DNA of 64,000 bases from Halovenus aranensis (lineage in GTDB: Archaea > Halobacteriota > Halobacteria > Halobacteriales > Haloarculaceae): NCBI RefSeq assembly GCF_900100385.1, contig NZ_FNFC01000007.1, positions 62,001 through 126,000 of the forward strand, written 5' to 3'. The notes beneath the pieces are model-generated. The model did not search any database. It worked only from the letters and a program-made list of their open reading frames with translations, and was not told the origin of the DNA. How positions within the stretch are numbered: the stretch's first letter is position 1; each line of letters begins with the position of its first letter. Positions 1 to 64,000 of this stretch are shown piece by piece. The translations under genes were made by a program, and so were the position numbers.

Positions 1-1236
1 ACCGAGGGCAGCGACGGGATGACACAGACCCAGCAACAGGACACCCTCGACCAGTTCCGGGCCGGCGAGTTCGAGGTGCTCGTCTCGACTTCCGTCGCCG
101 AGGAAGGGCTCGACGTGCCCGAGGTCGACCTCGTGCTCTTTTACGAGCCGGTGCCGACGGCGATTCGCTCTATCCAACGCAAGGGCCGGACCGGCCGCCA
201 GACCGAGGGTCGCGTGGCCGTCCTGCTCGCCGAGGACACCCGCGACGAGGCCTACTTCTGGAAAGCCAGACAGGACGAGAAGAAGATGGAAGACGAACTC
301 CGCCTGCTGAAAGACGCCGCCGGCGACATCGAATCACGCCTCCGGCCACAGGTCGGTCTGGAGGACGTTCCAGATGAAACGGAGGGGGTCGACGGCGAGC
401 GCGAGGCAAGCGGAGACAGCGGCGACGGGGCCGACACCGATAACGCGGCAAACGGCGACGGGAGCGGACAGGCCGGTCTCGACGCCTTCGCCGGCGACAG
501 CCCCGAGGAGCCCGAGGGAGACGATGGGGGCAGAGAGTCCGCCGATGCGGGCGTCGTCGCCGAAGCAGACCCAGCGGACGGCTCGACAGAAATCGTCATC
601 GACCAGCGGGAACTCGACTCCGCAATCGCCAGAGACCTCTCGACCCGTGAGGGTATCGAGACCCGGCTGGAGACACTGGAAGTCGGCGACTACGTGCTCT
701 CAGACCGGGTCGTCGTCGAGCGCAAGGCCGTCGGGGACTTCCTGGAGACGCTGGTCGGCGGCGACCGCTCGATGTTCGAGCAGGTCGGCGACGCGAGCCG
801 TCACTACGGCCGTCCGGTCGTGGTCATCGAAGGCGAGGAGCTCTACGGCCGTCGGAACATCCACCCGAAGGCCATCCACGGCGCGCTCGCTTCCCTCGCG
901 GTCGATTTCGGTGCCAGCGTCATGCAGACGACAGACGAGGAAGAAACCGCCGACCTGCTCGAAGTGATTGCGACCCGCGAACAGGAAGAGGAGGACAGAG
1001 CGGTCAGCGTCCACGGCGAGAAGCAGTCGAAGACCCTGCCCGAACAACAGGAGTACGTCGTCGCCTCCATCGCCGAGGTCGGCCCGGTCACGGCGCGGTC
1101 GCTCCTCCAAGAGTTCGGCAGTGTCGAGGCGGTGATGACCGCCGAGACTGAGGACCTGCTGGAGACGGAGGGCGTCGGCGAGGTGACCGCCGAGCGTATC
1201 CGCGAAGTCGTCTCAGGTTCCTACACCGGGGAGTGA
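1..1236 (+). CDS. hef: Hef helicase/nuclease, C-terminal part (5' end outside window)
   Basis: The reading frame is open to the first base, so this is the last 411 residues of a longer protein. It begins inside helicase domain 2: the DxxAEEGLD-type segment and motif VI (QRKGRTGR) are visible. A long acidic linker follows (about residues 105-195). Then comes an ERCC4/XPF nuclease domain with the GDY...VERK...DF active-site pattern (about residues 228-250), and a C-terminal helix-hairpin-helix pair (GPVTARSLL, GVGEVTAERI). This order is that of archaeal Hef, a fork-structure helicase/nuclease in replication restart and DNA repair. The acidic linker is a usual haloarchaeal adaptation. Confidence 0.95.
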   Translation, partial: TEGSDGMTQTQQQDTLDQFRAGEFEVLVSTSVAEEGLDVPEVDLVLFYEPVPTAIRSIQRKGRTGRQTEGRVAVLLAEDTRDEAYFWKARQDEKKMEDELRLLKDAAGDIESRLRPQVGLEDVPDETEGVDGEREASGDSGDGADTDNAANGDGSGQAGLDAFAGDSPEEPEGDDGGRESADAGVVAEADPADGSTEIVIDQRELDSAIARDLSTREGIETRLETLEVGDYVLSDRVVVERKAVGDFLETLVGGDRSMFEQVGDASRHYGRPVVVIEGEELYGRRNIHPKAIHGALASLAVDFGASVMQTTDEEETADLLEVIATREQEEEDRAVSVHGEKQSKTLPEQQEYVVASIAEVGPVTARSLLQEFGSVEAVMTAETEDLLETEGVGEVTAERIREVVSGSYTGE

Positions 1237-1433
1237 CAGTCACGCGCCGGCGACTGCCCAAATTCCGATATACTTATCAACTGTCGTGAAAGTAATCGAG
1301 TAACGGAAGTCGACCGATGCTCCGATAATCCACTTTTTGGCTGTTTTTGCCGCATCGCCCAGCGGGAGCGGCGACTCCATACCGGAGCCACGACGCCATC
1401 ACCCGTTTGTCACAACCGACCACGACCACGCAC

Positions 1434-3209
1434 ATGAGTTTACCAGCACGCACCGATATCGACCCCGAGTATCGCTTCGATTTGACACGAATCTACGAGA
1501 CACCAGCCGAGTTCGAGGCCGGCGTAGACTCGCTCTACGAGCGTCTCGACGACCTCGAATCACTCGCCGAGGAGCCCGTCGCGTCGGCCGACGGGCTCGA
1601 AACGCTGCTCGATGCCGTGGCGGACTGCTTCGAGCGCAGACAGCGCCTCGACCTGTACGCGACACTCGCCGCGAACGTCGCCACCGACAGCGAGGACGCC
1701 GCCGACCGGAAACGCCGGGCCGAGGCGGTCCCCGAGCGCTTCGAGCCAGCAGTCGCCGCCGCGTTACGACGCGTCGACGAGGCCGCACAGTACATCGACG
1801 ACTTGCCCGAGCGAGACCGCTGGTACGCCCGCAATCTCCACGAGCAGGCCCAGTACGTCCGAAGTGAGGAAATAGAGGGTGTACTTGCGACGTTCGAGCA
1901 GCCACTGGGGGCCTCCTCGCGCATCGTCCGGTCGGCTCGGCTGGAAGACTTCGAGCCGCCGACCGTCGAGCGCCCCGACGGCGAGACCGTCGAGATACGC
2001 TACGGGAACCGACGGGCTGTACTCTCTCATTCCGACCGAGCGTTTCGCCGGCGCGCCTTCGAGGCGTATCACGACCGTATGGACAGCTACGAACACACCC
2101 TCACCCGGGCGTTCGCCGAGAAGCTCCAGGCCGCCTGGGCGGAGGCCTCGGTCCGGGGATACGACTCGACGCGCCAGTGGGCGCTGCGCGGGCGCTGTTA
2201 CCCTGAGTCCGGGCTGGGCGCGTCCCTGCCCGGTGCTGTCCACGACCTGATGGTCGAGACGGTACGGGACAACCTCGACCCGTTTCACGACTCGCTTGCC
2301 CTCCGGCAGCGACGGCTCGGTGTCGACCGACTGCGCCCGTGGGACCTCGAGGTCTCTATCGCCGAGAGCGAACCGCCCGAGTTGTCCTACGACGACGTGA
2401 AAGGCCACATTCTCGCTGCACTCGAACCGCTGGGAGAGGAGTACGTCGACCGCGTCGAGCGATTTTTCACCGAGCGACGGGTCGATGTCTACCCGACTCG
2501 GAATAAACGGACCGACATCCCCGCCTACTGTCCCTCGTCGGCAACAGACGGTGCCTACATCCTGGCGAATTTCAAAGAGGACGTGCGGACGGCGTTCTAT
2601 CTCTGTCACGAACTCGGTCACGCGGTACACGTCGACCACCATCGCGAGGGACCAGCGCGGTATGCAACCGCGCCCCGCCCGGTCGAGGAGGTGCCCTCGA
2701 TTTTACACGAGCTCCTGTTGGTCGACCACCTGCTCGAGGCGGGCGGCCCACTCGCCGAGGCCGCGCGGAACCGCTTTCTCGAATGCATCGGCGGCAACCT
2801 CTATAGCTCGGCGCGCTCGGCGCAGTTCACCCACACGCTCGCCGGCTACGTCGAGAACGACACCGAGGTGACCGTCGACCGCGCCCGTGAGGTTGCGGCG
2901 TCGTTGCGCGACGAGTTTTACTCGCCAGTCGACTTTGGGGACCAGGCCGGGAGAAATCTCCCCGTGAGCGGAATTCGTGAGCCGTACAGTAGCTACCAGT
3001 ACGTCCTCGGCGCGGCGGGCGCGCTTGCGGTCCACAGGCAACTCAGAGCGGGCGACCTCTCGCCGGCGTCCTACCACGAGTTCCTCCGGTCGACCGGTCG
3101 GCGGCCTGCGGTCGACTCTTTCGCGTCGCTCGGCTGTGACGTGCAGACGCCCGAGCCCTTCGAGCGAGCAACGGAATCGTTCGGCTCGTACGTCGACGAT
3201 TTTGCGTAG
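1434..3209 (+). CDS. pepF: M3 family oligoendopeptidase F-like metallopeptidase
   Basis: A 591-residue cytoplasmic zinc peptidase expected to cleave short peptides. The M3 zinc motif HELGH sits near residue 398 (FYLCHELGHAVH) with the conserved downstream Glu region, and the length is typical for PepF. I chose ATG 1434 (MSLPARTDIDPEYRFDL). The frame is open further upstream, but that extension is low-complexity and lacks an ATG. The 200-base gap before it holds AT-rich patches near 1265-1275 and 1330-1345 but no other gene. No signal peptide is seen. Confidence 0.9.
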   Translation: MSLPARTDIDPEYRFDLTRIYETPAEFEAGVDSLYERLDDLESLAEEPVASADGLETLLDAVADCFERRQRLDLYATLAANVATDSEDAADRKRRAEAVPERFEPAVAAALRRVDEAAQYIDDLPERDRWYARNLHEQAQYVRSEEIEGVLATFEQPLGASSRIVRSARLEDFEPPTVERPDGETVEIRYGNRRAVLSHSDRAFRRRAFEAYHDRMDSYEHTLTRAFAEKLQAAWAEASVRGYDSTRQWALRGRCYPESGLGASLPGAVHDLMVETVRDNLDPFHDSLALRQRRLGVDRLRPWDLEVSIAESEPPELSYDDVKGHILAALEPLGEEYVDRVERFFTERRVDVYPTRNKRTDIPAYCPSSATDGAYILANFKEDVRTAFYLCHELGHAVHVDHHREGPARYATAPRPVEEVPSILHELLLVDHLLEAGGPLAEAARNRFLECIGGNLYSSARSAQFTHTLAGYVENDTEVTVDRAREVAASLRDEFYSPVDFGDQAGRNLPVSGIREPYSSYQYVLGAAGALAVHRQLRAGDLSPASYHEFLRSTGRRPAVDSFASLGCDVQTPEPFERATESFGSYVDDFA

Positions 3210-3210
3210 C

Positions 3211-3906
3211 CTACTGTCGGAGCGCTTCGAGCGTTTCGGCGGCCTCGCGAGCGGCAGCGAGATGCTCGCGGGCGCGCTGTGGGTCCTGACACTCCTCGGC
3301 ACGGTCGCTGAACCGCTGGAGCGTTCGAACGAGCGAGTCACGGATTGGCCCGATATCGGCTCCGCCGGCGCGAGACCGCTGTCGTGGCTGGCGTTGCTGA
3401 GGACGGTCTGTGTCCCCGGCAGGTCGGCGCTCGTCGGTCGCCCGCCCGTCGGCTGGCTTGCCGCGGTTTTGCTGTCTCGTCTGCCCGCCGCCAGGCTGTC
3501 TCGTCTGTTCGCTGTTTGACTGTGCCGACGCTGGCTGCTGGCGCGGCGTGTCCTCCGACGACGACTGCTCGTGGGCCTGCTGTTCGGCCCGGTCGCCGTT
3601 TGCCTGCTCGCTGTCGCCGCCGAATTTGACGCGGGCGTCGTCGCGTGGGCTTGTGACTTCGATTGCGCCCTCCTGGCCACCTTCCTCGCTCGTGTCGCGG
3701 TCGACCGGCTTCTCGCAGGTGGCACAGAACTCCTGGCCGTCGTAGCGGAAGATGGGGTCGTTACACTCCGAGCAGTGGGCGTTTGTCATCGTCGCCCCCT
3801 GGAGGAGAAGTTCGCTCATCTTCTCTGTGGTCTCTCGTTTCTCCTGGTCGCGTTCGTATTTTTCTCGGAGCCGTTCGCGTTCGGCGTCCTCGTCGAAGTC
3901 GCTCAT
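3211..3906 (-). CDS. Sjogren's syndrome/scleroderma autoantigen 1 (SSSCA1/UPF0148) family protein
   Basis: 231 residues. The N-terminus is a charged helix (residues 1-30, DEDAERERLREKYERD) followed by a zinc ribbon with two Cys pairs (CSEC near 46, CATC near 62). This is the layout of the SSSCA1/autoantigen p27 family. The middle (about 75-180) is Gln/Arg/Asp-rich low complexity, and the C-terminus is helical. Molecular role is unknown; a nucleic-acid or protein-interaction role is an inference. It is divergent from mdh, with a 91-bp shared promoter region. Confidence 0.8.
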   Translation of the reverse strand: MSDFDEDAERERLREKYERDQEKRETTEKMSELLLQGATMTNAHCSECNDPIFRYDGQEFCATCEKPVDRDTSEEGGQEGAIEVTSPRDDARVKFGGDSEQANGDRAEQQAHEQSSSEDTPRQQPASAQSNSEQTRQPGGGQTRQQNRGKPADGRATDERRPAGDTDRPQQRQPRQRSRAGGADIGPIRDSLVRTLQRFSDRAEECQDPQRAREHLAAAREAAETLEALRQ

Positions 3907-3963
3907 ACGCGAATGGAGTCGACGAGCGCAAAAATGCGTTGCGGGCTAGAAAGCCCAATTCGA

Positions 3964-3971
3964 TATTTTTA
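3964..3971 (+). promoter_or_regulatory. TATA-like box of mdh
   Basis: An AT run (tattttta) in GC-rich surroundings, 27-34 nt before the mdh ATG. That distance fits a leaderless or nearly leaderless haloarchaeal transcript. Confidence 0.55.
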
Positions 3972-3997
3972 ACGGGAGCGCGGGGGGACGTTCAGGC

Positions 3998-4912
3998 ATG
4001 GCAAAAGTAAGCATCGTCGGTGCCGCGGGCACCGTAGGTGCCGCCGCAGGGTACAGCATCGCACTGCAGGATGTCGTCGACGAACTCGTTTTCGTTGATA
4101 TCCCCGAGCAGGAGGATACGACCGTCGGCCAGGCCGCCGACGCCAACCACGGCATCGCCTACGACTCGAACACCGAGGTCCGACAGGGCGACTACGCCGC
4201 GACCGAGGGCTCTGACGTGGTGGTCATCACCGCCGGCCTCCCGCGCCAGCCCGGTGACACCCGGCTCGACCTGGCCGACGACAACGCACCCATCATGGAG
4301 GACATCCAGTCTTCGCTGGCCGAACACAACGACGAGTTCATCACGGTCACTACCTCGAACCCGGTCGACCTGCTGAACCGACACCTCTACGAGAGCGGCG
4401 ACCGCCCGCGCGAGCACGTCGTCGGCTTCGGCGGCCGTCTCGACTCGGCGCGGTTCCGGTACGTCCTCTCCCAGCGGTTCGACGTGCCCGTCCAGAACGT
4501 CGAAGCGACGATTCTCGGCGAACACGGCGACTCACAGGTCCCCGTCTTCTCGAAGGTCCGCGTCGACGGCCGCGACCTCGAGTTCTCCGAAGACGACAGA
4601 ACAGAGATTCTCGAAGACCTGCAGGAAAGCGCGATGAACGTCATCGAACGGAAGGGTGCGACCGAGTGGGGTCCAGCACAGGGTGTTGCACACACTGTCA
4701 GCGCCATCCTCAACGACACCGGCGCGGTGCTGCCGTGTTCGATTCCGCTCGACGGCGAGTTCGGCTACGACGGCGTCGGCTTCGGTGTGCCCGTTCGACT
4801 GGGCTCGAATGGCGTCGAAGAGGTCATCGAGTGGGACCTCGACGAGTTCGAGCAAGAACAGATGGCCGAAGCCGCAGACAAACTCGGCGAGCAGTACGAC
4901 AAGATTAGCTAA
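3998..4912 (+). CDS. mdh: Malate dehydrogenase (LDH-like tetrameric type)
   Basis: 304 residues, NAD-dependent oxidation of malate to oxaloacetate in the TCA cycle. Visible are the N-terminal Rossmann motif (GAAGTVGAA, residues 8-16), an acidic residue at the end of strand 2 (FVDIPE), the substrate loop with Arg ([10 protein letters not shown]), and the catalytic GEHGDSQVP with its His. It matches the well-studied halophilic Mdh family in length. It is convergent with the next gene. Confidence 0.96.
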
Positions 4913-4951
4913 GCCTGCAGGCGCGGTTCTCGCCGCGACGGGCCGCCCCAG

Positions 4952-4969
4952 CACACGGGACACCGTGTG
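4952..4969. terminator. Perfect hairpin at convergent gene junction
   Basis: CACACGG and CCGTGTG form a 7-bp stem with a 4-nt loop, directly at the 3' end of the convergent minus gene and 40 nt past the mdh stop. There is no T-run, so a terminator role is only a suggestion. Confidence 0.35.
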
Positions 4970-5794
4970 TTAGGCGATTTTGTAGTGGTCTGGGTCCATA
5001 TCGTCCAGAACCCGCCCACAGTTGACACAGCGCCAGGTGTCCGCACCGATTCGTTCGTACCCGTTGCGAAGTTTGCTGCCGTGCCAGGCCGTCCAGTCGA
5101 GTCCACAGTCGGGACAGGCGTCCGGGAGGCCAACAGCATCAGGTGGCGGATTGTTCTTTGCGCTTTTCGAGAGGCTCTTGAGGCGGTGTTCTCGGTTGGA
5201 GATAGCGTCCATGTCCTCCTCAGTGAGCACCCGTCGGAACAGCTGCAAATGAGACTCCAGACGGTCGCGTGCGCCCTTGAGTCGCCGTATCTGTTCGTTT
5301 TCTTCGGGTTTTTCTGTCGTCGTCTTCTGGTTTTGTATCGAGAAGCAAATCTTGTAGTAGCGCTCCATTGTCGCCGCGTAGTAAGACCGGATGTACAGAT
5401 TCTTGATGTCCGATTTGAACGTCTCCGTCTCGTCGGGAAAGACGAACGCCTCGTCGTACGGTACCTCGGACCTGAGCAGTTGCGCTCCGTCCGTCGCAAG
5501 CAATGCGACTCGTGCGTGCTCTGATTTTTTCACTGTCCGGGCAACGGCCTCCCGGACGTTCGACTCTGCCAGGGTCACGTCGATGACCACGACTGCGACT
5601 TTGCCAGAGAGGTCGTCGAGAAACGACGACAGCTGGGTGTACCCACGAGCCGTAACTCGGTTCGGTATCAGCGACTTCGCCCGCGTTCCCAGTTCCTGCC
5701 GGGCGAGCAGATGAATCTCTGCTTGTAGCGACGGTGAATGGGGCCGCCTCTTGGTTTCATCTGACTCGGAGGATGGTGTGCTACCATTCACCAT
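4970..5794 (-). CDS. Degenerate receiver/HalX-like protein with C-terminal zinc ribbon
   Basis: 274 residues from ATG 5794. That start lies about 26-32 nt after an AT-rich TATA-like box (near 5820-5828), supporting a leaderless start over the longer open frame. Residues about 35-125 read like a response-regulator receiver fold (VAVVVIDVTLAE, ARVALLATDG, then a proline-bearing end), but a clear phospho-acceptor/acidic-pair set is not evident. A helical section (130-215) resembles the HalX domain that follows haloarchaeal receivers. The C-terminus is a zinc ribbon (CPDC and CVNC). Likely a DNA- or partner-binding regulator; no target is visible. Confidence 0.6.
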   Translation of the reverse strand: MVNGSTPSSESDETKRRPHSPSLQAEIHLLARQELGTRAKSLIPNRVTARGYTQLSSFLDDLSGKVAVVVIDVTLAESNVREAVARTVKKSEHARVALLATDGAQLLRSEVPYDEAFVFPDETETFKSDIKNLYIRSYYAATMERYYKICFSIQNQKTTTEKPEENEQIRRLKGARDRLESHLQLFRRVLTEEDMDAISNREHRLKSLSKSAKNNPPPDAVGLPDACPDCGLDWTAWHGSKLRNGYERIGADTWRCVNCGRVLDDMDPDHYKIA

Positions 5795-5898
5795 GAAAGT
5801 ATCTATACTTCTGGATTCAACGAATAAAAGCATTTATCCCAGATTACCACACCCGATAACCAGACACGGGAAACGCGTTAATTATCTGTTTGTATTCG

Positions 5899-6558
5899 TC
5901 ACTCGCTCCAGCGTTCGGGCACCTGAATCGTGTATTTGCCGTCTTCCTGGAGCGCGATAATGTACTCCTCACGGTCGTACAGTTCCATGAGGTTGAGTTC
6001 GTACTGGCCGGGAGCGACTACACGGATGGACTCGAACTGCTCGTTGAGTTGTTCGCGGAGCTCTTCGAGGTCTGGTCGGTCCTCCCGCGATTGCTGGTCG
6101 GCCGTCTCGGCCGCTGTGGACTCACGTGTCTGTGAGGGTGCTGTCTCGGGCAGGTCCTCCGGCGAGACGACCTCGCTTCTGGCACTCGCCTGCGCAGCGT
6201 CCTCGTGTGCCGCCGACTCGGCGGCGATGTGAGACGAGTCTGAACTGGACCCCGACGTTTCGGGTGGACCGTCGCGGCTCGACGCGGCAGTGGGGGTCGA
6301 CTCCTGTGTGGGATACTCCGGCGAGTCGTCGGCCCCAACCAGGTCGCGGACGACCGTAGCCGCACTGCCGACCGTCCGGGCAACGGTGCTGTTCCCCTCT
6401 GGTTCGGGCGGTTCTGGCGGTGTCGCGGCCTCGTTGGCCTGACCGTCCCCATCGGGACGGAACTGGAAGGTGTTACCACCACAGTCCGGACAGCCCGAGA
6501 GCATCTCCTTGGAGCCGTCGTCGAACGCGCGGCCGCAGTCGGTACACTCGTGTGGCAT
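5899..6558 (-). CDS. oapC: OapC family zinc-ribbon protein (origin-associated)
   Basis: 219 residues. An N-terminal zinc ribbon (CTDC...CPDC, residues 4-24) leads to an acidic, Ser/Thr-rich linker (40-160) and a compact conserved C-terminal domain ending in YTIQVPERWSE. Third gene of a tight minus-strand set oapA-oapB-oapC (2 bp from oapB). In haloarchaea this trio sits next to the orc1-linked origin, as here. Biochemical function is not established. Confidence 0.85.
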   Translation of the reverse strand: MPHECTDCGRAFDDGSKEMLSGCPDCGGNTFQFRPDGDGQANEAATPPEPPEPEGNSTVARTVGSAATVVRDLVGADDSPEYPTQESTPTAASSRDGPPETSGSSSDSSHIAAESAAHEDAAQASARSEVVSPEDLPETAPSQTRESTAAETADQQSREDRPDLEELREQLNEQFESIRVVAPGQYELNLMELYDREEYIIALQEDGKYTIQVPERWSE

Positions 6559-6559
6559 C

Positions 6560-6940
6560 TTACCGTCTGGAGACGAGCGTCTGGATGAGCGTCTCGTCTT
6601 TGTGGAGCGTCTCGATGCGGTTTGCCGGCCCGATGACAGTGAGTTTCTTGTCCGAGTCGTTGCCCATCAGGCGGTCGAACAGTCCTGATTTACCCGAGTC
6701 CGAGCTGGGGTAGGTCTCGATTTCGATGCCGTTGAACTCGTCGGGGCTGATTTCGGTCATCGTCACCTCGATGAGTCGCGACTCCTCTTCGGGCGAGAGT
6801 CCCTCTTCGAGGATGACGATGTTGCCCTCACGGACACCGTCGAGAATCATGCGAATTTTCTCCATGCTGGCGAGCCCTTCCATGCGCTCGCCACTAATCA
6901 GGTCAATCTGAACGCCGTCCGGTTGTTTCACTTCTGCCAT
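6560..6940 (-). CDS. oapB: OapB family protein (DUF2073)
   Basis: 126 residues, soluble, no membrane segment. The sequence GVQIDLISGERMEGLASMEKI with following ILDGVREGNIVILEEGLSP is typical of DUF2073/OapB. It lies between the GTPase oapA (4-bp gap) and oapC (1-bp gap), so the three are almost certainly co-transcribed. Role is unknown beyond its consistent association with the origin locus and an Era-like GTPase. Confidence 0.87.
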   Translation of the reverse strand: MAEVKQPDGVQIDLISGERMEGLASMEKIRMILDGVREGNIVILEEGLSPEEESRLIEVTMTEISPDEFNGIEIETYPSSDSGKSGLFDRLMGNDSDKKLTVIGPANRIETLHKDETLIQTLVSRR

Positions 6941-6944
6941 TGTA

Positions 6945-7592
6945 TCACCCGAAGTACTCCGCTATCTTGTCGTAAACCTCGTCCATGTTGTCGCCTTCGA
7001 GTGCCGACAACGGAATCGTCTCGTGTTGTGGGAACGCGTTCCGGATGCGCTGGACGCTCGCGTCCTCGAGGTCTATCTTGTTCGCGAGAATTAGGACGGG
7101 GAGGTCCTGACTCTCGATAATGCCGATGAGCATCGTGTTCACCTGCGTGAACGGGTCCTGTGTCGCATCGAGAACGTAGATGACGCCGTCGACGTCTTCC
7201 CGGAGCCAGTGCATGGCCTCTGCGACGCCCTCCGTCGCTTCCCGAGACCGACGTACGGCGTCGTCTTCCTCCATGTCGTGTTCGAGGAACTCGGTGTAGT
7301 CGACTTTCGTGGTCACACCCGGCGTATCCACGACGTCGATTGTCACCGTCTTCCCGTCACGCTCTATCTCGACGTTCTCTTTCCGCCGGGCACGCCGTGT
7401 TTCGTGTGGAATGTGGCTCTCTGGACCGACGGCGTCGCCGTGTTCCGTCCAGTCTCTCACGATGCGGTTAGCCAACGTCGTCTTCCCAGCGTTCGGCGGC
7501 CCGTAGATGCCGATTCGCTTGGGCTCTGCGTCGGCAAACAGTGTCGATGCTGCCCGTGATATGCTGGATCTGAGGTTTGTAATCAGTCCCAT
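6945..7592 (-). CDS. oapA: OapA, Era/Der-like GTP-binding protein
   Basis: 215 residues with a complete small-GTPase motif set: P-loop GPPNAGKTTL (residues 30-39), switch/G3 DTPG (near 93), G4 NKID (near 171) and a G5-like SALEG (near 198). First gene of the oapABC set, reading away from the origin region, so its promoter lies within the origin intergenic space. GTP hydrolysis is predicted from the motifs; the coupled process is unknown. Confidence 0.92.
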   Translation of the reverse strand: MGLITNLRSSISRAASTLFADAEPKRIGIYGPPNAGKTTLANRIVRDWTEHGDAVGPESHIPHETRRARRKENVEIERDGKTVTIDVVDTPGVTTKVDYTEFLEHDMEEDDAVRRSREATEGVAEAMHWLREDVDGVIYVLDATQDPFTQVNTMLIGIIESQDLPVLILANKIDLEDASVQRIRNAFPQHETIPLSALEGDNMDEVYDKIAEYFG

Positions 7593-7821
7593 CCTTAACT
7601 CCCGAACCCCTGAACAGGGCTTGTTCCTACGAGATAACGGAAATCACTTAACTATACGTCAGACAATTATTGGAATTATTATATATTATCCGGCGGGCTC
7701 AGAGTGTGAGAGACGGGTATTGGCGGAGATGTCCCAGTCGCTTATACTGATTACGAGGAAGTTGCTTCGTCCACCTTGGCGCCCAACAAAGGAGTCTCAC
7801 CTCTCTCACTCGATTTCCCAG

Positions 7822-7850
7822 CCCCCCACCCCTTTGTTTCAAGTGGAACC
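7822..7850 (-). repeat. Origin recognition box (ORB), left, inverted
   Basis: Read on the minus strand: GTTCCACTTGAAAC, then AAAGGGGTGGGGGG. It agrees with the right ORB at all but two of the aligned core positions. The G-tail faces away from the AT-rich DUE. Confidence 0.88.
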
Positions 7851-7957
7851 ACCAAGGACCGGAACCCGCCCGCCACGATGTCGCGTGAAACTAGCAGTTA
7901 TTGATATACCTTCGAACTAAGGAAATCCCACGACAGGAGTGACGTTGACAGCGACAT

Positions 7958-8041
7958 CTAGTTGTGTCCAGTATATAACTAGGTAAAATAAGGTAATACC
8001 TAGATAGAATTTACTTCTTTCTAGTGCGGGTTCGGTATTAC
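7958..8041. repeat. Four CTAG-headed 21-bp units inside the origin DUE
   Basis: CTAG occurs at 7958, 7979, 8000 and 8021, exactly 21 bp apart (two helical turns). The rest of each unit is AT-rich but not conserved. Units 2-3 also form a perfect inverted repeat, CTAGGTA...TACCTAG (7979-8003). The regular phase would place each CTAG on the same DNA face. Confidence 0.7.
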
Positions 8042-8115
8042 CGTGTTTGTATTAAATCTTTCCTATTCTAGAGACAATTCGTCTCCGCTCTGTTCTCCCA
8101 CCCGTTCTTGTTGCT

Positions 8116-8145
8116 GTTCCACCTGAAACGAAGGGGTGGGGGGGT
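8116..8145 (+). repeat. Origin recognition box (ORB), right
   Basis: GTTCCACCTGAAAC, then GAAGGGGTGGGGGGG. This is the haloarchaeal ORB dyad plus a long G-string, mirror-oriented to the left copy across the DUE. Confidence 0.9.
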
Positions 8146-8516
8146 ATGCCCGTTGTTTCAACTCCAATCGACTACCACCAGTTCAATTCGTGACACCACA
8201 TAACATACATTCTGGCCACTGTGTCGCGCTCGCGTCGCTCCCTGTCCAGTTCTCTCTCACTCATCGCGGCCTGACTGTGACGACACCTCATCAAAACAAG
8301 CGGTTCTGGGCTGTTATCCTCGATATCCGGCCTTTCGAACCGACTCGGTGGTTCTCGGGACTGATACTCGAATTATCGTCTGTATACACAATCGAAATCT
8401 TTAATAGAAACACAACCGCCATTTCATCTGGTTCAAGTGGACACACCCACGACATACATATCCCGTATTTCCGGTGTATAGGGACTCTCGGTGGGTGTTC
8501 TACACGCGCACGCAGA

Positions 8517-8540
8517 TTTCCAGTAGAAACAAAGGGGTTC
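8517..8540 (+). repeat. Short ORB immediately upstream of orc1
   Basis: TTTCCAGTAGAAAC followed by AAAGGGG, ending 9 nt before the orc1 ATG, same orientation as the right ORB. Its position over the start region suggests that Orc1 binds its own promoter. Confidence 0.75.
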
Positions 8541-8548
8541 TACCGATC

Positions 8549-10114
8549 ATGACAGATGGGGACAAATCGGTCGACGACAGCGAGTCGCCGTTCGACGAGA
8601 GTGTCATCTCTGATAACGCGGATGCTACATCAGAGCCTTCGGCCAACGAGCGCGCCGAAAATGTCGCCCCGCCGGCCGAAGACCGGACGTCGTCGCTCGA
8701 CGACCTGCTCGAAGACGACGATGACTCCTCGGCAGGATTGTTTGACGACCTCCTCAGCGGCGAGCCGATTTTCGAGAACAAAGAGGTCTTACGCCCCTCG
8801 TATACGCCCCGGAAGCTTCCCCACCGCGAGGAACAGATCAACAACATCGCGACGGTGCTTGTCTCGGCGCTTCGGGGGGATACGCCGTCCAATATCCTTA
8901 TTTACGGTAAAACCGGGACGGGAAAGACTGCGAGTGCGAAGTTCGTCAGCGAGGAACTCGAAGCGACCTCACAGAAGTACGAGGTTCCGTGTGAGGTCCA
9001 GTACATCAACTGCGAGGTGACCGACACGCAGTACCGAGTCCTCGCACAGCTTGCCAACACGTTCATCGAACAGAACGAGGCCGCAATCGAAGACGAACTC
9101 GCGGACCTCCAGTCGCTTCGTGACCGCGCGCGCGACGCCGGTGACAGTACACTCGACGAAACACAGTTTGCCTCCGCCGACGAGGTACAGACACGCATCG
9201 ACAAACTCGAGTCGAAACGGGATTCCTTCGACGAGGTGCCCATGACGGGCTGGCCGACAGACCGGGTGTACAACTCGTTTTTCGAGGCGGTCGACTTCCG
9301 CGAGCGCGTGGTCGTCATCATGCTCGACGAAATCGACAAGCTCGTCGAGAAATCCGGCGACGACACTCTCTATAACCTCTCGCGGATGAACTCCGAACTC
9401 GAACGGTCCCGCGTCTCGATTATGGGCATCTCGAACGACCTGAAGTTCACAGACTTCCTTGACCCTCGTGTCAAATCCAGCCTCGGTGAGGAGGAAATCG
9501 TCTTCCCGCCCTACGACGCGAACCAACTGCGTGACATCCTCCAGCACCGCGCCGAAGTCGCGTTCAAAGGCGGCGCACTCACAGACGACGTAATCCCGCT
9601 CTGTTCGGCCTTTGCGGCACAGGAACACGGTGACGCCCGTCGGGCGCTCGATCTCCTTCGAACCGCTGGCGAACTCGCCGAGCGGGACACGACCGACAAC
9701 GTCGAAGAAGAGCACGTCAGACAGGCTCAGGAGAAAATCGAACTCGACCGGGTCATCGAAGTCGTTCGCACGCTTCCACAGCAGTCGAAACTCGTCCTCT
9801 TTGCCATCATTCTGCTCGAAAAACAGGGGGTCCACAACATCAACACGGGCGAGGTGTACAACATCTACAAGCGCCTCTGTGAGGAAATCGACGCCGACGT
9901 GTTGACCCAGCGCCGGGTCACCGACCTCATCAGCGAACTCGATATGCTCGGTATCGTCAACGCCGTCGTCGTCTCGAAAGGCCGGTACGGCCGGACCAAA
10001 GAAATCAGCGTCTCGGTTCCTGTCGAAGAGACGGAGGGTGTACTCGTCTCAGACTCCCGACTGGGTGACATCGAGGATGCACAACCGTTCGTTCAGGCTC
10101 GCTTCGACAACTGA
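8549..10114 (+). CDS. orc1: Orc1/Cdc6 family replication initiator
   Basis: 521 residues. The N-terminus (1-75) is an acidic, Ser-rich tail. The AAA+ core has a Walker A GKTGTGKT (about residue 121) and Walker B MLDEID (about 258), plus sensor residues in NDLKF. The C-terminal third is a winged-helix region (QQSKLVLFAIILLEKQG...) that binds ORB DNA. ATG 8549 (MTDGDKS) was chosen; an upstream in-frame extension runs through the ORB. Adjacency to the origin and oapABC marks it as the cognate initiator. Confidence 0.95.
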   Translation: MTDGDKSVDDSESPFDESVISDNADATSEPSANERAENVAPPAEDRTSSLDDLLEDDDDSSAGLFDDLLSGEPIFENKEVLRPSYTPRKLPHREEQINNIATVLVSALRGDTPSNILIYGKTGTGKTASAKFVSEELEATSQKYEVPCEVQYINCEVTDTQYRVLAQLANTFIEQNEAAIEDELADLQSLRDRARDAGDSTLDETQFASADEVQTRIDKLESKRDSFDEVPMTGWPTDRVYNSFFEAVDFRERVVVIMLDEIDKLVEKSGDDTLYNLSRMNSELERSRVSIMGISNDLKFTDFLDPRVKSSLGEEEIVFPPYDANQLRDILQHRAEVAFKGGALTDDVIPLCSAFAAQEHGDARRALDLLRTAGELAERDTTDNVEEEHVRQAQEKIELDRVIEVVRTLPQQSKLVLFAIILLEKQGVHNINTGEVYNIYKRLCEEIDADVLTQRRVTDLISELDMLGIVNAVVVSKGRYGRTKEISVSVPVEETEGVLVSDSRLGDIEDAQPFVQARFDN

Positions 10115-10194
10115 TACGTTCTCGTCTTTCAGTATCGATCACTACGACACCGCAGAAACGCCACTGCTGACCACGGCAGCAGCGCTGTACTGGT

Positions 10195-10728
10195 CTACCA
10201 CGTCACCTCGTAACGACACTGCTCGCCGCCGTCGGCTCGGCACTGATCTCCGACTTCGGTGAGTTGTATGACTTCGTCACTGAACAACTCTGCAGTGCGC
10301 TTGACCAACGCTTTGTCGTAGTCACATGGATACGGTGTCTTGCATTCCATGATAACGGTTCTGTCGTCGTGTTCTTCGACTTCGTAGTATCCGATGTCGC
10401 CACCCCGGTGGTTCATATGATACGCGTCGTCGATTGAGTCAAGAGCTTCTGCTGGCGTCTCGACATCTGGCGGCCACTCCGCGTTTTCGGGTGTTGACTT
10501 CGCGATTTCCTGGAGCGTGGCATCCCCCATCTCTTCGACGACATGCTCGAAGGCGTTCAAATACGACTGCTGTGAGTACCAACTGTCTGGCTCGATGTCT
10601 TCGATTCCGTGTGAAGCCAGTACCGTCCGCGCTTTGTCTCGAAACGGTGCCGGAACGCCGTTGATGAACGAGAGAACAGCGGCACCTTTCGCTTCGACGC
10701 CCTCCTCGTACGGATTTAATTTACTCAT
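10195..10728 (-). CDS. V4R/heme-NO-binding-like domain protein, paralog A
   Basis: 177 residues from ATG 10728. The N-terminal half is helical (INGVPAPFRDKARTVLASHGI, YSQQSYLNAFEHVVEEMG). The C-terminal half has a small-ligand V4R-like pattern: MECKTPYPCDYDK, then DQCRADGGEQCRYEVTW. Four Cys in the C-terminal half could bind metal or be redox-active. It is a clear paralog of the gene at 22557-23084, which has lost these Cys. A sensory or adaptor role is inferred; the ligand is unknown. Confidence 0.6.
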   Translation of the reverse strand: MSKLNPYEEGVEAKGAAVLSFINGVPAPFRDKARTVLASHGIEDIEPDSWYSQQSYLNAFEHVVEEMGDATLQEIAKSTPENAEWPPDVETPAEALDSIDDAYHMNHRGGDIGYYEVEEHDDRTVIMECKTPYPCDYDKALVKRTAELFSDEVIQLTEVGDQCRADGGEQCRYEVTW

Positions 10729-10885
10729 TGACACTATTCCTATCCCGCATCCAGTATTAGCTCTTGTGGCCCGCTTCAAATTGTATTTTAAATGATGATT
10801 AGTCGCAGCGATATCTGTAACCAGGACATGAAAGTAGCCGCAATAACTAGTACGACCGAACGAGTGTGCCTCGGCCGGGTGGCGG

Positions 10886-11026
10886 CTACTCGGTGTTTTC
10901 GCCGTCGCGTTCGTCTTCGTGGCTCTCGCGAACCATGCCGCCGTTTGCCGGATGGTCCATCGTGCCGCCAGCCGAGACGAGTCCGACGAGTCGCCTGAGC
11001 GACTGTTTGAGTCCTTTCAGTACCAT
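10886..11026 (-). CDS. Small hypothetical protein (46 aa)
   Basis: ATG 11026 opens a 46-codon frame: a basic amphipathic N-terminus (MVLKGLKQSLRRLVGLVSAGG) and an acidic tail (ESHEDERDGENTE). The acidic C-terminus and lack of competing frames fit a real haloarchaeal microprotein. There is no known domain. It stands alone between the V4R-like gene and the M42 peptidase. Confidence 0.5.
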   Translation of the reverse strand: MVLKGLKQSLRRLVGLVSAGGTMDHPANGGMVRESHEDERDGENTE

Positions 11027-11081
11027 AGCTGACCTTCGCTACCGTCGGGGATAAGGTTGGTGTGTGGACTGTGGTCGGCGA

Positions 11082-12134
11082 TTACAGGGTGTAGTCATAT
11101 TCGCCGTCCTCGGTTTCGAGAAACGCCGTCAACAGGTCGATAGTCGCGCTCACATCGTCGACGTGAGCACTCTCGGTAACAGTGTGGAGGTACCGGGTCG
11201 GAATCGAAATCGCGCCCGCCGGGACCGCGCCACCAGCACGCTGGAAGCCAGCGGTGTCAGTACCACCCGCGGGCAGAACTTCGAGTTGGAAGTCGATGTC
11301 TTCCTCGTCGGCGACCGACTGGAGTCGCTGGTGGACCTTCGGATTCGCGATGACACTCGAATCCTTGAGCTTGACAGCCGTCCCGTCGCCGAGTTCGGTG
11401 ACGTGGTCGGCAGGCTCGAAGCCCGGCACGTCGTTCGCGACGGTCACGTCCAGCGCGATAGCCAAGTCGGGGTCGAGGTCGACGCCGAGTGCCTCGGCGC
11501 CGCGAATACCAACTTCCTCTTGGACGGTCGCGGCGAAGTGAACCGTCAGGTCAGGGTTCTCGATGTTTCGGGCGGCTTCGAGCATCGCGAACAAACAGAT
11601 GCGATCGTCAAGTGCCTTGCCCGTGACAGTGTCGCCGACGCGCTCGGTCGACTGCTCCATCGTGACGAGGTCGCCTTTCGAGATGCGGTCGTTTGCCTCC
11701 TCGCCGTCGAGACCGGTGTCGATATGAATGTCCTCGACGTCGGGTGTCGACTCGCGCTGTTCTTCGTCCAGCGTATGTGGCGGGAGCGACCCGATGAGTC
11801 CCGTGACGTCCTCGTCGTCAGTGTGGATGGTGACTCGCTGGGCTTTCAGAACGCGCGGGTCCCAGCCGCCAAGAGCGTCGACCTGGACGAAGCCGTCGTC
11901 GGTGACGTGACGGACCATGAACCCAATCTCGTCCATGTGAGCCGCGACGACGACCGAGTCGTCGCTCTCCCCGTCGATAGTCCCGACTACGTTCCCCATC
12001 GCGTCGGTCTGTACCTCGTCTACTTCTGGTTCGAGTTCTCGCGTGACAACCTCGCGGATGCGGTCCTCGTACCCGGGGACGCCACTCGTCTCTGTCAGTT
12101 CACACAACAGCTCGAAATCGAACGGGACTGCCAT
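11082..12134 (-). CDS. M42 family metallopeptidase (TET/glutamyl aminopeptidase-like)
   Basis: 350 residues. Conserved metal-site segments are visible: AAHMDEIGF (His-Asp), the DDR segment (KALDDRICLFAML), QEEVGIRGA (Glu-Glu), and ALDVT. This is the M42 pattern of dinuclear zinc/cobalt aminopeptidases that form large tetrahedral particles and trim peptides in the cytosol. The start matches the family N-terminus (FDFELLCELTETSGVPGYE). Confidence 0.92.
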   Translation of the reverse strand: MAVPFDFELLCELTETSGVPGYEDRIREVVTRELEPEVDEVQTDAMGNVVGTIDGESDDSVVVAAHMDEIGFMVRHVTDDGFVQVDALGGWDPRVLKAQRVTIHTDDEDVTGLIGSLPPHTLDEEQRESTPDVEDIHIDTGLDGEEANDRISKGDLVTMEQSTERVGDTVTGKALDDRICLFAMLEAARNIENPDLTVHFAATVQEEVGIRGAEALGVDLDPDLAIALDVTVANDVPGFEPADHVTELGDGTAVKLKDSSVIANPKVHQRLQSVADEEDIDFQLEVLPAGGTDTAGFQRAGGAVPAGAISIPTRYLHTVTESAHVDDVSATIDLLTAFLETEDGEYDYTL

Positions 12135-12196
12135 ATGCTGGCATATCCCCGAGAACGTTAAGAAACTGTTTGATTCCCGATTGACAGCCGCCGGTT

Positions 12197-12403
12197 TCAG
12201 CCGCCAGGGTCCCCGGGGTCGGGTTCGGCACCGTCTATCGCGTCGCCAAGTCCGTCCTCGACGGCCTCGTCGATGCGGTTCTCACCACGAACGTCGCGCC
12301 GGTTGCTGTCTGCTTCCTGTTGTTCGGTCACTGCTTCGTCTCCCGTGACGGACACGAAGATGTCGCCCAGTTCTTCGGTCCGATTTGATTGTGTCTGACT
12401 CAT
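12197..12403 (-). CDS. Small acidic hypothetical protein (68 aa)
   Basis: 68 residues, highly acidic (frequent Glu/Asp), ending EPDPGDPGG. No recognisable domain or membrane segment. Amino-acid bias and the stand-alone position support a real gene; function unknown. Confidence 0.55.
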   Translation of the reverse strand: MSQTQSNRTEELGDIFVSVTGDEAVTEQQEADSNRRDVRGENRIDEAVEDGLGDAIDGAEPDPGDPGG

Positions 12404-12546
12404 ACGACAACTACTACTCTCGGCGCTACGGGCATAGAAAGTATGCCTAATCAGTTTGGCAACTTATGATATTGTATTTTCTGGAGGAAAATACGACAAA
12501 CGTATGGCTATTTTTCACTTCCGTCGTTAGCCATCGCCGAAACTGC

Positions 12547-13068
12547 CTACAGAATATCTCGTTGACAGGACCCACAGAGCGTCTGTTCTTTCACGTCGAC
12601 CTCGCGGACCGTCGGCGAGAAGTTCATCACACAGCGTTTGTTGTCACAGTGTTCGAGCCCGAGCGTGTGGCCAATTTCGTGAACGACCTCTGTACGGACG
12701 CGGTCCGTGAAGATATCAGACGCCGAGCGGTTCGAGAAGCCGCCGTCGGAACTTGTCCGCAGGCGATACGTCGAGATGACGCTCCCGCTGCCACCGAGGT
12801 AAGCCAGTCCGAACACGTAGTTGCGACGGTGATAGAAGAGGTCTTCCGGGGTGATAGCGATATTTTTCGAGCCGGTACCGACGCGCTTTGCGAGGTCGAT
12901 AAACTCCTCGGCGCGGTACTGCTCGCGCGAGGAGTCGTAGGCCCCAGTTGGCACTCGTTCGGCGTCGTGGACGGTCACGTCACAGTCGTAGACAGACCGA
13001 AGACCGCTCGACGCTTCGCGCTTGACCACGGGGTCGACGTCGCCGACCGGCACGATGTCGACGTGCAT
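12547..13068 (-). CDS. amzA: Archaemetzincin
   Basis: 173 residues from ATG 13068 (MHVDIVPVGDVDP). It holds the extended metzincin zinc motif HEIGHTLGLEHC followed by the archaemetzincin Cys pattern (C-x4-C...CGSC near the C-terminus), which binds a second structural zinc. The Met-turn is VMNFS. This is the full-length archaeal form. The gene is divergent from the UPF0146 gene, with a 36-bp AT-rich shared promoter (13075-13100). Confidence 0.93.
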   Translation of the reverse strand: MHVDIVPVGDVDPVVKREASSGLRSVYDCDVTVHDAERVPTGAYDSSREQYRAEEFIDLAKRVGTGSKNIAITPEDLFYHRRNYVFGLAYLGGSGSVISTYRLRTSSDGGFSNRSASDIFTDRVRTEVVHEIGHTLGLEHCDNKRCVMNFSPTVREVDVKEQTLCGSCQRDIL

Positions 13069-13104
13069 ATACCTCTTTATGCTACCGGATAAATAAAAAT
13101 CTGC

Positions 13105-13521
13105 GTGCTTGATTCGACACGTCGCGCGCTGGTGGCTCGCCTCGCTCAGTTCGACAGGGTCGTCGAACTTGGAATCGGGAGACGCGTCACGCTCGCCAGA
13201 GCGCTCGCCGCCCAAGGTGTGAACGTGACCGCGACCGACATCCGGGAGCGGTCGGTTCCCCGAGGTGTGACGTTCGTTCGCGACGACGCGATTGCGCCCG
13301 ACCACGACGTGTACGCCGATGCCGGCGCGATATACGCGCTGAACTGGCCGCCGGAACTCCACCGTCCGGCGCTGGATATCGCCGAGGCGGTGGACGCGAC
13401 ACTCCTATTTACCACACTCGGGGGCGACCAGCCGACCGTGCCCGTCAGACGAGTGTCAGTTCCCGGCGAAACCATCTATTTCGCTCGTGAGCGACCCGAA
13501 CACAGCCCCTCGTCGCCGTAA
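13105..13521 (+). CDS. UPF0146 family protein
   Basis: 138 residues with a GTG start directly after an AT-rich block, so probably leaderless. The sequence has a small Rossmann-like organisation: VVELGIGRRVTLARAL (glycine loop), then VTATDIRE and YALNWPPEL. This recalls SAM-dependent methyltransferases in a shortened form, as in UPF0146. Catalytic activity is unproven. Confidence 0.82.
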   Translation: MLDSTRRALVARLAQFDRVVELGIGRRVTLARALAAQGVNVTATDIRERSVPRGVTFVRDDAIAPDHDVYADAGAIYALNWPPELHRPALDIAEAVDATLLFTTLGGDQPTVPVRRVSVPGETIYFARERPEHSPSSP

Positions 13522-13569
13522 CGACCCCGCTTCACAAGGATTTTAACCGGCCGCTGGGTCACATCCTGT

Positions 13570-14529
13570 ATGAAAGCAGTCGTTCTCGCCGGTGGCTACG
13601 CGACCCGGCTGTGGCCGATTACTCGCAACCGCCCGAAGATGTTCCTGCCGGTCGGCGAGACCACCGTCATCGACCGTGTTCTCTCAGAACTCGAAGACGA
13701 CGACCGTATCGACGACGTATTCGTGAGCACCAACGAGCGGTTTGCCGACGACTTCGAGGCACATCTCGCCGAGACGGCGTTCGAGAAGCCACAGTTAAGC
13801 GTCGAGGAGACCGTCGACGAGGACGAAAAGCTCGGCGTCATCGGGGCGCTCGCACAGCTCGTCGACCGCGAGGATATCGACGACGAAGACCTGCTCGTCG
13901 TCGCCGGCGACAACCTCATCAGCTTCGACCTCTCGACGTTCGTCGACTTCTTCGAGGAAGAAGAGACGGCGACGCTCGCGGCCTACGACGTCGGCTCCCG
14001 GGAGAAAGCGACCCAGTACGGACTCGTCGAACTCGACGGGACCCGCGTCGTCGACTTCCAAGAGAAGCCGGCCGACCCGCCGAGTACGCTCGTCTCGATT
14101 GCCTGCTATGCCTTCCCCGCCGAGGAAGTGCGCTTCAGCGAGTACCTCGCGGCCGACAACAACCCCGACGAACCGGGCTGGTTCGTCCAGTGGCTCCAGT
14201 CCCGCAGTCCCGTCAGTGCATTCACCTTCGAGGAGGCGTGGTTCGATATCGGCACGCCAGAGAGCTACCTCGAAGCAGTCGCCTGGGCGCTCGACGGTGA
14301 CTCTATCGTCGCCGAGGACGCGACCGTCGAGGACACCACGATCGGCGAGAACGTCCACGTCATGCCTGGTGCGACGGTTACCGACGCGACGCTCGAACGC
14401 TCGCTCGTGTTCCCCGACGCGACGCTCGAATCCTGTTCGCTCGTCGACTCTATCGTCGACAGGGAGGCCCTCGTCCGAAATCTCGACCTCACTGGGGCGC
14501 GCATCGGCGGCCACACACACCTACCCTGA
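13570..14529 (+). CDS. Sugar-1-phosphate nucleotidyltransferase (NDP-sugar synthase)
   Basis: 319 residues. The N-terminal pyrophosphorylase signature is clear: VVLAGGYATRLWPITRNRPKMFLPV (nucleotide loop, then catalytic Lys). A second part (about 235-310) shows the hexapeptide repeats of a left-handed beta-helix (TIGENVHVMPGATVTDATLERS). It activates a sugar 1-phosphate with an NTP for glycan or S-layer glycosylation precursors; which sugar is not readable. A TATA-like attttaacc lies 30 nt upstream. Confidence 0.87.
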   Translation: MKAVVLAGGYATRLWPITRNRPKMFLPVGETTVIDRVLSELEDDDRIDDVFVSTNERFADDFEAHLAETAFEKPQLSVEETVDEDEKLGVIGALAQLVDREDIDDEDLLVVAGDNLISFDLSTFVDFFEEEETATLAAYDVGSREKATQYGLVELDGTRVVDFQEKPADPPSTLVSIACYAFPAEEVRFSEYLAADNNPDEPGWFVQWLQSRSPVSAFTFEEAWFDIGTPESYLEAVAWALDGDSIVAEDATVEDTTIGENVHVMPGATVTDATLERSLVFPDATLESCSLVDSIVDREALVRNLDLTGARIGGHTHLP

Positions 14530-14574
14530 CCGGACACCGCAGACGCTTTCCCCTCGCACCGTCGAGTTCGAGGT

Positions 14575-15642
14575 ATGCAACTCACCTTCGATGGGGAAAC
14601 CGTTCGCGGCGGCAACGAGGCCCGCGAGCGGTTCTACGACGCCCGAGGGTACGGTCGACCGCACGACGGCGGGCTCGAACTCGCCCCCGTCGAGGCCGGA
14701 CACCTGCTGTTTCGTGGCGACGTGACGACGGTTCGTGACGACCGCGACGACAGCGGCGAGGGCATCGGTTTCGAATCACTGCTCGCCTCCCGCGCGGTCT
14801 CAGAAGTCGATTTCTTCGTCTACAAGGAACTGCGCGACCGCGGCTTCTATCTCTCGCCGACCGACAGCGCCGACGTGACAGACTTTATCGTCTACCCACG
14901 GGGACAGGGACCGTGGGACGACGCTGTCGCATACCGTGTGACGACGCTCAGCGAGCGTGCCACAATCGATGCCGGAACGTTACAGGCGATTGCACGCGGT
15001 ATAGACGCCGAGGAAGACGAAGCGAGTACCGGCGTTCTCGCGGTCGTCGACGAGGAGAGTGAGGTCACGTATCTCGAACTCGACGTGCCGACGCTCTCGG
15101 GGTCGACCTACCACGACATCCCGTCGTTCGAGGGGGACTTGCTCTCGGACCGCGTACTCGTTCCGGAACCGCCGGCGGCGCTACACGACCGGGCCTTCTA
15201 CGGCCAGCGCCTCGACCGCGACGACGACCGCGTCCAGCTCTCGCTCGTCGAGGCCGCGTACCTGAGCAGCCGCGGCGACCTCGCGGTCGGAGTCGAAGAC
15301 GTTGCCGACGCGGACGCAATCGTCGACCGCGGCCGCGAGGTCGAAGGCGAGCGGTTCGACCGCCGTCTGCGCGTCTACGACGCGCTTCGCTCGGCCGGCA
15401 TCGTCCCGAAGACGGGATTTAAGTTCGGCGCTGATTTCCGGACCTACGCCGACGTGGACTCCGTCGACGACCTCGGCCACTCCGAGTTTCTCGTCCGTGC
15501 CCTGCCCGCAGACCACTCGTTTGTGCCGCGGGACCTCTCGCTTGACGTGCGTCTCGCCCACGGCGTCCGCAAACGAATGCTGTTTGCGCTTACTGTCCAG
15601 GGGGGTATCGACTGGCTCTCGGCCGAGCGGCTGACCCCCTGA
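14575..15642 (+). CDS. endA: tRNA-splicing endonuclease
   Basis: 355 residues, about twice the single-unit size, consistent with the fused two-repeat archaeal EndA that works as a dimer. The second repeat carries the catalytic triad region: FKFGADFRTYAD (Tyr), GHSEFLVRAL (His) and VRLAHGVRKRMLF (Lys). The first repeat is degenerate for these and presumably structural. It removes bulge-helix-bulge introns from tRNA precursors. It is convergent with the GNAT gene. Confidence 0.92.
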   Translation: MQLTFDGETVRGGNEARERFYDARGYGRPHDGGLELAPVEAGHLLFRGDVTTVRDDRDDSGEGIGFESLLASRAVSEVDFFVYKELRDRGFYLSPTDSADVTDFIVYPRGQGPWDDAVAYRVTTLSERATIDAGTLQAIARGIDAEEDEASTGVLAVVDEESEVTYLELDVPTLSGSTYHDIPSFEGDLLSDRVLVPEPPAALHDRAFYGQRLDRDDDRVQLSLVEAAYLSSRGDLAVGVEDVADADAIVDRGREVEGERFDRRLRVYDALRSAGIVPKTGFKFGADFRTYADVDSVDDLGHSEFLVRALPADHSFVPRDLSLDVRLAHGVRKRMLFALTVQGGIDWLSAERLTP

Positions 15643-15643
15643 G

Positions 15644-16147
15644 TTACGCGCCGTCGAGTTCCTTGACGTAGACGTATGAGTCTGTGCCGACCTCCTCGTC
15701 GTACAGCTTCTCGTGGCGCTCGAACCCGTTTCTCTTGTAGAACTGCACTGCGCGGTCGTTCTCGACCATGACGCGCAGGCTCATCTCCCCGTAGCCACGT
15801 GTGGCGACATCGCGCTCGAACGCTCCCAGCAGGCGGCTCCCGATACCGTTTCCCCAGTACGCCCGGCGGAGGTATATCCGGTTCAGATAGAACAGGTCGG
15901 GCCGTTCGTCGTCGGGGCCGCCGGAGACGAAACCGGCGAGTTCGTCGCCCGCATCTGCGACGTGGGCACTCCACCCGTCGCTGTCGATGACCTCACGCAG
16001 TGACTCGGTGTCGTAGTATCTCGTGAGAAACGCTTCGGTGCGCTGTTTGCCGATTATCGGCGCGTGTACCTCGTGCCACGCTTCCTCGGCGACGGCCGCG
16101 ATTTCAGATGCATCCGCCGGTGTCGCCTCCCGTATCTCGACGCTCAT
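15644..16147 (-). CDS. GNAT family N-acetyltransferase
   Basis: 167 residues. Typical GNAT order: an N-terminal beta-alpha (IREATPADASEIAAV), the acetyl-CoA loop (RAYWGNGIGSRLLGAFE, R/QxxGxG/A pattern) and the motif B segment (VMVENDRAVQFYKRNGFE). It acetylates an amine on an unknown substrate. The stop lies 2 nt from the endA stop. Confidence 0.88.
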   Translation of the reverse strand: MSVEIREATPADASEIAAVAEEAWHEVHAPIIGKQRTEAFLTRYYDTESLREVIDSDGWSAHVADAGDELAGFVSGGPDDERPDLFYLNRIYLRRAYWGNGIGSRLLGAFERDVATRGYGEMSLRVMVENDRAVQFYKRNGFERHEKLYDEEVGTDSYVYVKELDGA

Positions 16148-16190
16148 AGTACACCGTTGGCAAAAACGCGGGTAAACCTTTCCGACGACG

Positions 16191-17810
16191 TTACGTTTGG
16201 GCTCGCGGCGAGTCGAACTCGATGTCGAGGTCGTCCAGCTTCTCGGCCCACTCCTCGCGTTTCTCCTGGTGGTCTTCGAGGAACTCTTCCATCAACTCGG
16301 CTGCCTGTTCCTTACAGCCGCCACAGAGGCGTTCGCCGCCGACACACTCCTCGTAGACCTCGGTCGCGAAGTCGTCGTCGGCGTCTGCGAGCAGGTAGGC
16401 GTACAGTTCATAGACCGGACACTCGTCTGCTTTCCCGCCGAGTTCGCGCTGTTTTTCCGCGGTCTCGCGGCCGCCCGTCGTCGCCGCTTTCACCTTGTCG
16501 TAGCCGTCCTCGGGGTCGTCGAGCAGGCTGATGTGTGAGGCCGGGACCGACGAGGACATCTTCCCGCCGGTGAGTCCGGTCATAAAACGGTGATAGATAG
16601 ACGAGGGTGCACAGAAGCCGTAGCCGCCGTGCGCCACCTCGACCTCGCGGGCGAGGTCTTCGGCCTCCTCGCGTGCAAGCTCGAACGTGTCGATGTGTTC
16701 GTCGTAGACGCGCTTCTCGCCGTCGACTGCCTCGATGAGCGCTTCGAAGGCGTCTTCGGTGGCGTTGCGGTCGACGATGCGCACGCGCGGCCGAAGGGGT
16801 TCCTTGCCAGCCTCACGAAGCATCGTGATGGTGCTGTCGAGTGTCGTCGCCGTCTCGTCGGTCGCGCCCTCCTCGCGCTCGCCTTCGAGGTAGTTCGCGG
16901 CGTCGACACACCGAATCGTCTCGTCGGGATGGCGCTCACACAGCACCTCGTAGGCCTCGGCGACCAGCGCCCCCTCTTTCGGGCCGGTTTCGAAGCTCGC
17001 GTAGGCTTCCGTGACGCCGAAGTACTGGACCCGCGCGGCGAGGTCCCGGGCCAGCCGGACGTGTGGGTCCTGGTCTGGGCCGACGGGGATGACCGTCGGC
17101 TTTGGCTCCTCCAGTTGGGGGTAGAGAATGTCTGCCATCTGCGTGATGACCGACTGCATGTGCGAAACGTCGGTTTCGCCGTCGAAGTCGTAGATTGCGC
17201 CCAGCTCTGAGAAGTTCGCCTCGATACCCAGCTCGAAGGCCAGGTCCTGGACTTCACGGTTTGTCGACTGCCGATAGAGGTCGCCTTCCTCGGGGTCGAA
17301 GCCGAGCGCGAGCAACGAGAGGATGTAGTTCCGGGCGTGCTCGTCGATTTCTTCCCAGGAGAGCCCCCGAGCGCTGTGGGCTTCGAGGTCGGCGATGAGG
17401 CCGTAGGCGTCACCACCCTGTCGTTGGTGCCAGATGATTTCGTCGAAGACGAGTTTGTGCCCGATATGCGGGTCGCCCGTCGGCATGAACCCCGACAGCA
17501 CCGCGAACGGGTCGTCGTCGCGCATCGCCCGAGCGACGGCGCGGTACTCTCGGTGGCCGAAGATGACGCCTCGGCGCATCAGGTAATGCGGCGTGGGTAC
17601 CTCTTCGAGCACCTCGTCGAAGGTTTCGATGCCGAACTGGTCGAACAGCTTGCGGTAATCCGACACCGTCGAGGACCCCCACGGGTCAAGCGTGACCGAG
17701 TCGGCCCCGGCGGCGTCGGCCCCGCCGTCGGTCGCCACGTCCCGCGTCTCGTCTGTCCCGTGTGGCGACTCCGCCCCGGCGGAATCGCCCGCGAACGAAT
17801 CGTGTGTCAT
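16191..17810 (-). CDS. trpS: Tryptophanyl-tRNA synthetase
   Basis: 539 residues from ATG 17810 (MTHDSFAGD). The frame stays open further upstream into the neighbouring kinase gene, but that part is out of family. It has class I signature PTGDPHIGHK (HIGH) and GKMSSSVPAS (KMSKS equivalent). The archaeal/eukaryotic-type TrpRS core is preceded by an acidic N-terminal tail (about 45 residues). It charges tRNA-Trp. Confidence 0.95.
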   Translation of the reverse strand: MTHDSFAGDSAGAESPHGTDETRDVATDGGADAAGADSVTLDPWGSSTVSDYRKLFDQFGIETFDEVLEEVPTPHYLMRRGVIFGHREYRAVARAMRDDDPFAVLSGFMPTGDPHIGHKLVFDEIIWHQRQGGDAYGLIADLEAHSARGLSWEEIDEHARNYILSLLALGFDPEEGDLYRQSTNREVQDLAFELGIEANFSELGAIYDFDGETDVSHMQSVITQMADILYPQLEEPKPTVIPVGPDQDPHVRLARDLAARVQYFGVTEAYASFETGPKEGALVAEAYEVLCERHPDETIRCVDAANYLEGEREEGATDETATTLDSTITMLREAGKEPLRPRVRIVDRNATEDAFEALIEAVDGEKRVYDEHIDTFELAREEAEDLAREVEVAHGGYGFCAPSSIYHRFMTGLTGGKMSSSVPASHISLLDDPEDGYDKVKAATTGGRETAEKQRELGGKADECPVYELYAYLLADADDDFATEVYEECVGGERLCGGCKEQAAELMEEFLEDHQEKREEWAEKLDDLDIEFDSPRAQT

Positions 17811-17862
17811 CGAATACCGGTATCTCGCACCGACACGCGCAAAAAGCGTTCGCTTCCCGTCC

Positions 17863-19692
17863 TCAGTCGGCTCTTGGCAACTCGACGACGAAGACAGCGC
17901 CCGTCGGAGCGTTGTCTTCGACACGGATTGTGCCGCCGTAATCTTCGACGAGGGTCCGAACGAGGTACAGCCCGATTCCGGTTCCCTCGCTGTCCAGTCC
18001 TTTCTCACCTTCTCCAAAGATTGCAGTCTTCCGTTCGGCCGTGATACCCGGGCCGTTGTCTGCCACCTCAACGACGGCACTGTCGCTGTATTCGGTCAGC
18101 GACACCGTCACCTCGGGTCTCTCCTTGTCGTTGTGTTGAATGGCGTTTTTCAGGAGATTCGCAAACACCGAGTGGAGCATCTCGTCGGCCCTGACTGTGA
18201 CCGATGGCAGCGAGCCCTCGACAGCGACGGCGGCATCGTCACTACGGAGACGTGCCTCCTCCAGTTCGCTTTCGAGAACGCGCTTGAGGTCTATATCTTC
18301 CCTGTCCCGCTCGCGTTCGAGCATTACATCAGCCATGACCCGCGCGGTTTCCGTCAGATTGGTCGCGTGTTCTGCGTTCGTGATAAGTCGAGTAATGTAT
18401 TCTTGCTGCTCATCGTCAATTTCGGATTCGAGTAACTCTGCGTACAACGTCACCACCTGCAGGTCGTTCCGGATGTCGTGTCGGAGGACCTTGTTGAGAA
18501 GTTTCAGATTGTTTCGCTGTTCTTCGAGTCGGCGCTCGTACTGCTTGCGCTCGGTGATTTCGGTGACAAAGCCTTCGAGCAACTCCGACTCGGAGTCGGC
18601 CGGCGCGGGGACCTTGCGCCCTCGCTCCCACATCCAGCGCTGGTCGCCGTCGGCGGTCTGGATGCGGTATCTCACCTCGAACGGTTCGTCGGCTTCGAGC
18701 GCCTGCGCTACCTCGGCCCGCACCGTCTCTTTGTCGTCGGGATGGGTGAGACTCTCCTCCCACTGTATGTCGCCCGATTCGAGTTGCTCGGCCGTGTAGC
18801 CGGTCAGCGACTCACAGTCGCCGCCCACGAACTCCATCGGCCAGCCTGGCTCGTTCCGACAGCGGTACACCACGCCAGGGAGGTTGCCGATAAGCGTCTG
18901 GAACCGCTGTTTCATCTGCTTTCTGTCTGTGACATCTCGCCCGACCGCCACTGAGCCAGCGAGGGTGCCGTCCCTGTCCGTTATCGGATGTGCATACCAG
19001 GACATAATCCGTTCGGCCCCCTCACGGGTCTGGATTGTCGTCTCGAACTCCTCAACAGGCTCACCGTCGATAATCAAACTGTTCTGTTCGCGTATCTCGG
19101 CTCTGTACTCTTCGTCGGGGTACAGCCGCCGCCAGATATCGTCGCCGCCGACGACCTCTGCTGCCGGGTACCCGCTTATTTCGGCCGCCGCCCGGTTCCA
19201 GGCAGTCACTGCTCCGTCGCGGTCGAGGACTGTTATCCAGACGTTCGCGCTCTCGATAACGGCACCCCAGAACTGAGAGATACTGTGTTCGGTCCACGCG
19301 ACTCGCGGGTGGCCTTCGAGTACCTCCTGTATCCGTCCTCGCAGCCGAACGTATGGATTTTCGGCGGCGTCTTTCCGGATGTATGCGGTGACGTCGTTCG
19401 CAATCGCATCGCTCGCGACGGCTTCGCTCCCGCTGTCGGTGAACAGGACAAACGGGAGCCCGCCGAACTGGTCGCGTACGTCCGCTAACAGCGCCACTCC
19501 GTCTCGGGTCGGGAGGTCGTACTCGCTGACGAGACAGTCGACCGCGCTCTCTTCGACCTGCGTTAGGGCCTGTTCCGGTCGGCGAACCGTCTCGACGGCA
19601 AGGCCGCCCTCGGCGAGTCGCTTTGTCACCCGCTGGCTGTTGTCATCACTTCCCACATAGAGAATCGTCCCCTGTGTTGGCTCCTGAATCAT
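17863..19692 (-). CDS. PAS-domain sensor histidine kinase with degenerate N-terminal receiver
   Basis: 609 residues, soluble. Order: receiver-like domain (8-115), PAS (about 135-250), PAS/PAC (about 258-375), phospho-acceptor helix (LLNKVLRHDIRNDLQVV, His near 400) and HATPase (NLLKNAIQHN, DNGPGI, GTGIGLYLVRTLV). In the receiver the expected acceptor Asp is Glu (VSEYDLPTRDG, Glu57), so phosphorylation there is unlikely; it may be fixed in an active-like state. No adjacent response-regulator gene. The input signal is unknown and probably cytoplasmic. Confidence 0.9.
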   Translation of the reverse strand: MIQEPTQGTILYVGSDDNSQRVTKRLAEGGLAVETVRRPEQALTQVEESAVDCLVSEYDLPTRDGVALLADVRDQFGGLPFVLFTDSGSEAVASDAIANDVTAYIRKDAAENPYVRLRGRIQEVLEGHPRVAWTEHSISQFWGAVIESANVWITVLDRDGAVTAWNRAAAEISGYPAAEVVGGDDIWRRLYPDEEYRAEIREQNSLIIDGEPVEEFETTIQTREGAERIMSWYAHPITDRDGTLAGSVAVGRDVTDRKQMKQRFQTLIGNLPGVVYRCRNEPGWPMEFVGGDCESLTGYTAEQLESGDIQWEESLTHPDDKETVRAEVAQALEADEPFEVRYRIQTADGDQRWMWERGRKVPAPADSESELLEGFVTEITERKQYERRLEEQRNNLKLLNKVLRHDIRNDLQVVTLYAELLESEIDDEQQEYITRLITNAEHATNLTETARVMADVMLERERDREDIDLKRVLESELEEARLRSDDAAVAVEGSLPSVTVRADEMLHSVFANLLKNAIQHNDKERPEVTVSLTEYSDSAVVEVADNGPGITAERKTAIFGEGEKGLDSEGTGIGLYLVRTLVEDYGGTIRVEDNAPTGAVFVVELPRAD

Positions 19693-19780
19693 TTGTTACC
19701 CCTTGCGCGAGAGACCCCCACCGCGCTCTGTTGTAGCCGTAGGCGCTCCGAGAACAATAATTTTCCCTCGCGGCTGCTAC

Positions 19781-20650
19781 CTACAGCTCGCCTTGGAGTT
19801 CGAGGAGCTGGTCGATTCGGCGCTCGGTGGAGGGATGGGTCCGCGCGAGCCGGCCGATGAAGCCCGAGCGAATCGGCAGGATGAAAAACGCGTTCATCTC
19901 GGCCTGTTCGCGGAGGTCGTCCTGTGGGACGCGCTCCATATCCTCGGAGATTGATTGCAGCGCCGAGGCGAGTGCGGCGGGTTCACCGGTCATCTGTGCG
20001 GCCCCGCGGTCGGCCGCGTACTCGCGATACCGTGAGAGCGCCCGGATGAGGAAAAAACTGACAACCCAGACCACGAGCGAGACGAGGATAGCGACCCAGA
20101 TGGGTGCAGCGTTGCGGTCACGGCCGCCGCCGAGCAGCCAGCCCCACCGCACCACGAGAAACGCAATCGAGGCGAAAAACGAGGCGATTGTCATCACGGC
20201 AACGTCGCGGTTCTTGATGTGAGCAAGTTCGTGTGCGAGGACGCCTTCGAGTTCGTCTTGGTCGAGCGTCGAGAGCAGCCCCGTCGTCACACAGATTGTC
20301 GCCGCACTGGGCGACCGACCCGCGGCGAACGCGTTCGGGACATCCGTCTCGGCGACGGCGACTGTCGGCTGTGGAGTGTCGGTCTGCTGTGCGAGCTGTG
20401 TGACCATTCGGTGGAGCTCTGGATACTCCTCGGCCGAGACCTCTCGTGCGCCCATGCTCCGCAGCGCGAGCGCGCCGCTGTAGTAGTACTGGGCGAACGA
20501 AAGCCCTCCGAGTATCATGACGGTAAACAGCAACCCACCGCCAAGCACCTCGACGAGGACGACCGCAAGCGCCAGATACGCCACCAGAAGCAACAGGCTG
20601 ACGAGGACCATCCGTCCTCGCAGCCCCCAATCTGCTTGCAGTTTCATCAC
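19781..20650 (-). CDS. htpX: HtpX-like M48 family membrane metalloprotease
   Basis: 289 residues. Two N-terminal membrane segments (about 14-55), then the gluzincin motif HELAHIKNRD (His-Glu-x-x-His), two more hydrophobic segments (155-205) and the downstream Glu region (REYAADRGAA). This is the HtpX family, which cleaves misfolded membrane proteins at the cytoplasmic face. Length is typical. Confidence 0.92.
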   Translation of the reverse strand: MMKLQADWGLRGRMVLVSLLLLVAYLALAVVLVEVLGGGLLFTVMILGGLSFAQYYYSGALALRSMGAREVSAEEYPELHRMVTQLAQQTDTPQPTVAVAETDVPNAFAAGRSPSAATICVTTGLLSTLDQDELEGVLAHELAHIKNRDVAVMTIASFFASIAFLVVRWGWLLGGGRDRNAAPIWVAILVSLVVWVVSFFLIRALSRYREYAADRGAAQMTGEPAALASALQSISEDMERVPQDDLREQAEMNAFFILPIRSGFIGRLARTHPSTERRIDQLLELQGEL

Positions 20651-20695
20651 CCACTTCTACGGGTACTGCGGCATAAAGCCTCACGCCTCGGGTCG

Positions 20696-21616
20696 CTACG
20701 TGTCGACGGGGGTCGCCGGCTGGAGACGCGTCACCGCAGTCTCTTCGGTGTCCGGAGCGTCGACGCGCTCGGGGTACAGCACCGACCCCAGCAGCTCCAT
20801 CGTCTCGACCAGTCGCGGCCCTGGCCGGTTCACGTAGTGATTGCCGTCTATCGCGTACACCTCGCCCTGCTGGACGGCGGTCAGTTCGTCGTATCCGTCG
20901 CGGTCGGTTACGTCGTCGAGATTCGCCCGCGTCTGGTCGATGCCGAATCCACAGGGGGCAAACAGCAACACCTCGGGGTCGTAGGCCACAATCTCTTCCC
21001 ACTCGCGGGGCCGCGAGGGCGTTCTGGTGTCTGCGAGGCCGTACTCCGCGCCACAGCGCTCGACCATCCCCGGCACCCAGTGGCCGGCGACCATCGGCGG
21101 TTCGAGCCAGTCGAGCATCCCGACTCGTGGTCCCGAGTCCGGTGTCGCCTGCTCGACGCGCTCGATGCGTTCCTCGAAGCGGTCGACCAGTTCTGCCGCC
21201 CGCTTCTGTCGCCCACAGACCTCGCCGAGTCGTTCCATATCGGTCAGCAGGTCGGACAGACTGTGCGGGTCACTCGTCACCACCTCGGCGTCGAGACCGA
21301 GCTCCGAGACCGCCTGGCGAATCCGTGAGTCGTCGACGGCACAGACGTCACAGATGCCCTGAGAGACGACGATATCCGGGTCGAGCTCGGCCAGTAACTC
21401 GCGGTCGATTTCGTAGACGCCACCGTTGTCGGTCGCTTCGAGAACCTGTTCGTTGATATCGGCACTCGACGCGCTGGCGTCGATATGGGTCTCGATGACT
21501 GACGGCAACTCGGCCGCCTCGGGTGGGTAGTCGCACTCGTGTGAGACACCGACTGGCTCGACGCCGAGGGCATACAGCATCTCCGTCGCCGACGGGAGCA
21601 GTGAGACGACGCGCAT
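20696..21616 (-). CDS. BtuF-like cobalamin/iron-siderophore ABC transporter substrate-binding protein
   Basis: 306 residues. The N-terminus RVVSLLPSATEMLYALG and LDPDIVVSQ are the class III (helical-backbone) binding-protein hallmarks, and the C-terminal YAIDGNHYVNRPGPR fits BtuF-like proteins. No signal peptide or lipobox is present from this start. Either it acts in the cytoplasm, as some haloarchaeal corrinoid-associated members may, or its secretion signal is lost. No permease or ATPase gene is adjacent. Confidence 0.78.
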   Translation of the reverse strand: MRVVSLLPSATEMLYALGVEPVGVSHECDYPPEAAELPSVIETHIDASASSADINEQVLEATDNGGVYEIDRELLAELDPDIVVSQGICDVCAVDDSRIRQAVSELGLDAEVVTSDPHSLSDLLTDMERLGEVCGRQKRAAELVDRFEERIERVEQATPDSGPRVGMLDWLEPPMVAGHWVPGMVERCGAEYGLADTRTPSRPREWEEIVAYDPEVLLFAPCGFGIDQTRANLDDVTDRDGYDELTAVQQGEVYAIDGNHYVNRPGPRLVETMELLGSVLYPERVDAPDTEETAVTRLQPATPVDT

Positions 21617-21661
21617 ACCGTGTTATTGGGCCGTATCCTCTTAAGGGCTCGTTCAGACCGG

Positions 21662-22351
21662 CTACCACTGCTGGCTGCTGGAGGCGTGTACGTCGACGTA
21701 GTCGCCGTACAGCAACGACGGCTCGCCTGCCGGATGGTCGAATCCGTTGGCCTGAAACAGCCCGTTGTCCCGACGGTCCCACGACCCCTGTCGGAGCGTC
21801 CAGGTCTCGTGGTCGATATCGGCATACCGGATACTCCCGTCGCTCACCTCAGTGAAATAGCGGTACCGCTCGGTGAGGAAGTGTTCTCGTGTGCCAGGCT
21901 CGGGCTCGAACCGCGCGCTCCCTTCGGCAGGGCCGTACTCTGCGTCGAACTGTGCGGCCCGCGCTCCCGGCGTGGTGCGTCGGCTCTGGAACGTGACCGG
22001 TGGGTCGGCGTCGTAGGTGATGTCTGCCACGTAGTAGGGGAGACGGTTGAACAGCCGTGCTCCGATGACCCCGAGGATGTCGTCGGCATCGAGGTTGAAA
22101 AAGTAGATGCCCGGCGCGCCGTCGCAGGTGACGTAGGTCCGGAGGTTCAACTCGGGCGTCGAGAGGCCCACGGCGGCCGGCAGTCCCGCGGGTCTGATGT
22201 CCTCGATGGCGAAGGGAACCACCGAGAGGTAGGCGTCGCCGTCGAAGGTGTCGACAGCGAGGCGTTCGGGGACGTGCGGTGCGACCAACGCGGGGTCGAC
22301 GGCCCAACTGGCGAAGAAGGTGTCTCGCCACCCCATCTCGAATGCAGGCAT
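21662..22351 (-). CDS. DUF2071 (YqjF-like) family protein
   Basis: 229 residues with family landmarks: MGWRDTFFASWAVDP near the start, VPERLAVDTFDGDAYLSVVPF, and YFFNLDAD with an internal beta-rich barrel-like pattern (acetoacetate-decarboxylase-like fold family). Biochemical function is unknown. It is on the same strand as the BtuF-like gene with a 45-bp gap; a shared transcript is possible. Confidence 0.82.
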   Translation of the reverse strand: MPAFEMGWRDTFFASWAVDPALVAPHVPERLAVDTFDGDAYLSVVPFAIEDIRPAGLPAAVGLSTPELNLRTYVTCDGAPGIYFFNLDADDILGVIGARLFNRLPYYVADITYDADPPVTFQSRRTTPGARAAQFDAEYGPAEGSARFEPEPGTREHFLTERYRYFTEVSDGSIRYADIDHETWTLRQGSWDRRDNGLFQANGFDHPAGEPSLLYGDYVDVHASSSQQW

Positions 22352-22485
22352 TGACGGGAGTTAGTTGTCGAGACAGACAGGGATTGTGGCTACGGTTGTC
22401 GGTGTGACGAACGGCGTCCTGGCCGAAAATCATCTCTACGCCGGGCCACACCTGTCCTGGTAGACGAACTGCAGCAGCGAGATTT

Positions 22486-22497
22486 CTGATATATAAA
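22486..22497 (+). promoter_or_regulatory. TATA-like element before V4R-like paralog B
   Basis: gatatataaatg, a strong AT box in the 205-bp gap, about 60-70 nt before the start codon. It implies a leader of roughly 30-40 nt, unlike the leaderless genes nearby. Confidence 0.45.
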
Positions 22498-22556
22498 TGT
22501 AGGGCATTACTATCCCTGCAACAGTACTACAGTATGTCAGGTCATGCCTCTATTCG

Positions 22557-23084
22557 ATGTCGAATCAAGAAATCAGCGGACAGTTCGTAAGCGCGTTTAT
22601 TGCCAGTGCCGGTGAAGTCTCGCCTGTCTTCGAGCGGAAGGTGCGAGAATATCTGGAGAAAAACGGAATCGAATCGGTCGAGCCGGCTGCATTTTACAGT
22701 CTCGACAAGTTCTCGAAGACGATGCACCAGGTCGAAGACGATGTCGGAACAATGACGACGATGGAGGCAGGCCGAGAGATGATTACGGTCATCGAGGAGC
22801 TGTCAGCAATGTCGTCACTCGAAGAGACAATCGACGTTGGAAAACAGGCACAGCGAGATGCATACAAAAATTTCTCGGCCGAAGACGCCGGACAACTCCG
22901 ACACGAACAACAAGACGACGGGACCGACCGCGTCGCATACTACGGTGGCTGGCGGTATCCCGAGGGATTCACGGAGGGCATCATGAAGGAGTTCGCCGCG
23001 GTGACGAACGGGTACGCAGCATCTGGCGTCGAATCGACAACCCCGCGTCACGACGAAGTTTTCGCGTATCTCTTTCAGGCCTGA
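22557..23084 (+). CDS. V4R-like domain protein, paralog B (Cys-free)
   Basis: 175 residues. The N-terminal half aligns by eye with the gene at 10195-10728 (F-x2-KVR-x2-L-x3-GIESVEPAAFYS...MHQVEDDVGTMT). The C-terminal half lacks the Cys residues present in paralog A. No catalytic motif is seen. Together the two look like a lineage-expanded sensory family; what they sense is unknown. Confidence 0.6.
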   Translation: MSNQEISGQFVSAFIASAGEVSPVFERKVREYLEKNGIESVEPAAFYSLDKFSKTMHQVEDDVGTMTTMEAGREMITVIEELSAMSSLEETIDVGKQAQRDAYKNFSAEDAGQLRHEQQDDGTDRVAYYGGWRYPEGFTEGIMKEFAAVTNGYAASGVESTTPRHDEVFAYLFQA

Positions 23085-23316
23085 TAGTGATTCTTGCGAG
23101 TCGTTACCGCCGTGATAACAGCAGACGAAGTTCACAGGATGTGACACGACGATTCCTGTCACGTGGTCACGAAAATTACCGCAATAATCACTATGAGACA
23201 ACCCTCACGTTGCCGTCGCGCTGTCACCACTTGACAACCTATTTACACTCTCGGTCGAGACACCGCCGTCCGGATTCGGTGTCGAACACCGGCAACCCGC
23301 AGTCACAGGTAGCAAC
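23085..23316. other. Intergenic region, no gene recognised
   Basis: A 232-bp convergent gap between the V4R-like gene and the zinc-ribbon gene. It is less GC-rich than coding DNA. A short frame on the plus strand has poor haloarchaeal composition (Arg/Ser/His-rich) and was not called. No clear hairpin or repeat was seen. Confidence 0.5.
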
Positions 23317-23514
23317 CTATCGTCCGGCTGGCAGCGAGAATCCTGTCTCACAGGCAGGGTAGTTCTCACACCCAAGCAGGAGACCGCCGCGGCGCAACAC
23401 CCGTAACGAACCGTCGCAGTTCGGACAGTTCCACACGCCGTTGAACTCTTCGTGCTGTGACTCTTCGAAGACAGTCGTACATCGCCCCGCGATACCCTGA
23501 ATTGGCTCGGCCAT
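23317..23514 (-). CDS. Topoisomerase-type zinc-ribbon small protein
   Basis: 65 residues with one zinc finger: CPNC then CENYPAC, with GGLLLGCENYPACETGF between. This is the short Cys4 ribbon otherwise found at the C-terminus of type IA topoisomerases. It is stand-alone here. Single-strand DNA binding is a reasonable inference from the fold, not shown. Confidence 0.72.
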   Translation of the reverse strand: MAEPIQGIAGRCTTVFEESQHEEFNGVWNCPNCDGSLRVLRRGGLLLGCENYPACETGFSLPAGR

Positions 23515-23614
23515 ACGGCTGGCGGTGACGTTATCGGATATAAACCTCGGGAGCAGGTTTCGCAGTAGGAGTGGCGGATTCGGGTGGAGGAGGGCTTACT
23601 GGTGAGGAGTCCAG

Positions 23615-23848
23615 TTATTGCTTGTAGTCCCGGCCGACGACGAGGCCGACGAGGTTAGCGCCCAGCAGCGCGGCGAACAGCTGTGGGGCCTGCAACACCG
23701 CGCCGCTGGCGATGAGCGCCAGCAGGACGAACGGGACGAACACCGCCGTCCAGAACCCGATGAACTTTACTGGCAATCCGAGAACTCGCCGTGACGTCGT
23801 CTCGACTCTGTGGCGTGACTGTGACTTGGTTGGGGACGCGTTTGACAT
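23615..23848 (-). CDS. Small two-TM membrane protein (77 aa)
   Basis: From ATG 23848 (MSNASPTKSQSR). A basic N-terminal tail (Arg/Lys in residues 7-22) is followed by two hydrophobic stretches (about 27-46 and 49-68) and a short charged end (GRDYKQ). The positive-inside rule puts the N-terminus in the cytoplasm. A TATA-like ttatatgc lies about 40 nt upstream. Function unknown. Confidence 0.62.
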   Translation of the reverse strand: MSNASPTKSQSRHRVETTSRRVLGLPVKFIGFWTAVFVPFVLLALIASGAVLQAPQLFAALLGANLVGLVVGRDYKQ

Positions 23849-24092
23849 AGTGGGACTCCTCAACTGTACATACAATGGTATCCAGCATATAAGGGGCTGA
23901 ACGCTAGCGCAATTTCGCCCCGTTTTGTCTGTCTCCGTCCGAGTATGCCTCTATTTATTCTTTCACGCGAACGTTTCAATACCTCCTCAAATTTGTTTAG
24001 ATTGTTTACAACAATGCGAAAACTGCTAAACCCGAAAACCCGTTATCTCATCTCGAACGGTCGTCAGACGGAGACATCGTCCGCCGTCGTGC

Positions 24093-26561
24093 TCAGGAGT
24101 CGACGACGCGAACCTCGCGCGTCTCGACAACGGGAGTAAGCGGCAGGTCCGGGAACGAGACACGCACAGCGAAGGTGAGGTCGTCGGCCGTCCCGCCGAA
24201 GACACCGACAGGGAGGCTCGTCTCCCCGAGATAGGCCGCCTTGCTCGTCATTTCTTTGCCGTTGACGGTCACGACCAGCGCTGCGCGCGCGTTTCCCCGT
24301 GTCGTCTCGACGGTCACCTCGCGCATGTCGCGCTTACCTCGCTCGATACGGTCCGGGAACGACCCCCAGTCGATGTCGAGTGCCGGCAGCTCGGTTGCGC
24401 TCTCGTGGACGCGTTCGGCGACGCCGTCGGTCAGCCCGGCGGCCGCGAGTTCGGTCGGGCTCGCCGCGGCTATCTCTGTCGGACTGGTATATCCCGCGGC
24501 GGCCAGCGACGCGGCCCGGCTCGACCCGACGCCGTCTATCGCGGTCAGCCCGACCGCGTCTTCGCTGATGCCGGTCTCGACGCGTGCCTCGATGCGTCGA
24601 ACGAGGTTTGCGGCGTGACCGTCGCCGAGTCGGTCGACGATTGCGCGCAGTGCCGCAAGCAGACGGAGCGCGTTCTGACGAATAATCCAGGCGTCGCTCC
24701 GGAGTTCCGTAGGCGTCGTGCCGTTCATGCCCGCCCGCAGGATGGCGAGTACTTTTCGCGCCCCCGGCGTGAGACTCTCGCCCGTCTTTCCGAGCACGGC
24801 GTCGATGGCGTCTTCCTCGTCGGAGCGGGCGCTGACGCTGTCGAATTCGGTCGCCGTCGCCACCGCGACGAGTACGTCTGTCGTCGTCAGCTCTGTCGAC
24901 TCGGCGAGATCGGCGAACGCTCTGGCGGTTCCGAGATGGAGATAGAACTCGGAGGCGAGCCGGGCCAGTGGGGTCGGCTCGACAGACAGCCCGTCCATCT
25001 CGACGAAGCCGCGGTCGACCAGCCAGGAGAGCGTCTCGCTGACGCGCTCGCGCAGGTCAGAGCCGGTGACGTAGGCGTCGGCTCGCTGGGCGCGGGCGTA
25101 GTAGAACGTGGTTTCGAGCCAGTCCATCGCGTCGTCGATGTCCCTGACGGTGCCGAGCGCGATTTCGGCCGTGAGATGGACCGCCAGATCCGCCGCCGGC
25201 GGCCCCTCGCTGCCCTGTTCGTCGGCGTCGGCGAGCTGTGAGTCGATTGTCTTCCCGTCGTCGAGCAGCTTCCGGTACCGGTCGGACGTCGAGCCGTCAC
25301 AGACGACCCAGGCGTACCCCCTGTCGTCGTAGCCGGGCCGTCCGGCTCGGCCGAGCATCTGGAGGATATCGAGCGGGCTCATCTCGACTTCGCCCTCCAG
25401 TGGGTCGTGATACCGGGTGTCCCGGATGACGACACACCGGGCTGGCAGATTCACGCCCCAGGCGAGCGTCGAAGTCGAGAAGAGGAGCTTGATTTTGCCC
25501 TCGCGGAACCACTCCTCGATACGGTTCCGGTCGCTTCGCGAGAGCCCAGCGTGATGGAAGCCGACGCCGTCGAGTACGGACTTGCGGAGCGTGTTGTCGT
25601 CGAGTTCCTCGGCCGCGGTGTGAAAGTCGTAATCCCCGCGTGCCTCGACCGGAATGTCTCGGGAGGCGAGTTCGTCACGGGCCTTCTCGGCAGCCTGGAC
25701 GGTGTCCTGACGCGAGGAGACGAAGACGAGCGCCTGCCCCTCCTCGCGGATGTGGTCTTCGGCGAGGTCGAGCGCCCGGTAGAGGCGACGGTACTTGTCG
25801 GCGAAGGCGTTCTCGCCGTGGCTGTAGGTCGCCACCCGCGCGTCCAGTGGCACCGGCCGGTACTCGTCGTCGAAGGAGAAACTCGTCTCGTCGGGCGCGT
25901 CAAGCCATGTCGCCACATCGTCGACATTTGGCATCGTCGCCGACAGCGCCACCACCCGCGGGTCACAGAGCCGGCGCAGCCGCGAGATAGTCACTTCGAG
26001 AACACTGCCCCGCTCGTCGGAATCGAGCAGGTGTACCTCGTCGATGATGCAACAATCCACGTCAGTTACGAAGGAGTAGCGCCGCGAGTCGTGTTTTCGC
26101 GTCGCGGAATCCGCTTTCTCGGGTGTCATCACCAGCACGTCGGCCCGCTGTGCCTTCCGGGGGTTCAGGTCGCGCTCGCCGGTGACGACATAGACCGAGT
26201 ATCCCAGCTCCTCGAAACGCTGCCACTCGCGTTCTTTCTCGTCGGTGAGCGCCCGCAGCGGGGCGAGAAAGAGCGCCGTCCCGCCGGCGTCGAGCGTGCG
26301 ACAGATGGCCACCTCGGCGATTGCGGTCTTGCCGCTCGCGGTGGGGGCACTGACGACGACGTTCTCCTCGGTGTCGAGCAGCGCCGGGAGCACCGCCGAC
26401 TGCATGGCGTTGAAGCGCTCGAACGGAAACGCGTCCGCGAAGCCGGGCAGTACCTCCTCGACGGCGATTTCCGTCCTGGTGTCGGCGCTCCGTGTCACAT
26501 GGGGAGAGAGGGGTCCGCGCACATAGGCGTTTCTGTCGACTCGCTGGCTCCCAAATCGCAC
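24093..26561 (-). CDS. Ski2-type DEVH-box helicase with HhH and Sec63-like C-terminus
   Basis: 822 residues from GTG 26561 (a later GTG at 26522 is also possible). Helicase motifs: APTASGKTAIAE (I), TPEKAD (Ib region), DEVHLL (II, DEVH), ALSATMPN (III), FSTSTLAWGVNLPA and MLGRAGRPG (V-VI). After a winged-helix region comes a helix-hairpin-helix (IDGVGSSRAASLAAAGYTS) and a beta-rich end like the Sec63/Brr2 FN3-like domain (AALVVTVNGKEM...DLPLTPVVETREV). It resembles Hel308 relatives but with the extra C-terminal domain. DNA repair or RNA remodelling are both possible. Confidence 0.87.
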   Translation of the reverse strand: MRFGSQRVDRNAYVRGPLSPHVTRSADTRTEIAVEEVLPGFADAFPFERFNAMQSAVLPALLDTEENVVVSAPTASGKTAIAEVAICRTLDAGGTALFLAPLRALTDEKEREWQRFEELGYSVYVVTGERDLNPRKAQRADVLVMTPEKADSATRKHDSRRYSFVTDVDCCIIDEVHLLDSDERGSVLEVTISRLRRLCDPRVVALSATMPNVDDVATWLDAPDETSFSFDDEYRPVPLDARVATYSHGENAFADKYRRLYRALDLAEDHIREEGQALVFVSSRQDTVQAAEKARDELASRDIPVEARGDYDFHTAAEELDDNTLRKSVLDGVGFHHAGLSRSDRNRIEEWFREGKIKLLFSTSTLAWGVNLPARCVVIRDTRYHDPLEGEVEMSPLDILQMLGRAGRPGYDDRGYAWVVCDGSTSDRYRKLLDDGKTIDSQLADADEQGSEGPPAADLAVHLTAEIALGTVRDIDDAMDWLETTFYYARAQRADAYVTGSDLRERVSETLSWLVDRGFVEMDGLSVEPTPLARLASEFYLHLGTARAFADLAESTELTTTDVLVAVATATEFDSVSARSDEEDAIDAVLGKTGESLTPGARKVLAILRAGMNGTTPTELRSDAWIIRQNALRLLAALRAIVDRLGDGHAANLVRRIEARVETGISEDAVGLTAIDGVGSSRAASLAAAGYTSPTEIAAASPTELAAAGLTDGVAERVHESATELPALDIDWGSFPDRIERGKRDMREVTVETTRGNARAALVVTVNGKEMTSKAAYLGETSLPVGVFGGTADDLTFAVRVSFPDLPLTPVVETREVRVVDS

Positions 26562-26631
26562 AGTCTCGTGGCTCTCCCGAAACGATGCCGAGAGCCGCAG
26601 TTTTTAGTCATCACGCGCCAAGACCAAGACA

Positions 26632-27561
26632 ATGAGTAAGGCTCGAAAGCCCGAGTGGCTGAAGATGCGGCCGCCGTCGGGCGAGCGCTTCACCGAAATC
26701 AAACAGACCCTGCGCGACCACGACCTGCATACGGTCTGTGAGGAAGCCTCGTGTCCGAACATGGGCGAGTGCTGGAGCGGCCGGGACGGCCCCGGAACGG
26801 CGACGTTCATGCTCATGGGCGACCGGTGTTCGCGTGGCTGTAACTTCTGTGACGTGAAAACCGGCGGGATGGACCCGCTGGACGAGGACGAACCCGCAAA
26901 CGTCGCCAGCGCCGTCGCCGAAATCGGTCTCGATTACGTCGTGTTGACCTCCGTCGACCGCGACGACCTACCCGACCAGGGGGCGGGACATTTCGCGGAG
27001 ACGATTCGAGAGATCAAAAAACGGGACTCGGATATTCTCGTCGAGGTGCTGATTCCTGACTTCCAGGGGGACGCGGAGCTGGTCGGGAAGATTATCGACG
27101 CCGAACCCGACGTTATCGCCCACAACATCGAGACCGTCGAGCGCCTCCAGTGGCCGGTTCGGGACCGCCGGGCGGGCTACGAGCAGTCACTCGCGGTGCT
27201 CGAACAGGTCGCCGACGAGTCCGACGCCTTCGCCAAGACCTCTATCATGCTCGGCGTCGGCGAGTACCACCACGAGGTCTACCAGACGCTGCGGGACCTG
27301 CGGTCGGCGGGCGTCGACGTTGTCACGCTCGGTCAGTACCTCCAGCCCTCGCGCTCGCACTTGGAGGTCAGCGAGTTCGTCCACCCCGACGTGTTCGACA
27401 CCTGGGAACGGGTCGCCGAGGAGGAGCTGGGCTTTGGCTACTGCGCCAGCGGCCCGATGGTCCGCTCGTCGTACCGTGCCGGCGAGCTGTTTGTCGAGAA
27501 CGTACTCAAAGGCGACGGTGACATCTCCGAGGCGCGCAAGCAGGCGCGCACCGACGCCTGA
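26632..27561 (+). CDS. lipA: Lipoyl synthase
   Basis: 309 residues. The auxiliary [4Fe-4S] site Cys pattern ([13 protein letters not shown]) precedes the radical SAM motif CSRGCNFC, as in all LipA. The enzyme inserts two sulfurs into protein-bound octanoyl groups. The lipoyl acceptor is presumably the E2 gene at 32130 in this window. A TATA-like ttttta about 30 nt upstream (26600-26605) fits a leaderless start. No lipB/lipM ligase gene is seen here. Confidence 0.95.
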
Positions 27562-27603
27562 GCTTCGAAGTCTTTAGTTAGCGGCCAGAAGTACGACCGG
27601 TCA

Positions 27604-28977
27604 GTGACGCAACTCGACATTCACTCCGAGCGTCTCCGACAGGCTCTGGACGGCGAGGAGTTCGCGATTGCGGTCGTCACGGCGACCAAGCCGGATTTCT
27701 ACAAGCAGGCGCCGGTCGTCGCTGCGGCCAACGAGTACGGTCTCCCGTGTTTCATCATCCACACCGGCCAACACTACGACGACGTACTCGGCCACGGGCT
27801 CTCGGAGTACGACCTCGAATCGCACATCGCGGTCGATATGGGGGTTCGAGGCGGCCTCTCTGAGAAGACGGCAGCTCTGATGACCCGCACGAAGACGTTT
27901 GCCGACCATCTGGACGAGCAGTTTCCCGAGACGACTGTGCTTCCCATCGTCCACGGCGACACCCACGCCGCGGGCATCTTTCCCCAGGCGTGGGCCTTCG
28001 CGACCAACCAGTTCGTCGCTCACAACGAGGCGGGCCTCCGCGGGATGATGCCCGATTTCGACAACGCCGACGAGCCTGCCGCCTTCGTCGCCGACCAGTT
28101 CGAGGGCGAGTGGACGCTCAACCGCGCCGAGCCGTTCCCCGAGCAGTACGACACCTTCGTCGGGAGTGCGGCCTCGATATATCACTTCGCGCCGGTCGAA
28201 CGCAACCGCCAGCACCTCCTCGAGGAGGGGTATCCCGCCGAATCAAACGGCGTCGAACGTATCCCCGTCGTCGGCAACTCTATCGTGGACGCAATCGCGA
28301 TGAAACGCGACCACGACCTGACGGAGTCGATTTTCGACATCTATCCCGTTCTCGAAGCGCGCGACGACTGGATTCGCGTCGACATCCACCGCCGCGCGAA
28401 CCTGCTTCCAGAGCGGTTTTCGAGCATCGTCGAGGGTATCATCGGACTCGTCGAAGACGGCTACAACGTCAACTTCGTCGAGCTCACTGCGACCAAAAAG
28501 GCCCTGGAGAACTACGGCTACCGCGAGCGCCTGCTCGAACTCGATGCCGACCGCGAGAACTTCCTGTTTACCGGCCTCTGGAAGAAACACGCCCACGTCT
28601 ACGAGTTCCTCACCTCCGGGCAGTGTTTTGCCGAGTACACCGACTCCGGAAGCATGCAGGAGGAACTCAACGTCATCGACGAGGCGCTGTGTCTCACCGC
28701 CCGGTTCAATACCGACCGTCCGGAGACTGTCATGGACGCCGAGTCGAACCTGCTCGTCCCGCCGACGTCGGCTACGGCCGTCCGCGACACAATCGAGTAC
28801 GTCTACGAGACAGAGCGCGTCCGCGACCGCCTCGGCGACAACGAGGCTCTCTACGGCGAGAACGTCGGTCGACAAATCGTGGAGTTCCTTGACGACCGGC
28901 GCGACGACGCGGTGTTCGAGTGGGCCTCTAGACGGGCTGGCTTCGACTCCGCTGGCACCGAGTTCGAGTATCTGTAA
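27604..28977 (+). CDS. UDP-N-acetylglucosamine 2-epimerase-like protein
   Basis: 457 residues, GTG start. The WecB/GTB-fold pattern is visible: VVTATKPDFYKQAPVVAAA near the start, HTGQHYDD, VHGDTHAAGIF, and FTDSGS-like YTDSGSMQEELN in the nucleotide-binding half. It is longer than usual (about 360-390) through an insertion in the middle (about 155-215) with acidic sequence. Expected to make UDP-ManNAc or a related sugar for surface glycans. It could act on a different NDP-sugar. Confidence 0.82.
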   Translation: MTQLDIHSERLRQALDGEEFAIAVVTATKPDFYKQAPVVAAANEYGLPCFIIHTGQHYDDVLGHGLSEYDLESHIAVDMGVRGGLSEKTAALMTRTKTFADHLDEQFPETTVLPIVHGDTHAAGIFPQAWAFATNQFVAHNEAGLRGMMPDFDNADEPAAFVADQFEGEWTLNRAEPFPEQYDTFVGSAASIYHFAPVERNRQHLLEEGYPAESNGVERIPVVGNSIVDAIAMKRDHDLTESIFDIYPVLEARDDWIRVDIHRRANLLPERFSSIVEGIIGLVEDGYNVNFVELTATKKALENYGYRERLLELDADRENFLFTGLWKKHAHVYEFLTSGQCFAEYTDSGSMQEELNVIDEALCLTARFNTDRPETVMDAESNLLVPPTSATAVRDTIEYVYETERVRDRLGDNEALYGENVGRQIVEFLDDRRDDAVFEWASRRAGFDSAGTEFEYL

Positions 28978-29043
28978 GCTGTTGCAGGGTCTGTAACTCT
29001 GGTCGACTGTTTATGCTGTGTCAGTGGCTGTGTACGCGCATAG

Positions 29044-29640
29044 ATGGGAGCCACGACGCGGCAGTACCAGCCCGAGACACTCGCCCTCAGCGGCAGCCAG
29101 TACACTGTCGAACAGACCGGAACAGACGAGAACATGCGCCCCGAGTACGAGGCCACGGACGCGGCCGGTGAGACCGTCTTCAGCGCTACCTACGAGATGT
29201 ACCAGACGAAGGATTCGTTTGCCTTCTTCGACGGTGACGGTGAGGAAATCGTCACCGTGACCGCGACCAGCGCGCTGGATATGGCCGGCGACTACACGCT
29301 CACTGATACACAAACCGGACAGGACCTCGTCGTCCTGGAAAACGACTTCTCGTTGCTTCGGGACACCTGGCGGATTCGCGACGCCGACGACGGCTCCGTG
29401 CTCGCCGAACTCACCTCGCGTGGCGGTGTCGCCACCGTCGCCCGAACGCTCCTTCCTTTCGGCAGGTGGCTCGGCCACGAGTACACGATTGCAGACCGAG
29501 ACGGCGAGGCCGCCGGCACCATCGAGAGCGGGTTCGGAATCCTCGACGAGTACGAGGTTACGATTGCCGACACCAGTTCGGTTCCGCAGGTACCTGTCGT
29601 GGTCGGGGTCGCCGTTATCGACGGGATTCAGGCAAATTAG
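29044..29640 (+). CDS. LURP-one-related/scramblase-like beta-barrel protein
   Basis: 198 residues without signal peptide. Repeating beta strands with the LOR/tubby-C2 pattern: YTVEQTGTDENMRPEYEATDAAGETVFSA, FAFFDGDGEEIVTV, TLTDTQTGQDLVVL, WRIRDADDGSVLAEL. Haloarchaeal genomes often hold several such proteins. A lipid- or nucleic-acid-binding role is suggested by the fold family only. Confidence 0.78.
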   Translation: MGATTRQYQPETLALSGSQYTVEQTGTDENMRPEYEATDAAGETVFSATYEMYQTKDSFAFFDGDGEEIVTVTATSALDMAGDYTLTDTQTGQDLVVLENDFSLLRDTWRIRDADDGSVLAELTSRGGVATVARTLLPFGRWLGHEYTIADRDGEAAGTIESGFGILDEYEVTIADTSSVPQVPVVVGVAVIDGIQAN

Positions 29641-29995
29641 GAGACTACCCTTCGAGGACGGTCCCGCTTGCACCGACAGCGACACCGATGGTGACGCGGG
29701 CGAGCACAGAAAGGTCCTACCCGACTGGCGTCTCTGTTGCTGCCCACCGCTTGTCAGCCGAGTTTCTCCGTGTTCTTTCGTCTGGAGTAAAATGTTTATT
29801 GCTGCTGGTTCGATACACGTATGTCCAGTTATTTCTCTCATTTACTGTTTTTGGTGACCGTTTCTCCACTGTCTGTCGGTGATACCGATGGGAGACTGCC
29901 TCATATGTTTGGAAGCTGGAACGTTCTATCACGAAAATAATAAATCATCGGCAATAGAAAATTGCAGGTATGCACCCAGAGAGGTGGTCTTTCTC
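29641..29995. promoter_or_regulatory. Upstream region of the 2-oxoacid dehydrogenase operon
   Basis: 355 bp with no credible gene. AT-rich patches occur near 29789-29800 and 29935-29945 (aataataaatc). The latter is well placed as a TATA box for a short leader, and a Shine-Dalgarno-like gaggtg lies at 29981-29986, 9 nt before the ATG. So this operon seems to use a leadered, SD-bearing mRNA, unlike most genes here. Confidence 0.55.
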
Positions 29996-31120
29996 ATGAG
30001 CGTGTTACAGCGCGAGCCAGACGACATGGTACAGGTACTCGACGACGAGGGTAAGGTACTCGACGGTGCGGACGTGCCGGATATCGACGACGAGACGCTC
30101 GTCGAGATGTTCCGCCAGCTGAAGGTGGCCCGGCACTTCGACGAGCGAGCGGTCAGCCTCCAGCGACAGGGACGAATGGGGACGTACCCGCCGCTGGCGG
30201 GCCAAGAGGCCGCACAGATTGGCAGCGTCCACGCGATTGCCGACGACGACTGGGTGTTCCCGAGCTATCGGGAACACGGTGTTGGCTACGTGTTGGGCTG
30301 GGACCTGTATCAGGTCTTGCTGCTGTGGATGGGCCACACCGAAGGGAAAGTCGCCCCGGACGACGTGAACATGTTCACGCCCGCGGTGCCGATTGCGACA
30401 CAGATTCCCCACGCGACGGGAGCCGCGTGGGCCTCGAAACTCCAGAACGAAGACCGCGCGTTCCTCTGTTATTTCGGTGACGGCGCGACGAGCGAGGGAG
30501 ACTTCCACGAGGGCCTGAACTTCGCCGGCGTCTACGACACGCCCACCGTCTTTTTCTGTAACAACAACCAGTGGGCGATTTCGGTTCCCCGAGAGAAACA
30601 GACCGCGAGCAAGACAATCGCTCAGAAAGCTCACAGCTACGGCTTCACGGGCGTTCAGGTCGACGGGATGGACCCGCTTGCGGTCTATCAGGTCACCAAG
30701 GAGGCAGTCGAGAAGGCAAAGACGGGAGACGGCGCTGACGAGGACGTCGGCCGGGCGACACAGCCGACGCTCATCGAGGCGGTCCAGTACCGCTTTGGCG
30801 CACACACCACCGCCGACGACCCGAGTGTCTACCGCGACGAAGACGAAGTCGAGCGCTGGAAACAGAAAGACCCTATCCCGCGCATGGAGACGTTCCTGCG
30901 CGACCGCGGACTGGTCGACGACGCGGCCATCGAGGAGATGGAGGCAGACATCAAACAGGAGGTCGCCGACGCCATCGACCGCGCCGAGGAGTTCGACCGC
31001 CCCGACCCCGCGGAGATGTTCAACGACGTCTACGCAGACATGCCACAGCGCCTGCAAGAACAGCTCGACTACCTCGAAGCGCTTCGCGACCGCCACGGTG
31101 ACGAGGTGCTACTCGAATGA
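29996..31120 (+). CDS. pdhA: 2-oxoacid (pyruvate-type) dehydrogenase E1 component, alpha subunit
   Basis: 374 residues from ATG 29996 ([10 protein letters not shown]), chosen for the SD site and family N-terminus. The thiamine diphosphate motif is [18 protein letters not shown]...NNNQWAI (GDG...NN). First gene of a four-gene operon (overlaps pdhB by 4 nt). E1alpha with E1beta decarboxylates a 2-oxoacid and transfers the acyl group to lipoyl-E2. Haloarchaea oxidise pyruvate mainly by ferredoxin oxidoreductase, and the true substrate of this complex (branched-chain or other 2-oxoacid) cannot be read from sequence. Confidence 0.93.
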
Positions 31121-32127
31121 GCCAGGAACTGAGCGATACGGAGAGCACGCAGAGTCTGACGCTCGTCCAGGCCGTCCGTGACGGGCTGTACACCGAGATG
31201 GGTAACGACGACAGCGTCGTCGTCATGGGCGAAGATGTCGGAGAAAACGGCGGGGTCTTCCGTGCGACCCAGGACCTCGTCGACGAGTTCGGCGACGACC
31301 GCGTCATCGACACGCCGCTCTCGGAGGCCGGCATCGCGGGCACCGCCGTCGGCATGGCTGCCTACGGGATGCGCCCCGTCGCCGAGTTCCAGTTCCTCGG
31401 GTTCATCTACCCGGCCTACGACCAGATTGTGAGTCACGCGGCTCGCCTGCGAACTCGAAGCAACGGCCGATTCAGCTGCTCGGCGGTGTTCCGGGCCCCC
31501 TACGGCGGCGGTATCCACGCCCCCGAACACCACTCGGAGTCGAGCGAGGCCTTCTTCGTCCACCAGCCCGGCCTCAAGGTCGCAATCCCCTCGACGCCCT
31601 ACGACACGAAGGGGATGCTCATCCAGGCCATCCGGGACCCCGACCCGGTCATCTTCCTCGAACCGAAGCTCATCTACCGGGCCTTCCGCGACGACGTGCC
31701 CGAGACCGACTACACGGTTCCCCTCGGCGAGGCGAAGGTCCGCCGAGAAGGGTCGGACGTGTCGGTGTTCACCTGGGGCGCGATGACGCCCGCGACGATG
31801 GACGCCGCCGAGGAACTCGCCGAGGAGGAGGGCATCGACGCCGAAGTCGTCGACCTCCGCTCGCTGTCACCCCTCGACGAGGAGACAATCAAAGAGTCGT
31901 TCAAAAAGACAGGTCGCGGGGTTGTCGTCCAGGAGGCTCCGAAAAGCGGCGGGGTCGCGAGCGAGGTTACCGCGACCATCCAGGAGGACATCCTGTTGTA
32001 TCAGGAAGCACCGATTAACCGCGTCACCGGCTTCGACGTGCCGTTCCCGCTGTACGCGCTCGAAGAGTACTACCTGCCGGAGCCGGCACGCATCAAGGAC
32101 GGTATTCGCGAGACTGTCGAGTTCTAA
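31117..32127 (+). CDS. pdhB: 2-oxoacid dehydrogenase E1 component, beta subunit
   Basis: 336 residues. The transketolase pyrimidine-binding domain is N-terminal ([17 protein letters not shown], with the ThDP-activating Glu), and the C-terminal domain has the [13 protein letters not shown] lipoyl-partner region. ATGA overlap with pdhA and a 2-nt gap to E2 indicate translational coupling and fixed stoichiometry. Confidence 0.94.
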
Positions 32128-32129
32128 CC

Positions 32130-33653
32130 ATGGCATTCGAATTCGAGTTACCAGACGTTGGCGAAGGTATCGCGGAAGGAGAAATCGTCGCCTGGCACGT
32201 CAGCCCGGGCGACACGGTCGAAGAGGACCAGGTGATGGCAGACGTCGAGACAGACAAGGCGGTCGTCGACCTCCCTGCACCGGTCACCGGAACGCTGCTC
32301 GACCTCCACGCCGAGGAAGGCGAGATGGTACCTGTCGGCGATGTTGTCGCCACCATCGACGTCGACGGCGACGGTGAGGTCACAGAGGAGACGCCGTCCG
32401 AGGACACTGCGACCGAGGAGGTTGCGGCGACTGAGACGGCCGCCGACAGCGAGCCAGACCAGGACGCACTCGAGGCATCGACCGGCGATGGTCGCGTGTT
32501 CGCACCGCCGAACGTCCGGCGCCTCGCCCGCGAGGAGGGCGTCGACATCACGACCGTCGAGGGAACTGGTCCAAGCGGCCGAATTACCGAGTCAGACGTT
32601 CGCGCCGCCGCAAACGGCGAAGAACAGACGACGACCTCGGCAGTAACACCGCGAGACGACGGCGACACGGCCACGCAGTCGACCAGCGAGACGACAACTG
32701 CGACGACACAGACGACTGTCGAGACGGCAGACCGCGACCAGACGCTCGCGACGCCGGCCACCCGGAAAATCGCCGAGGAGGAGGGTATCGATCTCGACAC
32801 GGTGCCGACCGACAAGACCCGCGACGGCAAGGCGTTCGTCGAGGAGGAAGATATTCGTGCCTTCCTCGAAGCTGAGGAGGCGAGCGCAGAGACGAGTGCG
32901 GGCGCTGACACGGCCACCACCAGCGCCGGTGTCGAGACGGCGACGCCGACGCCCCAGGAGGTCACGACCGAACCGTACCGGGGCGTTCGTCGGACTATCG
33001 GCCAGCAGATGGAGGAGTCGAAGTACACCGCACCCCACGTCACGCACCACGACACAGCGGATGTCTCCGAACTCGTCGAGACCCGAGACGAGCTCAAGGC
33101 TCGGGCCGAGGCGGAGGGCATCACCATGACGTACATGCCTTTCGTCATCAAGGCAATCGTCGCTGCGCTCAAGGAGTACCCGATGCTCAACTCCGAGCTC
33201 GACGAGGAGGCCGAAGAGATACAGTACAAACACTACTACAACATCGGCATCGCGGTCGCCACCGACGCGGGACTGATGGTGCCCGTCGTCAAAGACGCAG
33301 ACGACAAGGGCATGCTCCAGCTCTCCTCGGAGGTGAACGAACTCGCCTCGAAGGCGCGAAACCGGGAGGTCAGCCCCGACGAACTCCAGGGGAGTACCTT
33401 CTCGATTACGAACTTCGGGGCCTTCGGCGGCGAGTACGCGACCCCCATCATCAACTATCCCGAGACCGCCATCCTCGGCCTCGGGGAAATCAAACAGCGC
33501 CCGGTCGTCGAGGACGGCGAGGTGGTCGCCAAACACACGCTGCCGCTGTCGCTGACCATCGACCACCGGGTCATCGACGGTGCCGAGGCTGCACAGTTCT
33601 GTAACACGGTCATGGAGTACCTAGAGAACCCGACGTTGCTGTTACTCGAGTAA
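32130..33653 (+). CDS. pdhC: Dihydrolipoamide acyltransferase E2 with one lipoyl and two subunit-binding domains
   Basis: 507 residues. Lipoyl domain 1-80, with the lipoylation Lys in ETDKAVVD (Lys43). A first peripheral-subunit-binding-like domain lies at about 124-162 (FAPPNVRRLAREEGVDITTV...GRITESDV), then a Thr-rich linker, then a second at about 206-247 (ATPATRKIAEEEGIDLDTV). The acyltransferase domain (285-507) contains HRVIDGAEAAQF. It carries acyl groups from E1 to CoA and is the expected substrate of LipA. The duplicated binding domain is discussed as a finding. Confidence 0.94.
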   Translation: MAFEFELPDVGEGIAEGEIVAWHVSPGDTVEEDQVMADVETDKAVVDLPAPVTGTLLDLHAEEGEMVPVGDVVATIDVDGDGEVTEETPSEDTATEEVAATETAADSEPDQDALEASTGDGRVFAPPNVRRLAREEGVDITTVEGTGPSGRITESDVRAAANGEEQTTTSAVTPRDDGDTATQSTSETTTATTQTTVETADRDQTLATPATRKIAEEEGIDLDTVPTDKTRDGKAFVEEEDIRAFLEAEEASAETSAGADTATTSAGVETATPTPQEVTTEPYRGVRRTIGQQMEESKYTAPHVTHHDTADVSELVETRDELKARAEAEGITMTYMPFVIKAIVAALKEYPMLNSELDEEAEEIQYKHYYNIGIAVATDAGLMVPVVKDADDKGMLQLSSEVNELASKARNREVSPDELQGSTFSITNFGAFGGEYATPIINYPETAILGLGEIKQRPVVEDGEVVAKHTLPLSLTIDHRVIDGAEAAQFCNTVMEYLENPTLLLLE

Positions 33654-33655
33654 TC

Positions 33656-35071
33656 ATGGTAGTTGGAGATATCACCTCATCGACGGACGTACTGGTAATC
33701 GGCGGCGGTCCCGGCGGCTACGTGGCCGCCATCAGGGCCGGACAGCTCGACCTCGACGTGACGCTCGTCGAGATGGACGCCTACGGCGGGACCTGCCTCA
33801 ACCGCGGGTGTATCCCCTCGAAGGCGATGATTTCGGCGAGTGACATCGCCCACGACGCCACGCAGGCCGAAGAGATGGGTATCTACGCCGACCCCGCAGT
33901 CGACCTCCAGGGGATGGTCGACTGGAAAGACCAACTGGTGACCCGCCTGACCAAAGGCGTCGAGTCACTGAGCGAGCGCGCCGGCGCACATCTCATCGAG
34001 GGACGCGCCGAGTTCGCCTCGCCCGGCAGGGCGCGCATCGTCGCCTCCGGCGAAGGGCAGGGTTCGGAGTCGATCGAGTTCGACAACGCCATCATCGCGA
34101 CGGGAAGCCGCCCCATCGAGGTGCCCGGCTTCGAGTTCGACGGCGAGCGGATCCTCGCCTCGGAGCACGCCCTCTCGCTCGACTCGGTCCCCGAGAGCAT
34201 GGTCGTCGTCGGCGGCGGCTATATCGGGATGGAGCTGGCGACGGTGTATCAGAAGCTCGGCTGTGACGTGACCATCGTCGAGATGCTCGACAGCCCGCTC
34301 CCCCAGTACGGGAGCGACATCACCGATGTCGTCCACGAGCGCGCCGAGGAGTTGGGTATCGACTTCCACTTCGGCCAGCGCGCCTCCGAGTGGGAGGAAG
34401 ACGGCGACGGTCTCGTCGTCCGCACCGAGGACGAGGACGGCAACCTCACGGCCTTCGACGCCGAGAAGTGTCTGGTCGCGGTCGGCCGCGAGCCCGTGAC
34501 GGACACGCTGAATCTCGATGCTGTCGACGTGGAAACCGACGACAACGGCTGCATCGTCACGGACGGCCAGACCCGGACGACCGAGGAGACCATCTTCGCG
34601 GTCGGCGACGTGGCCGGCGAGCCGATGCTCGCTCACAAGGCGTTCAAAGAGGGCGAGGTCGCCGCCGAGGTCGTCGCCGGCGAGCCATCGGCACTCGATC
34701 ACCAGGCGGTCCCGGCGGCGGTGTTCACCGACCCCGAAATCGGCACCGTCGGCATGACCGAAGCCGAGGCCGAGGAGGCCGGCTTCGACCCGATTACGGG
34801 ACAGATGCCGCTCCGCGCCTCCGGCCGGGCGCTCTCGCTCAACGAGAAAGAAGGGTTCGTCCGCGTCGTCGCCGACGGGGAGAGCGGCTTCATCCTCGGG
34901 GCACAGATTGTCGGTCCCGAGGCCTCCGAACTCGTCGCCGAACTCACGCTCGCCATCGAGATGGGCGCGACTCTGGAAGACGTGGCACAGACCATCCACG
35001 TCCACCCCACCCTCTCCGAGGCCGTCCACGAGGCCGTCAAGGGCGCGAAAGGCGAGAGCATCCACTACTAA
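33656..35071 (+). CDS. lpdA: Dihydrolipoyl dehydrogenase (E3)
   Basis: 471 residues. FAD loop GGGPGGYVAAIRAGQ, redox disulfide GGTCLNRGCIPSK (CxxxxC), NAD loop VVGGGYIGMELA, second FAD site TIFAVGDVAGEPMLAHKA, and the catalytic His-Glu dyad near the C-terminus (HVHPTLSEAVHE). It reoxidises dihydrolipoyl-E2 with NAD. Last gene of the E1-E1-E2-E3 operon. Confidence 0.96.
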   Translation: MVVGDITSSTDVLVIGGGPGGYVAAIRAGQLDLDVTLVEMDAYGGTCLNRGCIPSKAMISASDIAHDATQAEEMGIYADPAVDLQGMVDWKDQLVTRLTKGVESLSERAGAHLIEGRAEFASPGRARIVASGEGQGSESIEFDNAIIATGSRPIEVPGFEFDGERILASEHALSLDSVPESMVVVGGGYIGMELATVYQKLGCDVTIVEMLDSPLPQYGSDITDVVHERAEELGIDFHFGQRASEWEEDGDGLVVRTEDEDGNLTAFDAEKCLVAVGREPVTDTLNLDAVDVETDDNGCIVTDGQTRTTEETIFAVGDVAGEPMLAHKAFKEGEVAAEVVAGEPSALDHQAVPAAVFTDPEIGTVGMTEAEAEEAGFDPITGQMPLRASGRALSLNEKEGFVRVVADGESGFILGAQIVGPEASELVAELTLAIEMGATLEDVAQTIHVHPTLSEAVHEAVKGAKGESIHY

Positions 35072-35178
35072 CGTTTCCGGCGGCTTCTTTCCATAGGTGC
35101 GGTCTTCTGTACGGCCCTGTCACTTGCATTTACCGGCAATTGTATCTTATTCTCGATGAATAATGTCAATAGGAACAA

Positions 35179-35613
35179 ATGTGTTACACTATGACGGGGC
35201 CATGGAATATCGACCCGGATGAGATTCCGGCAGATAGCCGCACACGAACCCGAAAGCGGCGGCTTCAGGCCGTCGGTCTGGGATTCTGGGGGTTGTTTGC
35301 CGGGAGTCTCACGGTGTTGCTGGTGGCGGGGACTAACGACCTCACCACCGCTGAGACCGCGTCGCTGGTCGGATTGAGCCTCGGGACAGCGTTGGTTGCT
35401 ATCGTCCTCGGAGGACTCGCGCTTCTCGTGCTCCGGTATCTCCCGTCTATTATCGCAAAAATACTGTTCACAGTTGCGTTCCTGGCCGTTCTGGCGCTGG
35501 TGTTACCCCAGTTCGTCGCGGTAGCGCTCGCAGAGTTCTCGGTGTTCGAGGGCGTCCCGACCGAAGCCAAACAGCCGCTATTGGACCTTCTCGAAACGCT
35601 CACAGAAGAGTGA
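35179..35613 (+). CDS. Hypothetical three-TM membrane protein
   Basis: 144 residues (an ATG five codons in, MTGPWNIDPDE, is equally good). A charged N-terminus with Arg/Lys cluster (RTRTRKRRL), then hydrophobic segments at about 32-50, 63-88 and 91-118, and an acidic C-terminal helix. No motif recognised. It is convergent with ychF; the stops are 5 nt apart. Confidence 0.7.
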   Translation: MCYTMTGPWNIDPDEIPADSRTRTRKRRLQAVGLGFWGLFAGSLTVLLVAGTNDLTTAETASLVGLSLGTALVAIVLGGLALLVLRYLPSIIAKILFTVAFLAVLALVLPQFVAVALAEFSVFEGVPTEAKQPLLDLLETLTEE

Positions 35614-35618
35614 CGCCG

Positions 35619-36806
35619 TCACTGGTTCGTCGAGACGACCTCGACGACATCGCGGTGGTCGAGGACGGTATCGGCCCCGACCTGCCGGTCCGTGCGGCAG
35701 TCGATGGCGTGCAGGAAGCCGTCGCCGATATCCGAATGGAGGTGGTAGGCGAACTCCTCGGCGGTCGCGTCCTCGGGAAGCAGGAAACAGTCACGGAACG
35801 GTCCCTCCGACCAGTTGCCCGAGGCCGAGCCGGGGAAGACGGCCTTCAGCCCGAGCACGTCGAAGACGGCGGTTTCGAGCGCACGCTGGACGCCGGCACC
35901 GCCGAACTCCTCGACGAACGTCCGAATCTGTTCGAGGCCGGCCGCTTTCTCGTCGGGTAGCTCCGCCGTAATCTCGAAGCCGTCTTCTCCCGGCACGTAC
36001 TCGATTGCGCCCTGTTCGTTCGCGTTTTTGAGCGCTTTCTCGGCGTGGGCCGAGACCGGAACGAAGTCGAGATGCTCGTAGTCGGGGTCGGTCGTAATCT
36101 CCTCCCAGTTGGCCTGTGCCTCGGGGGTGTCCATCTTGTTCGCCGCGATGACCATCGGCTTCGTCCGCTTGCGGATTGCACGGGCAAGCGTCTCCCTGGC
36201 GTCTGTCTCCCACGCCGTGGGCGTCACCTCGTACCCTTCCGTGAGGATGACCTGCTTGATTTCGGCCGCCGAGATGCCAAAGGCCGAGAGCTGTTCGGCG
36301 AGAATATCCTCCGGGTCGGGGTCCGAGAGCTGTTTGCTCTCGTAGCGCTCGATGCCCTTTTCGAGGATGTCGAGATACCACGCGTCGAGTTCGTCTTCGA
36401 GGAAGTCGATGTCTTCGCGAGGGTCGTGGCCCTCCGTGGTTTCGCCTTCGCTGTCAGTCGTCCCTGAGAAGTCGACGACGTGAATCAGGGCGTCCGTCTC
36501 GTTCAGGTCGGTGAGAAACTGGTTGCCGAGCCCTCTACCCTCGTGTGCCCCGGGGACGAGTCCGGCGATATCGACCAGCTTGATTGGGACGAACCGGCTC
36601 CCGTCCTTGCAGTCACCGACCGAGGGTTCACAGGTGTTGTCGAACTCCGGGGCGGCACACTCCGTCCGGACGTAGGCTTCGCCGATACTCGGGTCGATTG
36701 TGGTAAACGGGAACGCGCCTTCGGGCACGTCGTTCATCGTCGCAGCGTTGAACAGCGTCGACTTGCCGACCGACGGCTTGCCGACCAGACCGATGCGATA
36801 GCTCAT
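35619..36806 (-). CDS. ychF: YchF/Obg-family NTPase
   Basis: 395 residues. Walker A GKPSVGKSTLF, G3 DIAGLVPGAHEGRG, and NKMD at the G4 position. In YchF this position normally has NxxE and confers ATP preference, so nucleotide choice here may differ. The C-terminus has the TGS-like segment (LKAVFPGSASGNWSEGPFRDCFLLPEDATAEEFAYHLHSDIG). A ribosome-associated regulatory NTPase by family. Confidence 0.92.
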   Translation of the reverse strand: MSYRIGLVGKPSVGKSTLFNAATMNDVPEGAFPFTTIDPSIGEAYVRTECAAPEFDNTCEPSVGDCKDGSRFVPIKLVDIAGLVPGAHEGRGLGNQFLTDLNETDALIHVVDFSGTTDSEGETTEGHDPREDIDFLEDELDAWYLDILEKGIERYESKQLSDPDPEDILAEQLSAFGISAAEIKQVILTEGYEVTPTAWETDARETLARAIRKRTKPMVIAANKMDTPEAQANWEEITTDPDYEHLDFVPVSAHAEKALKNANEQGAIEYVPGEDGFEITAELPDEKAAGLEQIRTFVEEFGGAGVQRALETAVFDVLGLKAVFPGSASGNWSEGPFRDCFLLPEDATAEEFAYHLHSDIGDGFLHAIDCRTDRQVGADTVLDHRDVVEVVSTNQ

Positions 36807-36890
36807 TGTCGGAGTGAGTCGGCCGGTGCCTAAACGGGTTTCTTCACGACTCGTCTCTGTGGTGTGTGTGCGGTCGGCAAGGCTGTACTG

Positions 36891-36896
36891 TTATAT
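36891..36896 (+). promoter_or_regulatory. TATA-like box deciding the start of the phosphoesterase gene
   Basis: ttatat begins 30 nt before ATG 36921, the canonical distance for a leaderless transcript. It is only 18 nt before ATG 36909, too close. This favours the later start. Confidence 0.5.
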
Positions 36897-36920
36897 CGCT
36901 GGCCGTCGATGTTCGGCCCG

Positions 36921-38249
36921 ATGGACGATTCGGACGACCGCGTCTACTACGTCATCAGCGATCTTCACATCGGGGGTGACGAGCAGTTAGAGGAGATTCC
37001 GTTCCGCGAGGAGCTACTCGGCTTTCTCAAGCGCCTGGAGACGACCGACGAGGACGCCGAACTCGTGATTAACGGTGACGCCTTCGGGCTCTGGGAGTTC
37101 ACCTCGCTTGAGGGCATCGAGAAGTTCGACGCGCTGGTCGAGGCCTACCCCGACCTGTTCGAGCAGTTGCGGGCGACCGGTGAGAACGTCGACGTGACCC
37201 TCCTGCCGGGCAACCACGACTACGAGCTGGCCGCCTACGACGAGTTCGTCGAACGGTTCGCGGCCTACAACGTCGACCTCGTCCAGGAGCCCTCGATTTC
37301 ACGGCCGGTCGGTGACCGCGCGATTCACTTCGAACACGGCCACCAGCGGGACCCAAACAACCACATCGAGGACTGGGGCAACGCCCACGTCACCCCGCTT
37401 GGCTACTACTACACGACACAGGTCATCAGCCGGGCCGGCCAGCTCTCGGACCGCGGCAAATTCAACTGGCTGAAAGACGTACAGGCGGTTACGCCGACCG
37501 AGCGGATGCCCGTCTGGCTCATCTCGAAGTACTTCTACCGGGAGATGAACGCGCTGTTGCGGTACTCGCTGTTGCCGTTCCTGCTGTTGTTCAACATTAG
37601 CGCTTTGCTTGCGGTCCTCGCCGGGCTCGACATCGCGGGCATCTGGTCGGCCCCAGTCGAGCAGGTCCAGTCCGTCTTCCAGCTGTTCGGGCTCGCGGGG
37701 ACCGCGGCCTGGGTGTTCCTCGGTGCGAACGTCGCCGTCGCCGGGCTCCTCTTGCTCGTCGCAGTGCCGCTGTATCTGCTCCGTCGCGATGTTCGCAAGA
37801 CAGTCGACCGCTTTGGCGTCTTCGAGACCGCGCTCACTGTCGACGCCGAGTTGCCTTACGTCGACGCTGCCCGGGAGATATTCGACAGCGACCCTGGGAC
37901 GGACATCTTCTGTTACGGCCACACCCACCGCCCGACGCTCCGGGAAATCGAGGGCGGCCTGCTGGTCAACAGCGGCACCTGGCTGAAACGGCTCCATCGC
38001 CGTGACGGCGTCGTCGGCGTGTTGCCGCCGGTGTTTTACCCGTCCTATCAGCTCGCTGCCGTCCGCATCGCCGCCGAATCCGATGGCGTGGCCGTCGAGT
38101 TCGAGGAAATCGAAAAACCGAGTCCCAGCCCCGAGGAGCTGACGCTCACGGAGCGGCTACTCACGCTCGGGCGAAAACCCGACCCCTCACTCCCCGACCG
38201 GGCGGTTCTCGAACCCTCGAAGGCGGCAGACCCGCCCACGGCCGACTGA
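36921..38249 (+). CDS. Metallophosphoesterase interrupted by a transmembrane hairpin
   Basis: 442 residues. Metal-site motifs: SDLHIGG (Asp14, His16), NGDAFG (Asp53), GNHD (98-100) and HFEHGHQ (His139/141). Two strong membrane segments follow (about 214-236 and 258-287). Only after them comes the last metal motif GHTHRP (333-336). The fold therefore appears split by a membrane anchor, with the active site on the cytoplasmic side. Substrate unknown; UDP-diacylglucosamine or nucleotide phosphoesterases are possible relatives. Confidence 0.83.
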   Translation: MDDSDDRVYYVISDLHIGGDEQLEEIPFREELLGFLKRLETTDEDAELVINGDAFGLWEFTSLEGIEKFDALVEAYPDLFEQLRATGENVDVTLLPGNHDYELAAYDEFVERFAAYNVDLVQEPSISRPVGDRAIHFEHGHQRDPNNHIEDWGNAHVTPLGYYYTTQVISRAGQLSDRGKFNWLKDVQAVTPTERMPVWLISKYFYREMNALLRYSLLPFLLLFNISALLAVLAGLDIAGIWSAPVEQVQSVFQLFGLAGTAAWVFLGANVAVAGLLLLVAVPLYLLRRDVRKTVDRFGVFETALTVDAELPYVDAAREIFDSDPGTDIFCYGHTHRPTLREIEGGLLVNSGTWLKRLHRRDGVVGVLPPVFYPSYQLAAVRIAAESDGVAVEFEEIEKPSPSPEELTLTERLLTLGRKPDPSLPDRAVLEPSKAADPPTAD

Positions 38250-38250
38250 G

Positions 38251-39171
38251 TTACGCGTTGTGTTCGTGTGCGGCGACCAGCGCTCCGGTGAGTACCGGCT
38301 CCTCGCAGGTCGCGAGCCGGAGGTCCGGCGCGTCGAGAAACGTCTGTTCGGGGAGTCGCTCGCGAATCGGCTCCAGTATCGTCTCGGGGTTGTTCCGTGC
38401 GATTGCGCCTCCGACGGCGACACACTCGGGCGCGACGGTCTGGACCAGAGTCGCAATGCCGAGGGTGTTCCAGTAGCCGACGCGTTCGACGACGAGGTCT
38501 GCCAGCGGGTCGCCCGCGGCGGCAAAGATGTCCGCCGCGGTGAACTCGGGAGCTGTCAGGTGCAACCTCGTCTCGACTGCCTCGGCTTCGTGGAGGTGGC
38601 GGGCGTAGCGCGGTAGGTTCGCGCCGCCACAGTACGCTTCCCAGTGGCCCTCACCGCCACAGCCACACGACATCGCGCCGGCCGGGTCGACGGGCAGGTG
38701 ACCGACTTCGCCCGCGTTGTGACTGTCGCCGAGCAGCGGCGACCCATCGACAACGATACCGGCTCCGACTCCTGTCGAGAGGGTGAGATAGACAAGGTTC
38801 TCCGTCGTCGGGTCAGCGTGGGCTTCGGCGATGGCCCCACAGGTCGCGTCGTTGTACAGGACGACGGCGTCCGTTTCGAGCAGGGCACACAGCGGCCCGA
38901 CGAGGTCGATGGTCTCGTCTGCGACGTTCGCGGGTCCGGCGACCGCCCCCCGTTTCTGGTCGAGCGGGCCGACCGAGCCGATACACGCCGCGGCGATGTC
39001 GGTCGGCGCGAGACCGGCCGCCCCACAGGTCCGGTCGACGAGGTCACAGAGCCGCTTTGTGACGCCCGTCTGTGGCGTCGGTGCCGTCGCGGTTGCGACC
39101 GGGTCAACGCCGTCGGTCGCGACCGCTGCCCCGAGTGTCGTGCCGCCGATATCGAGGCCGAGATAGCTCAT
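38251..39171 (-). CDS. ROK family sugar kinase (glucokinase-like)
   Basis: 306 residues. The ATP phosphate loop LDIGGTTLGAAV is N-terminal, the catalytic Asp is in YNDATCGAIAEAH, and the ROK zinc region is HLPVDPAGAMSCGCGGEGHWEAYCGG. Phosphorylates glucose or another hexose/hexosamine with ATP. It starts within the last codons of rio1 (4-nt overlap), so the two are co-transcribed. Confidence 0.9.
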   Translation of the reverse strand: MSYLGLDIGGTTLGAAVATDGVDPVATATAPTPQTGVTKRLCDLVDRTCGAAGLAPTDIAAACIGSVGPLDQKRGAVAGPANVADETIDLVGPLCALLETDAVVLYNDATCGAIAEAHADPTTENLVYLTLSTGVGAGIVVDGSPLLGDSHNAGEVGHLPVDPAGAMSCGCGGEGHWEAYCGGANLPRYARHLHEAEAVETRLHLTAPEFTAADIFAAAGDPLADLVVERVGYWNTLGIATLVQTVAPECVAVGGAIARNNPETILEPIRERLPEQTFLDAPDLRLATCEEPVLTGALVAAHEHNA

Positions 39172-40028
39172 TCCGAGCGCGGGCTGGCGTGGGTCTCGAT
39201 GTACTCCCGCAACTGCTCGCCGTCGGCCTCGACACCCTGGCGGGCGAAAAAGGCCGCCACGTTCTCGCAGTCGCGGTCGAGGAAGTCGTCGCTGTTGGGA
39301 TGATGGATCGTCACCGCCTGGCCAACGTCGATGACGACCAGCTCTGAGTCCTGGATGACGACGTTGTACTCGGAGAGGTCGCCGTGGACCATCCCTGCGT
39401 CGTAGAGTCTGGTCATGTACTCCCGGACGACCTCGTATGCCGTCTCGGGGTTTTCGATGTGGACCTCAGAGAGTCGCTTGGCCCGTCCCTCGGCGGTCCC
39501 GAGGTACTCCATCACGAGGACGTTACGCTCGACGGCGACGGGCTCGGGGACGCGCACGCCGGCTGCGAGCGCGCGGTCGAGGTTGGCAAACTCTTTGCGG
39601 ACCCACCCGACGACGATTGCCTTCTTGTCGTTTGCCACCTGCTCGAAGCGCGGGTCGCCTTCGAGATACTCCCCCATCTCTCTGAAGTCAGAGGCGTTGA
39701 TGCGGTAGATTTTGACTGCGACCTCGCGGTCGTCGGCAAGCGCCGAGTAGACGTTTGCCTCCTTGCCCGTCGAGATTGGGCCGCCGAAAGCGTCGATGTG
39801 ACCGTCCTGGACCAGTTTGTAGAGGGCGCCGTAGGTTGCCTCGTCGAAGACAGAGTCCTCGACTTTGAACTGGTCTGCGTCCTTGATGCGGTCGCGAAAC
39901 TGGCTGAATTTCCGGTCGCGCTTGCGGGCGATACGGTCGGCCTCGGTGTCAGAATAGTCGATCTCTTCCCACTCGTCGCCCGGTGACGCTGTCTCCTCGG
40001 TGTCGAGCAGGCTAAACTCCTCGTCCAT
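39168..40028 (-). CDS. rio1: RIO1-type serine/threonine protein kinase
   Basis: 286 residues. ATP-binding STGKEANVY (RIO flexible loop), Lys in VAVKIYR, catalytic VHGDLSEYNV and metal-binding VIDVGQAV, exactly the RIO1 set. The N-terminal 45 residues are acidic. By family it helps mature the small ribosomal subunit. Overlaps the ROK gene by 4 nt. Confidence 0.95.
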   Translation of the reverse strand: MDEEFSLLDTEETASPGDEWEEIDYSDTEADRIARKRDRKFSQFRDRIKDADQFKVEDSVFDEATYGALYKLVQDGHIDAFGGPISTGKEANVYSALADDREVAVKIYRINASDFREMGEYLEGDPRFEQVANDKKAIVVGWVRKEFANLDRALAAGVRVPEPVAVERNVLVMEYLGTAEGRAKRLSEVHIENPETAYEVVREYMTRLYDAGMVHGDLSEYNVVIQDSELVVIDVGQAVTIHHPNSDDFLDRDCENVAAFFARQGVEADGEQLREYIETHASPRSE

Positions 40029-40068
40029 CTGGAACCGGCTAACAGTGCGAGCCCTAAAAGTATGCGCT

Positions 40069-41919
40069 CTATTGGGCGACCGGCGTCTCTGGCTCGGTCG
40101 CGTCTTCGAGTATCTCTTCGAGGGTCATTTCCTCGCGTGGCTCGTCGTAGAGAAGTACGTCCAGGGGAAGCGTCGGCGCACCGTCGACGAGGCCTTCGAG
40201 CAAGACGAGGCGCTCGCGGGCCCGGGACATGCCGACGTAGAAGACACGCCGCTCGTTGTCCGTCATCGTCGGCACGGGACTGGTGTGTTTGGTAAACTCG
40301 ACGTCGCCGGGAATCGGCTTTTCCTCCTGTTCGGCCGTGGCGGCCATCTGTTCGACGACCTTCTCGGTGAGGTCGGTGCCGACGAAGACGTGGTCGGCCT
40401 CGCGACCCTTCGCGGAGTGAATCGTGCCCAGCCGGACGCGGTCGTGGTCGGTGCCCTCGTAGGTGCTGTTGAAGTAGGCGTCGACGCTGCGTTCCTGGAA
40501 CTGGGTCACCTTCCGGAGCATGTCGGCAGCAGCCGGCGGGTCAGGCGCGAACGGCGCGTGGTCCCGGATGACGTCTGGCTCGATATCGAGTTCGACGAGG
40601 TCGTCCACGTCGGCTTCTTCCTCGCGCTCGTCGAGCACCTCGAAGAGGTCGTCGCGCTCGCCGGTGCCAAACGCCGAGTCGGCGAGCATGTCCGCGAGTC
40701 GCCGGGCCTGCAGACAGTTAATCGGCTCGTCGTCGGCGAGCCGTTCGATGGCCTCGACGTACTGGCCAAGCCGGTCGGTCCACATCCGCTGGTCGGTCAG
40801 ACACTGGAACGGAATCCCCTCGTCGATGAACTCGTCGATGAACTGGAACATCTGGTAGCGAGCCCTGAAGAGGACCATCACCGTCTCGTCGGTCTCCTCG
40901 ACGGTGCGGACGACTTCGCGGGCGAGGTCGAGCATCGAGCGGTTGCGCAGTGCCTCGACGTTGCCGCCCTCTTTGCGGGGTTCGAGGTCTTTCTCCTGGC
41001 GTTTCTCGATGTGGTCGACCTCCTGGTTGACGGCGTGGAGAATCCGCGAGGGGAGCCGGTAGGAGTTTGGCAGGATAACGTCGTCGTCGACCCCCTCGTC
41101 GAGGAGGAGGTCGGGGTCTGCGCCCTGCCAGGCGTAGACGACCTGGTCGTCGTCGCCCGCAATCAGGACCCGTTCCATGTGGTGACGCCACTCCTCGTAG
41201 ACGCCGTACTGGAGCGTGGTGATGTCCTGAAACTCGTCGATAACCAGATAGTCGACACTGGGCAGCAGCGAGCGCTGTCTGACTCGTTCCAGCATGTCGG
41301 CAAAGCCCACGAGGCCGTTGTTCCCCTTCCAGGAGCGCCAGGCTCGAATCGCCTCGGGAATGTCCAGCCTGTCGTCGTCGCTGGGCCAGGTCGGCGTGTA
41401 CTTGTTGCCGGTCTGGGCGTTGTCGTCGATATCCGGCGGGAGGCGGACGTTCTCGTCGTCCCACTGGAAGGGAACGTCGTACCAGTCGCCCACGTCGCGG
41501 TCGGTGCGCTGGAGCCACTGGCTGGTCGCGATGACCTTGTTCCCGAGCGTCGTCGAGCGGGCCGACCGGCGGCGTGACCCCTCGTACTCGTCTTCGTACT
41601 CGATGCCGTAATCCTCACAGAACTCCTGTTTGTCCGATTCGCCCACGACATCGTTGCTGGAGAGGTTGAGCAGGTCGTAGGCTTTCGCGTGCATCGTACA
41701 GACGTTTCTTCGGAGCGCCCGCGGTGTCGTATCGAGTCGCTCTGCGAGCCGTTCGCGAATCTCCGCGGCGGCTGCACGAGTGTAGGAAACCACTAGCACG
41801 TCGCGAATCTCGACGTCGTTTTCGGACTCGAGGAGAGTTTCGACCCGGTCGAGAAGTGCGGTCGTCTTCCCGCTTCCCGGGCCGCCGAACAGACGTGTCA
41901 CGTGAGTCGAGTCGGTCAT
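40069..41919 (-). CDS. UvrD/Rep family superfamily 1 helicase
   Basis: 616 residues. Motifs: GGPGSGKTTALLDRV (Walker A), VVSYTRAAAAEIRERL (Ia), DYLVIDEFQDITTLQ (II), GDDDQVVYAWQGADP (III), LRNRSML...(IV region), LGTIHSAKGREADHVFVG (V) and VGMSRARERLVLLEG (VI). Haloarchaeal UvrD-type 3'-5' DNA helicase for repair or replication; shorter than bacterial UvrD. Confidence 0.93.
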   Translation of the reverse strand: MTDSTHVTRLFGGPGSGKTTALLDRVETLLESENDVEIRDVLVVSYTRAAAAEIRERLAERLDTTPRALRRNVCTMHAKAYDLLNLSSNDVVGESDKQEFCEDYGIEYEDEYEGSRRRSARSTTLGNKVIATSQWLQRTDRDVGDWYDVPFQWDDENVRLPPDIDDNAQTGNKYTPTWPSDDDRLDIPEAIRAWRSWKGNNGLVGFADMLERVRQRSLLPSVDYLVIDEFQDITTLQYGVYEEWRHHMERVLIAGDDDQVVYAWQGADPDLLLDEGVDDDVILPNSYRLPSRILHAVNQEVDHIEKRQEKDLEPRKEGGNVEALRNRSMLDLAREVVRTVEETDETVMVLFRARYQMFQFIDEFIDEGIPFQCLTDQRMWTDRLGQYVEAIERLADDEPINCLQARRLADMLADSAFGTGERDDLFEVLDEREEEADVDDLVELDIEPDVIRDHAPFAPDPPAAADMLRKVTQFQERSVDAYFNSTYEGTDHDRVRLGTIHSAKGREADHVFVGTDLTEKVVEQMAATAEQEEKPIPGDVEFTKHTSPVPTMTDNERRVFYVGMSRARERLVLLEGLVDGAPTLPLDVLLYDEPREEMTLEEILEDATEPETPVAQ

Positions 41920-41972
41920 TGCACATCTAATGGGTGCGGAGACTCATAAAAAGAACGAAACAACTGCACTCC

Positions 41973-42269
41973 TCACCGGTACAGCGACAGATACAGCATG
42001 CTGAAGCCGACTATGAATGGGACCGTCTCCGCGCCTTCGAGAAAGAGCAACACCAGTGCCTCGGCGTCAGAGCCGACCCGGGTGATGACGGTACTTACTG
42101 CGACACCCATACTGATGAATGCAAACCCCACAAAGGCAAACTGGAGGCGCTCTGTCTGCTGTTGTCGGTATGCCTGAAAGCTGATGAGTGTGATGCCGAG
42201 AGTCAGTCCGAAGACCAGCACACGCAACAGCGTCAACACCCCCCGCGCCAGTAGCTCGAAATCCACCAT
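41973..42269 (-). CDS. DUF7521-type small membrane protein, module copy A
   Basis: 98 residues from ATG 42269 (MVDFELLARG). Three hydrophobic segments (about 9-30, 44-65, 73-95) separated by short loops, with LISFQAYRQQQTERLQF between the first two. The same layout and a matching loop (LTFKAFRTTQFRSLEAL) occur in the protein at 58225-58512. It lies directly downstream of a winged-helix regulator, as does the other copy. Confidence 0.72.
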   Translation of the reverse strand: MVDFELLARGVLTLLRVLVFGLTLGITLISFQAYRQQQTERLQFAFVGFAFISMGVAVSTVITRVGSDAEALVLLFLEGAETVPFIVGFSMLYLSLYR

Positions 42270-42325
42270 CGACTCTCGAATATACACGAACCGGTTTAAT
42301 AAACGTGTCCGCTCTCGGTGGCCGG

Positions 42326-42676
42326 CTACTCGCTGCTGAGTTCCTCCCAGAGCTGGCTAAACCGGTCGGGAAGATTGTTCTCACGGTAGACACGGACCTG
42401 ATACTCGTCGTCGTCGTTGAGCGTAACGACTGTACTCTCGAAGTTCGACTCGTAGACGTTGTACTCGTTGCCGTCCTCGGTGACACAGGTTCGGTCGGTG
42501 ACGAGCGCGTGTTCCTCGAGCATCTCGATGCGACGGTACACCGTTGGCAGCGAGAGCTCACACTCCTCGGCGAGTTCTTTCGCCGACCGCGGCTCTCGGC
42601 TGATTGCCGCAAGCAGGTGCCGGGCGTGCTCGTCGCCGATTGTATCGAGTACGGCTTCGATGCGCTGGTCACTCAC
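42326..42676 (-). CDS. Winged-helix transcriptional regulator, module copy A
   Basis: 116 residues from GTG 42676. ArsR-like DNA-binding core: ARHLLAAISREPRSAKELAEECELSLPTVYRRIEMLEEHALV. A beta-wing plus a C-terminal extension follow (FESTVVTLNDDDEYQVRVYREN, DRFSQLWEELSSE). The C-terminal pattern recurs in the regulator at 57851-58228. It precedes a DUF7521 membrane gene by 56 nt; signal unknown. Confidence 0.8.
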   Translation of the reverse strand: MSDQRIEAVLDTIGDEHARHLLAAISREPRSAKELAEECELSLPTVYRRIEMLEEHALVTDRTCVTEDGNEYNVYESNFESTVVTLNDDDEYQVRVYRENNLPDRFSQLWEELSSE

Positions 42677-42768
42677 GAGCGTAGTATTGTGGTCCGCGCA
42701 TGAATGTATTTTGGTAAGAACGGTCGAACCACCGGAAGCTAAGGTACGCGCTCTCGTAGCCACGCCTG

Positions 42769-43119
42769 ATGTCAGGCATCGTCTTTTTCAGTACGGAACA
42801 GCGCGAGGCCGTCGTCGAATTCTACACCGAGACTGTCGGTGCGTCGGTCTGGCTCGAACAGCCCGACTGTACGATTCTCGACTACGACGGCTTCCGGTTT
42901 GGCTTCTGTCAACGCGAAACGACCGACGATTGTGGCATCCTCACCTTCGTCTTCGACGACAAAGCCGGCGTTGACGAGGCCCACGAAGCTGTCGGCGACG
43001 CCGCGACCGAAACGCCCCACGAAAACGAGACCTACGAGATTTACCAATTTTTCGCCGAAGACCCCGACGGACGGACCGCCGAGTTCCAGACGTTCCTCCA
43101 CGACCTCCCCGAGAGTTAA
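42769..43119 (+). CDS. VOC (glyoxalase/bleomycin resistance) superfamily protein
   Basis: 116 residues, one VOC unit with two beta-alpha-beta-beta-beta halves: GIVFFSTEQREAVVEFYTETVGA...FGFCQRE and GILTFVFDDKAGVDEAHEAV...YQFFAEDPDGRTAEFQTFL. The Glu in TAEFQ fits a metal ligand position. Substrate unknown. Divergent from the winged-helix gene (92-bp gap). Confidence 0.85.
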   Translation: MSGIVFFSTEQREAVVEFYTETVGASVWLEQPDCTILDYDGFRFGFCQRETTDDCGILTFVFDDKAGVDEAHEAVGDAATETPHENETYEIYQFFAEDPDGRTAEFQTFLHDLPES

Positions 43120-43144
43120 GAACCGTCGGCGGGATACCACGCCC

Positions 43145-43924
43145 ATGAGTGCGCTGACGATAGAGCGAACCGATGGTATCGCAACGGTCACCTTCGACAA
43201 CCCGAGCCAGCGTAACGCGTTGGACCTCGCGGTCGCAAACGAGCTTGTCGACGCGGCGGCGACCCTCGGGAGCGACCCCGACGTGCGCTGTATCGTTCTC
43301 ACACACACCGGCGACTTCTATGGCACGGGTGCCGACCTCACGCGACTCGACGGCGACGCGGGCGACGAGCCGGACATCCGGAAACTCGCGGGCCGTCTCC
43401 ACGAGGCTATCGTCCAGTTCCATCAGGCACCGACGCCTGTGCTGGGCGGCATCGACGGCGTCGCGGCCGGCGCGAGCTTCGGCCTCGCGCTCGTCCCCGA
43501 CTTGCTCGTACTCAGCGAGGATGCCCGCCTCGAGTTTGCCTATCCCCGCATCGGGCTGACCGGCGACGGCGGCTCGACGTTTTTCCTCCCGCGGCTCGTC
43601 GGCCTGCGGACGGCCAAGGAAATCGTCCTGCTCGATGAACCTATCACGCCCGAGCGCGCCGTCGACCTCGGACTGGCTACCGAAGCTGTGCCGACAGAAG
43701 CGTTCGAGGAGCGTCTCGACGACCTCGCCACACAACTCGCCGAGGGGCCGACGGCCGCGCTCGGTGAGGCCTCCCGGTTGCTGACCGAGAGCTTCGACCG
43801 CGGTATCGAGGCCCAACTGGCCGCTGAAACCGACACAATCGGCAGGGCGACTCGAACCGACGACTACGAGCGCGGTCACGCGGCCTTTTTCGGCGACGAC
43901 GACCCCGAGTTTACCGGCCAGTGA
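43145..43924 (+). CDS. Enoyl-CoA hydratase/isomerase family protein
   Basis: 259 residues from ATG 43145 (the longer open frame upstream is not family-like). Crotonase oxyanion-hole segments GTGADLTRL and GGIDGVAAGASFGLAL are clear. The segment GLTGDGGSTFFLPRLVG carries Asp where hydratases have Glu, as in PaaG-type isomerases, so isomerisation may be more likely than hydration. Fatty-acid or aromatic-acid degradation by family. 25 nt after the VOC gene, likely one transcript. Confidence 0.88.
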   Translation: MSALTIERTDGIATVTFDNPSQRNALDLAVANELVDAAATLGSDPDVRCIVLTHTGDFYGTGADLTRLDGDAGDEPDIRKLAGRLHEAIVQFHQAPTPVLGGIDGVAAGASFGLALVPDLLVLSEDARLEFAYPRIGLTGDGGSTFFLPRLVGLRTAKEIVLLDEPITPERAVDLGLATEAVPTEAFEERLDDLATQLAEGPTAALGEASRLLTESFDRGIEAQLAAETDTIGRATRTDDYERGHAAFFGDDDPEFTGQ

Positions 43925-44018
43925 GTCCCTCGCTGGCTATCGGCACATATAATAGAATTGGTGTGTTATACTACGTTGTTCAACCGGTCCGGGAGTCGAC
44001 ATATCTTCACCGCGCCGC

Positions 44019-45060
44019 GTGGCCGGGACGAGGACAGCCGTGGACGAGAATCACCGCCCTACACTGTACGAAGCGCTCGTCGAGGAGGCCACAGAGCCGT
44101 TGTTCGCGCTCGACGAATCCGGCGCCATCGACGTCGTCAACGACGCGTTCGTCGACCTGTCGGGATACGAACGCGAGACGCTTCGCGGCGACAAACTGGC
44201 CACGTTCGTCCACGAGGACGACAGGGGGGGAGTGGGAGCGTCGGCTGGAGATTCTCCGCAACGACGAGACGACGGCCACCGAGAGCTGGGAGAGCCGTCT
44301 GCGGACGCGAAACCGGACGGCCGTCGACGTAGAGTGGCGGTGTTCGGTCGTCGCAGGCGACCGCGTCGTCGGCGCCGCCAGCGACCTCCGGGGCGGCGAA
44401 CAACTCCAACAGCGGCTCCGTATCCTGAACCGGGCGCTCAGGCACAACATCCGTAACAAGATGAACGTCATCATCGCCCGGGCGGAGACACTCCAGAACA
44501 CCGAGGACGAGGCCTGTCGCACCGCGGCAACGAAAGTCGTCGAGAGCGGAAAAAGCGTCATCAACCTCAGCGACAAGGCACGGAAAGCCCAGCAACACCT
44601 CGATATCCCGGCCGACGAGGACTGCAATCAGGACCTCGTCACGGAGACAGAGCTCGTCCGCCAGCGAACTGCAATCACCTACCCCGACGCGACCGTCGAG
44701 ACGGCCTTGCCCGAGCGTGCTCGTGCGGTTGCGCCGCCGTCGTACACCGTTGCGCTGACCGAACTGGTCGAGAACGGCGTCGTCCACCACCCCTCCGGCA
44801 ACGGCCCGGTCACTGTCCGCATCGAGACAGACGAGTCACAGGTCGTCGTGGCTGTCGAAGACGAGTGCGAGCCGATTCCAGAACAGGTCCGCGAGACGAT
44901 AACGGCTGGGAGCGAACAGCCACTCCAGCACAGTGACGGGCTCGGACTGTGGCTGGTGCGCTGGATTGTCGAGCCCGTCGGTGGGGCCCTCTCCTTCGAC
45001 CGTCGGGCCGACGAGGCCGGCAACGTCGTCACGCTCGCGTTCGACAGGCTACAGGAGTAA
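44019..45060 (+). pseudogene. PAS histidine kinase with one-base frameshift in a G-run
   Basis: The N-terminal PAS domain (EALVEEATEPLFALDESGA..., GTG start 44019 or 44040) is read in one frame. The rest is read in another: PAC, LNRALRHNIRNKMNVI phospho-acceptor, TELVENGVVHH N-box and DGLGLWLVRWIV. The frames join at a run of seven G at 44224-44230. Removing one G restores HEDDRGEWERRLEIL. So the gene is intact but for one extra base: true mutation, phase variation or sequencing error. Downstream sequence shows no other lesion. Confidence 0.8.
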
Positions 45061-45063
45061 CGG

Positions 45064-45507
45064 CTACTGGTACATCTCGGCGTCGGTCTCTTCATCGGGA
45101 CCGCCGAAGATGATGTCGGCGCTCTCCTCGGAGAGGTCGGGAAGGATGTTCTCGTCCTCGACACGGCTGATTTCGTCGATATTGCCCGCCAGAACCTTCA
45201 ACGCGTCCTGTGGGTTCGGATAGACCATCATGTAGCCGTTCTCACCCATCGTGATGAGTTGGGTGTCTGAGACGGCGACCTGGTCGCCCTGTATTGTGGC
45301 CGCGACCGCGGGAAGTGCTGCCGGGCGGCCGTCGTCGCTCTGGTCTTCCGAGACCATCCGGATGTGCACGTCGTCGAAATCCGTCCGTTCGAGGTGGTCG
45401 CGGATGACCCGCGCACAGGCGACGAGGTCTCTCGTCACCGCCGTCTTGTGCTCGTTTTCGTGTTCCCCTTCGAAACAGTGTTTACAGACCCGAAGCTCGA
45501 TTCTCAT
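45064..45507 (-). CDS. Conserved hypothetical protein with Cys pair
   Basis: 147 residues from ATG 45507 (MRIELRVCKHCFEGEHENEH). The N-terminal CKHC plus nearby His residues could bind metal. The middle reads as an alpha/beta fold (LVACARVIRDHLERTDFDDVHIRMV) and the C-terminus is acidic (SEESADIIFGGPDEETDAEMYQ). Not recognised as a named family. Convergent with the broken kinase. Confidence 0.65.
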   Translation of the reverse strand: MRIELRVCKHCFEGEHENEHKTAVTRDLVACARVIRDHLERTDFDDVHIRMVSEDQSDDGRPAALPAVAATIQGDQVAVSDTQLITMGENGYMMVYPNPQDALKVLAGNIDEISRVEDENILPDLSEESADIIFGGPDEETDAEMYQ

Positions 45508-45624
45508 TGCTACAGTGTAAGAAACGAGCGTGAAAGAGGGTTTCCGTTCGCGGCCACTGGAGATGTTCGAGTCAACCCTCAAGAGCCTCCGGGCGAAACG
45601 TCCGACGCGGCGAGACCCCTATCT

Positions 45625-45930
45625 ATGACCGACATCACAGCTCTCGACGACCTCGACGGACAGCCCCACGTGAACGTGTTTCCGGGCGCCGAACCGAAGA
45701 CGGTCCGACTGTCGCTCGAAGCAGGCGAAACGGTCCCCGAACACACACATCCCGGCCGCGATATCGTCCTGTACGTCGTCGACGGCGAGATCGAACTCGC
45801 GCTCGAGGAAGACACACACGAACTGACCGGCGGTGAGGTTGCGCGGTTTGCTGGCGACCAGGACATTTCGCCGACGGCCACGTCCGAGAGCACCGCGCTC
45901 ATCGTCCTGGCACCTGCTGTCGAGGAGTAA
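45625..45930 (+). CDS. Single-domain cupin protein
   Basis: 101 residues from ATG 45625. Cupin motif 1 (EAGETVPEHTHPGRDIVLYVVDGEIEL) carries the usual two His; motif 2 (GEVARFAGDQDISPTATS) is weaker. A small metal-binding or sensor cupin; no substrate can be assigned. Confidence 0.82.
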   Translation: MTDITALDDLDGQPHVNVFPGAEPKTVRLSLEAGETVPEHTHPGRDIVLYVVDGEIELALEEDTHELTGGEVARFAGDQDISPTATSESTALIVLAPAVEE

Positions 45931-45951
45931 CTGCCAGGCGGCCGATACCGC

Positions 45952-45963
45952 CGAACGTATTCG
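45952..45963. promoter_or_regulatory. NarO-type palindrome (CGAA-N4-TTCG) before the radical SAM gene
   Basis: CGAACGTATTCG, a perfect match. It ends 50 nt before ATG 46013, one helical turn further than the main 39-nt class. Confidence 0.65.
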
Positions 45964-46012
45964 GGGTAGCTCTGAGGGAACGCCGGCCACAACGACAGCC
46001 CACAGAGAACCA

Positions 46013-47119
46013 ATGTACGCCGATACTATCGACACCGACGAGCGGCCGTTCGTTCTCATCTGGGAGGTGACACAGGCGTGTGACCTGGCCTGTAAACACT
46101 GTCGTGCGGAGGCAGAGCCACGGCGCCATCCCGACGAGCTAACGACCGCGGAAGGCAAGGCGCTCTTGGAGGAGGCCGCGGCGTTCGGGGACGGCCAGCT
46201 TGTCGTTCTCTCGGGAGGCGACCCGCTTGCTCGCGGGGACGTTCCCGAACTCGTCGAGTACGGCACCGACCTGGGGCTACGGATGACGATGACACCCAGC
46301 GGGACGAACTCGCTCACCGCAGACCGGATTCAGGCACTCGCTGATGCCGGCCTCCGGCGGATGGCCGTCAGCATCGACGGGGCGTCGGCGGTCTCCCACG
46401 ACGAGTTCCGACAGGAAACCGGGAGCTTCCAGCAGACAATCGAGGCCGCGCGACACGCCAAGAGAGCGGGGCTTCCGCTCCAGATAAACACGACAGTCTG
46501 CCGGGACACCGTCGAGGAGCTGCCGGCGATTCGCGACCTGGTCGCGGACCTGGGTGCGGTCCTCTGGTCGGTGTTCTTTCTGGTCCCAGTCGGGCGTGGG
46601 GCGGTTCTGGACCCGATTTCGCCCGAGCACGCCGAGCGCGTGATGGCGTGGCTGTGTTCGGTCCAGTCCGACGCCCCCTTCGGCATCAAGACGACCGAAG
46701 CACCACACTACCGACGGGTGGCACTTCAGGAGCAGACAGACAGCGAGTCGCCCGGGCCAGCCTCCGACGGTATCGGTCGGCGGACGGGTATCACCGCCGG
46801 CGACGGGTTCGCCTTTGTCAGCCACACCGGAGAGCTGTTCCCGTCTGGCTTTCTCCCCGAATCGGCCGGCAGCGTCCGCCAGGAGAGTCTCGTCGACCTC
46901 TACCGGAACTCCGCGCTCTTCGAGGGGCTTCGTGACCCCGACGCGCTCCAGGGGAAATGCGGGGCCTGTCCGTACCGGAACGTCTGTGGCGGCAGCCGCT
47001 CGCGGGCGTATGCCAACACGAACGACCCGCTCGAAAGCGACCCGCTCTGTGCGTTCGTTCCCGACGGATACGATGGCCCGCTTCCGGCGTCGTGGGAGAA
47101 CAGCGCTGTCGGCGACTAG
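46013..47119 (+). CDS. Radical SAM/SPASM heme-type enzyme (TIGR04053-like; AhbD/NirJ relatives)
   Basis: 368 residues from ATG 46013. Radical SAM site CDLACKHC (Cys23, 27, 30) in WEVTQACDLACKHCRAEA, the hallmark of the heme d1/alternative heme branch. The SPASM C-terminal cluster is GKCGACPYRNVCGG with a later Cys. A CGAA-N4-TTCG site upstream places it with the denitrification genes. Role in heme tailoring (Fe-coproporphyrin or heme d1-like) is inferred from family and neighbours. Confidence 0.82.
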   Translation: MYADTIDTDERPFVLIWEVTQACDLACKHCRAEAEPRRHPDELTTAEGKALLEEAAAFGDGQLVVLSGGDPLARGDVPELVEYGTDLGLRMTMTPSGTNSLTADRIQALADAGLRRMAVSIDGASAVSHDEFRQETGSFQQTIEAARHAKRAGLPLQINTTVCRDTVEELPAIRDLVADLGAVLWSVFFLVPVGRGAVLDPISPEHAERVMAWLCSVQSDAPFGIKTTEAPHYRRVALQEQTDSESPGPASDGIGRRTGITAGDGFAFVSHTGELFPSGFLPESAGSVRQESLVDLYRNSALFEGLRDPDALQGKCGACPYRNVCGGSRSRAYANTNDPLESDPLCAFVPDGYDGPLPASWENSAVGD

Positions 47120-47781
47120 AGGCCGACGCCGGCGACGATAGCGACCTGCAAGAGGCCGGCACAGACGAGCAACACGCCCGCCGCTTTCGACAGCGTCCCC
47201 GCATGTCCCGAAAACCGCGAGAGGACGCGTTCTTGCCCGAGTGCGGTCATGACCGTCGTCGCGACCATCAGAGCCGCGAAACTCCCGGCGTAGGCCCCCA
47301 ACACCAGCGCAGTGCCGACCGGTGAGAAATCGACGGAGACGAGGCTGACCGAGAGAAACAGCGGCAACACACAGGCCGTCGCCGCGAGTGCGTACATCGC
47401 GCCAAAGACCCCGAAGCCGAGCAGCGTCTCCTGGCGCTCGGGGAGGGTGACGGTCAACGAGAACGCGCCCTTGTAGACGACGAGGACGCCGAAGACGACG
47501 AGCAACGCGCCGACGAGGTACTCGAACACCGGGAGGAATCGTTCGAGCACCTCGCCGGCCGCGAACGCGACCGCCGACAGGACTGTGAAGGTCCCGAGCG
47601 CGCCGAGACTGGCCGTACCACCGCGGGCGAGTGCACCCGAGAGCGGGGCCGACTCGGCGTCGACATTCGCGACGTAGTAGCCGACGTACCCGGGCAACAG
47701 CGCGTAGACACACGGCGAAAAAAACGTCACGACTCCCGCGCCCAGTGCGAACGTCGCCGTGCCGTACAGCGTGCCAGACAT
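47116..47781 (-). CDS. ccdA: CcdA/DsbD-like membrane thiol-disulfide transporter
   Basis: 221 residues from ATG 47781 with about six membrane segments. The paired redox Cys are present in TFFSPCVYALLPGYVGYY (first) and AATACVLPLFL (second). Passes reducing equivalents from the cytoplasm across the membrane, usually for cytochrome c or copper-site maturation. Sits at the end of a minus-strand series with a TlpA-like thioredoxin (5-nt gap), SCO1, halocyanin and NirK, so its electrons probably serve copper-enzyme assembly. Confidence 0.9.
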   Translation of the reverse strand: MSGTLYGTATFALGAGVVTFFSPCVYALLPGYVGYYVANVDAESAPLSGALARGGTASLGALGTFTVLSAVAFAAGEVLERFLPVFEYLVGALLVVFGVLVVYKGAFSLTVTLPERQETLLGFGVFGAMYALAATACVLPLFLSVSLVSVDFSPVGTALVLGAYAGSFAALMVATTVMTALGQERVLSRFSGHAGTLSKAAGVLLVCAGLLQVAIVAGVGL

Positions 47782-47786
47782 TGGAC

Positions 47787-48314
47787 TCACTCCGTGCGTG
47801 CGTTCCCGATGGCCGTCGTCAGTGTCGCCGCGTCTGTTCGACCGCGGTGGCGCCACGCGATACGGTTCTCGGCGTCGAAGACCACCGTGTAGGGGACGCC
47901 TTTGGCATCGAGGCGCTGTGTGAGGGTGAGGTCGGTATCAGCCCCGAGCGTCCAGGCTCCCTGGTGGTCGGCCCACCACGCCGACACGTCTTCCCGGGTA
48001 ACGGTCTCGCCAAGGGGTTCGTTGGTCACTGAGACGAACTGGACCTCCCTGCCGAGGCGCTGGTGGGCCGTCGCCATCTCGGACATCATCGACTCACAGA
48101 CGCCACACCACGTGGCGAATAGTTCGAGGACCGTGACCCGACCGCGTTCTGGCACCGTGACAGCTCCGTCACTGCTACCGGGGGCGTCGATGGTCTCCAG
48201 CTGTAGTGACTCGAAACTAGACCCGTCCGACCCGGTGTTGTTGAACGCGAGCGCCGCACCTCCGCCGAGGACCGCGAGACTGCCGACGCCGGCGATGACT
48301 TCGCGCCGCTTCAT
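47787..48314 (-). CDS. TlpA-like exported thioredoxin
   Basis: 175 residues from ATG 48314. An N-terminal KRREVIAGVGSLAVLGGGAALAF looks like a twin-Arg-less anchor/signal. The thioredoxin fold follows with redox site ATWCGVC and cis-Pro region GVPYTVVFD. Expected outside the cytoplasmic membrane, reduced by the CcdA encoded next to it. Likely donor for SCO1/CuA or cytochrome assembly. Confidence 0.88.
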   Translation of the reverse strand: MKRREVIAGVGSLAVLGGGAALAFNNTGSDGSSFESLQLETIDAPGSSDGAVTVPERGRVTVLELFATWCGVCESMMSEMATAHQRLGREVQFVSVTNEPLGETVTREDVSAWWADHQGAWTLGADTDLTLTQRLDAKGVPYTVVFDAENRIAWRHRGRTDAATLTTAIGNARTE

Positions 48315-48316
48315 CG

Positions 48317-49033
48317 CTACCACCCCTCGATGACCGCTCTGGCGTCTGTTCTAGCCTCGCTGGCCCCGGGCGGGCCGCCGTTGTAGGCGCGCTCGACGAA
48401 GCCGTCCTTGTTGACCAGCAGGACGACCGAGGCGTGCTGGAACATCGTCGCCTCGGTGTCGCCGCCGTGGCCTCCCTCGCCCGACTCGAAGGCGACGCCG
48501 AAGGTGTCCTCGACGACCCGCTTTGCCGCCTCGGGCGTCTCCGGCCTGAGGAAATACCAGTTGTCGGCGTCGTCGTTGACGCCCATCTCCTCGCCGTAGG
48601 TCCGGAGGCGCTCGGGGGTGTCCTGTTTCGGGTCGAACGTCGTCGGCAGAAAGGCGATTTCGTCGGCGTACTCCTGCTCGACGGAGTCGGCCTGGACCTG
48701 CCGGAGCGACGCGGTCAGCCCCGGACAGACCGTCCGACAGCTCGTGTAGATAAACGTCATCATCACGTGGCGCTCGCCGACGAACTCCCGCGTCGAGACA
48801 GTTCTGTCGTGTAACGGCGCAGGTACCGACACGTCCGGAATCTGCTCGCCGTAGGTTGGATACGGAATATCGAGGTCTTTCCGGCGGTCGTAGTTTTCCG
48901 GGGGGTCTAACACCACGTCGTCGTTGCCGCTCTCGCCGCCGACGAAGGTGTCAACACAGCCCGCCGCTGCCGTGGCAACCGCTGTTGTGCCTGCGGCCAG
49001 TAGCGTCCGTCTGTCGACTCGCTTGATTGGCAT
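48317..49033 (-). CDS. SCO1/SenC family copper chaperone lipoprotein
   Basis: 238 residues. A Tat-like/lipobox N-terminus (VDRRTLLAAG...TAAAGC, Cys26) indicates a lipid-anchored exported protein. Copper site: CRTVC (Cys99, Cys103) plus the distal His in TMFQHASVV. SCO proteins load CuA centres, and a CuA-bearing subunit lies in this island at 56766-57383. Confidence 0.92.
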   Translation of the reverse strand: MPIKRVDRRTLLAAGTTAVATAAAGCVDTFVGGESGNDDVVLDPPENYDRRKDLDIPYPTYGEQIPDVSVPAPLHDRTVSTREFVGERHVMMTFIYTSCRTVCPGLTASLRQVQADSVEQEYADEIAFLPTTFDPKQDTPERLRTYGEEMGVNDDADNWYFLRPETPEAAKRVVEDTFGVAFESGEGGHGGDTEATMFQHASVVLLVNKDGFVERAYNGGPPGASEARTDARAVIEGW

Positions 49034-49039
49034 GGGAAA

Positions 49040-49627
49040 TCACTCCGGACCGTCTTCGAGGACCGGTCTGGTCTGTTCGTTGAACTGTGCGAGCGCGTTG
49101 GCGACCTGTGAGGGGAGGTCGGGCTGTGGCTCGGCCAGCGCCGGCTCGTCGGCCGGCTCCGGCCAGCCGACGACGACGCGGCCGACGTTGCCGGCAATCT
49201 CGTGTGAGACACACACCTGCTGGGTGTCGACGTAGTCGTAGACGCCCTCGGTCTCGAAGGTGTGTGTGTAGCTCGACCCGGGACCGGTCATGAGGTCACT
49301 GCCCCAGGCCGCCGCCTGCGGGGTCGTTCGGTGTGGCGGGTGATTGTCCTCGTGGTAGCCGGTCACGTTGTGTCTGCCGGTTTCGACGACCCACTCGACC
49401 CTCGTGCCGGGGCTGACGTGGACCACCTGTGGCTTGAACTCCGGGAACGGCCGCGAGGTGACTTTCACCGTGAACGTCTCCGCGGGGACGCCGAGCTCGC
49501 CGGCGTTTTCGGGTGGCTCGTCGTCACTCTCGCCGCCGGCGAACCCGCCCACACAGCCCGCGAGCGCGGCGGCGGCCACGCCACCGGTCACGCGAAGTGC
49601 GTCACGACGGGAGAGTTGTGGTGTCAT
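49040..49627 (-). CDS. Halocyanin-like blue copper lipoprotein with atypical axial position
   Basis: 195 residues, twin-Arg signal SRRDALRVTGG and lipobox LAGC (Cys25). Cupredoxin ligands: His86 (GRHNVTGYH), Cys139 and His142 (QVCVSHEIAGN). The usual axial Met, four residues after His142, is Asn147. It lies directly downstream of nirK (28 nt), so it is the likely electron donor to NirK. The Asn should alter redox potential or spectrum, if copper is bound. Confidence 0.86.
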   Translation of the reverse strand: MTPQLSRRDALRVTGGVAAAALAGCVGGFAGGESDDEPPENAGELGVPAETFTVKVTSRPFPEFKPQVVHVSPGTRVEWVVETGRHNVTGYHEDNHPPHRTTPQAAAWGSDLMTGPGSSYTHTFETEGVYDYVDTQQVCVSHEIAGNVGRVVVGWPEPADEPALAEPQPDLPSQVANALAQFNEQTRPVLEDGPE

Positions 49628-49655
49628 AGTTGGTCTTGTCTCCGCGGGTGCGTCC

Positions 49656-50753
49656 TCAGGGCTCGGGGTTGAAGATGTCGGGCTCTTCTTCGCCTTCGAC
49701 CTGGATGACGCCCAGCATTCCCTTGTTGACGACCCGCGAGAGCGCGTGGTCGACCAGCTTGATTGGGCCGGGCACCGGGGTGTCGATTTCGGCGATTGCG
49801 ACGCTGCCGGGGACGACCGGCGCGGTCTCGACGAACCGGTCGGGGTCGGACACCACGTCGCCGTCGCGGTAGAACGTCTCCCAGACGTTGCCGATGCCGT
49901 GCCAGGAGCTGGTGAGGTTCGGGCCGCCGTTCGAGTGGAAGATGCGAATCCGCTCGCCCTTGTCGACGGTCACGGGACCGTAGCCGTTGCCGGTGAAGGC
50001 GTAGGCCTCGCCGTTGAGACAGACGTAGGTCGGCTCCTCGTTTTTCATCGCGTCGAAGTCGAACTTGTGGTGACCCTCCTTGCCGGCCGCGGCTTTCGTG
50101 TAGATCTCGTGTTGGCCGAAGTAGAGCTCGCGGTCGACCTCGGGGAGACCGTCCTCTGGCTCGACCAGGATTGCGCCGAACATGCCGGAGCTGATGTGCT
50201 GGTCCATGTTCGGGACCGCACAGTGGTAGACGAACGAGCCCGGGTACATCGCTTTGAACTCGATGGTGGCGCTCTCGCCGGGTGCGACCGTGGTGTCGTC
50301 TGCCCCGCCGCCGGGGCCGTACACCGCGTGGAAGTCGACGTTGTGAGGCATCGAGTTCGACTCGTCGTTGGTCAGCGTCAGCCTGACCGTGTCACCGCGA
50401 CGAACCCGAATCATCGGTCCCGGAATCCGCCCGTCGAAGGTCATGTAATCGAAGGTGACCCCGGGCTCGATTTCGGCCGTCTCCTCGGTCGTCGTCATCT
50501 CGATTTCGTGGTGACGCGGCTCGTCCCAGTCGACCGGGTCCGGAAGCTCTCTCGGGTCTGCCGCGATTCTGTCCGTGTCCGTCTCCGCCGCGTTGTCGAG
50601 TGAGTCTTGCATATCTGTAGGAGTTTCCTGGGGTTTGTCATCGGTGTCATCGCTGCTCGAAAGCGGGCCCGTACAGCCCGCGAGCGTGGCCACACCCCCG
50701 GCGCCGAGCGCCGAGAGGAACGGGCGTCGTCTCGTGGAGGTTGGTTCGGACAT
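49656..50753 (-). CDS. nirK: Copper-containing nitrite reductase
   Basis: 365 residues, two cupredoxin domains, exported (STRRRPFL signal, lipobox LAGC, Cys27). Type 1 copper: His137, Cys178, His186, Met191. Type 2 copper: His142, His177 and His336 (LVDHALS). Catalytic Asp140 (HNVDFH) and His285 (SSWHGIG). All key residues are present, so it should reduce nitrite to NO. A strong TATA-like tattaaat lies about 30 nt upstream, but no CGAA-N4-TTCG site was found. Confidence 0.96.
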   Translation of the reverse strand: MSEPTSTRRRPFLSALGAGGVATLAGCTGPLSSSDDTDDKPQETPTDMQDSLDNAAETDTDRIAADPRELPDPVDWDEPRHHEIEMTTTEETAEIEPGVTFDYMTFDGRIPGPMIRVRRGDTVRLTLTNDESNSMPHNVDFHAVYGPGGGADDTTVAPGESATIEFKAMYPGSFVYHCAVPNMDQHISSGMFGAILVEPEDGLPEVDRELYFGQHEIYTKAAAGKEGHHKFDFDAMKNEEPTYVCLNGEAYAFTGNGYGPVTVDKGERIRIFHSNGGPNLTSSWHGIGNVWETFYRDGDVVSDPDRFVETAPVVPGSVAIAEIDTPVPGPIKLVDHALSRVVNKGMLGVIQVEGEEEPDIFNPEP

Positions 50754-51064
50754 TAGCTGTCACCTTACACCTGTACATTTAATACACAAGCATATGAAGC
50801 GTAGAGTCTATTCTTGTCCGCCGAGAGCCGTTCTCGGGCGCTGAGATACGGTCTCAATTTCCCCTCATACGCAGGGCCATTAATAAGTAACCGGCCGGCG
50901 TTTGCTCCCAGAGCGATGTATTCGAACACAGTTTGGAAGGAATGAATACATCTCGACGGACGGGCGGCTGGCGCAGTCGTCTTCGAGCGATGCGCTGATT
51001 GTCGACGGACTGGCCGAACAAGTTCGGCCACAGACATTCGTCGGTACCGGGAAAACGGCGAACA
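50754..51064. promoter_or_regulatory. Divergent promoter region between nirK and the copper ATPase
   Basis: 311 bp without a gene. Contains the nirK TATA-like box (about 50774-50781), a 9-bp perfect inverted repeat (GATGTATTC 50915-50923, GAATACATC 50944-50952, 20-nt spacer) and a perfect CGAA-N4-TTCG site at 51015-51026. Confidence 0.6.
51015..51026. promoter_or_regulatory. NarO-type palindrome before the copper ATPase
   Basis: CGAACAAGTTCG, perfect match, ending 39 nt before ATG 51065. Supports that start over the upstream in-frame extension. Confidence 0.7.
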
Positions 51065-53446
51065 ATGAGTACGTGTAGCCTCTGTGACCTCCCGACGCCG
51101 ACTCCGCCCGTGACCGAGGCGGGGGTCGAGGGGACGTTCTGTTGTCGCGGCTGTCTGGAGGTCGCACGGTCGCTAGACGAACTCCCGGATTCGAGCACGG
51201 ACGTGCGCGCGGACACAGAAACCGACACACCCGACGTGCCCGCGGACGCCGAGACGGCCTACTTCGCCGTCGACGGCATGCACTGTACCACCTGTGAGGC
51301 GTTTCTCTCCTTGCGCGGCGACGAGACCGAAGGAGTCTACGGCGTCGAGGCGAACTACGGGCTCGAAACCGCGCGCGTGTTCTACGACCCGGAGCAGGTG
51401 TCGGCGGCGGCCCTGCCCGAGACACTCTCGGGCCGTGGCTACCAGTTCCGACAGCCCGACGAGGGCAGCGGCGCGGCGATGCGGAGCCGTCAGCGCGACA
51501 CGGCACAGCGGCTGGTCGTCGGCGGCTTCCTCTCGATGCTGGTGATGCCGTGGTATTTCGTCTATCTCTATCCGAGCTACGTCGGCATCGAGACGGGGAT
51601 TCTGGACGTGGACGCGACGACGGCGGCGACGCTCTATGTCCCGATGGTTATTATCGCCTTCGCGACAGCCGGCGTCCTATTGTATACTGGCGGCCCTGTC
51701 CTCAGGGGCGCGTGGGTGAGCATCACGACACGACAACTCAACATGGACTTACTGGTTGCAGTCGCCGCCTGCGCCGCCTTTGCTTACAGCACCGTGGCGC
51801 TTGCCACCGGCAGTATCCACCTCTATTACGACGTGAGCGTGGCTATCGTGATGATTGTGACACTCGGACGCTACTACGAGGGCTCGGTCCGCTCGCAGGC
51901 GACCGCTCGCCTCACCGACCTCACGGCCGCACGCACGAGCGAGGCGACTCGCCTCACCGACGACGGCCGCGAGACCGTCGACATCGACAGCCTGACAGCG
52001 GGCGACGAGGTCGTCGTTGCGCCGGGCGAGCGGGTTCCCGTCGACGGCACTGTCAGTGAGGGTGTCGCCGACGTAGACGAATCGGTGGTGACCGGCGAGC
52101 CGATGCCGGTCACGAAAGCGCCCGATGACGAGGTGGTCGGCGGCTCTGTCGTCACCGACGACGCGCTCGTCGTCGCAGTCGGGCCGGCCGTCGAGAGCAC
52201 GGCCGAACGGATTACGACGGCGCTGTGGGAGATACAGAGCGCCACGCCGGGCATCCAGCGCCTTGCCGACGCGATTGCGACAGTATTCGTTCCGCTCGTC
52301 CTCGTCCTCGGTACGGCGGTCACGCTCTGGCAGCTTGCTGGGGGAAGCTCTGTTGCGAGCGCGATGCTGTCCGGGCTGGTGGTGCTCGTGGTCTCGTGTC
52401 CGTGTGCGATGGGGCTGGCGACGCCGCTTGCGGTCTCGGCCGGGCTGCGAGACGGGCTCGAACGGGGTGTCATAATCGCCAACGAATCTGTGTTCGAGGT
52501 CGCGCCCGCGGTCGATACCCTCGTCTTCGACAAGACGGGGACGCTCACGACCGGCGAAATGACCGTCCGAGAGCTCGCCGGCGACGACCGGACGCTACGG
52601 TACGCTGCGGCGGTCGAACGCCTCGCCAGCCACCCGGTCGCGGACGCGATTCTCGACGCCGCGAGCGAGGACGAGGTGGGGATGACCGACGGCGGCACGG
52701 CGGTCGCCGCGGGGCTCCCCGGCGTAGACGGGTTCACGCGTCACCCCGGCGACGGCGTCTCCGGGACCGTCCAGGGACGCGAGGTCGTCGTCGGCACTCC
52801 CGAGTTCGTCGCCGACCGCGTCGGGCCGGTCGCGAATCTCCAGAACGAAATCGACGCGGCCGAGCGCTCGGGACACCTGCCGGTCGTCGTCGGCTGGGAG
52901 GGACAAGCCCGAGGGGTCATCGCAGTCGGCGACAGCGCCCGTGAGGAGTGGGAGCGCGCACTCGAAACGTTCGACGACCACGAGATAGCGGTGCTGACCG
53001 GCGACGAGGGACCCGGAGCCCGGCGGTTCCGCGAGCATCCAGCCGTCGATAGCGTCTTCGCCGGCGTCCCGCCCGACGGGAAAGTCGAGACGGTGCGCCG
53101 GCTGTCGGCGTCGGGAACTACCGTGATGGTCGGCGACGGAACCAACGACGCGCCGGCCTTGGCGGCCGCCGACCTCGGGGTTGCGATGGGGGACGGAACC
53201 GCTCGGGCCATCGAGGCGGCCGACGTCGTCGTCACCGACAACGACCTCACGGCCGTCGAGACGGTGTTTGCGTTCGTGCGCGGGACCCGGCGGCGCATCC
53301 GCGAGAACCTTGCCTGGGCCTTTGTCTACAACGCCGTGGCGATTCCGCTCGCGGTCTCTGGCCTGTTGAACCCGCTGTTTGCGGCGGTCGCCATGGCCGC
53401 GAGCAGTCTCATCGTCGTGTCGAACTCCAGACGGGCCGTCCTCTGA
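51065..53446 (+). CDS. CPx-type copper-translocating P-type ATPase (CopA2/FixI-like)
   Basis: 793 residues from ATG 51065. The N-terminus has a Cys cluster (CSLC, then CCRGC; Cys4, 7, 26, 27, 30), then an HMA domain GMHCTTCE (Cys74, 77). Core motifs: VTGEPMPV (actuator TGE), SCPC ion site, DKTGTLTTG (phosphorylation Asp), SHPVA, and GDGTNDAPAL. The extra Cys cluster is typical of ATPases that supply copper to terminal reductases rather than detoxify. Placement next to nirK and SCO1 supports this. Confidence 0.94.
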   Translation: MSTCSLCDLPTPTPPVTEAGVEGTFCCRGCLEVARSLDELPDSSTDVRADTETDTPDVPADAETAYFAVDGMHCTTCEAFLSLRGDETEGVYGVEANYGLETARVFYDPEQVSAAALPETLSGRGYQFRQPDEGSGAAMRSRQRDTAQRLVVGGFLSMLVMPWYFVYLYPSYVGIETGILDVDATTAATLYVPMVIIAFATAGVLLYTGGPVLRGAWVSITTRQLNMDLLVAVAACAAFAYSTVALATGSIHLYYDVSVAIVMIVTLGRYYEGSVRSQATARLTDLTAARTSEATRLTDDGRETVDIDSLTAGDEVVVAPGERVPVDGTVSEGVADVDESVVTGEPMPVTKAPDDEVVGGSVVTDDALVVAVGPAVESTAERITTALWEIQSATPGIQRLADAIATVFVPLVLVLGTAVTLWQLAGGSSVASAMLSGLVVLVVSCPCAMGLATPLAVSAGLRDGLERGVIIANESVFEVAPAVDTLVFDKTGTLTTGEMTVRELAGDDRTLRYAAAVERLASHPVADAILDAASEDEVGMTDGGTAVAAGLPGVDGFTRHPGDGVSGTVQGREVVVGTPEFVADRVGPVANLQNEIDAAERSGHLPVVVGWEGQARGVIAVGDSAREEWERALETFDDHEIAVLTGDEGPGARRFREHPAVDSVFAGVPPDGKVETVRRLSASGTTVMVGDGTNDAPALAAADLGVAMGDGTARAIEAADVVVTDNDLTAVETVFAFVRGTRRRIRENLAWAFVYNAVAIPLAVSGLLNPLFAAVAMAASSLIVVSNSRRAVL

Positions 53447-53454
53447 CTCCCTGA

Positions 53455-53466
53455 CGTACATATTCG
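53455..53466. promoter_or_regulatory. NarO-type palindrome (one mismatch) before a 93-aa gene
   Basis: CGTACATATTCG, ending 40 nt before ATG 53506. A TATA-like gttttac lies between, about 30 nt before the ATG. Confidence 0.55.
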
Positions 53467-53505
53467 GGAGAACAGTTTTACGGCCCTCAGGCGAGGGACA
53501 CGTAC

Positions 53506-53787
53506 ATGATAGACACCACGCCGTCGGGACCGGATATCGACCCGGAGCCGACGAAGGCGGACCTCCGTGCCGTCGTCGAGGACCTGCAGGCAGAGGGACT
53601 CTGTGGGCGACGCATCGCCGAACACCGCCTCGGACCGCATTTCATCACCAGCCCGGTGCACGGACAGCGCGAAATCGACCTGCTCGACGAGGTCATCGAG
53701 GAGGTGTACGCGGAGACCGACCTCTGTGTCGAGACCCGCCAGTCCGAATGCAGTCGCCTTCGGGGCGGCTGTAATGGACAGCGGTAG
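53506..53787 (+). CDS. Hypothetical 93-aa protein, putative NarO-regulon member
   Basis: 93 residues, acidic, helical. Cys at 33 and a C-terminal Cys series (LCVETRQSECSRLRGGC) that could bind metal. No known family recognised. Leaderless-type promoter and the upstream palindrome point to co-regulation with the copper ATPase. Confidence 0.65.
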   Translation: MIDTTPSGPDIDPEPTKADLRAVVEDLQAEGLCGRRIAEHRLGPHFITSPVHGQREIDLLDEVIEEVYAETDLCVETRQSECSRLRGGCNGQR

Positions 53788-53901
53788 TGTCTGATAAGTC
53801 TGCTCGACGTGCTCCGAGATGACCAGAGCACATCGAGACGTGGACAGGTCTGCAAGCAGCAGGCCTACGCGTTCGATACCGCACAACCGCCGACCACCCT
53901 G

Positions 53902-54180
53902 TCACATCCAGTCTTTTATCTCTGAATCGTACGTATCCGTCACTCTCTGGCGCGCTCGTTCGATTTTCATTCCGGCGAGGCCGCCCAGCAGGGCCGTAAT
54001 ACACATCAGACCCAGCACCGCTACTACCTGCAAGACTCCGGTGTCAAGCCACAGGAATGCGGTGACAAGACCGGTAATGAGCACGAGCGCCAAGCCGATT
54101 CCCAGTATCGCTCCTGCTATTTCGAACCCACCGAACAACAGTCCCAGTCCACCGAATTCGAGCACATCTTCGAGGTCCAT
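53902..54180 (-). CDS. Small membrane protein (92 aa)
   Basis: 92 residues with a Gly-rich hydrophobic N-terminal segment (7-40) and another (46-70), ending in a charged tail (KIERARQRVTDTYDSEIKDWM). Two or three membrane passes. No family recognised. An AT-rich block precedes the start (54190-54215). Confidence 0.62.
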   Translation of the reverse strand: MDLEDVLEFGGLGLLFGGFEIAGAILGIGLALVLITGLVTAFLWLDTGVLQVVAVLGLMCITALLGGLAGMKIERARQRVTDTYDSEIKDWM

Positions 54181-54311
54181 TCCTGTTTGATAATTGGATA
54201 TTTGAACATTTGAAAGTTGCCCCGTCGCCCGACGAGCCCGTGTCGTTACCGTGCGCTCACAACACGCTTAATTCCTCTCAGTAATAAAAACCAATCGGAC
54301 TGTGCGTGCTA

Positions 54312-54998
54312 CTACGGGTCGCCGACCTGCTGGACGAGTCGCTGGAGGCGGTTGCCGTCGGCGTCGCGAAACTCGACGATGAACTGCCGGCCGCTTCGCG
54401 TCTCGGTGAGGTCCTCGCGGGCGACGCTGAACCGGAACGGCGGTCCCTCGACGCGTTCGAGGGTCTGGTCGTCGGCAAGCACGACGACGTGGTCGACTCC
54501 CTGCGGGTCGACGATTTCACACGTGATGCTGTCACCGTCCTCACAGACGAGTTCGCCGCCGACGGCTGGGCCACTGTCACCCCCCGTAGAGGGCGAGAAT
54601 TCGAGCATCATCACACCCGGCGCGAACGTCGCGAGTGCGATGATACACACCGCGAAGATAGTCAGGTTGATTTTCCCCGAGTTCCGCGAGAAGGCTCGGC
54701 CGACGGTCGTCTCCGCGTTCCGGCGGAGCCGAATCGTGAGCGGGACCAGCACCATGTGAGTAAACGGTCCCCAGACGATGAGCAGGAAGCCGTACGCCAT
54801 CAGGTACAGCACCGGCCGCCATCCTGTCACCGAATGGACCGCGGAACCGCCGGCCCAGACGCCGATGCCGAGAAAGAGCAACGCGCCGCTTTTGAGCCAG
54901 CGCCAGATTGGCGTATTGGCGTAGTAGACGCTGAGCAGGTCTCGCCAAGACTGCTGTACGTAGCCGCGAGCCGTCGCGATGAGTGTTGCGTGTATCAT
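54312..54998 (-). CDS. Membrane protein with extracytoplasmic beta domain, end of NO-reductase operon
   Basis: 228 residues from ATG 54998 (a TTG at 55037 overlapping the upstream stop is possible). Three membrane segments (about residues 34-52, 57-80, 107-128) are followed by a beta-rich domain (VGGELVCEDGDSITCEIVDPQGVDHVVVLADDQTLERV). Two Cys in that domain could form a disulfide. No family recognised; possible accessory subunit of the oxidoreductase encoded upstream. Confidence 0.7.
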   Translation of the reverse strand: MIHATLIATARGYVQQSWRDLLSVYYANTPIWRWLKSGALLFLGIGVWAGGSAVHSVTGWRPVLYLMAYGFLLIVWGPFTHMVLVPLTIRLRRNAETTVGRAFSRNSGKINLTIFAVCIIALATFAPGVMMLEFSPSTGGDSGPAVGGELVCEDGDSITCEIVDPQGVDHVVVLADDQTLERVEGPPFRFSVAREDLTETRSGRQFIVEFRDADGNRLQRLVQQVGDP

Positions 54999-55026
54999 GG
55001 GGCTGTTCGTCGAACCTGGGTCATCG

Positions 55027-56769
55027 TCAGGCTCCAATCGACCACAGCTGGGTGAGCAGGAACCAATTCAACACGTACAGCGTGACAAACGCCGCCATGA
55101 AGACGAGACAGAGGGTGAACGTCCCGCGCATCTCGACGGCATGCACGGAGTCAGACCCGCCGTCGGGGACGAGTCCACCCTGGGGGAGCAAGGCCTGTGC
55201 GTCCGACTCGGTCGTCCGCGAGCCGCCAAGCAGTGACCCGACCGCGACGAGCACGAACACTGCGCCCACGATGATAGCGAGCAGCGTCATCGGACCGAGA
55301 ATCAGGAACAACGGCTCCGCGGCCGAGAGGCTGAACTCCGACCCGATGATGTTGCTGACGACCTGTGAGGTCCGGCGTGGCACACCGTAGAGAATGCCGA
55401 TGTAGACCATCAACAGCGAGGCCAGCCCCATCGCCGCCGCGTAGCCATACGGGACCAGCAGCGCGAGCCTATCGGAGATGAAGTTGCGCTGGAACATGGT
55501 CTTGATGACGAAAAACACCAGTCCCATAAAGGCGAGTGTCGTCCCGAGCGCGACCGTCGCGTGGAAGTGGCCGACCGTCGCGTAGGTGTTGTGCCAGGTC
55601 ATGTTCAGCTGCATCTGTCCCATCAGGACACCGGTGATTCCGCCGAGAAAGCCAAACAGGATGATGCTGAAAATCGTCGAGGCGAAGATGGGGTTCTTCC
55701 AGGGCGCGGAGGTGAGCCAGCCGAACAGGCCGCCGCCCAGCCCGCGCTGTCTGCGTCCGGCTTCGAGCCCCGCCGGGATGGCGAAGGCGTGAATCATGCT
55801 GGCAAACGCCGCGCCGTAGAAGGCATACGACGTGTTGAAGATGCGCCAGCCAGCCGAGAGCCCGGGGTCGACCATGAGGTGGTGTGCGGCCCCGAGGTTG
55901 ATGAAAAACAGATACATAATAAAGGCGGTCCGGGAGACTTTCTCGCTCGCGACGACCGCGCCGCCGACGACGTGGGTCAGGAAGTACCAGACCGTGATCA
56001 TCGCCAGGAGATTGATTTGCTGGCTGCCGTGGCCGATAATCCAGTACAGTTGGCGGTAGATGCCGGCGTTGATGGTGTCGATGATGCCGGCCTGCCAGAT
56101 GAAAGCGTAGCTGAACGCCGCAATCCCGCCCAGAATCGCCTGGACAGCGATGACAAAGGTGACGAACGCGCCGAAGGCGACCAGCGGGAGCGTCCCGTTC
56201 CAGTCCTCCCGCTTTTGTTGGATGATGCTTACGAGAAACGGCAACGCGGCGACAGTTGCGCCGAGCAAAAAGAGGATAGCACCGCCGTAGAAGCCAAGCG
56301 GGACATCGAGCGGGACGTAGGCCGTCAGCAACGGCGCGTCGGAGCCGCCGCTGAGCGTCCAGATGAAGTAGTTGACTGCCAGTGCGCCAGCGACCATAAT
56401 CCCCCAGCCGGCCTTGGCGACTTTCGTCAGCGGCAGGCGGCGACCCAACACGATGGGGCCGCCGACGTACAACACCGCAATCTCCATGAAAACCATCCAG
56501 AAGATGAGGAGGTTCCAGGCGTGCATGCTGAGGTGGCGGTAGTACCCCTCGAACTCGCCGATGAGGCCGACAACCTCCCAGCGGGTCATCGCCACCGAGA
56601 AGGCGAACAGGCCGCCGACGATCATCGCGATAACAGCTGTCAGCCCGAACAGTTTGACGTGTACCTCCGCCGAGCGGTGGATGTTCAGCCCCGTCACCGA
56701 ACAGGTCCGGAAGCCGTCCTCGTCGTAGTCGTTCTCGAAGAGTCTCGTGATTGTTGCTAGCATTGTCAC
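55027..56769 (-). CDS. Heme-copper oxidase superfamily subunit I, probable eNOR-type nitric oxide reductase
   Basis: 580 residues, about 14 membrane segments. Heme/CuB ligands present: His83, His247, His296, His297, His401, His403 (GHFHATV). At the HxxxY site the sequence is GHGSQQ: Gln251 stands where O2 reductases have the cross-linked Tyr. With a CuA subunit next to it and NirK nearby, this fits the eNOR family rather than an oxidase. It would reduce NO to N2O. Overlaps the CuA gene by 4 nt. Confidence 0.85.
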   Translation of the reverse strand: MTMLATITRLFENDYDEDGFRTCSVTGLNIHRSAEVHVKLFGLTAVIAMIVGGLFAFSVAMTRWEVVGLIGEFEGYYRHLSMHAWNLLIFWMVFMEIAVLYVGGPIVLGRRLPLTKVAKAGWGIMVAGALAVNYFIWTLSGGSDAPLLTAYVPLDVPLGFYGGAILFLLGATVAALPFLVSIIQQKREDWNGTLPLVAFGAFVTFVIAVQAILGGIAAFSYAFIWQAGIIDTINAGIYRQLYWIIGHGSQQINLLAMITVWYFLTHVVGGAVVASEKVSRTAFIMYLFFINLGAAHHLMVDPGLSAGWRIFNTSYAFYGAAFASMIHAFAIPAGLEAGRRQRGLGGGLFGWLTSAPWKNPIFASTIFSIILFGFLGGITGVLMGQMQLNMTWHNTYATVGHFHATVALGTTLAFMGLVFFVIKTMFQRNFISDRLALLVPYGYAAAMGLASLLMVYIGILYGVPRRTSQVVSNIIGSEFSLSAAEPLFLILGPMTLLAIIVGAVFVLVAVGSLLGGSRTTESDAQALLPQGGLVPDGGSDSVHAVEMRGTFTLCLVFMAAFVTLYVLNWFLLTQLWSIGA

Positions 56770-57383
56770 TCACCCGTCACCGTCTCGTACTCCGCGGGGT
56801 CGACCACGTAGAACGTGCCATGCATCGAGGCGTGGCCCTGCCCACAGAACTCGTTGCAAATGACCTGATAGGTCCCGGGCTCGTCGAAGCTCATCGGAAC
56901 GACCCACTCCGTCCCGGGGAACACCTGCAGGTTTATCTGTTGGCTCAGGCTCTCTTCGGGCCGAACCGAGAAGCCGTGCTGGACATCGGCCGAACTGAGG
57001 TGGATATCGTACTCCGTCCCCGCTTCGAGGACCACCGGGAGTCCGCCCCAGCTGAACCGTCGCGGGAAGACATACACCGACTTGCTCGGCGGGACCAGTA
57101 CGTCCTGTCGTTCCTCCTCAGTCGGCGCTCGACTCTCTTCGATTGCCGCGGTTGAGGTCGTCTCCGCGTTTTCCTCGTAGGTGTCGACCGTCGCGGCGTA
57201 GGCCTCCGGTTCCACGTCGTAGGTCTCGCCGATGGGGTTCTGGTCGCCGAACCTGGTAAACCCGCTCATCCAGGCGAAGATGCCGAGCGACCACGCGCCG
57301 GCGATGCCCAGCCAGATTGTCTCGCGTCTGTTTACCGCCCTGTCCCACCAGTTACCGTCCGGGGGGTCGAGTGGACTTGTCAT
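56766..57383 (-). CDS. CuA-bearing subunit II of the heme-copper NO reductase
   Basis: 205 residues: one N-terminal membrane anchor (about 23-40), an acidic linker, then a cupredoxin domain with a complete CuA site, His136, Cys176, Cys180, His184, Met187 (CNEFCGQGHASM). Accepts electrons from a blue copper or cytochrome donor. The 4-nt overlap with subunit I ensures coupling. SCO1 and TlpA in this island are candidate CuA assembly factors. Confidence 0.93.
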   Translation of the reverse strand: MTSPLDPPDGNWWDRAVNRRETIWLGIAGAWSLGIFAWMSGFTRFGDQNPIGETYDVEPEAYAATVDTYEENAETTSTAAIEESRAPTEEERQDVLVPPSKSVYVFPRRFSWGGLPVVLEAGTEYDIHLSSADVQHGFSVRPEESLSQQINLQVFPGTEWVVPMSFDEPGTYQVICNEFCGQGHASMHGTFYVVDPAEYETVTGE

Positions 57384-57389
57384 ATGTTA

Positions 57390-57527
57390 TTACCTCGCTG
57401 GTACCGACATGATATCGAGCAGTCCCCACCCGACGTACACCAGAAAGAAGAACACGAGCGACGCGACTGCGAGCAGGAAAATGCGATTGTACAACCATTG
57501 CATCGTCGGTATCTCGTCTGCACTCAT
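57390..57527 (-). CDS. 45-residue single-TM protein heading the NO-reductase operon
   Basis: From ATG 57527 (MSADEIPTMQWLYNR) with one hydrophobic helix (about residues 16-38, IFLLAVASLVFFFLVYVGWGLL), stop 6 nt before the CuA gene. Size and place resemble small accessory subunits such as subunit IIa of ba3 oxidase or CcoQ. A palindrome ending 50 nt upstream supports it as the first gene of the transcript. Confidence 0.78.
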   Translation of the reverse strand: MSADEIPTMQWLYNRIFLLAVASLVFFFLVYVGWGLLDIMSVPAR

Positions 57528-57576
57528 GTGATGCTCACGTCCGCCGATACTCAACTGACTCCCGTGGATATTGCCG

Positions 57577-57588
57577 CGTACATGTTCG
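57577..57588. promoter_or_regulatory. NarO-type palindrome (one mismatch) of the NO-reductase operon
   Basis: CGTACATGTTCG (plus strand), 50 nt before ATG 57527 on the minus strand. Confidence 0.55.
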
Positions 57589-57654
57589 GCTCCAGCTGGA
57601 GGTTTATGTACCGGGTGGTGTTCTACCCGCCATATTGTTTGCTCTCATCATGGG

Positions 57655-57666
57655 CGAACATATTCG
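57655..57666. promoter_or_regulatory. NarO-type palindrome before the 26-aa microprotein
   Basis: CGAACATATTCG, perfect, ending 39 nt before ATG 57705. Confidence 0.68.
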
Positions 57667-57704
57667 GCACTACAGTCCTGTACGTCGCCAGTCAACAGCC
57701 ACGT

Positions 57705-57785
57705 ATGACTTACGATGGTCTCGAACGGCGTTCAGGTGGCGGCAGTGCCGACGCAGTCAACACCGCTACGTGTGACACGTGCTGA
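57705..57785 (+). CDS. Putative 26-residue microprotein ending in CDTC
   Basis: ATG 57705 opens MTYDGLERRSGGGSADAV and ends NTATCDTC. The Gly/Ser middle and C-terminal CxxC suggest metal or redox chemistry, or a modified peptide. The evidence for expression is the palindrome at the same 39-nt distance as at five other genes. No homolog is known to me; it may instead be a leader peptide of the downstream HTH gene. Confidence 0.45.
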   Translation: MTYDGLERRSGGGSADAVNTATCDTC

Positions 57786-57850
57786 TGAGTGGGACTCACA
57801 TCGAACAGTGGACCGACGACAGCGTCCCCGGTGGTGAAGGTGCTACCTAA

Positions 57851-58228
57851 ATGGGCCGTAGCCCGCTTGAGGACACAGCTCAGCCGGATCTGGAGCCCGT
57901 CCTCGAAGGACTGTACGACGAAGACTGTCGAACCATACTCACGAATCTCACGGAACCAATGACCGCAAACGAAATCGCTGAAACGACCGATATCCCGCTG
58001 TCGACCACGTACCGAAAACTCGACGTGCTGACGGCGGCTGGACTCGTTGCCGAGGGCGTCGAGATGCGAGCCGACGGCCAACATGTCAGCCAGTACGCAC
58101 TCTCGTTCGACAGCGTCAGTATCGAGCTGTCTGAGGAGGGAGAGTTCGTCGTCGAACTCGATGAGGACCCCCAGAGCGCCGACGAGCGGCTCGCGACGCT
58201 GTGGTCTGCCGTTCGGGAGGAAACATGA
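57851..58228 (+). CDS. Winged-helix transcriptional regulator, module copy B
   Basis: 125 residues. DNA-binding core TILTNLTEPMTANEIAETTDIPLSTTYRKLDVLTAAGLVAEG, then beta-wing and C-terminal part (FDSVSIELSEEGEFVVELDEDPQSADERLATLW). Same organisation as the regulator at 42326-42676. Its stop overlaps the DUF7521 start (ATGA). It may regulate the NO island or its own module. Confidence 0.82.
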   Translation: MGRSPLEDTAQPDLEPVLEGLYDEDCRTILTNLTEPMTANEIAETTDIPLSTTYRKLDVLTAAGLVAEGVEMRADGQHVSQYALSFDSVSIELSEEGEFVVELDEDPQSADERLATLWSAVREET

Positions 58229-58512
58229 CTCCGATGACAGTGACCTCCGTGATAATCGGGCTCAAAGTACTTTCCCTCCTGCTCGGTGGCCTAATCACCT
58301 ATCTGACGTTCAAGGCCTTCCGTACGACGCAGTTCAGGTCACTCGAAGCACTCTCGGTTGGCTTTGGCATCATCACTGCTGGCACATTCCTCGCCGGCGT
58401 CGTCGACCAGGTCTTCGACGCTGGCTTCCGGATGGGACAACTCGTCGAGAGCGTGCTCGTCACGGCTGGCTTTCTCGTTATCGTCTACTCACTGTACACG
58501 ACGCGGCCGTGA
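58225..58512 (+). CDS. DUF7521-type small membrane protein, module copy B
   Basis: 95 residues with three hydrophobic segments (about 6-27, 42-62, 71-90) and the inter-helix loop LTFKAFRTTQFRSLEAL matching copy A. Translationally coupled to the winged-helix gene (4-nt overlap). Probably the sensing or effector partner of the regulator; no assay-based role known to me. Confidence 0.75.
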   Translation: MTPMTVTSVIIGLKVLSLLLGGLITYLTFKAFRTTQFRSLEALSVGFGIITAGTFLAGVVDQVFDAGFRMGQLVESVLVTAGFLVIVYSLYTTRP

Positions 58513-58517
58513 ATCGG

Positions 58518-58799
58518 TCACTCGCTTTGGCCACCGTCCATCTCGAAAAGCCACAACGCTACCTCGCCCACCGCGGGGTCGTCTGTCTGTTCGAGCGCTT
58601 CGATGGGAGCGGCCGTGAGCCGTCGCGTGAGCCGGTGTGAGAGCGCCGAGAGGACCAGCGCCTGTCGCCTGTCGGTGCCTATCGAGCTGACGGCTTGTTC
58701 GAGTGCGTCTCGACGAACGTGCGAGCGGCGGCGACGTATCGCCTCTACTGCGGCCTCCGTAGGGTCGTCTTCGCTGGTGTGTGCGGCGTCAGTGCTCAT
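58518..58799 (-). CDS. Small protein resembling the HemA C-terminal dimerisation domain
   Basis: 93 residues, all-helical. The pattern AIRRRRSHVRRDALEQAV...ALSHRLTRRLTAAPIEALEQ recalls the C-terminal dimerisation helices of glutamyl-tRNA reductase (HemA), without its catalytic or NADPH domains. Overlaps the DUF2249 gene upstream by 4 nt and thus is in the palindrome-controlled transcript. Link to heme synthesis is a guess from similarity by eye. Confidence 0.55.
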   Translation of the reverse strand: MSTDAAHTSEDDPTEAAVEAIRRRRSHVRRDALEQAVSSIGTDRRQALVLSALSHRLTRRLTAAPIEALEQTDDPAVGEVALWLFEMDGGQSE

Positions 58800-59056
58800 C
58801 GTTCCCAGATTACCGTGACAACCGCATCGTCGGCTTCGACAGTCTCGTAGGCGTACCCCCTGTCGTCTAGTTTCGGGTAGAGGTTCTGTGGAGCCCTGTC
58901 GTTCAACTGGACGAGGATTCTTTCCTCCAGTTCGGTAAGCCGTTCGAGCGTCTTCGAAAGCGGTTTTGGCGGGCCGAGCTGGCGCACGTCGAGTTCTTCG
59001 CGTCGTTGCTCCGGTGCGTCTGTCTCCTCGACGATGTGGTCGGTCTCTACCGGCAT
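58796..59056 (-). CDS. DUF2249 single-domain protein
   Basis: 86 residues from ATG 59056, chosen because the perfect palindrome 59095-59106 then sits at the standard 39 nt; the in-frame ATG inside the palindrome is rejected. DUF2249 core: LDVRQLGPPKPLSKTLERLTELEERILVQLNDRAPQNLYPKLDDRGY. A TusA/SirA-like fold is expected. DUF2249 recurs three times in this island, so a role in NO or metal-cofactor chemistry is inferred. Confidence 0.8.
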   Translation of the reverse strand: MPVETDHIVEETDAPEQRREELDVRQLGPPKPLSKTLERLTELEERILVQLNDRAPQNLYPKLDDRGYAYETVEADDAVVTVIWER

Positions 59057-59094
59057 GCGGGTCGCTTGTACTCGCCTGAACTGGGGGCTGTCGG

Positions 59095-59106
59095 CGAACA
59101 TCTTCG
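59095..59106. promoter_or_regulatory. NarO-type palindrome before DUF2249/HemA-like pair
   Basis: CGAACATCTTCG, perfect, 39 nt before ATG 59056 (minus strand). Confidence 0.68.
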
Positions 59107-59117
59107 GCCGACGGTCG

Positions 59118-59573
59118 TTACTGGGCTTTCCCGACGAGGGCCCGGAACTCGCCGGGTGATTTCTGTCGGTACTCCCAGGTGAACTCGGGGCCCTCCTCGG
59201 CGTCGAACCGGTGATAGAGGGGTTTGGGGTCGTGGTCGTTGATGAGAACGAACCCCTCACCGGCGTCTAGTTCGTCAAACGTCTCCAGGAGGACCTCGTG
59301 ACGGCGTTGTGGTCTCAGGTCTCTGACATCGACGGCACCGAGCCCATCACGTTCGCCACAGGTCCGTATCTGGAGGCGTCGCGGCTCGGCGTCGGGCTCG
59401 GCATACGTCCAGTCGAGGGCCTCGCTGCGCTCGATTTGATACCGTGCTAGGTGTGGGTCGATATCTCGGTCGGCGACAACCGTCAGCCTGTCACCAACGT
59501 CACGCGCTGAGAGGGCGTTGAATATCGCCTCGCGGTACTCGCCGTCGCGTTCTCGCAGGTCCAGGTCTGTCAT
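59118..59573 (-). CDS. Tandem DUF2249 protein
   Basis: 151 residues with two DUF2249-like units: about 3-70 (LDLRERDGEYREAIFNALSAR...) and about 80-148 (VDVRDLRPQRRHEVLLETFDELDAGEGFVLINDHDPKPLYHRFD). A TATA-like ttattcc lies about 28 nt upstream and a near-palindrome 40 nt upstream. Reads toward the 86-aa DUF2249 gene but has its own promoter. Confidence 0.82.
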   Translation of the reverse strand: MTDLDLRERDGEYREAIFNALSARDVGDRLTVVADRDIDPHLARYQIERSEALDWTYAEPDAEPRRLQIRTCGERDGLGAVDVRDLRPQRRHEVLLETFDELDAGEGFVLINDHDPKPLYHRFDAEEGPEFTWEYRQKSPGEFRALVGKAQ

Positions 59574-59612
59574 GTAGTCGTCCTGTGACTCGTACCGGAA
59601 TAACCGCTGTGT

Positions 59613-59624
59613 CGAAGGTGTTCC
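59613..59624. promoter_or_regulatory. NarO-type palindrome (one mismatch) before the tandem DUF2249 gene
   Basis: CGAAGGTGTTCC, 40 nt before ATG 59573 (minus strand). Confidence 0.5.
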
Positions 59625-59704
59625 TGTATCTAGCCAGAGGCTGGTTCGTGTTCGGTGACGGGGCGGTCACCAGACCGCTTCGAGACGCTTGTCACTGGCG
59701 TAGG

Positions 59705-59716
59705 CGAATACGTTCG
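59705..59716. promoter_or_regulatory. NarO-type palindrome before the 197-aa gene
   Basis: CGAATACGTTCG, perfect, ending 39 nt before ATG 59755. Confidence 0.68.
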
Positions 59717-59754
59717 CCCGAACTCTGAGGAGGGACTGGACCGTTTCACTGGGT

Positions 59755-60348
59755 ATGGGATTCCCGTCACCGTTCGGTGGGTCGACTGATGACGACCTCT
59801 TCGACGAGGCCGACGAGTTCGTTCCAGAACACGTCCCCGAACCGGGTTGGTTCCTGGAGGGACAGACCGTCCTCACGGGCGAGGACCACCTGGCATTCCA
59901 CGAGACGACGAGCGACATCTTCGACGAACGCGGCGTCTACGACATGACGTTCGGGTACAACCTCGCGCGCCTGAACCATGACACCCGTCACCCCGACGCC
60001 GGGTACCGGTACGCCGAGGAGGCAGACGACGCCGCGGTCCTCCGCGCCGAGTTCACGCCGACGACGCCGTTTTGCCCGCAGAGCGACACACTCACGAAAG
60101 GCGCCTTTCGCGCCTGGAACGAACTGAGCGACCGACACGACTACGACCGCGTTCGAGTGCGGGTCGCCGAGACACACCACCAGAGCGACGACATCAACGC
60201 TGCGCTCGAATCGCTCGAAGCCACGTACCGCGAAACTGGGTCGGTGGCACCTGCTACAGACCAGGCGTCCGACCTCGGCACGGGACCCGCCTACACAGAC
60301 GACACCGAGACGACCGGCCGCGGAGACGCCCCTGACGCGCCGTTTTAG
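59755..60348 (+). CDS. Putative Fe-S/MIP18-like protein of the denitrification island
   Basis: 197 residues, soluble and acidic. The segment FTPTTPFCPQSDTLTKGAFRAWNELSDRHDYDRVRVRVAETHHQSDDIN resembles the DUF59/MIP18 region with its Pro-Phe-Cys-Pro motif, seen in Fe-S assembly factors. The N-terminal third carries His residues (EDHLAFHETTSD) and the C-terminal 40 residues are disordered-looking. The stop overlaps the convergent 12-TM gene by 4 nt. Function not established. Confidence 0.65.
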   Translation: MGFPSPFGGSTDDDLFDEADEFVPEHVPEPGWFLEGQTVLTGEDHLAFHETTSDIFDERGVYDMTFGYNLARLNHDTRHPDAGYRYAEEADDAAVLRAEFTPTTPFCPQSDTLTKGAFRAWNELSDRHDYDRVRVRVAETHHQSDDINAALESLEATYRETGSVAPATDQASDLGTGPAYTDDTETTGRGDAPDAPF

Positions 60349-61706
60349 GAGCGCTGTTCGGCTCGGTCCTCGCCATCAGCGCGCCGTGGCGTCAGCGACC
60401 CGAGGACGATTTGGTCGAGCGTGTGGGGACTGTGACGCCGGACGACAAGCAGTAGATTCGCCAGCACGGCACAGAGCCCGAGTATCAGCAGGACACCGCC
60501 GAGGCCGACGAGCCACTGTGGTCCGCCGACGAGTGACGTTCCGGCAAGCAGTGCCGTCCCGCTCAGTGTGAGGGCGAAATCAGCGGCCGCCACCCGGTCG
60601 TCGTAGAGGTCGTCTATCATCGGCACGTCCTCGAAGCCGAGCAGGTCGCTGTAGCGATGCACCCAGACGACGAACGGGACGACGTGATACAGCGTCCCGA
60701 GTACAATGAACCCGACGAACCCGACGACGAGGAGGTGTGCGGCCCCCTCCGCGCCGAAAAGACGTGTGGGGTCAGTTGGGTCCCTGACCCACTCCGGGAG
60801 CGAAACCAGCGCCCAGAGTGTAAGCGCCAGCACACCGACCGCATACCGCCTGTGCATCGGCGTCACCTCGACCTGCGTCTCGACGAGCTTCCGACCGAGG
60901 ACGGTCGCGACCGCGAGTGCGGCGACGAGAAGCAGGACTGCACCGAGGCGGGCGACGAAGAGCCAATCGAGAAGCCGTCCTGCGGCGAGGAGAACGACAC
61001 CGACGGGATGGCCGACTTCCTCGGCCGTCTGGAGGTGATGGTCGACGTCGTGGAGGGCGGTCTGGGTGAACATCGTCCCGAGCTGGTACAACGCGCCGTA
61101 TATCGTGGTGAGGACCGCACCGAACACCGCGAGCGTCACGTGGGCACCGCGGACGCCGCCGTGTGTCACGGGAAGCCCCGACAGCACGCCGCGGTCGAGG
61201 TTCACCGCGAGCGCGAGCCCGAGAACAGTGAGCAACAGAAAACAGCAAAGCGCGAACAGGAAGTGGCCCTCGGTTACGTCGTACCCGTCGACGGTCGTGA
61301 GCGTCCGGCCGATGTTGTAGACGAACACCCAGAATCCTGCGAGCAACACGCCGCCGAACGCGACCAGCCACGGGAGTGCGCTCGTGAGAAACGCGACCGC
61401 GAACCCGGCGAGGCCGACGGTCACCAGCCCGAGTTGCACGCTCGCGAGCGTCCGGGAGTGCAAATCGGTTCCCGACCAGACGGGGACGAACTGCGTCATC
61501 GCGCCCATAATCGTGAGACAGACCCAGCCGGCGAGCAGGAGATGGACGTGAGCCAACCGACCGAGGCCGGGGACGGCATCGACAGTCCACGCGACGCCGA
61601 CACCGACGCCCGCAAACAGGAATCCCAGCGCGACGAAGAAGTGTCGCAGCGGCACTGTCATCGGCGGCTGCTGGGCCGTATCGAGAGTTCCCGGAATCGC
61701 GCTCAT
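60345..61706 (-). CDS. 12-TM heme-copper-oxidase/NnrS-like membrane protein
   Basis: 453 residues from ATG 61706, set by the palindrome at 39 nt. About 12 membrane helices. Conserved-looking His in helices: LAHVHLLLAGW, DVTEGHFLFAL, GAHVTLAVFG and LGTLYHVVPFVVWVHRY. This recalls NnrS and cofactor-poor subunit-I-like proteins found beside NO reductases. Heme or copper binding is likely but the CuB set (HxxxY, HH) is not visible. Confidence 0.75.
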   Translation of the reverse strand: MSAIPGTLDTAQQPPMTVPLRHFFVALGFLFAGVGVGVAWTVDAVPGLGRLAHVHLLLAGWVCLTIMGAMTQFVPVWSGTDLHSRTLASVQLGLVTVGLAGFAVAFLTSALPWLVAFGGVLLAGFWVFVYNIGRTLTTVDGYDVTEGHFLFALCCFLLLTVLGLALAVNLDRGVLSGLPVTHGGVRGAHVTLAVFGAVLTTIYGALYQLGTMFTQTALHDVDHHLQTAEEVGHPVGVVLLAAGRLLDWLFVARLGAVLLLVAALAVATVLGRKLVETQVEVTPMHRRYAVGVLALTLWALVSLPEWVRDPTDPTRLFGAEGAAHLLVVGFVGFIVLGTLYHVVPFVVWVHRYSDLLGFEDVPMIDDLYDDRVAAADFALTLSGTALLAGTSLVGGPQWLVGLGGVLLILGLCAVLANLLLVVRRHSPHTLDQIVLGSLTPRRADGEDRAEQRS

Positions 61707-61744
61707 ACGACAGCGTACCCGTTCCACTCACCTCCCGCTGCTCC

Positions 61745-61756
61745 CGAACATATTCC
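61745..61756. promoter_or_regulatory. NarO-type palindrome (one mismatch) before the 12-TM gene
   Basis: CGAACATATTCC, 39 nt before ATG 61706 (minus strand). Confidence 0.58.
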
Positions 61757-61770
61757 CACCCGTCGCCGAC

Positions 61771-62004
61771 TCACGCCCGCGAAATCTCGACGTGCCACTC
61801 GGCGTCGGCCACGTGCGCCGTCTCGTGTTCGAACCCGCGGTCTGAGAGCACATCGTACAGCGGCACCGGCTCGAAGCTGTTGACGAGCAACAGCGTCTCG
61901 TCGGGGCCCAGCTCGTCGAGTGCTGTGCTGATGTGGCCGAACGGTTCTCCCTCGATGTCGCGCGCGTCGAGTACGCGGTCGCAGTCGGTGTCGATAGCGG
62001 ACAT
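61771..62004 (-). CDS. DUF2249 single-domain protein (77 aa)
   Basis: 77 residues from ATG 62004 (MSAIDTDCDRVLDARDIEG). ATGs at 62025 and 62064 are in frame, but only 62004 puts the palindrome at 39 nt. Core: LDELGPDETLLLVNSFEPVPLYDVLSDRGFEHE, then WHVEISRA. Related to the two other DUF2249 genes at 58.8-59.6 kb. Confidence 0.8.
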   Translation of the reverse strand: MSAIDTDCDRVLDARDIEGEPFGHISTALDELGPDETLLLVNSFEPVPLYDVLSDRGFEHETAHVADAEWHVEISRA

Positions 62005-62042
62005 ATCTGTTTGAGTCGTCGCCATCTGGATGAGCGTTCTCC

Positions 62043-62054
62043 CGAGTATGTTCG
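62043..62054. promoter_or_regulatory. NarO-type palindrome (one mismatch) before the 77-aa DUF2249 gene
   Basis: CGAGTATGTTCG, 39 nt before ATG 62004 (minus strand). Confidence 0.55.
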
Positions 62055-62109
62055 AACCGGCCACAGCACAGGTCGGCCACTGTCACCATGTACCGCGACT
62101 TCTGCCGCG

Positions 62110-62121
62110 TGAACATGTTCG
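62110..62121. promoter_or_regulatory. NarO-type palindrome (one mismatch) before ctaA-ctaB
   Basis: TGAACATGTTCG, ending 50 nt before ATG 62171. Confidence 0.5.
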
Positions 62122-62170
62122 GGAATACCACCGAGTACGACCGGAAACTTCCTATCACTCGTATACGCTA

Positions 62171-63586
62171 ATGCGTCTCTGGAATCTCACAACGCGGCAG
62201 TTCGAAACCGTCCTCGCAGCGACCACGCTCGCAGTGTATGTCCTCATCGCGACGGGCGCGACGCTCGCGTCGACAGGAACGACGACCTGCTCGCAGTGGC
62301 CCGTCTGTGTCTCGAACTCGGGGCTGTTCACCCCTGGATTTCTCCTCGTCGTCGGACACCGGGCACTGACAGCACTGGTCGGTCTCCTGCTCGCAGTGAC
62401 GCTTCTCGGTGGGCTGTCTGTCTCACTCGACTGGCGCGCCCGAGTGGCCCTGTACAGCGTCGGCGTCGCCTTTCCGTTGCAGGTCTCGGTTGGCGCGCTC
62501 GTTGTCCTCACGGATGTGTCTGCAGTCACAGAGATACATCTGGCGCTCGGGACTTGCCTGTTCGTCTTGCTCCTGACTGCGCTATCCTGGACGCTCGAAG
62601 ACGGGACCGGCGAATCAGACACAGCCACGCCAGAGCCAGCGGTCACGGAACGCGATGTCGTCACAGACGAGACGAGTGCACAATCCCATTCGGAGCGTCC
62701 CTCCGCGGGAGCCACGGCGACGGCACGCGCATACCTCGAACTGACGAAGCCGCGCCTGATGTGGCTGCTCTGTCTGCTCGCACTCGCCGGGATGGCGCTG
62801 GCGACGACGACCGGACAGTGGCCGACCGGGCTCGAAGTCGCCGGAACGCTCACGGGCGGTATCCTCGCTATCGGCGCGAGTGGGACGTTCAATCACCTCT
62901 ACGAGCGCGACCGTGACCAGCAGATGGAGCGGACGAACGACCGTCCCGTCGCGACAAACGAGATTCCACCCCGGAACGCGGCCGCGTTCGGGTGTGTCCA
63001 ACTCGCGCTCGCGATGGGCATCCTCCTCGTTTTTGTCAACGCTCTCGCGGCAGCGCTGACGCTCGCGGCCGTCGTCTACTACAGCGTAGTCTACACTGTC
63101 GTTCTGAAGCCGAACACCTCCTGGAACATCGCAATCGGCGGCGGCGCTGGCGCACTCCCCGCGCTCATCGGCTGGGCCGGCGTGACCGGCTCTGTCGGAC
63201 TCGGTGGGCTGTTGCTCGCCGTGTTGGTCGTCGTCTGGACGCCGCCGCATTTCTACAACCTCGCTATCGTCTACAGAGACGACTACGCCCGCGCTGGCTA
63301 TCCGATGTTTCCGGTCATCGCTGGTGTCCCGGCCGCGCGGCGTCGCATCCTCCTCACGCTCGGTGCCACGCTGCTAGTGACAGTGGGGCTAGTCGTCTGG
63401 ACGCCGCTCGCCTGGCTGTTCACCGTCGCCTCGGTGCTCGCGGGTGGCCTGTTCTTCTGGAGCACCGTCTCGCAGTGCCGGCTCCGGACTCGTGACGCAA
63501 CAATGCAGACGTTTTTCATCTCGATTGCCTATCTCGGTATCGTCCTCGGCGCAATCGTCGTCGAGACAGTGGCCGTCCACTCATGA
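62171..63586 (+). CDS. ctaB: CtaA-like/CtaB fusion: heme O synthase (protoheme IX farnesyltransferase)
   Basis: 471 residues from ATG 62171. The N-terminal 150 residues form four membrane helices like half of heme A synthase CtaA (TCSQWPVCVSN, VGHRALTALVGL, EIHLALGTC, with His). After a charged linker comes the UbiA prenyltransferase CtaB: ELTKPRLMWLL, then NHLYERDRDQQMERTNDRPVATNEI (first Asp-rich motif) and YRDDYARAGYPMFPVIAG (second). It farnesylates heme B to heme O for heme-copper reductases. A palindrome upstream ties it to the NO island. Confidence 0.9.
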   Translation: MRLWNLTTRQFETVLAATTLAVYVLIATGATLASTGTTTCSQWPVCVSNSGLFTPGFLLVVGHRALTALVGLLLAVTLLGGLSVSLDWRARVALYSVGVAFPLQVSVGALVVLTDVSAVTEIHLALGTCLFVLLLTALSWTLEDGTGESDTATPEPAVTERDVVTDETSAQSHSERPSAGATATARAYLELTKPRLMWLLCLLALAGMALATTTGQWPTGLEVAGTLTGGILAIGASGTFNHLYERDRDQQMERTNDRPVATNEIPPRNAAAFGCVQLALAMGILLVFVNALAAALTLAAVVYYSVVYTVVLKPNTSWNIAIGGGAGALPALIGWAGVTGSVGLGGLLLAVLVVVWTPPHFYNLAIVYRDDYARAGYPMFPVIAGVPAARRRILLTLGATLLVTVGLVVWTPLAWLFTVASVLAGGLFFWSTVSQCRLRTRDATMQTFFISIAYLGIVLGAIVVETVAVHS

Positions 63587-64000
63587 GCAATACAACTACG
63601 ACTCACCGCGTTGTCGCATCGCTCACCGGCCGGGTTCCGACGACGACCGGCTTGACACTCCTGGCTGGCGACCTCGTGGCGCTGTTTGCCTTCGTCGTCG
63701 TCGGCCAGTACAAACACGGCTATCTCTTCTGGGAGTATCCGAGTCGGACGGTCCTCATCTCCGCGCCACTTGTCTGCTCGTGGCTCGTCGCTGGGGTCGT
63801 CTGCGGGCTCGCCACAGCTGGCTCGGTCGCGAACTATCGCCGCGCAGTCCTGTGGATGGCCCCTGTCTGGCTCGTCGTGGCGGTCGTCGGCGGCGTCATC
63901 AGACGGACGACACTCGTCCCCGGCTACGCGCCGCCGTCGTTTTTCATCGTGAGTATTCTCTTTGGCTGGCTCTTTCTCGGCGGATGGCGACTGCTCGCGG
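63583..64000 (+). CDS. DUF3054 family membrane protein (3' end outside window)
   Basis: 139 residues visible. ATGA overlap with ctaB. Four hydrophobic segments (about 23-41, 57-79, 89-105, 119-137) with GDLVALFAFVVVGQYKHG near the N-terminus and APPSFFIVSILFGWLFLGGWR at the edge, as in DUF3054. Function unknown; coupling to ctaB suggests expression with the heme/respiratory genes. Confidence 0.8.
   Translation, partial: MSNTTTTHRVVASLTGRVPTTTGLTLLAGDLVALFAFVVVGQYKHGYLFWEYPSRTVLISAPLVCSWLVAGVVCGLATAGSVANYRRAVLWMAPVWLVVAVVGGVIRRTTLVPGYAPPSFFIVSILFGWLFLGGWRLLA

Follow-up and report, generated by a model that had tools for sequence, protein, structure and literature searches.

Oxygen reductases of the heme-copper superfamily split O2 with a cross-linked tyrosine. 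Among the NO reductases (NORs) that have been biochemically characterised is eNOR (PMC11388526), for which a glutamine in the active site is given as the distinguishing mark, and which has already been published from Natronomonas and other Halobacteria, Thermus being counted among the eNORs as well (PMC8756737). A review of the haloarchaea names qNor as their sole NOR class (PMC8400030). The presence of eNOR in Halobacteria was thus known before, though the enzyme is often passed over; what we add is a genome in which no other NOR was found, a count across the class and the companionship of a further protein, termed here subunit III.

The locus lies in Halovenus aranensis, in a window (the whole stretch of DNA that was analysed) of 64,000 nucleotides. 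The explanation that, taken as a whole and judging from sequence, we hold with high confidence is that it encodes an eNOR-family NO reductase, a B-family relative of the heme-copper oxidases, which would act in a NirK-fed pathway leading from nitrite to N2O.

The operon, its neighbours and its promoter

The span 54312-57527, which the initial annotation had delimited as an operon, is exactly one four-gene operon with the reading frames as first given (Table 1), and in it the subunit II gene runs 4 nt into that of subunit I. The order small peptide - II - I - III is kept in 34 of the 35 haloarchaeal copies, the sole exception lying at a contig end. Between I and III, haloarchaea of the more distant subclade often have a gene for a heme O synthase (CtaB-like). 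In the bacterial eNOR operons examined, the 45-aa peptide has an equal position and the same Y31/W34/G35/D38 pattern. NirK, SCO1 and a copper ATPase had been described as surrounding the operon, and they are indeed adjacent to it, together with a blue copper protein and a thioredoxin-like protein. Across 35 Halobacteria loci, a copper P-ATPase lies near the eNOR operon in 24 and NirK in 11. Here, NirK is the likely source of NO, the blue copper protein is a candidate electron donor for eNOR, and SCO1/SenC probably takes part in the assembly of the CuA site.

Table 1. Features of the eNOR locus and its surroundings, in window positions
Feature	Positions	Strand	Evidence or remark
Thioredoxin-like (TlpA/redoxin) protein	47787..48323	-	PF08534; synteny, kept in cluster
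SCO1/SenC	48317..49033	-	PF02630
Blue copper protein, halocyanin/plastocyanin type	49040..49627	-	PF00127; TIGR02656 under cut-off
NirK copper nitrite reductase	49656..50753	-	TIGR02376, 393 bits vs cut-off 296
Copper-type P-ATPase	50999..53446	+	PF00122, PF00403
"Subunit III", fourth component, 228-241 aa, membrane helices and Ig-like domain	54312..55037	-	Co-occurrence, synteny, model
eNOR catalytic subunit I, 580 aa	55027..56769	-	PF00115, trees, residues, ba3-like fold
eNOR subunit II, 205 aa, one TM helix and cupredoxin domain	56766..57383	-	PF00116, TIGR02866
Single-helix membrane peptide, 45 aa	57390..57527	-	Gene 1 of operon; no Pfam match
Palindrome CGTACATGTTCG, one mismatch	57577..57588		50-61 nt upstream of operon
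Palindrome CGAACATATTCG (CGAATATGTTCG on operon strand)	57655..57666		Exact Haloferax mediterranei nirK promoter motif (PMC10062603)

Other genes of this denitrification neighbourhood deserve mention. Three DUF2249 proteins (58796-59260, 59118-59573 and 61771-62064, all on the minus strand) have homologues near other eNOR loci, and a 460-aa protein (60345-61727, minus strand) is weakly matched by COX1 in the region of the heme-ligand helix; in several genomes, homologues of the latter are again found near eNOR (loci L078, L121, L129, L131 and L135).

The palindrome closer to the operon has a spacing near that of most other eNOR operons. Searching the window for CGAAYATRTTCG with at most one mismatch returned 11 sites for 0.39 expected, and a site with at least 10 of 12 matches stands upstream of 31 of 54 eNOR loci, mostly by 50-80 nt, when mononucleotide shuffles predict 0.3. 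In H. mediterranei, a species without NarO, mutations of the motif lower the activity of the nos and nor promoters (PMC10062603). The palindromes that the initial annotation had called NarO-type sites are therefore present, but the NarO label goes beyond the evidence, since the published motif comes from this NarO-less species. A haloarchaeal anaerobic regulator acting at CGAACATGTTCG-type palindromes would turn the operon on together with the other denitrification genes.

Active site and place in the heme-copper superfamily

All six of the heme and CuB histidines announced for subunit I are there (H83, H247, H296, H297, H401 and H403). The first five show no variation across the 28 aligned eNORs, nor do Q250 and Q251; H403 is kept in 27 of 28. 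Gln251 occupies the position of the cross-linked tyrosine, four residues after H247 in the motif GHGSQQ, as had been noticed from the sequence: the H-x3-Y tyrosine that the B family carries in helix VI is absent, GHGSQQ standing in place of GHPxVY. The same position is a tyrosine in the A-type (GHPEVY) and ba3 (GHPVVY) oxidases of the same genome, and a glutamine in every intact homologue examined. A substitute tyrosine might come from helix VII, as in cbb3, where it lies six residues before the HH pair (S. meliloti CcoN, used as the comparison sequence, has it there); subunit I has an isoleucine at this position, and the idea that an oxygen reductase has its tyrosine elsewhere is rejected on this ground. 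In two bacterial loci, one on a Thermus plasmid (L064) and one in HRbin23 (L172), the motif GHFH reads GHFK, so that the second low-spin heme ligand changes from His to Lys.

Subunit II has the full CuA site initially attributed to it (H136, C176, E178, C180, H184 and M187). As regards a possible conserved proton channel, S324 and H327 of subunit I are invariant, and their helix corresponds in the alignment to K-channel residues in ba3. Pfam recognises COX1 in subunit I and COX2 in subunit II, and the NCBIfam models of oxygen reductases score far under their cut-offs (36 bits vs 671 for CtaD/CoxA). Modelled with AlphaFold (pLDDT 82), subunit I finds its best match in the ba3 oxidases, the closest solved fold being that of Thermus thermophilus ba3 (TM-score 0.74-0.79).

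Trees place subunit I in the eNOR clade, outside the O2 reductases. In a tree of 43 heme-copper sequences, obtained by a quick search under a mixture model and assessed by SH-aLRT only, with no bootstrap, the Gln-bearing sequences all group together in a single clade (SH-aLRT 100), inside which Thermus and the Rhodothermus MAG sequences are found. The sister of this clade is the B-family clade, which includes the haloarchaeal ba3 oxidases (SH-aLRT 98), while the A family and qNor/cNor/CcoN fall outside both, the NorB-type chain of qNor/cNor being far from subunit I. The root of this tree is unsure because the deep outgroup branches are long, the two clades themselves being well supported. In a second tree of 55 rows, 43 haloarchaeal sequences form one clade (support 98), and Rhodothermus and other Rhodothermota-type bacterial sequences branch just outside it; this branching favours, without proving it, a transfer from bacteria to haloarchaea. 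Among named relatives, Halovenus salina comes closest, at 96-97%. Taken together, the tree, Gln251, the residue at the cbb3 position and the negative search for qNor described below bear out the initial assignment to an eNOR-type NO reductase rather than to an oxygen reductase.

Distribution, subunit III and proposed function

The genome of H. aranensis is 99.7% complete, and a COX1 search in it returned a CoxA-CoxC fusion of A type, a ba3 oxidase, the eNOR and the weak match of the 460-aa protein mentioned above. This family search, along with a qNor protein search, found no qNor elsewhere in the genome; on these searches we reject a hidden one, and eNOR is the only NOR found. NosZ was not found in this genome either, the sole match being a CuA domain beside the ba3 oxidase, and NarG is absent because the genome has no PF00384 molybdopterin oxidoreductase. 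As no nitrate reductase, qNor or NosZ was found, NirK and eNOR are predicted to lead from nitrite through NO to N2O only. The type of NOR varies within the genus, another Halovenus genome (G117) having qNor and lacking both eNOR and NirK.

Across 391 Halobacteria genomes, subunit I is present in 71, with identities of about 59-100%; ba3 sequences come at 31% or less, and nothing lies between. One genome (G353) has its subunit I split over two frames. As for qNor, it is found in 205 genomes: 45 have both enzymes, 26 have eNOR without qNor and 160 have neither. The statement that qNor is the only haloarchaeal class therefore fails. NirK is present in 215 of the 391 genomes, and it accompanies eNOR in 67 of 71 genomes vs 148 of the 320 others (Fisher p 2e-15, a value that is too small owing to species relatedness). 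Of the 26 genomes with eNOR and no qNor, 25 carry NirK. This means that surveys by annotation name, which see only qNor (PMC8400030), misjudge which organisms remove NO and which emit N2O, and that 25 of the 215 NirK-bearing Halobacteria would appear to release NO.

Subunit III follows its partner almost without exception: a profile search of the 391 genomes found it in 70 of the 71 that have eNOR, and in the missing case (G034) subunit I is cut at a contig end, the same that is seen in locus L149. Three genomes without eNOR (G036, G281 and G334) lack subunit I and have only pieces of subunit III, and these are probably decaying eNOR loci. Among bacteria, the loci of Rhodothermus and other Rhodothermota also have the protein downstream of subunit I; in those of Thermus, Thermomicrobium, Defluviimonas and HRbin23, none was seen next to subunit I. 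The start of the window protein is probably the ATG at 54998; counted from there, the invariant residues include C152, C160, H81 and several Trp/Tyr. The structure model (pLDDT 89.7) combines membrane helices with a beta-sandwich, and 16 of 44 homologues give a weak match to Big_7, a bacterial Ig domain (best 1e-4). Its membership in a known family was rejected: Pfam and NCBIfam gave no match for the window protein, no solved relative was detected by sequence, and a fold search gave no match with an E value as good as 0.001, Ig/FN3-like domains at about 0.01 being all that it offered. It belongs to no curated family, and we found no description of it in the eNOR papers.

In the proposed mechanism, NirK would reduce nitrite to NO outside the membrane, and electrons would pass from halocyanin to CuA, to the low-spin heme and to the heme/CuB centre, where 2 NO, 2 electrons and 2 protons would give N2O and H2O. 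Subunit III, with its Ig-like domain, and the small membrane peptide may be structural partners, or partners in assembly or maturation. We lean, by a narrow measure, towards a broader proposal, in which the eNOR of haloarchaea and Rhodothermota has four components, with subunit III an obligate subunit or a dedicated maturation factor, and in which the ancestor of the haloarchaeal clade acquired the operon as a whole from Rhodothermota-like bacteria. These cultivable archaea are where the function of eNOR and the role of subunit III can be put to the test.

Being related to the B-family oxidases, the enzyme might still reduce O2, and a divergent oxygen reductase of ba3 type, working without a cross-linked tyrosine, would agree with the nearest solved fold and with the name of cytochrome c oxidase that such genes receive in databases. 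We nevertheless consider it very unlikely, given the glutamine shared by all intact homologues examined and their separate clade, the A-type and canonical ba3 oxidases that the genome already has, the strong tie to NirK and the denitrification motif in the promoter. An even smaller chance goes to another B-family NOR (bNOR, sNOR, gNOR or nNOR): these are B-family relatives too (PMC11388526), and the 43-sequence tree is without certified references for them, but the active-site glutamine is the mark of eNOR, and Thermus, whose enzyme is counted as an eNOR (PMC8756737), falls in the same clade.

The two-step pathway from nitrite to N2O would serve either respiration or NO detoxification. That the enzyme works mainly in detoxification is a variant of the eNOR reading, compatible with it, that we regard as possible though the less probable role. 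It fits the lack of both nitrate reductase and NosZ in the genome, and in one of the 391 genomes (G257) eNOR occurs while NirK and qNor are both missing; yet the linked NirK implies that the NO is self-made from nitrite, and an input through CuA suits a respiratory chain.

Comparison with known systems

The eNOR of Natronomonas and other Halobacteria belongs to the same clade, the subunit I of Natronomonas aquatica being 77% identical, but the haloarchaeal enzyme was described as having two subunits (PMC8756737); the four-gene anatomy of the operon is apparently a new addition, as far as could be checked. Rhodothermus and other Rhodothermota share with it the order peptide - II - I - III, the glutamine and about 59-61% identity in subunit I. 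They differ in subunit III, which is only about 28-32% identical, and in NirK, which is beside the operon in some loci and was not detected in others. One Bacteroidota MAG contig (JAJCYR010000091.1) has two eNOR-NirK loci that closely resemble each other and face opposite ways (L153 and L154); the pair either arose by duplication not long ago or is an artefact of the assembly. In Thermus, Thermomicrobium and Defluviimonas plasmids, the likeness is limited to 37-40% identity, the glutamine, the CuA subunit II and the small peptide; no adjacent subunit III is annotated there, and heme o synthase, Rrf2 and other genes follow instead. The haloarchaeal qNor (NorZ) catalyses the reaction proposed here for eNOR and is likewise associated with NirK, but it is a single chain of 740-780 aa that has no CuA subunit, stands far off in the tree and was not found in this genome. 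Finally, the B-family ba3 oxidase of T. thermophilus has the same fold and the same metal ligands, and what separates it from eNOR is that it has the cross-linked tyrosine and reduces O2.
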